This document shows, piece by piece, positions 1 through 27,085 of a stretch of 27,085 bases of DNA. A program made the translations under genes and the position numbers. The notes beneath the pieces are model-generated. The model saw only the letters and a program-made list of their open reading frames with translations. It had not been told where the DNA came from and searched no databases. The DNA comes from a virus: IMG/VR virus record IMGVR_UViG_3300022689_000174, positions 1 through 27,085 of that record, one strand, 5' to 3'. Positions within the stretch are counted from its first letter, which is position 1; each line of letters begins with the position of its first letter.

Positions 1-280
1 CAGGCGTCGGCGCAGACTTCACCCTGGCGGGCTTCTTCTCTTTCGCCGCTGCACGGACACGCGGGCGCGGTGCTTTCTCCGCCGCCTTTTCCTCACCGAC
101 AGTCACGCCATCGGTTGTGGAGAAGTTAGGCAGGCTGCCCGGCACGCGCCCTAACGCCAGCAGTATCTTCCCCATTTCTAGGTAGGTAAATCGCTCGACG
201 CGCCCTAACCCGTTCTCTTCGACAAACAGGGTTCCGGGACCCCGCTCGTCTTCGTCAAATGTGACAATGATCTTTTTCAT
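1..280 (-). CDS. Hypothetical protein, partial (C-terminus off the window)
   Basis: The gene starts at an ATG at 280 and is still open at the left edge, so only about 93 N-terminal residues are visible. An AGGAG lies six bases before the ATG. The protein begins MKKIIVTFDEDERGPGTLF and continues with a short mixed region, then turns strongly basic and Ala/Pro/Lys-rich from about residue 65 (AAEKAPRPRVRAAAKEKKPA). That gives a small acidic-start domain with a disordered basic tail, which could bind nucleic acid, although this is only inference. It has its own promoter at 330-358 with the shared palindromic operator, and the recurrent TTTGTAATCAGTT-like element sits just before its ribosome-binding site. 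I do not recognise the family. Confidence 0.7.
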   Translation of the reverse strand, partial: MKKIIVTFDEDERGPGTLFVEENGLGRVERFTYLEMGKILLALGRVPGSLPNFSTTDGVTVGEEKAAEKAPRPRVRAAAKEKKPARVKSAPTP

Positions 281-293
281 TTGATCTCCTGTT

Positions 294-304
294 AACTGAT
301 TACA
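294..304 (-). promoter_or_regulatory. Leader element TGTAATCAGTT (copy a)
   Basis: Minus strand TGTAATCAGTT, placed between the predicted transcription start and the AGGAG of the gene ending at 280. It matches 11 contiguous bases of the 13-base element found before four other minus-strand genes. Confidence 0.6.
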
Positions 305-329
305 TCGTGGTCTATTTGACCATGCAATC

Positions 330-358
330 ATTATACTATGTAGTATGGTAAATAGCAA
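330..358 (-). promoter_or_regulatory. Sigma70-type promoter with palindromic operator
   Basis: Read on the minus strand: -35 TTGCTA (353-358), a 17-base spacer, -10 TATAAT (330-335). The perfect palindrome ATACTATGTAGTAT (333-346) overlaps the -10 by three bases. The same palindrome in the same register occurs at three other minus-strand promoters (near 11640, 17090 and 19265). The predicted transcript begins near 323 with a short hairpin (TGGTC/GACCA) before the leader element and start codon of the gene ending at 280. Confidence 0.75.
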
Positions 359-361
359 GTA

Positions 362-952
362 TTAAAATAGCCGTAATTGGGGGTCTGGAACAAGCGTTAA
401 CGCCTCTTTTGCCACCCAACCGCGACGGTACATTTTGTCCTTGTAGAGCTGCACGGTGCGATTCTGCGGACTTACCCACTCGTTGATCCCTAGCAGTTCA
501 AACAGCGTGGCTTCCTCTGGCACGCTCACCTGCTGTGTCGCCTTTTCGCTCAGCCAGCACGCGCCGTTGTCAAACCGATAGGGGGCGTTGTACCTCTTCA
601 TGTGCCCCATCACATAATGCCCTGCGTCGGCGGGTCCGGTACGCAGCCAGAGGATATAGCCCCAGGTATCCGGTGTCGCGGTGAACATCTCAAAGCGCAC
701 GCCCTGGTGGATGAAGCCGCGATACTTGCTGCCCCATCGGTGCGTGCCATTTTTACCATAGGGTGCTTTCTGGATCGTGCCTTTTTTAGCCCAAATATTC
801 ATCATGTGTAGCAAGTTGTCATCCGGGATAACGACCAGCTCCACATCTTTCACTTTCTGCTTGCCCCGCCGGAGGCTTCCGGCGATGCTGATCTTCTCGG
901 CGTGCGGTTCGATCATCTGCCAGACAGATGCAACAATCGGTTTAATGCTCAT
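362..952 (-). CDS. Small Pol X-type nucleotidyltransferase (DNA polymerase beta palm/thumb-like)
   Basis: This 196-residue protein resembles the palm and thumb of family X DNA polymerases without the N-terminal lyase and fingers domains. The core signature is GSLRRGK at residues 25-31 (the G-S-x-RRG nucleotide-binding motif), followed by D36 and E38 where Pol X has the DxD metal pair, and a possible third carboxylate at E88. The WGYILWLRTG stretch (97-106) matches the TG-containing sugar/dNTP-contact region, and ATLFELLGINEWVSPQNR (148-165) matches the typical C-terminal end of the Pol X thumb. The DxE instead of DxD is unusual. The ATG at 952 is chosen because GGAGG precedes it and it overlaps the DnaB stop as ATGA. 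It is the last gene of the replication operon, so a DNA repair or end-filling role is plausible but not shown. Confidence 0.65.
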   Translation of the reverse strand: MSIKPIVASVWQMIEPHAEKISIAGSLRRGKQKVKDVELVVIPDDNLLHMMNIWAKKGTIQKAPYGKNGTHRWGSKYRGFIHQGVRFEMFTATPDTWGYILWLRTGPADAGHYVMGHMKRYNAPYRFDNGACWLSEKATQQVSVPEEATLFELLGINEWVSPQNRTVQLYKDKMYRRGWVAKEALTLVPDPQLRLF

Positions 953-2325
953 ACATCCTCCAAATGTATCTCGCCCAAGCTGTCCAAATCGGACAAATCG
1001 ACTACGTTTGTAGTGTTGTTTAAGACCTTCATGCAACTAGCTTCATAGTAAACCGATACGGTTCCGGTGGGTCCATTGCGGTGCTTAACGACATTAATAT
1101 CCAACGAGTTTGGATATTCAGAGTTTTCGTTGTAGTACGCATCACGATATAGCATCGTCACTACATCTGCGTCCTGCTCCAGGGTGCCGGACTCTCTGAG
1201 GTCGGACATCAGGGGTCGCTTGTTCTGCCGCTGCTCGACGGCACGGCTCAATTGGCTGGCTGCCAGCACTACCACGTTCAAATCACGCGCCATCTCTTTC
1301 AGGTGGCGGCTAATATAACTCACCTCTGTCACGCGATTGCCCCGATATTGCTTGGGCACACCCATCAACTGCAAATAGTCGATCATCAGCAGGAATAAGC
1401 CGTGCTGATGCTGCAAGCGCATCGCTTTGGTACGCACATCAATCGGCGTAGGCTGGCTGGTGTCGTCAATAAAAATCGGTAAGCTGGATAACTCCCCAAT
1501 AGCAGTCGTCACCCTGGCAGCTTCCAACGGTGTCAGGCTGCCTTCGCGCAGCTTGATCGAATGGACGCCACTTTCCATCGCCACCCAGCGCATACACATC
1601 TGCTCTACGCCCATCTCCATTGTATGCAGCGCGACGGGATACCCTGCCTTTGCGACGTTCAACGCCATATTCAGCAGCACACTGGTCTTACCCATGCCTG
1701 GGCGACCTGCCAAAATGTGCAAATCGCTCGGATGCAAGCCACCCAGTAGGTGATCCAGATCGCGCAGCCCTGTCGGGACACCAACGCCCTTTTTCCCAAC
1801 CATCGCAGCGGATAGACCATCGTAAAAGCGGCTCATACCGTCGAAGATCGGCGTGTAGTCCTGACCGATGCTCATTGACTCCGATGCACGCATGATCGTG
1901 GCTTCACTCTCGCTGATGATCTCCTCAACGGGCGTTTCTTCATCAAACGCCAGTGCCTTGATCCGATCCGATGCCTGTAGCAGCTTCCGCCGCACCGCCG
2001 CACGCTGCACCAGCCGTGCATAGACCTCCGTGTACATCGCCGTCGGCACGCTGTTGATTAACTCTGTGAGGTACGGTCTATCGCCAACATCTTCCAGCAG
2101 CTTCATCGCATCTAGCTCCGCTGCCACTGTCAGGATGTCGATTGGGTCACGGCGATCCGCTAGCCTGCTCAATGCCGCCCAGATGTGCGAGTGCCGCAGC
2201 AAGTAGAAGTCCTTCGCCGTCAAAAAGCCTGCAACGTTCGCATATTGCTCAGGGTCAACCAGGATACCGCCTAAAACCGCCTGCTCCGCCTGCTCCGAAT
2301 ACGGCGCAACTACGTGGTCTGTCAT
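949..2325 (-). CDS. dnaB: Replicative DNA helicase, DnaB family
   Basis: This is a 458-residue hexameric 5'-3' helicase that would unwind the phage replication fork. The N-terminal domain (SEQAEQAVLGGILVDP, residues 10-25, then the helical region to about 150) is the DnaB protomer-contact domain. The RecA-like motor follows, with Walker A GRPGMGKT (207-214), Walker B FLLMIDYLQL (311-320) and the characteristic DLRESGTLEQDADVV near residue 380. Length and domain order match cellular DnaB. Its start overlaps the stop of the upstream loader gene (ATGA), and its own stop overlaps the next gene in the same way, so it is translationally coupled in the replication operon. No missing residue was noted. 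Confidence 0.96.
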   Translation of the reverse strand: MTDHVVAPYSEQAEQAVLGGILVDPEQYANVAGFLTAKDFYLLRHSHIWAALSRLADRRDPIDILTVAAELDAMKLLEDVGDRPYLTELINSVPTAMYTEVYARLVQRAAVRRKLLQASDRIKALAFDEETPVEEIISESEATIMRASESMSIGQDYTPIFDGMSRFYDGLSAAMVGKKGVGVPTGLRDLDHLLGGLHPSDLHILAGRPGMGKTSVLLNMALNVAKAGYPVALHTMEMGVEQMCMRWVAMESGVHSIKLREGSLTPLEAARVTTAIGELSSLPIFIDDTSQPTPIDVRTKAMRLQHQHGLFLLMIDYLQLMGVPKQYRGNRVTEVSYISRHLKEMARDLNVVVLAASQLSRAVEQRQNKRPLMSDLRESGTLEQDADVVTMLYRDAYYNENSEYPNSLDINVVKHRNGPTGTVSVYYEASCMKVLNNTTNVVDLSDLDSLGEIHLEDV

Positions 2326-3170
2326 GATTCACCGCCCCGGCGCACACGCGCCCCTTCCAATTCCAGCATCAGACATAGCTCAAACGTTGCTTCGCTGGTG
2401 CGCTCGCCCCATACAGCAGCAAACTCGTCTTCGCTCAGGTTCGTGGTAATCAGGGTTGGTAGCTGCGCTGCGTTCCGGTGGCGCATGATGCGTTCGAGAT
2501 AATCTAGCTGCCACCATTGCAGCCCACCGGTGCGACCTGTTTGCAGGTTCATGTCGTCCAAAAATAGCAGCGGCGTGGTCATATATCGCTGCATGATATC
2601 CTGCTCACCGCCCTGCCCCCAGGTCTCTTTCAGTTCGCCAATCAGGTCTTGCACGCGAACGTAGTAGCCGCGTGTGCGACGGATTGCGGCAACAAATGCC
2701 GCGCTGCACAGACCTGTTTTCCCTGTGCCGTACCAGCCAGTTAGCCATATCCCACGCCAAACGCCATCCGGGATGGCTGGCGCATCGTCCCCGGCGTGAC
2801 CATTGAGCATGTCCTGGGATACCTGCCGGGACTGCGACCAGACGTAGAGGATCGTAAATACATCCTCTTTGCCTGCCTGGATAGATTCGGGTAAATCTAA
2901 CCAACTGCCAAATGTCTGACGCTGCTGAGGCTCCGGCAATCCCGATTGCGTCAACCGCGCAGAAATCACCTGCTGCTCATATCGTGCTGAATAGGCGCAC
3001 TTCACGGGACATAAAAACCGCTTACCAAATGCAGGATGCCCGAATGGGACATCTGCCTGCACAAATCCCAGGCTGTTACAGGTTTGGCACGGCTCCGGCT
3101 CTGGCGTGTCGTCATCGACAATCGTGATATTTTGCAATAGCTCCTCGTACATCTCTTTTGGGCTTTTCAT
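2322..3170 (-). CDS. DnaC-like helicase loader ATPase
   Basis: This 282-residue AAA+ protein probably loads the adjacent DnaB helicase at the phage origin. The N-terminus carries a Cys pair C28/C31 and a second pair C54/C58, the layout of a small zinc ribbon as in several DnaC/DnaI-type loaders. The ATPase core has Walker A GWYGTGKT (145-152), Walker B LLFLDDM (201-207) and a sensor-1-like TLITTNLS near residue 242. It lies between initiator and helicase with ATGA overlaps on both sides, the classical initiator-loader-helicase order of lambda-like and Gram-positive phages. The family call is secure from motifs and context. Zinc binding is inferred from cysteine spacing only. Confidence 0.9.
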   Translation of the reverse strand: MKSPKEMYEELLQNITIVDDDTPEPEPCQTCNSLGFVQADVPFGHPAFGKRFLCPVKCAYSARYEQQVISARLTQSGLPEPQQRQTFGSWLDLPESIQAGKEDVFTILYVWSQSRQVSQDMLNGHAGDDAPAIPDGVWRGIWLTGWYGTGKTGLCSAAFVAAIRRTRGYYVRVQDLIGELKETWGQGGEQDIMQRYMTTPLLFLDDMNLQTGRTGGLQWWQLDYLERIMRHRNAAQLPTLITTNLSEDEFAAVWGERTSEATFELCLMLELEGARVRRGGES

Positions 3171-4024
3171 CGCGGCGGTGCCCCAATCATCTGCCGCAGC
3201 TTCGCGTGCGAGATTTTAGGCTTTACAGGCGCGTACTCTGGATCGGTGGACCGAATCCGGCGACGTGCGCGAACCGTGCCTTCAACGCGATTTGGCAGAT
3301 TGTCACGATTGCGGTACTTCAAAAGCCACTCGGTTAGCTTTTCTCCTGATTTTGGCGCGTGTATCCCTTGCGTCTCAGTCGCGTACCACTGGTAAAACGC
3401 TTCGATTTCCGAGACGGTGGCGTTCATCTCGCGCAGCTTCTTCGCTGCTTTTGTGATCTGCCCTCGCAGATTTTTTGTCAGGTCTTTTGAGTCCCAATCT
3501 ACACCCCAGCTTTTCAGGGCGATGATCTTGCAAATGTCCTGGTGGCTGTCTGGTTTTTTACTGCCCTCTCCGTCAGGAGAGAGAGTTTCTTTATCTTTAT
3601 CTTTGATATCTTTATTTATATGGGGGTCACTTTCTGACCCTTTTTCATCGCAAAGGGGGTCACTTTCTGACCCTTTTGGCGGGTCAATCTCTGACCCCTC
3701 GGACTCAAGGGGGTCAAATTCTGCCCCCTCTTGATCGGTAAGGTTCAACGTGTATTTCGTCGCGCCTCGCGCACCCTTCCCGATGGTCTTAATGAGATTA
3801 TTCTCGATCAATGATGCGACTGCACTACGCACTGCATTCCGCGATATGCCTGTTAGATTCTGTAGGTCTTTGTTGCTCAACGCCTTCGTTTCCATGTGAT
3901 ATCCGATGGTTTTGCGAACGACTGCCAGCAGCACCTTCAATTCGCTCAAATTCAGGTCTTGCATGATGACATCCAAAATGACATTCGGGACCATTGTGTA
4001 ATTGCTGTGTGGTATGATGGTCAT
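3167..4024 (-). CDS. Phage replication initiator, O-like, with origin inside the gene
   Basis: The N-terminal 90 residues are a winged-helix DNA-binding domain of the phage O/DnaD N-terminal type: IPHSNYTMVPNVILDVIM, then LSELKVLLAVVRKTIGY and the recognition-helix stretch LTGISRNAVRSAVASL. A low-complexity linker of repeated GSE-x-DPP units (about residues 98-135) follows, encoded by iterons. The C-terminal half (from about 160) contains a helical region ending in a basic RARRRIRS tail, which would contact the loader or helicase. AGGGGG lies six bases before the ATG at 4024. As in lambda O, the initiator gene appears to contain its own origin (see 3575-3730). The stop overlaps the loader start as ATGA. 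Confidence 0.88.
   Translation of the reverse strand: MTIIPHSNYTMVPNVILDVIMQDLNLSELKVLLAVVRKTIGYHMETKALSNKDLQNLTGISRNAVRSAVASLIENNLIKTIGKGARGATKYTLNLTDQEGAEFDPLESEGSEIDPPKGSESDPLCDEKGSESDPHINKDIKDKDKETLSPDGEGSKKPDSHQDICKIIALKSWGVDWDSKDLTKNLRGQITKAAKKLREMNATVSEIEAFYQWYATETQGIHAPKSGEKLTEWLLKYRNRDNLPNRVEGTVRARRRIRSTDPEYAPVKPKISHAKLRQMIGAPPR
3575..3730. other. Probable replication origin: four iterons plus AT-rich unwinding region
   Basis: On the plus strand there are four imperfect copies of a 19-base palindromic repeat, GGGGGTCAnnnnCTGACCC type, at 3622-3640, 3655-3673, 3679-3697 and 3709-3727. The first two are identical and the fourth ends in CTGCCCC. Start-to-start spacings are 33, 24 and 30 bases, so the reading frame is kept. 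Directly beside copy 1 is a run of A/T with repeated CTTTATCTTTATCTTTGATATC (about 3588-3620), the usual form of a DNA-unwinding element. Iterons plus AT-rich DNA inside an O-like gene is the lambda ori arrangement. The initiator encoded here is the likely binding protein. Confidence 0.8.
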
Positions 4025-4249
4025 TGTTTCCCCCTGTAATATGTAAAAATCACGCTATCACGAAACATAAATGCTCTCCATCTTTTCCGATTGGCTTGCA
4101 GATTGCCCACAAGCACGATACAATAACGAACGACAAACAGACTTATGCCCCTCACAGGGGGCACAGCTAAATTTGCATAAAGCTGCCAGATAACCGCCGC
4201 CACAGCGGTTTTTCTGCTTATATCTGACTTGTCGCCCATTATAACCACG
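4021..4249 (-). promoter_or_regulatory. Structured leader before the initiator gene
   Basis: About 210 bases separate the promoter at 4238-4266 from the initiator ATG. The minus-strand RNA would form at least two hairpins: AACCGC/GCGGTT (loop TGTGGCG, about 4196-4214) and TGCCCC/GGGGCA (loop CTGTGA, about 4147-4164). An open frame across it has no ribosome-binding site and its ATG overlaps the -10 box, so I treat the stretch as untranslated leader rather than a gene. It may control expression of the initiator. Confidence 0.45.
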
Positions 4250-4266
4250 CTAACCCGCTTCTGCAA
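4238..4266 (-). promoter_or_regulatory. Sigma70-type promoter for initiator-loader-helicase genes
   Basis: Minus strand: -35 TTGCAG (4261-4266), exactly 17 bases, -10 TATAAT (4238-4243). It lies in the 3' end of the upstream unknown gene, so initiator, loader, helicase and the Pol X-like gene could be expressed separately from the genes further upstream. It lacks the palindromic operator seen at four other minus-strand promoters. Confidence 0.6.
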
Positions 4267-4540
4267 AAACCAGCGGCAACGCCAATTGGCAAGGCACTCC
4301 TGGCTTGCGTGGCGGCTGCCACGCAGGGTCAAATAGCTCATGCTGCACCATGCGCTGTAGCAGGCTCATGTATGATGATTGCGCTCGCACGATGCCGCTA
4401 AATACCTTCTTTTTATCACCGCGACAGACTACAAACTTACCGTTGCCCGTCCGTGATACGCGCAGATCGCGGTAGCCAGGGATGTAACGCACATCCCCAA
4501 CCACCATGCGCTTCAGATAAAAAAGTGGGGGTCTAATCAT
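4250..4540 (-). CDS. Hypothetical protein in replication operon
   Basis: This 96-residue basic protein begins MIRPPLFYLKRMVVGDV. The ATG at 4540 has GAGGT six bases upstream, and the start follows the stop of the preceding gene by eight bases, so the two are co-transcribed and probably coupled. Charged stretches (DKKKVF near residue 42) and aromatic residues are visible, but there is no cysteine cluster, membrane segment or recognisable catalytic motif. The C-terminus (about residues 73-96) is proline-rich and then hydrophobic (PRKPGVPCQLALPLVFAEAG). The family is unknown. Context suggests a small accessory factor for replication or recombination. Confidence 0.65.
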   Translation of the reverse strand: MIRPPLFYLKRMVVGDVRYIPGYRDLRVSRTGNGKFVVCRGDKKKVFSGIVRAQSSYMSLLQRMVQHELFDPAWQPPRKPGVPCQLALPLVFAEAG

Positions 4541-4548
4541 GCGACACC

Positions 4549-5367
4549 TCAGAACGGTAAGGTTGCTTGGAAAGAGATGCTGCCATGCGCCTTGAAGTTG
4601 TCGATGTCAATATCTGACATCTGGTAGACCTTCATCTCCTTCCCTTCTTCGGTAATTTCGACGGTGTACTCTTTTTGCGCCAAGCTGTACGACTTCACCA
4701 GCAGCCGCTTGTTGCCATGTGTGATGATCTCACCCATCGCGTATTTAACGATGATGTAGTCACCCCCCGCGCTCGGGGTTTCACCATCGTCATCATCTGA
4801 TAGCAGATCGGCAGTCGCGGTGCTTTCTGTCTTCGGGTCAGATTCAATTTTGGGTGCCGCCTTGAACTTCGGCGGTTCTGGCTGCGGCTCTGTCGGCAGC
4901 TTTGACCAGTGGATTGTGACGGCGGGCTTTTCCACGATTTCAAAGCGGTGTATCTGATCTAACTGCGCCATTGGCTCTGGATAATGCGTATTGCGCGGGT
5001 AGCACTTGCTCGACCCATTTTGACCGTAGCTTTCGATAAGCTTCTTCCATCCAGGCTTTTTCACAGCAAACAGGCTAGGGATATCCATTCGCACATTCTT
5101 GATTGCCCACTCAACCAGGGCAATCACGTTGAGGTCATCCGTACCGCTGTCCACATCCAGATCCTTGCGCGTCACCAGCGAATACATGCCACGCATATCC
5201 TCAGTAGAGGTGTCCGGCGCGAAGCCTTGCAGCTTATCCAGCTTCTCACGCACCTGCGCTTCAACCGCCTTGCGCTCGTCTGCAATCGCCTTTTCTTGCG
5301 CTTTCAACGCCCCTAAACGGGGCGCAAGCGCGTTTAGTTCGTTGATAATGCTCTGTGCATCTGTCAT
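4549..5367 (-). CDS. Hypothetical protein with N-terminal coiled coil, possible partner of Sak4-like ATPase
   Basis: The protein has 272 residues. Residues 1-50 are a heptad-rich helix (NELNALAPRLGALKAQEKAI) consistent with a coiled coil. Residues 60-160 form a compact domain that includes LVEWAIKNVRMDIPSLF. Residues 165-205 are a disordered Pro/Lys/Asp-rich linker with a DDDDGE acidic patch, and a small beta-rich C-terminal domain follows. The start overlaps the stop of the Sak4-like ATPase gene as ATGA, indicating stoichiometric co-expression. An acidic linker and a position beside a Sak4-like recombinase would fit a single-strand DNA binding or annealing partner, but no OB-fold motif is recognised, so this is speculation. 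The fold is otherwise unknown. Confidence 0.7.
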   Translation of the reverse strand: MTDAQSIINELNALAPRLGALKAQEKAIADERKAVEAQVREKLDKLQGFAPDTSTEDMRGMYSLVTRKDLDVDSGTDDLNVIALVEWAIKNVRMDIPSLFAVKKPGWKKLIESYGQNGSSKCYPRNTHYPEPMAQLDQIHRFEIVEKPAVTIHWSKLPTEPQPEPPKFKAAPKIESDPKTESTATADLLSDDDDGETPSAGGDYIIVKYAMGEIITHGNKRLLVKSYSLAQKEYTVEITEEGKEMKVYQMSDIDIDNFKAHGSISFQATLPF

Positions 5368-6809
5368 ACTTTTTCACCTTCCAATTTTTTAACTTCCAAC
5401 GCTTCTGCCTCCGGCAGCCCGTTTTTATGGATGACCCACTCGTCAATTTTCACTGGCGGGATTTGATACACGCCATTTTCAAGCACCCACTTCCCCTCAT
5501 CTGGTATGCCTGCCGCAGCCAGCACCCCACGCGGCGAGACTACGCGCACCTTCACGCCCATGTCGGTCAAAAAGTGACCGAACTCCAGGTCGCCAGTCTT
5601 GGTAAATTGGATCATGCTGGCAATCAGTGGTCGCGGGCTGTTCTTCAGGGTGTCGTACAGGGCCTTCCGCAACGCCTCTGGTGAGGTAAATTTCGACGTG
5701 GGCGTGGGGAACCAGATCGGAAATTCGTCACGGGTCATAAACAGCGTCGTGCAAACCTGCTCTACGATCACGTCAGCAGTATCCGGGTCTAAGGATTCTT
5801 CCGGCTCCGGCTGCGCCTGCGCCTGACTCTGCGCCTTTTGCTGCGCTTTGCCGAGTGCCGTTTTGGGTTTCGCTTCGGGCTTTGACTCACTGCTGTTCAA
5901 TTCGCCAGCGATGCGCGTTAGATCGCGCTCCAAGTCCGCCTTTGTGCCAACGTAGTCCCCAAACGACTCAAGTTCAAGTGCGGCTGTCGCCTGCGCTACC
6001 TTGCCATTACGCAAACCGAGGCGCGTCAATACACCTGTAAGCCAGCCCTGGTAGTCCTTCGTTGTCACAAAGTAATCTGTGATGCGCTTCGCCTGCGGCG
6101 GCTCACCGCCAGTCACCCATGAGTGGATCGTTTCGCCAACGTGGGCATACTCACCCGGCTCAAAAGTCCTGGAATCCAGATCGGCGCAGCGCGTTTTGTC
6201 AATCTTCATCGCGTGCGTCATGTCCATCTGCGCTGTTATGTCAAATTCGTACTCAAAACTAGAGTCTTGCACGGATGCCAGCCCGTGCTTGACTGGCTTG
6301 GTCTTGCCGTTGGCACCGATTTCCAGCACCCAATCGACCTTGGAGCGCATCGTGCCGATTATGTGAATCCGCGCATTGATTAATGCGCTCACCATGCGAT
6401 TCTGCGCGGGGCGACCTTCTGCCCACGCACCCCAGGAGTTATCTTTCATTTTCTTGGCGGTCTGGTCTACGATCTCTAGCACCCCGCCTTGCCCGTTCCA
6501 GGCGTGCGAGAAGCTGTCCACAACCAGGACGCTGTAACCGTGATCCACAGCGGATTGAATCGCCTTGACGTACAACTCCGGGTTGTAGTCGCCATGCAAT
6601 TCCAGCACATCAAAATCAAAATGGTCTGCGTACTTGCTGGCAGACCCGCCCTCCGTATCGAGGAACGCCACGCGCCCACCTTCCTGCTTGGCAATGACAC
6701 TGGCGATTTCCAGCGATGTCCAGGTTTTGCCTGATCCAGACGGACCCGATATCGCCATCTTGACCTTCGCTTGTTTCTTCGTCGCTTTGGTAAACGGGTT
6801 TGCTACCAT
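5364..6809 (-). CDS. Sak4-like RecA-fold ATPase (single-strand annealing/recombination)
   Basis: This 481-residue protein has a RecA/Sak4-type P-loop ATPase core in the first ~230 residues: Walker A GPSGSGKT (22-29), LDTEGG (50-55) in the position of the catalytic acidic region, and Walker B SVLVVDSFSHAW (93-104). Such ATPases (AAA_24, phage Sak4) promote homologous annealing with a phage SSB. After the core comes a helical region, an Ala/Gln/Lys/Glu-rich linker (about 295-335), and a further C-terminal domain that I cannot assign, which makes the protein longer than minimal Sak4. The ATG at 6809 is used because AGGGAG precedes it at normal spacing. The frame is open further upstream, but that stretch lies in the preceding gene and contains its tandem repeat. 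Confidence 0.82.
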   Translation of the reverse strand: MVANPFTKATKKQAKVKMAISGPSGSGKTWTSLEIASVIAKQEGGRVAFLDTEGGSASKYADHFDFDVLELHGDYNPELYVKAIQSAVDHGYSVLVVDSFSHAWNGQGGVLEIVDQTAKKMKDNSWGAWAEGRPAQNRMVSALINARIHIIGTMRSKVDWVLEIGANGKTKPVKHGLASVQDSSFEYEFDITAQMDMTHAMKIDKTRCADLDSRTFEPGEYAHVGETIHSWVTGGEPPQAKRITDYFVTTKDYQGWLTGVLTRLGLRNGKVAQATAALELESFGDYVGTKADLERDLTRIAGELNSSESKPEAKPKTALGKAQQKAQSQAQAQPEPEESLDPDTADVIVEQVCTTLFMTRDEFPIWFPTPTSKFTSPEALRKALYDTLKNSPRPLIASMIQFTKTGDLEFGHFLTDMGVKVRVVSPRGVLAAAGIPDEGKWVLENGVYQIPPVKIDEWVIHKNGLPEAEALEVKKLEGEKV

Positions 6810-7234
6810 GAGGATGCTCCCTGATAAACTACAATAGCGCGGCATGGGGCTGGTACAATAGCGCGGCATGGGGCTGGCTTCGCCTCCGGTAACGCCTTCG
6901 GAATCACGGTGATGACCGGATTCCACGCCACCAGCGTCTCTTCTTTCATTGTTGCACGTTTGCTGGCGTAAGGGCTGACTAGCCCGTGTATCACCTGGGG
7001 CTTGTTAGGGTGATTGTCATTCAGCACGTATACCCACTCACCATGCTCACAATACGCACGCTGGATGTACATCCAGCCATACGGCGTAAGCACCTGTTCG
7101 CCATCCTGGAACGCACGCTTTTTGCGCGTGGCGGCTTGCTCTACCGCCAGCAGGTAGGATACGCTCGGCGTACCCATCACCTTGAACTTTCGGTTGCGGG
7201 GTGCCAAACCTCCGCCGATTTGATGATAAGGCAT
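6803..7234 (-). CDS. Hypothetical protein with C-terminal tandem octapeptide repeat
   Basis: The protein has 143 residues and a basic N-terminal half (RNRKFKVM, TRKKRAF). The middle segment TPYGWMYIQRAYCEHGEWVYVL looks like a small beta-rich module. The C-terminus holds PAPCRAIV twice in tandem, encoded by an exact 24-base duplication at 6830-6877. The start has a strong GAGGAGGAGC, and the TTTGTAATCAGT leader element lies immediately upstream, so this is the first gene of the replication operon. It overlaps the next gene start by seven bases. Function unknown. The recent-looking repeat suggests a tolerant, unstructured tail. Confidence 0.7.
   Translation of the reverse strand: MPYHQIGGGLAPRNRKFKVMGTPSVSYLLAVEQAATRKKRAFQDGEQVLTPYGWMYIQRAYCEHGEWVYVLNDNHPNKPQVIHGLVSPYASKRATMKEETLVAWNPVITVIPKALPEAKPAPCRAIVPAPCRAIVVYQGASSW
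6830..6877. repeat. Exact tandem duplication, 2 x 24 bp
   Basis: The units 6830-6853 and 6854-6877 are identical and in frame. They lie in the 3' end of the 6803-7234 gene, just upstream of the ribosome-binding site of the Sak4-like gene. Confidence 0.95.
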
Positions 7235-7245
7235 TGCTCCTCCTC

Positions 7246-7257
7246 ACTGATTACAAA
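7246..7257 (-). promoter_or_regulatory. Leader element TTTGTAATCAGT (copy b)
   Basis: Minus strand TTTGTAATCAGT directly abuts GAGGAGGAGC, the ribosome-binding site of the first replication-operon gene (ATG at 7234). It shares 12 bases with copies d, e and f. Confidence 0.7.
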
Positions 7258-7460
7258 TTAAGATAAATTACATCACACTGTTAAAATGTGGCGTTTTTGA
7301 TATACTGAAATCGGCGATATGCACAAAAACTGCATATCCTGATCTATAGGTAGCTGTCAGGGTATGGCTGCAAACTCCAAGTCTGACAGAAACCAGTCGT
7401 CCGGGCGTACAACCCATGTGCGCCCATTTATTGACTCTTCGGTTATATATCATTATACAA
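7258..7460 (-). promoter_or_regulatory. Leftward promoter candidate and structured leader
   Basis: Minus strand: TATAAT at 7452-7457 has no good -35 at 16-18 bases (GAGTAG is the closest), so it would need activation or be weak. From it a leader of about 215 bases leads to the ATG at 7234. It contains GGGCG/CGCCC, CTGTCAG/CTGACAG and an 8-bp hairpin GATATGCA/TGCATATC (about 7316-7338), followed by the TTTGTAATCAGT element. A 61-codon open frame crosses it but is not supported as a gene. Confidence 0.4.
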
Positions 7461-7765
7461 CCCCATTACGGTTCCTACTCTAGCAATATTAACGGTTATA
7501 TTCAAGTGTTTGAATTTCGTTAACTTTTGCATCTTGCTTAGATTCTAGGTAGGATTTATTGCAGATTCACCCTACCTCGGTAGGTGGCATCCGCACCGCA
7601 TTTGTCTTGGTGGACGGCGGTGCGGACGCACCTTTATGTGATATGATGTGCTTATCACTTACATAAATCTTACACCCAAAACATCAATTAATCAAGTGGT
7701 AAATAAAACATTCCCATTGTGGTTAAGGTGATGTATATTTATGGGAACGAAAGGTAGCAGGGAGA
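7461..7765. promoter_or_regulatory. Divergent control region between replication and repressor operons
   Basis: No gene is supported here. Visible elements are a TTCTAGGTAGG copy (7543-7553), a weak plus-strand promoter match TTGCAT-17-TAGGAT (7527-7555), a large GC-rich hairpin (7583-7632), an imperfect inverted repeat around 7633-7668 (TTTATGTGATA and TATCACTTACATAAA), and an inverted repeat TTCCCAT/ATGGGAA (7711-7717 and 7741-7747) just before the repressor gene. The last two are plausible operators for the repressor or a partner, but this is inferred from symmetry only. Confidence 0.45.
7583..7632. other. Large GC-rich hairpin
   Basis: The arm GCATCCGCACCGC (7587-7599) pairs with GCGGTGCGGACGC (7617-7629) with one non-Watson-Crick position and a 17-base loop. 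The stem extends by GGT/ACC past a bulged G, giving about 16 bp. No T-tract follows on either strand, so a plain intrinsic terminator is unlikely. A structured RNA or protein-binding cruciform site is possible. Confidence 0.6.
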
Positions 7766-8008
7766 ATGCCACCCGTGAGGAGCAATTTTGATATGCTGCT
7801 AGCGCAGAAGGAAGTGCGCGACAGGCGGCGGTACACTCAACATGAGATAGCCGATGCTTGCGGCGTTTCTCAATCTATGGTATCTCGGATGAAAAGAAGC
7901 CACAACATTGAGTCTATCACGCTAAAGCACATCCGTAAATTTGCGGAATTTCTCAGCTGCGAAATTGGCGAATTGCTGTATATGTCCGAGTCAAATGAGA
8001 TACAATAA
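7766..8008 (+). CDS. Cro/CI-type (XRE family) repressor
   Basis: This 80-residue single-domain helix-turn-helix protein has the region YTQHEIADACGVSQSMVSRM (residues 24-43), a canonical XRE HTH, followed by ESITLKHIRKFAEFLSCEIGELL, the usual last helices of Cro/CI DNA-binding domains. There is no C-terminal dimerisation or protease domain, so it resembles Cro or a short CI-like repressor. The start is uncertain: ATG 7766 has AGGGAGA very close, and GTG 7775 has the same sequence at better spacing. It is the first gene of the rightward operon, facing the leftward replication operon across a long control region, the normal site of a lysogeny switch. It is a candidate for binding the inverted repeats upstream or the shared palindromes elsewhere. 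Confidence 0.85.
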   Translation: MPPVRSNFDMLLAQKEVRDRRRYTQHEIADACGVSQSMVSRMKRSHNIESITLKHIRKFAEFLSCEIGELLYMSESNEIQ

Positions 8009-8042
8009 TCGGCAACGGTACACCAATCGAAAGGTATGACGC

Positions 8043-8204
8043 ATGTCAAACGTATGGCGCAAGTACAAGGTGTATGTCCTGATCGTTATCCTGGTGATCG
8101 CGCTGGTTCTGGGTGCGCTGCTCCTACCTGGCTATTTTGATATTGTCCAGGGTGGGCAAGGTGCTGTCCAGGATGCTGCCGCAACGAATGCTGCTCGCCC
8201 ATGA
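8043..8204 (+). CDS. Small single-span membrane protein (53 aa)
   Basis: The short frame starts at ATG 8043 with AAAGG eight bases upstream and ends in TGA overlapping the next ATG (ATGA at 8201-8204), so coupling supports it. The product begins MSNVWRKYKVYVLIVILVIA. Residues 10-30 are a continuous hydrophobic span (VYVLIVILVIALVLGALLLPG) after a positively charged N-terminus (RKYK), so the N-terminus is likely inside. The remaining ~20 residues are polar and Gln/Ala-rich. One span and a position beside the repressor suggest a lysogeny-expressed membrane protein, for example superinfection exclusion. A holin would more usually sit with late genes. Function unproven. Confidence 0.7.
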   Translation: MSNVWRKYKVYVLIVILVIALVLGALLLPGYFDIVQGGQGAVQDAAATNAARP

Positions 8205-9199
8205 CCACACAGCAAGCGCGTGACCTCATCAAAGATGCCCTGGATTTGCTCAATACGGCGAATACGGCGCTGAATAAGGTATATGTAATCTGGCAGAAGC
8301 TAAAAGCGGAAAACGCGGCTGAAGTGCTGGGCTACGATGGCTTTGATGCGCTGTTCAAAGAGGAATTTCAGGACGCGGTGAATGTCAGCACATCGCACCT
8401 ATCGCGGATTCGCCACTACATCGAAACGGTGGATTTGATCGCAGAACACAGCGATTCCCCCGTGGGGGAAAATGATACACCGACTCCCCCACCGAGCGAA
8501 CGCAGCGTGCGCCCACTGTCTGCCGTCAAGTCGCCAGAGGCAAAAAGGCAAATCTGGCAGGACGCGACAGCAGCCGCCGGTGGGCAGAACCCGACAGGCA
8601 AGCAGACCGAAGCGGCGCGGGATCGCTGGCTAGTGCGTGAGCATGAGATACAGTGGGTCGCAACCTGGATGGACGACAAGCGCATGACACCCAGGCAGGC
8701 GATTAAGCTGCTGAAGGTGCTGGAAGGCTGCCATGCCACAACGCGGGCAGATATTGAGCGTTGGCAGATTACCGATACTGCGCTCGTCAACGAGTTAGAT
8801 CGCATTCGCACATCGCAGACATACGCTGAGATTAAAGCCAGCGGCGTGCTATATGTCGGAGACGATCAAACCCCCGTGAAGTTGCAGGATTTAACCACGC
8901 AGGACTTGCGCCAGGAATTGCGCCGCCGCAGCGCGATTTATCGCCAGGGTGCGCTATCGCACGCGGCACCCCAATCACTCATCGTATATCCGGCGGACAC
9001 CGCCGCCACCTACCGGGCACTTAGCGCGGTGCTAAGTGCGGAGCAACTTAGCCAACTCGCAAATTACATATACACACAAGGGAATCAGTTATGGCAACAA
9101 CAATCACAGTCACCAACCGCAAAGGTGGCACAGGCAAAACCACACACGCAACGCACCTCGCCGCCGGTCTCGCGCTTCGGGGTCATCGCGTCGGGTTGA
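8201..9199 (+). CDS. DNA-binding/partition-associated protein (ParB-like helical region)
   Basis: The protein has 332 residues. Its N-terminus (1-90) is helical with YDGFDALFKEEFQDAVNVSTSHLSRIRHYIE. The segment SERSVRPLSAVKSPEAKRQIWQDA (about 99-122), followed by NPTGKQTEAAR, closely resembles the conserved RPL-x(n)-W-x(n)-PT region seen in phage and plasmid DNA-binding proteins related to ParB and methylation-associated proteins. The central region is basic and helical, and the C-terminus is Gln/Ser-rich. Its start overlaps the membrane-protein stop. Its last 109 bases overlap the start of parA in another frame, which is unusually long and would add a ~36-residue tail read across the ParA P-loop codons. 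A role in partition or autoregulation is inferred from position. Confidence 0.72.
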   Translation: MTTQQARDLIKDALDLLNTANTALNKVYVIWQKLKAENAAEVLGYDGFDALFKEEFQDAVNVSTSHLSRIRHYIETVDLIAEHSDSPVGENDTPTPPPSERSVRPLSAVKSPEAKRQIWQDATAAAGGQNPTGKQTEAARDRWLVREHEIQWVATWMDDKRMTPRQAIKLLKVLEGCHATTRADIERWQITDTALVNELDRIRTSQTYAEIKASGVLYVGDDQTPVKLQDLTTQDLRQELRRRSAIYRQGALSHAAPQSLIVYPADTAATYRALSAVLSAEQLSQLANYIYTQGNQLWQQQSQSPTAKVAQAKPHTQRTSPPVSRFGVIASG

Positions 9200-9903
9200 T
9201 CGACGCAGACTCTCAGGGTAATTGCGGCACCACGTTCAATTTACCCGCCGCGAATGGGCTGTATCAGGTCATCGTGGACGGCAAAGCGGTACAGGATGTG
9301 ATTCAGCAGGTGCCGCCGGGCACGTATGCAGGCGATGCACCGCAGTCTGTAGGCGATCTGTACCTGCTGCCTGCCAGCGCACGCACCTTTGAGATTCCAT
9401 TTCACTCCAATGACCCATTTGTTTTGCTCAATGTCGTGTCGGACATGACGCACATTTTCGGTTTGGACTACATCGTGATTGACACAAACCCCACACTGAC
9501 TGGGTTTGACTCGGCAATCGGTATGGCGAGTGATAGCTATATCTATGTAACCGAAGCGGAGCGCATGTCTCTCGAAGGCGTGGTCAATAGCATTGAGCAA
9601 ATGCTCGTCATTGCAAGCAACCGCCAGCGGCACTTGCAGCGCGACACCCAGTTGCTTGGCATCCTGCCCAACAAGGTGCGCCAGCGTACCGCTGCACACC
9701 AATTGGTACTGGACGAACTTGCAGATCGCTATCCGGGTAAGGTGTGGGACCCTGTGCCCCTGGCGGTGGTCTGGGCGGAAGCCAACATCATGGGGCAACT
9801 GGTCTATAACTACGCGCAAGGGTCTGCCGCGCACCTGCACGCAGAGCGGGTTGTTAACCTGGTGCTGGAAGGGTTGGGGCAATGGCTAAAAAGCTCAATA
9901 TGA
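9091..9903 (+). CDS. parA: ParA-family partition ATPase
   Basis: This 270-residue Walker-type ATPase of the ParA/Soj family drives segregation of plasmids and plasmid-prophages with a centromere-binding partner. Visible motifs are the deviant Walker A KGGTGKTT (11-18), LIDADSQGN (36-44, the A' motif) and Walker B YIVIDTNPT (127-135). No N-terminal HTH extension is present, so it is the small (type Ib or chromosomal-like) form and would not itself repress its operon. AAGGGAATCAGTT precedes the ATG. The following gene overlaps its end by 22 bases, making that product the likely cognate partner. A genuine ParB is encoded 8 kb away on the opposite strand. Confidence 0.92.
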   Translation: MATTITVTNRKGGTGKTTHATHLAAGLALRGHRVGLIDADSQGNCGTTFNLPAANGLYQVIVDGKAVQDVIQQVPPGTYAGDAPQSVGDLYLLPASARTFEIPFHSNDPFVLLNVVSDMTHIFGLDYIVIDTNPTLTGFDSAIGMASDSYIYVTEAERMSLEGVVNSIEQMLVIASNRQRHLQRDTQLLGILPNKVRQRTAAHQLVLDELADRYPGKVWDPVPLAVVWAEANIMGQLVYNYAQGSAAHLHAERVVNLVLEGLGQWLKSSI

Positions 9904-10646
9904 GAAACGGCTCTATGCTCGGCATGTCCCGGCAGATTGCCGAAGCAGGCAGTGCAGCAGACGGCGCACTGGTAGAGCAGTTGCGAACTGAAATCAATGA
10001 CCTGCAAGCGCAGTTACAGCAAAATGCGATTGTGCTGCGCGAAAAGGGGCTGATGTATCGCGGCTGGCAAATGACCCCGACGGCGTTGATTCCGCCCGAC
10101 GATGTGACCGAAGACGAGATGTATCACTTTGGCAGCATTTTGATTGGGATGCAAGACGCGGTGCAATGGTGGCTCGGCGATTGGGCGAACTTATACCGCG
10201 ATGCCTGGGGGCACATGTACGATAAGCTGGCAGAGGCGATGGGCACCGAGCAGCGCACGCTAGAGAATTACGCCTGGGTTGCACGTAAGGTGCCGCAAGC
10301 GATGCGGCGCGAATCGCTGGGCTTCACGCACCATCGCCTTGTCGCGGGGCTGCATCCATCAATGCAAGGCATGGAGTCTGAGTTGCTGGCGTTTGCAGAG
10401 AAGCACCAGCTCTCGTCGCGCCAGTTCGAACAGCATATCGCCCAGATCAAGCGCGAGATGAAAGCGCAATTCTCACCGCGCGGTGAGAATTTGTTTTCGC
10501 CGTCGCTGCGCCCCAAGATTAGCAACACGCTCAAACGCGCCTGGGAACGCGCTCAGAAGGGCGACGATCAAGCACGCGCAGAGCTGCTAACCGGGCTGGA
10601 CGCGATACAGCAGTGGCTCGACGATGTGCGCCGCACCCTGGATTAA
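9882..10646 (+). CDS. Putative DNA-binding partner of ParA
   Basis: The protein has 254 residues and begins 22 bases inside parA, so it is almost certainly coupled to it. A predicted coiled coil covers about residues 30-55 (QLRTEINDLQAQLQQNAIVL). The middle (about 85-150) is strongly helical with a possible HTH around MGTEQRTLENYAWVARKVP (residues 121-139) and an HHRLVAGL segment that recalls helix-turn-helix stretches of ParB-like and replication-regulation proteins. The C-terminus is basic, then helical. No ParB nuclease-type N-terminal box (GERR) is present. A centromere-binding role is inferred from order and overlap. Alternatively it could be a regulator of the operon. Confidence 0.7.
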   Translation: MAKKLNMRNGSMLGMSRQIAEAGSAADGALVEQLRTEINDLQAQLQQNAIVLREKGLMYRGWQMTPTALIPPDDVTEDEMYHFGSILIGMQDAVQWWLGDWANLYRDAWGHMYDKLAEAMGTEQRTLENYAWVARKVPQAMRRESLGFTHHRLVAGLHPSMQGMESELLAFAEKHQLSSRQFEQHIAQIKREMKAQFSPRGENLFSPSLRPKISNTLKRAWERAQKGDDQARAELLTGLDAIQQWLDDVRRTLD

Positions 10647-10672
10647 GCTCTCCCCCCTCGCAGTGGCACCGC

Positions 10673-10999
10673 TTATGAGTGCCGCTGCACCCCCGCATCT
10701 TTTGTCACAACACGTATGCCCAACCGCTTGCCCAGGCGTGCCGCTGGCGAACTCATGTCCGTTGCATGTCGGATATCCACAACCAACTGGGAGTCGTAGA
10801 GCGCCCTTGTAGATCGTCCGTAGATGCGTTTCTGCACCAGCACGACAGGCACGCCCTCAGCGTTGCACATATCCCGGATAATCGACGAATCCGTTGCTAC
10901 CGTGTAACCGTAAAACCATGCTCGCATAACCTGCACCCGAGCGACTTGCCGCGCATAATGACCGAGTTGGCGTGGTGCGTGGATAAATACCTGTTTCAT
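10673..10999 (-). CDS. Hypothetical protein under leader-hairpin control
   Basis: This 108-residue basic protein starts MKQVFIHAPRQLGHYAR. The ATG at 10999 is chosen because AAAGGGG lies at normal distance upstream. Alternating hydrophobic strands and helices (GYTVATDSSIIRDMC, VPVVLVQKRIYG, SQLVVDIRHATD, RLGIRVVTKDAG) suggest a small Rossmann-like alpha/beta domain. I see no catalytic signature and do not recognise the family. It converges with the ParA operon, 26 bases apart. Its ribosome-binding site lies inside a long stem (11005-11069), which predicts translational control. Confidence 0.65.
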   Translation of the reverse strand: MKQVFIHAPRQLGHYARQVARVQVMRAWFYGYTVATDSSIIRDMCNAEGVPVVLVQKRIYGRSTRALYDSQLVVDIRHATDMSSPAARLGKRLGIRVVTKDAGVQRHS

Positions 11000-11004
11000 T
11001 TTGT

Positions 11005-11069
11005 GCCCCTTTGTTTTCAATGTAAAAGCGATCTGCATCTACTATGACGCAAATCGCTTTCAAAGGGGC
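11005..11069 (-). promoter_or_regulatory. Leader hairpin sequestering the ribosome-binding site
   Basis: GCCCCTTTG (11005-11013) pairs with CAAAGGGGC (11061-11069), and AAAGCGAT (11025-11032) pairs with ATCGCTTT (11053-11060), giving 17 bp broken by an 11-base bulge. In the minus-strand RNA the AAAGGGG that serves the ATG at 10999 is in the 3' arm and would be hidden. Both arms being perfect argues for selection. Confidence 0.72.
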
Positions 11070-11082
11070 GCATGTTGCAAAG

Positions 11083-11097
11083 GCGCGACAAGTCGCG
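11083..11097. repeat. Short perfect palindrome CGCGAC-AA-GTCGCG
   Basis: A 14-base inverted repeat (CGCGAC AA GTCGCG) lies about 15 bases beyond the leader hairpin. It could be a 5' hairpin of the leftward transcript or a protein-binding site. Confidence 0.5.
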
Positions 11098-11140
11098 TAA
11101 TCTATTTTGCAGGATATGCTTGATTAGTTGTTCTAGGTAG

Positions 11141-11172
11141 GCGAGTGGGGTTTACCCCTACTCGCTTTTTTT
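11141..11172 (+). terminator. Intrinsic terminator (plus strand)
   Basis: GCGAGTGGGG and CCCCTACTCGC form a stem with a TTTA loop and one bulge, followed directly by seven T. It would stop rightward transcription, presumably of the repressor-ParA operon read through its convergent neighbour. It overlaps the last codons of the minus-strand gene at 11158-11610. Confidence 0.8.
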
Positions 11173-11610
11173 CCGCCCTCGCTTTTTGCTGCGGAGTGCA
11201 TTTGCGCCGCCTTTTGCAAATCGCCGCAGATAGTGCTTGACCGAATTTTGAGCAATCCCTAACTGTGCCGCGACATCTTTTTGCACCGCACCATCAGCAG
11301 CCATCAGCAGCACCGCCCGTGCGCGTACTGCGCCTGCTGTGTCGCCCTGGCTGCGTGCCAGCCGCTCTAGCTGCTCGTGCTCAGCTACAAACTGAGCCGG
11401 ATCAATCGCATGTTGCGGCGGCTTCCCTGGGACTGTTGATTCAAACACCTGTCGCATGGCTTCGATGTCGTCATCGGTAAATACCAGCGACTTACCGATG
11501 ACGGTGCCGACCCCTTCCAACCGCCCACTTTTGTATAGATGGTGCTTAATCCCTGGTACGCTGACACCAAGCTGTTCCGCCGCATCTTTGAGCGAATACA
11601 TGTTAGTCAT
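11158..11610 (-). CDS. Double-HTH regulator (MerR/excisionase-like plus IS630-type HTH)
   Basis: The protein has 150 residues. Residues 1-55 (YSLKDAAEQLGVSVPGIKHH, then TDDDIEAMRQ) match the MerR/excisionase-like winged HTH used by Xis proteins and small regulators. Residues 93-145 contain RARAVLLMAADGAVQKDVAA, then SVKHYLRRFAKGGANAL and a basic tail RSKKRGRKK, which strongly resembles the N-terminal HTH of IS630-type transposases. No transposase catalytic domain is present, so the second domain appears co-opted for DNA binding. GGAGG precedes the ATG. Its own promoter carries the shared palindromic operator, so autoregulation is plausible and this protein is a leading candidate for the regulator of that regulon. 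Confidence 0.78.
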   Translation of the reverse strand: MTNMYSLKDAAEQLGVSVPGIKHHLYKSGRLEGVGTVIGKSLVFTDDDIEAMRQVFESTVPGKPPQHAIDPAQFVAEHEQLERLARSQGDTAGAVRARAVLLMAADGAVQKDVAAQLGIAQNSVKHYLRRFAKGGANALRSKKRGRKKSE

Positions 11611-11627
11611 GATACCTCCAATGCTAT

Positions 11628-11656
11628 TGTATACTGCTTAGTATAGCGTATCACAA
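11628..11656 (-). promoter_or_regulatory. Promoter with palindromic operator (double-HTH regulator)
   Basis: Minus strand: -35 TTGTGA (11651-11656), 17 bases, -10 TATACA (11628-11633). The palindrome ATACTAAGCAGTAT (11631-11644) overlaps the -10 by three bases, the identical register to 330-358, 17081-17109 and 19256-19284. The leader to the ATG at 11610 would be very short. Confidence 0.72.
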
Positions 11657-11670
11657 ACAATTCCATCGTG

Positions 11671-14136
11671 CTACAGCAAGCGCATTTGCTGTGCTTGCAA
11701 CGTGACCTGCTTGCTTTGGACTTCTTTATCCATATCGCCAAACAGGGACTTTTGCACATAGGTTTTCGGCGGCGGGTCGGCAAATACCTCAACGGTCATC
11801 TCGGTTACTGTGCCGCTTTCGTGCCGCTGCACCAGATGCACCGATTCCAGGTCGTACCATAGCCCATCGATGTAGTTATTGCCGCAGTTGCCTGATCGTG
11901 TACCATCATCGTGCATCCACGAATAGGGGCGCACGATCTCAATTACATCCGCAGGGGACGGCGTGCTGCCGTGCCACTTAATATGATAAAGCCCAACGTC
12001 CTTACCCGCACGAACGGTCACATGCGCGTCTTTATACCGCTTCTGGAGCAAGTCGCGCAGCGTGCCAGCCGTATCCGGTGCCATCTTGACCTTTTTATCG
12101 GCTTTGCGCTGGCGCAGGTGCTTCGTTAACCAGTCATCGCCCTGACGCACACCATAGCGATTCTCTACCGTGCGCCGATTATCCGTGCCGTCCGGCTCGT
12201 CATGGTCGCCTAGCAACGCCACGATCTGCCGCTTCCAGCGTGGTAAGTCCGGCTTATTTAGCACAACCATCTTGGTGCGGACATTTGTCCCAACGCTGTT
12301 GAACGCACCTTCGGGAAACGCTTCGGTAAAGCCATGCGCGTCTACAATACCCTCTAACTGGCTAAGGTATTTGTTGGTGACGTTACCGCGATCTGCCATG
12401 ACGCTGACCAGCCGCCCACCCGGAGCAAGTAAATCCCAACAGCGCAAAACGTGCTTCGCGTCCTGGTTGTTGCTAAACGGCGGGTTCATGATAATCACAT
12501 CGTACCGCTTATCATCCATACACGAATCCATGATGTCATCGGTTTTGACGCTGTAGCCTTTGTCTTGCAGCAGCCCGATCAGGTCATTGGCGTATTCCAC
12601 GATGTCCAGTTCAGCCTCCGGGTAACGCTGCCGGATAATGTCTGCGATATGCCCGGCTCCCGCTGAAGGTTCTAGCACGCGCATCCCGGCGCGGATATTA
12701 ACGCGGTGCATCATGGCGTTGATGATCCCCTCCGGCGTGGGGTAAAAATCCTTGATTCCATGCAGCATGATATTCCGCAGCGCGGTATCGCGCCGCTCCT
12801 GGTCGTCGGGTTCTTTGAGTGCCGCATCGCCCAGGCTCAGAAGCTGCTCACGCACCTGGGCATACTGCTTCCACCTGATTCCGGTACGCTCTAGCCGCCG
12901 CCGCGCAGCACCATCGTCCGGGAACTCACGCAACCCGACAATGGTTTCGATTTGCGTCTTTTCTGTGATCCCTGCCAATTCGTTAGGCAGGGTATTCGCA
13001 TCCGCAGCGTCACAGAACCCAAGTGCAACTGAGGCGAGGTACATATCATTCCGGGCACGCTTTAGCGCAGCGGTATAGTGGTCAAACTGCCGTCGTGTGT
13101 TGGTTTTGCGTGCCAGCGCACGCCGCCGCGCTTGCTGTGCCGCCTCCATGAGCGTTTGCGCCTGGCTCCGCAATACCTTTACCTTTTTCTCGTCAAGGCG
13201 TTTCTCGGTTTCCCATACCGCGCCATCCGGTATAGGCGGAAGCATGTCTAAGATTTGCTGCATGGCATACTCTGCACCGTTGTTTAGCTGCCGCTGCCAC
13301 GCTTTGCGGCTTTTCGCCCACCGGAACCCACGCGCCTTCAGTGCCTTGATAACATCCGGTTCTGGCTTGGCTGAGAAATACAGTCGCAGGCGATTGTCTT
13401 CCAGGTCGCGCTCAATGGTCACGCCCTTGATAATCTCCTGATTCTGCGGCGGTTCCTCAGCAAGCCGCTGGTTGCGTGATGTCAGTTCTTCGATCCGCTT
13501 TTTCAAGCGTCTTATTTCGCTGTTGTTATTCCGCAGGCGATAGGCGGGGATACCATACCGCCCACCAAAATCCGGCTCTAGCAAATTCTGAGCTGTCGAT
13601 TCCTTGCAGCCCAATTCTGCGACCAGCATCGCTACCTGTGCGGCTTTATCATCCGGGTGCTTCTTCATCACCTTGCGAATCGCTTTGTTGTACCGCCTGA
13701 ACTCCTCCTGGAGCTTTTCGCGGTCTGCCAGCTTTTCGCGCAGCTTAATGACCGCTGCCGGGTCGTCGCTGCTGACAGCGCGGTTTTTACGGGCTGAGGC
13801 GGCACGCGATTCCATGTGCGCTGCCCGTTGCAGCTTATCAAACCCGCGTTGCCATAGGGTATGGGCACGCTCCCTGTGACGGCGGTCTCCCGCCTCGCTA
13901 TGGTGCCCAACCAGAATCGGCTGCCCGAACGGGACCATATCCAGCATCTTCCGTGACTGTTCTTGATCTGCCACCGCAGACTGCCGCGCTTTACCTGCGC
14001 GGTCTTCCAAGCGCTCAATGCGCGATTCTAGCCGGTCTGCGTAATCTGTAATCCTGATATGGCAGTCCTGGCAGACGTGATGCTCACGGTATTCTGTGAA
14101 CTGGTCGGCTTCTTTTCCGCAAATATCACAAGTCAT
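11671..14136 (-). CDS. DUF3560 / N6-adenine DNA methyltransferase fusion
   Basis: This large 821-residue multidomain protein likely methylates adenine in DNA. An N-terminal treble-clef-like zinc motif has CDIC at 3-6 and CQDC at 22-25. Residues 60-210 contain GQPILVGHHSEAGDRRHRER (71-90), the hallmark of DUF3560. A small domain at about 240-300 holds LKARGFRWAKSRKAW. The SAM-dependent methyltransferase follows: DFYPTPEGI (463-471), motif I VLEPSAGAGHI (487-497) and motif IV NPPF (551-554), typical of N6-adenine enzymes. The C-terminus (about 680-740, with YHIKWHGSTPSPADV) resembles the LPD29 domain of large polyvalent mobile-element proteins. The start overlaps the small coiled-coil gene as ATGA. 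It may shield phage DNA from restriction. No cognate nuclease is visible. Confidence 0.86.
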   Translation of the reverse strand: MTCDICGKEADQFTEYREHHVCQDCHIRITDYADRLESRIERLEDRAGKARQSAVADQEQSRKMLDMVPFGQPILVGHHSEAGDRRHRERAHTLWQRGFDKLQRAAHMESRAASARKNRAVSSDDPAAVIKLREKLADREKLQEEFRRYNKAIRKVMKKHPDDKAAQVAMLVAELGCKESTAQNLLEPDFGGRYGIPAYRLRNNNSEIRRLKKRIEELTSRNQRLAEEPPQNQEIIKGVTIERDLEDNRLRLYFSAKPEPDVIKALKARGFRWAKSRKAWQRQLNNGAEYAMQQILDMLPPIPDGAVWETEKRLDEKKVKVLRSQAQTLMEAAQQARRRALARKTNTRRQFDHYTAALKRARNDMYLASVALGFCDAADANTLPNELAGITEKTQIETIVGLREFPDDGAARRRLERTGIRWKQYAQVREQLLSLGDAALKEPDDQERRDTALRNIMLHGIKDFYPTPEGIINAMMHRVNIRAGMRVLEPSAGAGHIADIIRQRYPEAELDIVEYANDLIGLLQDKGYSVKTDDIMDSCMDDKRYDVIIMNPPFSNNQDAKHVLRCWDLLAPGGRLVSVMADRGNVTNKYLSQLEGIVDAHGFTEAFPEGAFNSVGTNVRTKMVVLNKPDLPRWKRQIVALLGDHDEPDGTDNRRTVENRYGVRQGDDWLTKHLRQRKADKKVKMAPDTAGTLRDLLQKRYKDAHVTVRAGKDVGLYHIKWHGSTPSPADVIEIVRPYSWMHDDGTRSGNCGNNYIDGLWYDLESVHLVQRHESGTVTEMTVEVFADPPPKTYVQKSLFGDMDKEVQSKQVTLQAQQMRLL

Positions 14137-14321
14137 GATTTTGCCTCACGGTCTTTCAGATGACGAATTTCGCGCCGCAGCATCGCTTCGGTGACGCGCT
14201 GCTCACGCTGCTCACGCTGCTGCGCTGCAAGCTGCTGGTGTAAGCGTTGGATGTATTCATGCTGCTGCATGACCAGCTTTGTTAGATAGATAATCTCTTG
14301 GTGCAATTCTTTCTGGTTCAT
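14133..14321 (-). CDS. Small coiled-coil protein
   Basis: The protein has 62 residues and is almost entirely helical and charged, starting MNQKELHQEIIYLTKLVMQQ and continuing with a Gln/Glu/Arg-rich heptad stretch (QREQREQRVTEAML). GGAGC precedes the ATG at 14321 and the stop overlaps the methyltransferase start (ATGA), so the products are probably made together. A coiled-coil oligomeriser or adaptor for the methyltransferase is a reasonable inference. The leader element (copy c) lies 24 bases upstream of the start codon, separated from the ribosome-binding site by a short spacer. Confidence 0.68.
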   Translation of the reverse strand: MNQKELHQEIIYLTKLVMQQHEYIQRLHQQLAAQQREQREQRVTEAMLRREIRHLKDREAKS

Positions 14322-14344
14322 ACGTTGCTCCTTTGTATGAAGAT

Positions 14345-14357
14345 AACCGATTACAAA
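14345..14357 (-). promoter_or_regulatory. Leader element TTTGTAATCGGTT (copy c)
   Basis: Minus strand TTTGTAATCGGTT differs at one position (A to G) from copies d and f. In an RNA duplex with the complementary plus-strand transcript the change would give a G-U pair rather than a mismatch. Confidence 0.6.
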
Positions 14358-14380
14358 TATGTTGTGGCTTGTCTCATCAG

Positions 14381-14427
14381 TACCCAGGTTGCCACCCTGG
14401 GTAGAGTAGGGGAGTGCCCCCTACTTT
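14381..14427. other. Two adjacent GC-rich hairpins downstream of the 14431 gene
   Basis: ACCCAGG/CCTGGGT (about 14381-14401) and AGTAGGGG/CCCCTACT (about 14406-14426) are strong inverted repeats in the 109-base gap between two minus-strand genes. Neither has a clear T-tract, so they may be factor-assisted terminators or mRNA processing/stability structures. Confidence 0.5.
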
Positions 14428-14430
14428 CGA

Positions 14431-15315
14431 CTATCGCGCCAGCAAGCGCACCTGCCGCGCCACTTCGCGCACAGCATCTTTCACATCAAACCCTGCATCC
14501 AATTGGACGTCGGCATTGTCGCCATCATCCAGTTGACCCACTGCAATCACAATGTCCGCCGCTTTTTCCTGCCGCGCCCAATGCACCGCGTAGCCGCCGC
14601 TGGCAGAGGGGTATGAGGTGTGATAGGTCACCTTAAACCGCCCGCGCATCTGGGCGCACAGGTCGCGGAAGGGCTTCGCGCCTGTTTCGTCGTATGCCTT
14701 TGCATACGCACCGCGAATGAAGTCCCACTTGTCCATAAACACATTGTACGCAGGGAGGTTCACAAACTCGCCCATCTCACCCAGGCGATAGACCAGCAGC
14801 GCGTCTTTGTAGGGCGCACGAGTTGAGCGACTGGGCTTAGCCCACCCCAGGCTCATACCCGCGTAATAATCCAGCCCGGCAGCTTCGCACGCCCAGGTGA
14901 GGGTAAGCGCAAGCTGCGCCACGCGGCTGATGTACGCATAGTTCCCATGTACCATGCGCCACTGCGCTGCCGCCATGATCGCAATTTTGGGCATGTCTGG
15001 CAACACGCGTCGTGACTGATACGCACGCAGTTCGTAGGGGTCTACGTGACCCTGCCGCAGCGCAACACCGACTTTGCGCCGCTTGCGCGGGTCAAGCCGC
15101 TGACCTGTGACCAGATCGCGCTCGACGCGCAGTTGCTCGCCCAGGTCTACGAATACGTCAGCCAGGAGTGCGGCACTGCGGTTCGCATCGCGCCGGATTT
15201 GCGGGTCCAACTCACGTATGCCAGGGCTGTGCTTGGCAAAGTCCTTGACGCTGATTTCCACGCCCATCACTTCTTGACCGTAGCGTTGATAAGGTTTCAT
15301 TTTCCAGGGGTTCAT
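14431..15315 (-). CDS. Possible VWA-like partner of the adjacent MoxR/CobS-type ATPase
   Basis: The protein has 294 residues. Alternating strand and helix blocks (PDMPKIAIMAAAQWRM, then SRVAQLALTLTWACEAAGLDY, then YKDALLVYRLGEMGEFVNLP, and near the end DIVIAVGQLDDGDN) follow the order expected of a von Willebrand factor A fold. The first strand lacks the DxSxS metal site, so it would be a degenerate VWA domain. The main support is position: it is the next gene after a MoxR/CobS-type AAA+ ATPase, and MoxR proteins usually pair with VWA proteins to remodel a target complex. GGAGCAACT precedes the ATG at 15315. I am not certain of the family, and it may instead be an unrelated alpha/beta protein. 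Confidence 0.55.
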   Translation of the reverse strand: MNPWKMKPYQRYGQEVMGVEISVKDFAKHSPGIRELDPQIRRDANRSAALLADVFVDLGEQLRVERDLVTGQRLDPRKRRKVGVALRQGHVDPYELRAYQSRRVLPDMPKIAIMAAAQWRMVHGNYAYISRVAQLALTLTWACEAAGLDYYAGMSLGWAKPSRSTRAPYKDALLVYRLGEMGEFVNLPAYNVFMDKWDFIRGAYAKAYDETGAKPFRDLCAQMRGRFKVTYHTSYPSASGGYAVHWARQEKAADIVIAVGQLDDGDNADVQLDAGFDVKDAVREVARQVRLLAR

Positions 15316-15342
15316 AGTTGCTCCAATCCTTTTACCCCTTAA

Positions 15343-15361
15343 AGCCCGGCTATGCCGGGCT
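15343..15361 (-). terminator. Hairpin, copy 1 of a three-copy terminator-like repeat
   Basis: AGCCCGGC/GCCGGGCT with flanking AGGGGTTAAGGGG, repeated nearly exactly at 16723-16741 and 18941-18960. It sits 27 bases downstream of the AAA+ ATPase stop in the minus-strand direction and is followed by TTT only, so termination may be partial. Confidence 0.55.
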
Positions 15362-15388
15362 AGGGGTTAAGGGGCTTGCGCCCCAATG

Positions 15389-16672
15389 CTACTGCAAAAA
15401 TTCGTGATATTTCGCGTCTACCTTGCCCAAAAATTCCAGGCGCACAGTTTGGTCAAAGCTCCATCCGAAGGTGTCTAACGCCTGCGCCATGTTGAGCATT
15501 GTGCGCGGCGAGATAATGACATCCAGCCCTTCGCGTTCAATGGTCTGGCGCATTTTAGTTGCCCACTCTTGTACGCGCTTGGCAGTAAATTTCTTGATGC
15601 CGCGCTTCACCAGAATCTCAACCTCATTCTCATACCCCGTCTGGATCATTGTCAGCCTGTCGCGGCTGGCTGCGTCCAAACGATTTCGGCTGTTGTACTG
15701 GCGGCTGCCGCCGTCACCTGTGGTATTCATGCACATGACAATGGGGCACTTCCCGGCAGGGTAGACCTTGCCTTCCGGCGTGTTGACATACCGCGCTTTG
15801 CCGTCTGGACCCGCATCTTGCAGCGCATTTTGCAGAGACATCATAACGCGGGGGTCTAGCGCGTCCGCCTCGTCCAACACAACCGCTTTGCCCTCGCGGA
15901 ACGCCTGGGTGACCACGCCGTCTTTCCATTGTTCGCCGTCTTTGGTCAAAATCAGACCGCCGACCAGATCAAGAACCTCTGTGCGGTCTGTGCAAGATAG
16001 GCTTACATATTCAAAGCCCTGCGCGTTGAGGGCGATTTCCGATGTTGTGGTTTTGCCGTTTCCGGCGGGTCCTACAATCGCCACAGCGGGGCGAAATTGG
16101 ATGTAGGTATTGACCACGTTCCACCAGGACGGCGGGGTGAACCACTCTGGCAGATCATTGACCGTCTCAAACAGTTTCGGTACGACCTTTGCCTGCGGCT
16201 TTTTGGTAAATGGGTCTTCCTTTACCTTTTCCTCGGATTCCTGAGATTCGCCTGCCTGCTCGCCGTCTTCCTGATCCTCACGCAGCTCTTCGCCAGTCTG
16301 GTCTTCAGTGGACGTATCCTCTTTCTGCGTGACACTTTTTTGAAACTGCTTCGGCTTGGCAGGATTGTAGTAGTCTGTCACAATTTCTTTAGCCGACATC
16401 GGCAGTGCTTCGCCGATATACAACCAGAACTTGCACTCTTTTGACAGGTTCTGCCAGTCCAATTTGTCAGCGGCTAATACCTGCCGCTTCCAGTAGGTAT
16501 CGCCGACAATAATCCAGAAGCCGTCGCCCTGGGCAGCTACCACTTTGTCAGCTTTGGCAATTTCAAACCGATTGCCATATTCTTCAGTGACATTTGCAAA
16601 CAGGTCGCCCGCTTTTTCCATTAGAGTTTGCTTCTGTTTGATTGCTTCGATCATACTCATCTGCATCACCAT
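15389..16672 (-). CDS. MoxR/CobS-type AAA+ ATPase
   Basis: The protein has 427 residues. The ATPase core starts near residue 195: Walker A GPAGNGKT (201-208), Walker B AVVLDEADAL (263-272), then a sensor-1 region PIVMCMNTTGDGG (about 307-319) and the RLDAASRDRL segment typical of MoxR and CobS proteins. The first ~100 residues form an unassigned domain, joined by a very acidic linker (about 115-155). Phage CobS-like ATPases are known, but their targets are poorly understood. Several ATGs lie close together at the start, and the first (16672) is kept, with AAGG upstream. The leader element copy d lies 18 bases before it. The following gene may encode its VWA-like partner. Confidence 0.85.
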   Translation of the reverse strand: MVMQMSMIEAIKQKQTLMEKAGDLFANVTEEYGNRFEIAKADKVVAAQGDGFWIIVGDTYWKRQVLAADKLDWQNLSKECKFWLYIGEALPMSAKEIVTDYYNPAKPKQFQKSVTQKEDTSTEDQTGEELREDQEDGEQAGESQESEEKVKEDPFTKKPQAKVVPKLFETVNDLPEWFTPPSWWNVVNTYIQFRPAVAIVGPAGNGKTTTSEIALNAQGFEYVSLSCTDRTEVLDLVGGLILTKDGEQWKDGVVTQAFREGKAVVLDEADALDPRVMMSLQNALQDAGPDGKARYVNTPEGKVYPAGKCPIVMCMNTTGDGGSRQYNSRNRLDAASRDRLTMIQTGYENEVEILVKRGIKKFTAKRVQEWATKMRQTIEREGLDVIISPRTMLNMAQALDTFGWSFDQTVRLEFLGKVDAKYHEFLQ

Positions 16673-16689
16673 CTCGCTCGCCTTACTGT

Positions 16690-16702
16690 AACTGATTACA
16701 AA
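16690..16702 (-). promoter_or_regulatory. Leader element TTTGTAATCAGTT (copy d)
   Basis: Exact 13-base element upstream of the AAA+ ATPase start. It is followed (in the plus direction) by a block almost identical to that at 18909-18982. Confidence 0.72.
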
Positions 16703-16722
16703 GATTTACCGTTGCCCCCAAA

Positions 16723-16741
16723 AGCCCGGCATAGCCGGGCT
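16723..16741 (-). terminator. Hairpin, copy 2 of the terminator-like repeat
   Basis: Minus strand AGCCCGGC-TAT-GCCGGGCT followed by TTT and GGGG. It sits 22 bases beyond the stop of the 16764 gene. With the promoter at 17081-17109 it brackets a single-gene cassette. Confidence 0.6.
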
Positions 16742-16763
16742 AGGGGTTAAGGGAATTTAGGTG

Positions 16764-17033
16764 CTAAAGGAAAAAAACAGGCGTGTGGTAAGGCATTGGT
16801 TCTGGGTTGCAGGGTGCGCTACCTCGCATAAATCCAACCTGAACCATATCACCGTCTACCCAAATTTTGTGAATAAGATGAAAGCCAACGTTGTAATCAT
16901 CTGATTCGTTGCCGCCTTCTGGGATGAAAATCCATACATGGACATCCTGTAGGGCATCGTCCACACTGCTGTTTTCTGCTAAAGCCTTTTCTCCCAACAT
17001 CTCCACTAGCTGAATTGCTGTTTTACGTTCCAT
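16764..17033 (-). CDS. Small hypothetical protein, paralogue A (cassette gene)
   Basis: The protein has 89 residues and starts at an ATG at 17033 behind AGGAGC. The C-terminal 40 residues align with the product of 18983-19204: shared positions include GF, I, W, DGD, V, GFMR, P, HTP and a final hydrophobic pair (here KIWVDGDMVQVGFMRGS and PYHTPVFFL). The N-terminal 40 residues are unrelated between the two. The conserved pattern looks like a small beta-rich domain, not membrane-spanning. The gene has its own operator-bearing promoter and terminator-like hairpin, the layout of a phage moron. The coding sequence ends in a run of seven A on the plus strand. Function unknown. Confidence 0.78.
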   Translation of the reverse strand: MERKTAIQLVEMLGEKALAENSSVDDALQDVHVWIFIPEGGNESDDYNVGFHLIHKIWVDGDMVQVGFMRGSAPCNPEPMPYHTPVFFL

Positions 17034-17080
17034 GCTGCTTGCTCCTAAATGACTGAGTAAATGTTGTTTAACTTGTATAT

Positions 17081-17109
17081 ATCATACTACATAGCATAGC
17101 ATAATGCAA
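17081..17109 (-). promoter_or_regulatory. Promoter with palindromic operator, cassette A
   Basis: Minus strand: -35 TTGCAT (17104-17109), 17 bases, -10 TATGAT (17081-17086). The palindrome ATGCTATGTAGTAT (17084-17097) overlaps the -10 by three bases. The surrounding 73 bases (17064-17136) match 19239-19311 at 70 positions. Confidence 0.78.
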
Positions 17110-17132
17110 GGATTTTAGATAAAAAAAGTGTT

Positions 17133-17158
17133 AAAAAGCAGGGGCATATATAGCCCCT
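17133..17158 (-). terminator. Intrinsic terminator after the DUF488 gene
   Basis: Minus strand AGGGGC-TATATAT-GCCCCT followed by GCTTTTT. It lies just beyond the stop of the DUF488-type gene and upstream of the cassette A promoter. Confidence 0.75.
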
Positions 17159-17166
17159 ACAAGTGC

Positions 17167-17610
17167 TTACCACAGGGTCATTTGCGTTGCATCGCCGCGA
17201 ATCTGCCGGGCGATTGCCTCCACATCGCTGCCCGTCCAGTGGGTAGGGCAGGCGGCATGTTGGCGGCACAGCCAATCGCTGACGGTTGTGCGGTGGCATT
17301 TCCCATGACTGGCGCACATGCACATCAGCACTGCGCCGTCACGCCCTTTGAGCGCGTTTAGCAGCGCGGTATGCCCCTGGTCTATATTCTTGATCTTGAT
17401 CGGACCGCCGCGATAATTCAGGTTGCCCCAATCCTGGATGTGCGTGTAGTGGTCACCAAAGACCTCAGCCACATTTTTACCCGCCCACACCGGATTCCGG
17501 CTGCGCGGGCTAAGGCGCACGTCTATGAGTTGCAAGTTCCGACTTTTCACGACGGTTGCAAGATCGGCGATATGTTTGATTGCGCCGTATCCGACGGTAT
17601 AGAGTTCCAT
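17167..17610 (-). CDS. DUF488-family protein
   Basis: This 147-residue protein starts MELYTVGYGAIKHIADLATV. The TVGYG opening, LIDVRLSPRSRNPVW (33-47), the YTHIQDWGNL stretch (about 75-84) and the late LMCMCASHGKCHRTTV motif with CHR are the diagnostic segments of DUF488. The biochemical role of the family is not established, and the conserved Cys and His residues suggest a catalytic or metal site. AAAGGG precedes the ATG. Two 14-base direct repeats (TTGAATTTGACAAC) lie immediately upstream and could be an operator. The gene ends at a good intrinsic terminator, so it is probably monocistronic or the last gene after parB. Confidence 0.85.
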   Translation of the reverse strand: MELYTVGYGAIKHIADLATVVKSRNLQLIDVRLSPRSRNPVWAGKNVAEVFGDHYTHIQDWGNLNYRGGPIKIKNIDQGHTALLNALKGRDGAVLMCMCASHGKCHRTTVSDWLCRQHAACPTHWTGSDVEAIARQIRGDATQMTLW

Positions 17611-17624
17611 TGTTTTCCCTTTGA

Positions 17625-17655
17625 ATTTGACAACTTGAATTTGACAACAATCACA
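17625..17655. repeat. Tandem direct repeat upstream of the DUF488 gene
   Basis: TTGAATTTGACAAC occurs twice in direct succession with a one-base offset, about 15 bases upstream of the DUF488 start. Protein-binding or centromere-like iterons are possible. Only two copies are seen. Confidence 0.6.
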
Positions 17656-17684
17656 TTGTACTTTGTTAAAACCGCGTTAGGCAC

Positions 17685-17713
17685 TTGTCGCAATACAGGG
17701 CGCGTGCTATACT
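17685..17713 (+). promoter_or_regulatory. Extended -10 promoter driving a short plus-strand RNA
   Basis: -35 TTGTCG (17685-17690), 17 bases, -10 TATACT (17708-17713), with TG one base before the -10 (TGCTATACT), an extended -10. No open frame follows. The predicted start near 17720 coincides with AACTGATTACAAA. Confidence 0.6.
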
Positions 17714-17719
17714 GCCTTC

Positions 17720-17790
17720 AACTGATTACAAACTTGTGTGATTTACATCATGCGATGCGGAAGCCCCTTGCTCCAAAGGGGCTTCTTGCA
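17720..17790 (+). ncRNA. Putative small antisense RNA complementary to leader elements
   Basis: The predicted RNA of about 70 nt begins AACTGATTACAAACTTG, the exact complement of the TTTGTAATCAGTT element in minus-strand leaders (13 bases at copies d and f, 12 at b, 11 at a, and 13 with one G-U at c). A central unstructured part follows, then a 10-bp hairpin GAAGCCCCTT/AAGGGGCTTC (17760-17785) with loop GCTCCA and a TTGCATT tail. The loop is also complementary to the GGAGC ribosome-binding sites of several of these genes. Promoter, single-stranded 5' seed and terminal hairpin are the usual small-RNA layout. Alternatively this is a decayed copy of a gene leader on the minus strand, or the hairpin serves parB. 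Confidence 0.42.
17760..17785. terminator. Hairpin between parB and the putative small RNA
   Basis: 10-bp stem GAAGCCCCTT/AAGGGGCTTC with loop GCTCCA. On the plus strand it is followed by TTGCATT, on the minus strand by CGCATC, so the plus direction is slightly favoured. It lies 11 bases from the parB stop and may serve both. Confidence 0.6.
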
Positions 17791-17796
17791 TTCTAG

Positions 17797-18897
17797 CTAA
17801 GACTTGCTAATTTTCTCCTCATGCGCTTCTTCGCGCAATGTTTTGCACCCAGGCTGCGGCGGGAAGTACGGCTCAGCGGGTAAGGTAGACCAGTTGTGGC
17901 ATACCAGCGTGCGATACAAATTTCCGATTGCAGCCGCTTCGCGCTCTAGCCCCTGTGATTGCAGGTCAAACATGTAGCGTTCAAAGATGTCGCCTGCACC
18001 GTCCGTCGCCTTAAAGCGCACTGGCGGTAGATCGGTGTCCATTGGCGCGGATGTGACCGCTTCCTTTCCAGATCGCACAGCGATGAACTCCACGCTCTGC
18101 ATTTGCAGTACCAGCTCGTCCATGTCAAACATTGTCTGCTGCCGCTGCTTTTCCAGCAATTCATTACAAATGCCCTGGAACTGGGTCTTTTTCATCCCAT
18201 CTTTGTATGCCTGTAGCGCGACACGCTGGAAATTCGGCTCCAGGTCTACCATCGCCTGCGCGTGACCAATAGGGAAGTTATTATGCCGCAATAGATGCTG
18301 CGCTTCTTCCACCAACGATAGCAGTTCGACGCGCCGCTTGACCAAATCCGGGTTACGCCCGGCTACCTCGCCAATCTTCCGGGCATCCCAACCCAACTCG
18401 TCCATGCGCTTTTTGTACGCCAGCGCCTCTTCAATGACATTCAAATCCTCGCGGCTGGTGTTCTCCGCAAGCATGATCGCTGAGGCGGTGATGTCGTCCA
18501 GGTCGCGGACAATCGCAGGGATTTCCGTCCATTCCAGGATGTCACGCATGGCGCGGGTACGCCGCTCGCCCGCAACGATCTCATAAAATGCCTGTGCGCT
18601 TTGCAGGTCTGAGCCGCTTACTTCTACCGCCAGACCATTCAAAGTGAATGTGACTGTCCGGTTCTCACTGATCGCCCGACCGCTATCCAGCCGGTTCCAG
18701 ATGTCATGCGTGGCTTTGTCTGCCACTGCGTAGCGCGTGTCGCCAATCTGGACGATGGGGCGTAGGGTAGGTGGCTGCGCCAGACCATTTTCTGCGATGC
18801 TCTCCGCCAACTCGCGCAATTTGCGCTCTTTGAATGCCTCGCGGTCATTGATTCCTGGCACAACTTTGTGGATAGGGACTTGCGTAATTTCACTCAT
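17797..18897 (-). CDS. parB: ParB-family partition/DNA-binding protein
   Basis: The protein has 366 residues. The N-terminal ParB/Srx domain begins VPIHKVVPGINDREAFKERK and the conserved box is VAGERRTRAMRDI (108-120), followed by AENTSREDLNVIEEALAYKK and the central HTH (GEVAGRNPDLVKRRVELLSL), all diagnostic for ParB/Spo0J. An unusual insertion of roughly 55 residues (about 48-105) separates the opening of the domain from the GERR box. The ATG at 18897 is chosen because GGAGC lies at proper spacing. A TTG further upstream is in frame but would remove the ribosome-binding site. It lies 8 kb from parA on the other strand, an unlinked arrangement. The leader element copy f abuts its ribosome-binding site. 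Confidence 0.92.
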   Translation of the reverse strand: MSEITQVPIHKVVPGINDREAFKERKLRELAESIAENGLAQPPTLRPIVQIGDTRYAVADKATHDIWNRLDSGRAISENRTVTFTLNGLAVEVSGSDLQSAQAFYEIVAGERRTRAMRDILEWTEIPAIVRDLDDITASAIMLAENTSREDLNVIEEALAYKKRMDELGWDARKIGEVAGRNPDLVKRRVELLSLVEEAQHLLRHNNFPIGHAQAMVDLEPNFQRVALQAYKDGMKKTQFQGICNELLEKQRQQTMFDMDELVLQMQSVEFIAVRSGKEAVTSAPMDTDLPPVRFKATDGAGDIFERYMFDLQSQGLEREAAAIGNLYRTLVCHNWSTLPAEPYFPPQPGCKTLREEAHEEKISKS

Positions 18898-18908
18898 GCT
18901 TTGCTCCA

Positions 18909-18921
18909 AACTGATTACAAA
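18909..18921 (-). promoter_or_regulatory. Leader element TTTGTAATCAGTT (copy f)
   Basis: The exact 13-base element is followed immediately by TGGAGC, the parB ribosome-binding site, so anything bound here would block translation of ParB. Confidence 0.72.
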
Positions 18922-18940
18922 TTTACCGTTGCCCCCAAAA

Positions 18941-18960
18941 ACCCGGCATGTAGCCGGGCT
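18941..18960 (-). terminator. Hairpin, copy 3 of the terminator-like repeat
   Basis: Minus strand GCCCGGC-TACAT-GCCGGGT followed by TTTTTGGGG. It closes the second small-gene cassette, 22 bases beyond the 18983 stop. Confidence 0.62.
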
Positions 18961-18982
18961 GAGGGTTAAGGGGATTTAGGTA

Positions 18983-19204
18983 CTAAAAAAGATAGATAGG
19001 TGTGTGACCGGGCACTGGCATTGCAATACACTCGGTATCGCGCATAAACCCAATTACCACATCACCATCTTGCTCCCACGCATCCATAATGATGCGGAAA
19101 CCTTTTTCTATCCCTGTGTCAACATAAATCAATCCAAAAATTTGTGTTCCTTCTTCCACCATAGCAACATATTCTGTTGCCGAAATGTACATGTATTCGT
19201 TCAT
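18983..19204 (-). CDS. Small hypothetical protein, paralogue B (cassette gene)
   Basis: The protein has 73 residues and begins MNEYMYISATEYVAMVEEGT. The C-terminal half (GFRIIMDAWEQDGDVVIGFM, then PVPGHTPIYLF) matches paralogue A at GF, I, W, DGD, V, GFMR, P, HTP and the hydrophobic end, with the N-terminus differing in length and sequence. It is acidic and soluble in appearance. It sits first in the leftward accessory region under a promoter almost identical to that of paralogue A and ends at hairpin copy 3. An AGGAGC is seen nine bases before the start. Function unknown. The conserved GFMR-x(n)-HTP pattern would be a useful search seed. Confidence 0.78.
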   Translation of the reverse strand: MNEYMYISATEYVAMVEEGTQIFGLIYVDTGIEKGFRIIMDAWEQDGDVVIGFMRDTECIAMPVPGHTPIYLF

Positions 19205-19255
19205 TTTTGTAGCTCCTGTACTTGTGTGAATGTGTGTTTGTTTAACTTGTATACA

Positions 19256-19284
19256 TCATACTACATAGCATAGCATAATGCAAG
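19256..19284 (-). promoter_or_regulatory. Promoter with palindromic operator, cassette B
   Basis: Minus strand: -35 TTGCAT (19279-19284), 17 bases, -10 TATGAT (19256-19261). The operator ATGCTATGTAGTAT is at 19259-19272. It faces away from the late promoter at 19333-19361, forming a divergent early/late control region. Confidence 0.78.
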
Positions 19285-19332
19285 TGTTTTAGATAAAAAA
19301 AGTGTTAAAATAAAACGTCCGTTCTACTTTTC

Positions 19333-19361
19333 TTTACACGCAATTCGTAATAAAGTATATT
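19333..19361 (+). promoter_or_regulatory. Late-operon promoter
   Basis: -35 TTTACA (19333-19338), 17 bases, -10 TATATT (19356-19361). The predicted start is just before the tRNA-like gene, which would make it the first element of the late transcript. It has no palindromic operator. Confidence 0.65.
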
Positions 19362-19371
19362 TGTTCTACAG

Positions 19372-19442
19372 GCGGGAGAGGTGCTGTGGTGGCACGGCGG
19401 TTATCCAAACCGTAGGCGCTGGTTCAAATCCAGCCTCCCGCT
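19372..19442 (+). tRNA. tRNA-Gly(UCC)-like gene with non-canonical positions
   Basis: A cloverleaf can be drawn: acceptor GCGGGAG/CTCCCGC, D-stem GTGC/GCAC with loop TGTGGTG, anticodon stem GCGGT/ACCGT with loop TATCCAA, a four-base variable region, T-stem GCTGG/CCAGC with the standard loop TTCAAAT, and discriminator U as in bacterial tRNA-Gly. The central triplet reads UCC. Oddities are A at position 33 instead of the near-invariant U, A8 with U14 instead of U8-A14, and G21 instead of A21. No CCA is encoded. It could be a divergent working tRNA, a degenerate copy, or a tRNA-like RNA element. Confidence 0.62.
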
Positions 19443-19465
19443 TTTTGCATTTGAGAGGGGATGAG

Positions 19466-20824
19466 ATGTTTCAAGGCACGATACCGCCTGATACGCGCAA
19501 GATACTCACCGAAGCCGTTAGCGGCTGGCGTTGCAGCGATATAGGCATTGGTTGCTCTGGTAATTTTACCGTTGAGCGCGTTCTGCATACGCATGGGCGA
19601 TTCGCGCTGCATGGCTGCGATGTCTCTATCTATACATCCACGCTGGGCTGCTACTTCGCAGGGGAACCGACTAAGCTCACCATCTCTCCGCTATTCAAGC
19701 CGCTTGTCGGTTGGCTGGAACCCTACCTCAAATCCCCTGCTGCGGCAGTTGCCACGATGATGCTCGCCACCCGATTAGGCGAGGTCTTGACCCCTGAAGG
19801 CAGCGTGCGCGACACGCCATACCACCAGCGCATCTACCGTGCCATGTGCGACCAGTGGGACGCGATGTTCGCCAAAACGCTCAGTACGGTCGAATCCAAT
19901 GACCTATCGGTGCAAACGTTCGCCCCGCAGGACGCGGTAGATTGGGTAGGGGAGCTGCCCCAATCGCACGGCGTTATCACGTACCCGCCGTTTTATGCCG
20001 CCGGGTACGAAAAGCTGTACCAGGACATTGACGCGATGTTCAACTGGGAAGACCGTCCGGCGTATGCCAACATGACCGAAGACCGCATGATGCTGTACCT
20101 GGAGCGCGTTACCAACCGCAAGCATTGGATGTTTGGGGTCAAATTCAAAGTAAACGAATATGATAATTACCTGGTTGGTGTGACGCAAACCACCGCCAGG
20201 GGCGTACCGATTTATGTGTATTCGTCGCAATCGCCCAAGCGCGTTATCGCGCCGCGTCAGAAAACCGCACCGGTGCATACACCGCGCCTCAGCACAGGTG
20301 ATGTGATCGGCGACACGCCTAAAATCGCGGTGCTGTCGTTGCCGCAGTTCAACGCCTTACGCAGCAAATATCTCGATCCGCATATTGCCCCGGCTATGCC
20401 AAGTGAGGCGTATGCGCTGCTAATCGACGATAAGCTGGTTAGCGTCTTTGCCTTTTCAGCCGCGCAGGGACTCGCCAGCCTGGGCGACGGGCGCGGCATT
20501 TACATGATGACCGATTTCGCGGTAGAGCCAACCGATTACCCCCGACTTAGCAAACTGAGCCTGTACGCTGCCCTGAGCAAAGAAGCTCGCGTTTTGGCAG
20601 AGCGGTTGACGAATCGCCGCGTTAATGCCGTGTACACCACCGCATTCTCGCAGAATCCCGTTAGCATGAAGTATCGCGGGGTGATGGATGTCTACACCCG
20701 CCGCGAAGCTGCCGAAGGTGACCCCCACAACTACGTGATTAACTATGTGGGTGCTGCCGGGCAATGGTCGCTGGCAGAGGGCTTGCAAACCTGGAAAAAG
20801 AAACACGGAAAGAGACACACATGA
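19466..20824 (+). CDS. Putative DNA-modification protein: D12-like methyltransferase region fused to Mom/GNAT-like domain
   Basis: The protein has 452 residues and starts at ATG 19466 behind GAGAGGGG. The N-terminal part has IGIGCSGNFTVERVL (26-40) and HGCDVSIYTS (49-58), reminiscent of the first motifs of D12-class adenine methyltransferases, and ITYPPFYAAGYEKLY (171-185) in the place of the DPPY motif, but with Y instead of D. The C-terminal part (about 285-420: YALLIDDKLVSVFAF, MTDFAVEP, then LSKLSLYAAL and TTAFSQNPVSMKYRGVMDVY) has the strand-helix order of a GNAT fold like phage Mom proteins. The stop overlaps the ParB-like gene start. A base-modification or anti-restriction role is inferred. 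Neither half is certain, and the altered catalytic motif is notable. Confidence 0.5.
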   Translation: MFQGTIPPDTRKILTEAVSGWRCSDIGIGCSGNFTVERVLHTHGRFALHGCDVSIYTSTLGCYFAGEPTKLTISPLFKPLVGWLEPYLKSPAAAVATMMLATRLGEVLTPEGSVRDTPYHQRIYRAMCDQWDAMFAKTLSTVESNDLSVQTFAPQDAVDWVGELPQSHGVITYPPFYAAGYEKLYQDIDAMFNWEDRPAYANMTEDRMMLYLERVTNRKHWMFGVKFKVNEYDNYLVGVTQTTARGVPIYVYSSQSPKRVIAPRQKTAPVHTPRLSTGDVIGDTPKIAVLSLPQFNALRSKYLDPHIAPAMPSEAYALLIDDKLVSVFAFSAAQGLASLGDGRGIYMMTDFAVEPTDYPRLSKLSLYAALSKEARVLAERLTNRRVNAVYTTAFSQNPVSMKYRGVMDVYTRREAAEGDPHNYVINYVGAAGQWSLAEGLQTWKKKHGKRHT

Positions 20825-21744
20825 AAGAGCAAGTTATTACGATTGACCCGCGCAAGATACGGCTGCTAGAACTCAACGCACGCTACATGCGCCATGAGAT
20901 GTTCATACGCCTGGTCGAAAATATCCGCCGCGATCAGACGCTATCGCAAATCCCGTTCGGCTGGCACGTCCACGATGATGATACGCAGGAACCCTTATAT
21001 GATAAAGAAGGGGAGCCGCTTTACGAGGTCTTGTCAGGCAATCACCGCGTCAAAGCCGCAGTCGCCGCCGATCTGCCAGAGATCAAATTCCAGGTGGCAC
21101 AGGGTTATCTCACACCAGACCAGCGCCGGGCGGTGCAGCTCTCGCACAATGCCATTTCTGGCGAAGACGATCCGGCAATACTCAAGCTCGTCTATGACTC
21201 CATCGACGACATAGGCATGAAACTCTACGCGGGGATGGATGACGCGCAGCTCGACCTGATGCAAGATGCCGCGATTGCGCCGCTGTCCGAAGCCAACCTT
21301 ACATTTCAAGCTATTTCGCTGCTATTCCTCCCTGACGAGATGGACGCAATTGAAGAAACCCTCGACATCGCTAAAAGTGCCATCGCTGGCAGCAACCAGA
21401 CATGGGCGGCACGCTGGCGCGATTATGACGCGATCCTGGATGGGCTGGAAGCCGCAGGCGCGGCGCACAACGTTCGCAATACCGCGACAACCATGCTGGT
21501 GATCTTTGAGACATTCACCCGGCACATTGAAGACCTGCGCGAAGCGTACCTTGGTCCCGAAGGTGATCCGCTGGATAACCGCGATGTTCCCATTGAATCA
21601 GTCATCGCGTCACGGCTGATCCCTGCGCCCATTGCAGCGAAGCTCAACAAGGTGGCTGAGAAGATGATATCGCGCGGTGAATTGGATAAGAATCGCCGCT
21701 GGCAAGTGTTGGACGAATTAGCGGATTTATACTTGGAGCAATGA
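20821..21744 (+). CDS. ParB-like nuclease-domain protein
   Basis: The protein has 307 residues. The N-terminal ParB/sulfiredoxin-like domain begins VITIDPRKIRLLELNARYM (residues 4-22) and has the box YEVLSGNHRVKAAVAADLPE (about 67-86), the phage version of the GxxR motif of ParB proteins. There is no Spo0J-type HTH. The rest is a helical region of unknown fold. Proteins of this type are common just before the terminase genes of tailed phages and are thought to be nucleases or DNA-binding factors in packaging or DNA modification. The start overlaps the stop of the putative modification protein (ATGA), suggesting a joint role. It is the second full ParB-domain protein of the window. Confidence 0.82.
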   Translation: MKEQVITIDPRKIRLLELNARYMRHEMFIRLVENIRRDQTLSQIPFGWHVHDDDTQEPLYDKEGEPLYEVLSGNHRVKAAVAADLPEIKFQVAQGYLTPDQRRAVQLSHNAISGEDDPAILKLVYDSIDDIGMKLYAGMDDAQLDLMQDAAIAPLSEANLTFQAISLLFLPDEMDAIEETLDIAKSAIAGSNQTWAARWRDYDAILDGLEAAGAAHNVRNTATTMLVIFETFTRHIEDLREAYLGPEGDPLDNRDVPIESVIASRLIPAPIAAKLNKVAEKMISRGELDKNRRWQVLDELADLYLEQ

Positions 21745-21765
21745 ACGACATAAGGACTGAACACC

Positions 21766-22194
21766 ATGCCGTCAAGAAAGAAAAAAACGCACGCGCAGAT
21801 TCAAAAAGAATTTGAAATCGAAAACCGCCGCATGGTTGTCGCTGCCAACCTCCTGGCAGGGCATACGTACCGATCAATAGCCAAGAGCCTGGGCGTGTCC
21901 CTGGGAACCGTGTCAAGCGATGTCAAAGCCATCATGAAAGAGTGGCGCAAGCACTACCGCGACACTGCCGACAACTGGGTACAGGTGCAATCACGGCGGT
22001 ATGATGTGCTGATTAACCGCCTGTGGGATAACGCAAAAGCTGACAACCTGCCGGTTGTAGACCGCGTGCTGAAAACGATGGAAGCACAAAGCAAGCTCCT
22101 GGGGCTAAATCAGGAGCCGGGTAGCTCAGAAGACAACCCCATGTACGTCCAGCGGATTGAAGTCATCAAAACCTATATGGGCGATGATGACTAA
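21766..22194 (+). CDS. Terminase small subunit
   Basis: This 142-residue protein recognises phage DNA for packaging. The HTH lies at about 25-55 (NLLAGHTYRSIAKSLGVSLG, then TVSSDVKAIMKEW), after a very basic N-terminus (PSRKKKTHAQIQKEF). A helical oligomerisation part follows (RYDVLINRLWDNAKADNLPV, then RVLKTMEAQSKLLGL), which matches many small terminases. It lies directly before the large subunit, sharing one base of TAATG, so the two are coupled. The start is 21 bases after the previous stop. The function is secured by position and HTH architecture more than by strong sequence motifs. Confidence 0.88.
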   Translation: MPSRKKKTHAQIQKEFEIENRRMVVAANLLAGHTYRSIAKSLGVSLGTVSSDVKAIMKEWRKHYRDTADNWVQVQSRRYDVLINRLWDNAKADNLPVVDRVLKTMEAQSKLLGLNQEPGSSEDNPMYVQRIEVIKTYMGDDD

Positions 22195-23531
22195 TGCTCG
22201 CCGAAACGAACCCCAAGTCGCTGTATCGCGTTGAGGGGAGTACCGTCAAGCTAGAGCTGCACCCGGGGCAAACGCGCACTTGGGATAGCAAAAAGCGCTT
22301 TGTGTTTATGATCGCCGGGACACAAGGCGGCAAAACCTCGTTTGGACCCTGGTGGCTGCACCGCGAAATTATGACACACGGCAGGGGCGATTACATTGCA
22401 GCGACTGCCACATTTGACCTATTCAAACTCAAAATGCGCCCGGAGATGCTGACGGTTTATGAGCATATCCTGGGCATAGGGCGCTTATGGGCTGGCGATA
22501 ACGTAATTGAGCTGCGTGACCCGGATACAGGCAAGTTCTGGGCGCGGCGTTCACAAGATGAAATGTGGGGGCGCATCATTCTACGCTCTGCGACAGCCGA
22601 AGGCGGTCTGGAATCAGCGACAGCAAAAGCCGCCTGGCTGGATGAATGCGGTCAAGACGGCTTTGGCGTAGGCGCGTGGGAAGCGGTGCGCCGCAGGCTG
22701 GCACTGCACCGAGGGCGCGTGCTTGGCACAACCACGCCTTACAACCTGGGGTGGCTCAAGCAAATCCCGTATGAAAAATGGAAAGCTGGCGATCCCGATT
22801 ATGACATTATCCAGTTCGCCAGTACCGCCAACCCGATTTTTTCCAAAGAGGAATTCCAATCTGCCAAGCGCGACATGCCCGATTGGAAATTCCGCATGTT
22901 TTACATGGGGCAGTTTGAAAAGCCTGCCGGACTCATTTACAAAGATTTCATCGACAAATACCGCGCAGAGGGCGGGCACAAAGTCAAACCATTTAAAATC
23001 CCGGCGCATTGGCGTGTGACCGTCGGCATAGACCCCGGCGCGGTCAATACCGCAATGATCTGGCGTGCGTTCGACCCGGATAACCAGGTCTGGTACGTCT
23101 TCGACGAATCCATCAACGGCGACAAAGCCACGCACGAACACGCGCAAGGCGCACTCCAACACGCAAAGGACAAAGGCGTAGCGGTATCGCGCTGGCATGT
23201 GGGCAACAAGGGCGAGGAGCAGCAGCGGCATGATTGGCGTGCCGCAGGTGTGACCAACGTCTTTGAGCCGCCGTTCGCCGATGTCGAAAGCGGTATCGAT
23301 AAAGTGGTTGCCCAGATACGCAATTACCAGCTATTTGTCTTTGATACCTGTCATGGACTCCTGGACGAACTGGGGACGTATGGGCGCAAGCTGGATGCGA
23401 TGGGCGAACCGACAGAGGTTATCAAGGACAAAAACCGTTACCACCACCTTGACGCTTTGCGGTATGATGTAGTAGGGAACATTAGACCAGATGTTCAAAG
23501 TGTCGCGGTATTACGAAAGGGACGACGATGA
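22194..23531 (+). CDS. terL: Terminase large subunit
   Basis: This 445-residue packaging motor ATPase/nuclease has Walker A GTQGGKTS (42-49), Walker B AAWLDECG (146-153) with catalytic E, and coupling motif LGTTTPYN (177-184). The RNase H-like nuclease domain begins VTVGIDPGAVNTAMIW (275-290) with D280 as the first metal ligand, and ends with YHHLDALRYDVVG around residue 420 carrying the last acidic ligand. Length and order match TerL of tailed phages. It cuts and translocates DNA into the prohead through the adjacent portal. ATG overlaps the small-subunit stop and the stop overlaps the portal start (ATGA). Confidence 0.96.
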   Translation: MLAETNPKSLYRVEGSTVKLELHPGQTRTWDSKKRFVFMIAGTQGGKTSFGPWWLHREIMTHGRGDYIAATATFDLFKLKMRPEMLTVYEHILGIGRLWAGDNVIELRDPDTGKFWARRSQDEMWGRIILRSATAEGGLESATAKAAWLDECGQDGFGVGAWEAVRRRLALHRGRVLGTTTPYNLGWLKQIPYEKWKAGDPDYDIIQFASTANPIFSKEEFQSAKRDMPDWKFRMFYMGQFEKPAGLIYKDFIDKYRAEGGHKVKPFKIPAHWRVTVGIDPGAVNTAMIWRAFDPDNQVWYVFDESINGDKATHEHAQGALQHAKDKGVAVSRWHVGNKGEEQQRHDWRAAGVTNVFEPPFADVESGIDKVVAQIRNYQLFVFDTCHGLLDELGTYGRKLDAMGEPTEVIKDKNRYHHLDALRYDVVGNIRPDVQSVAVLRKGRR

Positions 23532-25288
23532 CATTTTTCAGGAACCTCATTCGCAGAGCAGGTCACGCGCTAGTGAACCTATCTAGCACGACTACCAAAG
23601 CTAACAGCCGGATCGCTTACGATATGTCGTCATTTGAGACACACCGGGCACTGCTGCAAAATGTGAAAGAGCTGCGCGACGATGATGCGGGACGCGCGAT
23701 TGCTGCCGAAACCGCAACCTATGTCTATCGCTGCGCCGATCTGCGTGCAAAGGCGGTTGCGCGGATGCCCTGGAAAATCGTCAACAAAATCACAGGCGAA
23801 GAGGTAGACGCGCACCCCTGGCACAATGTCATGGAATATGCCTATGAGCGATTTGACCAGAACCTCTTTTACGACTGGCAATACTTCCTGTGCATTCAGG
23901 GCGAACAATATTTTGACAAGCTGCAAGTTCCTGGCACACAGGTCCCAGGCGGGCTTCGCACGATCAACCCGTTGGACATCGAGCCCTACATCGAAGGCGG
24001 CGCGATTTTGTACTACACATATACGGGCGATGTCGTGGCGATGCAATTGCACCCGGATCGCATTTTTATGAACAAATACCGCTCCGCAATCAGCGACCTG
24101 CGCGGGTCTGCACCCGCCAGCCGTGCCATGACTGCTACTAACCTGACGCGATTTATCCAAAACCACCTCCGGGCATATTACCTAAATGACCGCACACCTG
24201 GCGGTATATTATCGCTCAAGCAAGGCGCTGGGTTGCAGATGGACGACGCACAGCGCAAGCAGCTCCTCGAAGAGTACAAAGAGCAAGCGCAGGACCCGTA
24301 CTCTACGATCTTCCTGCCTGCCGAAGTGGATTATCAAACCTATCGACCCGAAAAGCCGGACGGCGATCAAGCACTCACCGAAGACCAGCGCAAGGACATT
24401 TGCGCGTCGTTCAACGTCCCGCCGGTACTTGTTGGGGCAGGCGGTGTCAGCGACCCGCTCAGCGCAGGCGGCACCGCGAACGCGCTGTGGGCGTACCTCT
24501 ACGAAAATACGATCAAGCCCGAGTGCGACCAAAAGGCGCGGTTTATCAATGACAAAATCTTCCCCTGGCTTGACCCGTCCGGGCTGCATGAGTTCCAGTG
24601 GGACTATCAAGAGATAGACGCGCTGCAAGAGCAATCGGGCGAACGCGCCACCATGTACCGCAGCGACTTCCAGGCGGGTGCGATGACGCTCAACGAATTT
24701 CGCGCCAAGCGCGGGTATGACGATCTGCCCGAAGAAACGGGTGAGGTCTTTTTTATCCCAAGTGGTTATCAGGTTATCCCAAAAGGCGAGATTGGTGCTG
24801 GTGTATCTGACCCGCTGGCGGACATGGGGATGATGGTCATACCAGAGGAACCCGCTGCGCTACCAATGCCTGACACAGCGCAGCCGGTAGGGGAGCCGGA
24901 TACGCCGCTGCTACCTGCACCGGTGACAACGAGCGACGTCCTGGGCGAGATACGCGCCTGGCGGCGTGCGGTGACAAAAAACGCCAATAAGATGCAAGGG
25001 TTTGTCTGCAAGGCGATACCAACCACATTAGAACGCGACCTCAAAGCAGAGCTTGCGCTGCTTGCGCCAGATGACCACGCGGCGATTCGCGCAGCATTTG
25101 CCGTCGCTGAGATAGCGATTCAGATGCCGGGGCATAGCAAGGCGGCGATTAAGCAAGCCTACCAGGACGCGCAGCTTACGCCCGAAGTGCTGGCGCACCT
25201 GTTTGAAAAGTGGGAAAAATTGGGCTGGTTTGATCTATTAGATGACGTAGACAAGATCATCGACCAGAGCGAGGATGATGACGCATGA
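23528..25288 (+). CDS. Portal protein with long C-terminal extension
   Basis: This 586-residue portal forms the dodecameric DNA gateway at one capsid vertex. The N-terminal and central parts have the phage portal pattern: YVYRCADLRAKAVARMPWKI near residue 60, DRTPGGILSLKQGAGL near residue 220, and the diagnostic ICASFNVPPVLVGAGG near residue 295. The core ends near residue 420 (GYDDLPEETGEVFFIPSGY). A Pro-rich linker then leads to about 120 extra helical residues (from LGEIRAWRRAVTKNANKMQG) that ordinary HK97-type portals of about 400-450 residues lack. The extension could bind scaffold or MuF protein. It overlaps both neighbours by four bases. Confidence 0.93.
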   Translation: MTFFRNLIRRAGHALVNLSSTTTKANSRIAYDMSSFETHRALLQNVKELRDDDAGRAIAAETATYVYRCADLRAKAVARMPWKIVNKITGEEVDAHPWHNVMEYAYERFDQNLFYDWQYFLCIQGEQYFDKLQVPGTQVPGGLRTINPLDIEPYIEGGAILYYTYTGDVVAMQLHPDRIFMNKYRSAISDLRGSAPASRAMTATNLTRFIQNHLRAYYLNDRTPGGILSLKQGAGLQMDDAQRKQLLEEYKEQAQDPYSTIFLPAEVDYQTYRPEKPDGDQALTEDQRKDICASFNVPPVLVGAGGVSDPLSAGGTANALWAYLYENTIKPECDQKARFINDKIFPWLDPSGLHEFQWDYQEIDALQEQSGERATMYRSDFQAGAMTLNEFRAKRGYDDLPEETGEVFFIPSGYQVIPKGEIGAGVSDPLADMGMMVIPEEPAALPMPDTAQPVGEPDTPLLPAPVTTSDVLGEIRAWRRAVTKNANKMQGFVCKAIPTTLERDLKAELALLAPDDHAAIRAAFAVAEIAIQMPGHSKAAIKQAYQDAQLTPEVLAHLFEKWEKLGWFDLLDDVDKIIDQSEDDDA

Positions 25289-26082
25289 TCGCAACAAAGG
25301 CAAAACGCCGCTGGTTGCAGAAAGCCACGCAGCTTGTCAGTCGCTTCTTTTCGGGGTTATGGCAGGCGTTGGACGCGCCGGGACCGTCGCAGTACGACCT
25401 GGAGAATAACCCCATCTACACGCAGCAAAAGAAGCCGAACCGATCCAGCGACTTTACCTTACTGCGCGACAAGCAACGCGCTCAGCGTATGGAAGATTAC
25501 CGCAGCGAATACAACGCCACGTCGCGTAACCTGGCGCGTCGGCTGGCAAATGGTAGCCTGGAGCTGGACGACTGGTACAGGCGGATGAAGACCGAAATCT
25601 ATACGCTGCACGTTAACAGCACGGTCATCGGCGTGGGCGGCTGGGGTAAGCTGTCAGGTGAGCAAATGGCGATTACTCAGGAGATGATCGCACGCCAGAT
25701 GCTGTACCTGGAGAACTGGTACAGGCAGCTACAGGCGATGGACATCAAAGACCTGAATGAAAACCAGATTGCCGCACGCGCCAAGCTATACGGCGGGGCA
25801 TCCAGCGAGACGTTTGAAAAGGCGATGACCATCTCCTACGGGCTGCCGATCCTGCCGTTTTACCCGGCTGACCGCACCATCTGCCGCACCAACTGCGGCT
25901 GCCGCTGGGAAATCCGCAAGCTCTCAGGCGACGGCAATTATGACGTATATTGGCGACGTGCGAAGGACGACTCCTGTGACACCTGCCTCACACGCGAAGC
26001 CAAAGTAGGCGGCAGCACCCCGCTTCGCATACGCAACGGCGAAATCCAGCCCTTTGATAGCGAGGGCACAACCCATGATTAG
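25285..26082 (+). CDS. MuF-like minor head protein
   Basis: The protein has 265 residues and directly follows the portal with ATGA overlap, the usual place for a SPP1 gp7/MuF-type minor head protein that enters the prohead with DNA and may be ejected. The region DYRSEYNATSRNLARRLANG, then ELDDWYRRMKTEIYTLHVNS (about 73-113) and the later AARAKLYGG segment fit the helical MuF core. The end contains TICRTNCGCRWEIR (about 202-215) and DSCDTC (about 230-235), a cluster of five cysteines that resembles the HxxCRCxW signature of the MuF C-terminus with R/T in place of the first histidine. A structural zinc site is possible. No ADP-ribosyltransferase or other toxin domain is attached. Confidence 0.82.
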   Translation: MIATKAKRRWLQKATQLVSRFFSGLWQALDAPGPSQYDLENNPIYTQQKKPNRSSDFTLLRDKQRAQRMEDYRSEYNATSRNLARRLANGSLELDDWYRRMKTEIYTLHVNSTVIGVGGWGKLSGEQMAITQEMIARQMLYLENWYRQLQAMDIKDLNENQIAARAKLYGGASSETFEKAMTISYGLPILPFYPADRTICRTNCGCRWEIRKLSGDGNYDVYWRRAKDDSCDTCLTREAKVGGSTPLRIRNGEIQPFDSEGTTHD

Positions 26083-26668
26083 GGGTAAGACGGTATCGCA
26101 CCTGGAACCCATCGAAGAGCTTGAAGGCTATGCAGGCTCCATGTATGACATCGCGCAGGATATTGGCGACGACATTATAGATGATGTGGTGCCAGAGCTA
26201 GAGGCGCGGCTCAAAGCCGAACCGCGCACGCGCACCTATCCAGCCGATTACCCGCTGGAATGGACAAGCGACAAGCAGCGGCGATACGTCATGTGGCTGC
26301 TGCGAACGACCAATCGCTTCCCGTATGTTAGCACGCATGAGCTATCAAACGCCTGGGACGTATGGGGCACAATGGACAAAGGTGAAATGGTTATCACCAT
26401 CAAGAACCCTTCACACGCTGCTGAGTTCGTCTATGGCACGCTCAGCTTCCGGGGCGTTAACGAGGCGAAACGCACGCAGCAGCGATTCCACCAGATTACA
26501 GGCTGGCAGACAGCCGTTGAGACTGCTAACTTCTTCTTTGATGAAGCTGAGGAACGCTATGTTACTGCGCTGGATGATGCAATAGGGGAGTTTGCGAAGA
26601 AGGGAAAACGCCGACGGAGCAGACGCTCACGACGGCGCAAGAACGCAAGAAATAGAACTAAGGGATAG
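26075..26668 (+). CDS. Putative head-tail connector/tail-completion protein (gp10-like)
   Basis: The protein has 197 residues. ATG 26075 has GAGGG upstream and overlaps the MuF-like stop by eight bases. A TTG further upstream is in frame but less likely. The middle, YPADYPLEWTSDKQRRYVMW (about 60-79), then YVSTHELSNAWDV and NPSHAAEFVYG with QQRFHQITGWQ, recalls HK97 gp10-type proteins that complete the tail or head-tail joint. The C-terminal 20 residues are an extremely basic RRRSRRSRRRKNARNR tail that would bind DNA. It is the last gene of the packaging/head operon visible here. The family call rests on local resemblance and position. Confidence 0.6.
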   Translation: MIRGKTVSHLEPIEELEGYAGSMYDIAQDIGDDIIDDVVPELEARLKAEPRTRTYPADYPLEWTSDKQRRYVMWLLRTTNRFPYVSTHELSNAWDVWGTMDKGEMVITIKNPSHAAEFVYGTLSFRGVNEAKRTQQRFHQITGWQTAVETANFFFDEAEERYVTALDDAIGEFAKKGKRRRSRRSRRRKNARNRTKG

Positions 26669-27071
26669 GGGGCTTATCGGGGGGCACACTCGGCTCGTCT
26701 GGTAAAGGCGCTGGACGAAACCGCAGCACACCATCATTGGAAGGGATTTCTTCATAGCCGACACGACGCGCCAACTCTCGTAGCTGATTATCATCTGTTG
26801 ACGTAGGCGTGTATTTCACTCCCGTACCTGCAACGTTCATCAAAGTCGTCAAAACCTCGACAGGCACCAACTCACGAATCTTAATCACCACCGCTGCACC
26901 AGACCCTAACATGACGACTGCAACCGCCATGATCGCCAGGATCGAAGCGGACGCGATGTTCACAATGCGGTCATAAAACTGCCATTCTGGTGGCAGGGGA
27001 TTCGGCACCGGAACCGGCTCGCCATCGGCATTGAAGTAGAAATTACCTGCTGTGGGCGTGGGGTCTGCCAT
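26658..27071 (-). CDS. Putative membrane protein, opposing the late operon
   Basis: The frame is open from an ATG at 27069-27071 to 26658 (137 residues), and continues open upstream to the window edge, so the true start may lie outside. The visible start has GAGGA only two bases before it, an awkward spacing. A hydrophobic helix at about residues 38-64 (IASASILAIMAVAVVMLGSG, followed by AAVVIKI) is a likely membrane span, preceded by a Pro-rich N-terminus and followed by a soluble part with a Pro-rich end. It overlaps the end of the previous gene tail to tail by 11 bases and is the only minus-strand gene beyond 19204. It could be an accessory (moron) membrane protein or an antiholin-like factor. 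Function unknown. Confidence 0.65.
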   Translation of the reverse strand: MADPTPTAGNFYFNADGEPVPVPNPLPPEWQFYDRIVNIASASILAIMAVAVVMLGSGAAVVIKIRELVPVEVLTTLMNVAGTGVKYTPTSTDDNQLRELARRVGYEEIPSNDGVLRFRPAPLPDEPSVPPDKPPIP

Positions 27072-27085
27072 GTCCTCAGCGAGAA

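Follow-up and report, generated by a model that had tools for sequence, protein, structure and literature searches.

A candidate small antisense RNA gene of a phage, predicted to act in trans on the leaders of partition and replication genes

Most of the phage antisense RNAs covered in a review have a single phage gene, or genes of the host, as their target (PMC12197685). The c4 RNA of P1 and P7, which occurs in plasmid-type prophages, is a phage antisense RNA that pairs around a phage ribosome-binding site and thereby blocks translation, and the sar RNA of P22 and the OOP RNA of lambda are short RNAs whose pairing reduces the expression of phage genes (PMC12197685). VpdS of phage VP882, which acts on phage and host mRNAs, and PreS of lambda are phage trans-acting RNAs linked to replication (PMC12197685). 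Here, we describe a locus with likenesses to these RNAs in a phage whose host appears to be an uncultured bacterium, as its relatives point to Anaerolineae, Chloroflexota. The window that we analysed is the whole IMG/VR virus record IMGVR_UViG_3300022689_000174, 27,085 bases in length. With a probability of roughly 0.6, we propose that positions 17720 to about 17790 (+) encode a short phage antisense RNA that acts in trans and would repress translation via its 5' seed.

The predicted gene is preceded by a sigma-70-type promoter at 17685..17713 (+), composed of TTGTCG (17685-17690), a 17-nt spacer and TATACT (17708-17713), with an extended -10 motif TGC. By a simple score this promoter is the joint best among the sigma-70-like sites on both strands of the window, six sites reaching that score. 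Its predicted +1 is 17720, the first base of AACTGATTACAAA, which begins 7 nt past the -10 hexamer, and an equally good promoter would by chance have its +1 no more than 1 nt from 17720 on the + strand with a probability of about 3e-4. The predicted RNA (17720..17790 (+), about 70 nt with an inferred 3' end) starts with the seed AACUGAUUACAAA (AACTGATTACAAA as DNA; 17720..17732 (+)), which is complementary to the leader element described below. It continues into a second pairing region (RNA nt 14-36, 17733..17755 (+)), which complements extra blocks in the leaders of parA, the MoxR-like gene and gene 7234. It ends with the hairpin GAAGCCCCUU-GCUCCA-AAGGGGCUUC (17760..17785 (+)), a probable terminator followed by a weak U-tract, TTGCATTCT. 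This hairpin is among the three most stable 28-nt hairpins of the window; a terminator scan of the window did not list it. The RNA from 17720 to 17796 folds with -30.7 kcal/mol (z = -5.8 versus shuffled sequences), leaving its first 16 nt unpaired. The sequence-only reading had delimited the RNA by an extended -10 promoter and a terminal hairpin, and both are present by sequence and top-scoring in the window, with the reservation of the weak U-tract. Its statement that the locus holds no open frame is literally wrong, as an ORF (17371-17796 (+)) spans it, but this ORF opens well before the promoter and runs antisense to the DUF488 gene. Comparison of 17600-17900 with Rfam covariance models, which takes in c4-type antisense RNAs to the extent that Rfam contains them, gave no match near threshold, the best score being that of sroD on the opposite strand (14.3 bits, cut-off 50).

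parB ends at 17797 and the DUF488 gene starts at 17610, and the gap of 186 nt that separates them contains promoter, seed and hairpin. One could object that promoter and hairpin are consensus matches only, that the hairpin could also terminate parB, and that an unimportant repeated leader word merely happens to recur between a promoter-like sequence and a parB-terminator hairpin. In line with that, outside leaders the 8-mer core is seen singly about as often as chance predicts (3 sites, 2.9 expected). Nevertheless, that one gap of this size should contain an exact 13-nt complement, its alignment with a +1 and one of the three most stable hairpins has a very small joint probability, and we regard coincidence as most improbable.

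The complement of the seed is found in sense orientation in the leaders of five genes (280, 7234, 14321, 16672 and 18897), matching at 11-13 of 13 nt. These five elements span 11-36 nt, and their 3' ends 10-23 nt, ahead of the start codons. A sequence scan confirmed the positions given for them in the sequence-only reading, which had spoken of the exact complement of an element repeated before five genes, with one variant copy; exactness holds for two of the five leaders (16690 and 18909), whereas the other three carry one or two changes. The exact copies of TTTGTAATCAGTT lie at 18909..18921 (-), adjoining the ribosome-binding site of parB (start 18897), and at 16690..16702 (-), before the gene for a MoxR-like AAA+ ATPase (start 16672). 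The copy at 14345..14357 (-), in the leader of the 14321 gene and the DUF3560-methyltransferase operon, differs by one change, A to G, which, as had been pointed out earlier, would keep pairing through G-U. In the leader of gene 7234, the first gene of the replication operon, the element (7245..7257 (-)) has its last T changed to G. The gene 280 element, GATGTAATCAGTT (294..306 (-)), carries two changes, and in this leader CACGATGTAATCAGTT (294..309 (-)) pairs over 16 nt, leaving 3 nt of the RNA bulged out. A scan of the window for the 13-mer with up to three mismatches returned 11 matches, while 4.8 were expected. In predicted folds, the elements show no special tendency to be unpaired. According to Pfam, 18897 encodes ParB_N/HTH_ParB, 16672 an AAA_5 MoxR-like protein and 9091 ParA; DUF3560 and a methyltransferase lie downstream of 14321, and AAA_24, replication protein O, DnaC-like IstB and DnaB lie downstream of 7234. 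The hairpin loop GCTCCA had also been proposed to pair with GGAGC ribosome-binding sites. This complementarity is real but unspecific, as GGAGCAA is the ribosome-binding site in leaders without the element as well (15315, 17033), and we rejected the loop as a specific determinant.

Two of the five leader copies derive from a single duplication and are thus not independent of each other: a module consisting of a promoter, a small gene, a hairpin and a leader is present at 16672-17140 (-) and again at 18897-19314 (-). In a global alignment of the duplicates, the coding parts are 51%, the leader blocks 90% and the elements, which have one ambiguous gap, 93% identical, and a 73-nt piece over the duplicated promoters is 96% identical. 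Because leader and element were conserved while the coding part fell to 51%, the element has probably been retained since the duplication, by an agent that this retention does not specify. The same conservation next to diverged coding sequence, and the location of the element in 5' leaders near ribosome-binding sites, would also suit a translation enhancer or a site at which an RNA-binding protein recognises the leader RNA, with the complementary locus being a titrating or a coincidental transcript. We find this reading quite unlikely, as it explains neither why the exact complement should begin where a strong promoter starts transcription, ahead of a terminal hairpin, nor the extra complementary blocks in several leaders. 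A tRNA-Gly (TCC) gene was observed at 19371-19443 (+), just before the methylase/GNAT gene, and a 25-nt stretch inside an ORF (4423-4448 (-)) is 88% identical to the parB leader (GGGCAACGGTAAGTTTGTAGTCTGT).

Ranking of 31 leaders by their pairing with RNA nt 1-20 placed the five known leaders and that of parA at ranks 1-6, with energies of -14.8 to -18.0 kcal/mol versus -10.0 for the next leader. Thus parA, which was absent from the earlier list, is a probable sixth target by sequence. Its bipartite site, CACACAAG-GG-AATCAGTT (9073..9090 (+)), stands directly before the ATG (9091) and complements RNA nt 1-8 and 14-21; the match to nt 14-21 falls outside the shared word, and parA is on the opposite strand from the other targets. 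All six elements are in sense orientation, their strand following that of the gene, and their 3' ends lie 0-23 nt ahead of the start codon. Second blocks were also present in the 16672 leader, where GTAAATC (16703..16709 (-)) complements RNA nt 21-27, and in the 7234 leader, where TGATGTAA (7268..7275 (-)) complements RNA nt 24-31 at an equal 10-nt spacing. Bipartite sites were thus observed three times (parA, 16672 and 7234), in leaders in all three cases, as compared with 0.05 per shuffled window. The summed flank pairing was significant when the RNA region was shuffled (P = 0.0035) and when the flanks were shuffled (<1/2000). The parA site was chosen for its strong pairing and lies inside an overlapping ORF (8201-9199), near the 3' end of its coding sequence; without the parA site, the extension signal drops to P = 0.07 (RNA shuffled) and 0.01 (flanks shuffled), and without parA and 7234 it is gone (P = 0.14). 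Pairing energy alone is not specific, because several intragenic sites (20291+, 4423-, 2432+ and 5241-) pair with RNA nt 1-20 as strongly. Taken together, the RNA is partially complementary to the ribosome-binding regions of several mRNAs to a degree that exceeds chance, as is looked for in a phage trans-acting antisense RNA.

As three leaders match the RNA outside the 13-mer, we favour RNA–RNA pairing over an operator or promoter word shared at the DNA level. According to the latter explanation, the 13-mer upstream of several genes would be recognised by a protein, either of the phage or of its host, and the 17720 copy would be just another site, belonging to DUF488 on the minus strand or acting as an operator at the promoter +1. 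The five full copies and the 17720 copy indeed share one strand, each with a minus-strand gene downstream of it, and the second block of the 7234 leader is at the same spacing as at the 17720 locus, which a longer DNA motif would explain too. Additionally, one TerL relative of the phage (L066) has an exact 18-nt element, TATTTGCGGGAAAAGTTT, in a longer repeat before four genes (5441, 6332, 7812 and 8569 (+)). No antisense RNA is evident there; the repeat looks, probably, like a promoter element, and we rejected an analogous antisense system in that relative. However, the 17720 copy is 110 nt from the DUF488 start, compared with 11-36 nt for the other copies, and the parA and 16672 leaders match the locus outside the word at differing spacings. 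Moreover, the elements of gene 280 and at 14345 would be transcribed, as the former is downstream of the gene's own promoter (TATAAT at about 335) and the latter comes after a probable hammerhead ribozyme, within the transcript. A good -35 is missing beside the element in the 16672 and 18897 leaders. With no -35, and with genes 280 and 14321 carrying the element within the transcript, a role of the element as a promoter (-10) was set aside. The phage also has a separate palindromic operator-like word over its promoters. On balance, a DNA word, including a 17720 copy that is one more protein-binding site, seems unlikely to us.

The probable hammerhead in the 14321 leader (14362-14432 (-)) would be of type II, and its end lies 4 nt before the variant element. 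Its core is complete (CUGAUGA, GAAA, a UH cleavage site, here UC, and stems I-III), and its Hammerhead_II score of 35.2 bits is below the Rfam gathering value of 37, with an E of 9e-6 for a 271-base stretch. Its loop I, GUGGC, can pair with the tail GCCAC, a possible pseudoknot; a pseudoknot between loop I and the 3' tail has been described for type II hammerheads (PMC3088659). The palindromic word, ATACTAYRTAGTAT, occurs at 333-346, 11631-11644, 17084-17097 and 19258-19271, and a scan of both strands gave 9 matches versus 0.9 expected. It covers the promoters before gene 280 and both duplicated modules, leading into 16672 and 18897, and lies just upstream of gene 11610. It is a candidate site for the HTH protein encoded at 7766-8008. 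As it lies over promoters of the same genes that carry the leader element, transcriptional and RNA control may share targets.

No close relative of the phage was found among phages, plasmids, viral contigs and genomes; there were no near DNA matches in phages, and a search of phages and plasmids for DNA distantly similar to the RNA gave none. Single-protein scans for ParB and AAA_24 in viral contigs and for ParB in genome contigs yielded no relative, DNA pattern scans with the element and its flanks hit unrelated contigs, consistent with chance, and a DNA scan for the paralogous promoter word gave nothing. The TerL relatives (39-61%) have few other genes in common with the phage. In 396 genomes of the class of the Anaerolineae MAG L057, we found distant ParBs only, and in 396 of that class no copy of the small RNA, the latter being an empty result without a positive control, and a MoxR-like search of 400 genomes of the phylum gave nothing at 1e-30. 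The gene order DUF488-parB-methylase/GNAT-terS is found in phages or prophages at about 33-52% protein identity (L163, L165) and in pieces of the genome G383 (L156, L157 and L162); the parB region of L167 resembles that of L156. Inspection of the parB-DUF488 gap of the same-order relatives revealed no comparable promoter-seed-hairpin unit, and no copy of the element with at most one mismatch was present in them (L156 and L157 were scanned at three mismatches). The sequence-only reading had proposed to look for leader elements conserved in phages without the complementary locus; applied to these distant same-order relatives, this check showed both partners to be missing, which is compatible with the antisense model and neither refutes nor proves it.

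The coincidence of promoter +1, seed and hairpin, the six top-ranked leaders and the extra complementarity together support a small RNA whose 5' end pairs with leaders as the best fit, which we infer rather than present as a demonstrated mechanism. RNA polymerase would start at 17720 and stop at the hairpin. The unpaired 5' end, aided by nt 14-36, would then pair with six leaders, namely those of parA, parB, the MoxR-like ATPase gene, the 14321/methyltransferase operon, the replication operon (7234) and gene 280. The predicted duplex, 0-36 nt ahead of the start codon, would block 30S loading. As genes for the partition, replication and methylase functions carry a tag complementary to the 13 letters of the seed, a single RNA could turn down several operons, and these functions may be lowered together, for instance as a brake on a prophage or plasmid state. 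A further, tentative possibility, to which we give somewhat less than even odds, is that this single RNA serves as a post-transcriptional master brake of the phage's own replication and partition programme. It would address ParA, ParB and four more transcripts via a single leader tag that recurs, together with secondary contacts specific to each target, and the palindromic operator would be layered over several of the same promoters.

A small RNA that coordinates a set of the phage's operons, with both partition genes and the replication operon among them, would be an RNA-level counterpart of a repressor regulon, and the repeated leader tag makes the prediction directly testable in a surrogate host. 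For c4 RNA, a single phage target (ant) has been described, and its complementary segments are looped (PMC12197685), whereas here a free 5' end is predicted to reach about six leaders. While sar and OOP are described with one main target each (PMC12197685), the targets predicted here are up to 17 kb away and partially complementary. VpdS and PreS both bind Hfq, and PreS targets the host dnaN (PMC12197685); in contrast, the targets predicted for the 17720 RNA are the partition and replication genes of the phage itself, reached via one repeated leader element. Judged from its sequence, the 17720 RNA would work like c4, sar or OOP, and what would be new is a multi-operon regulon on the phage's own genome.
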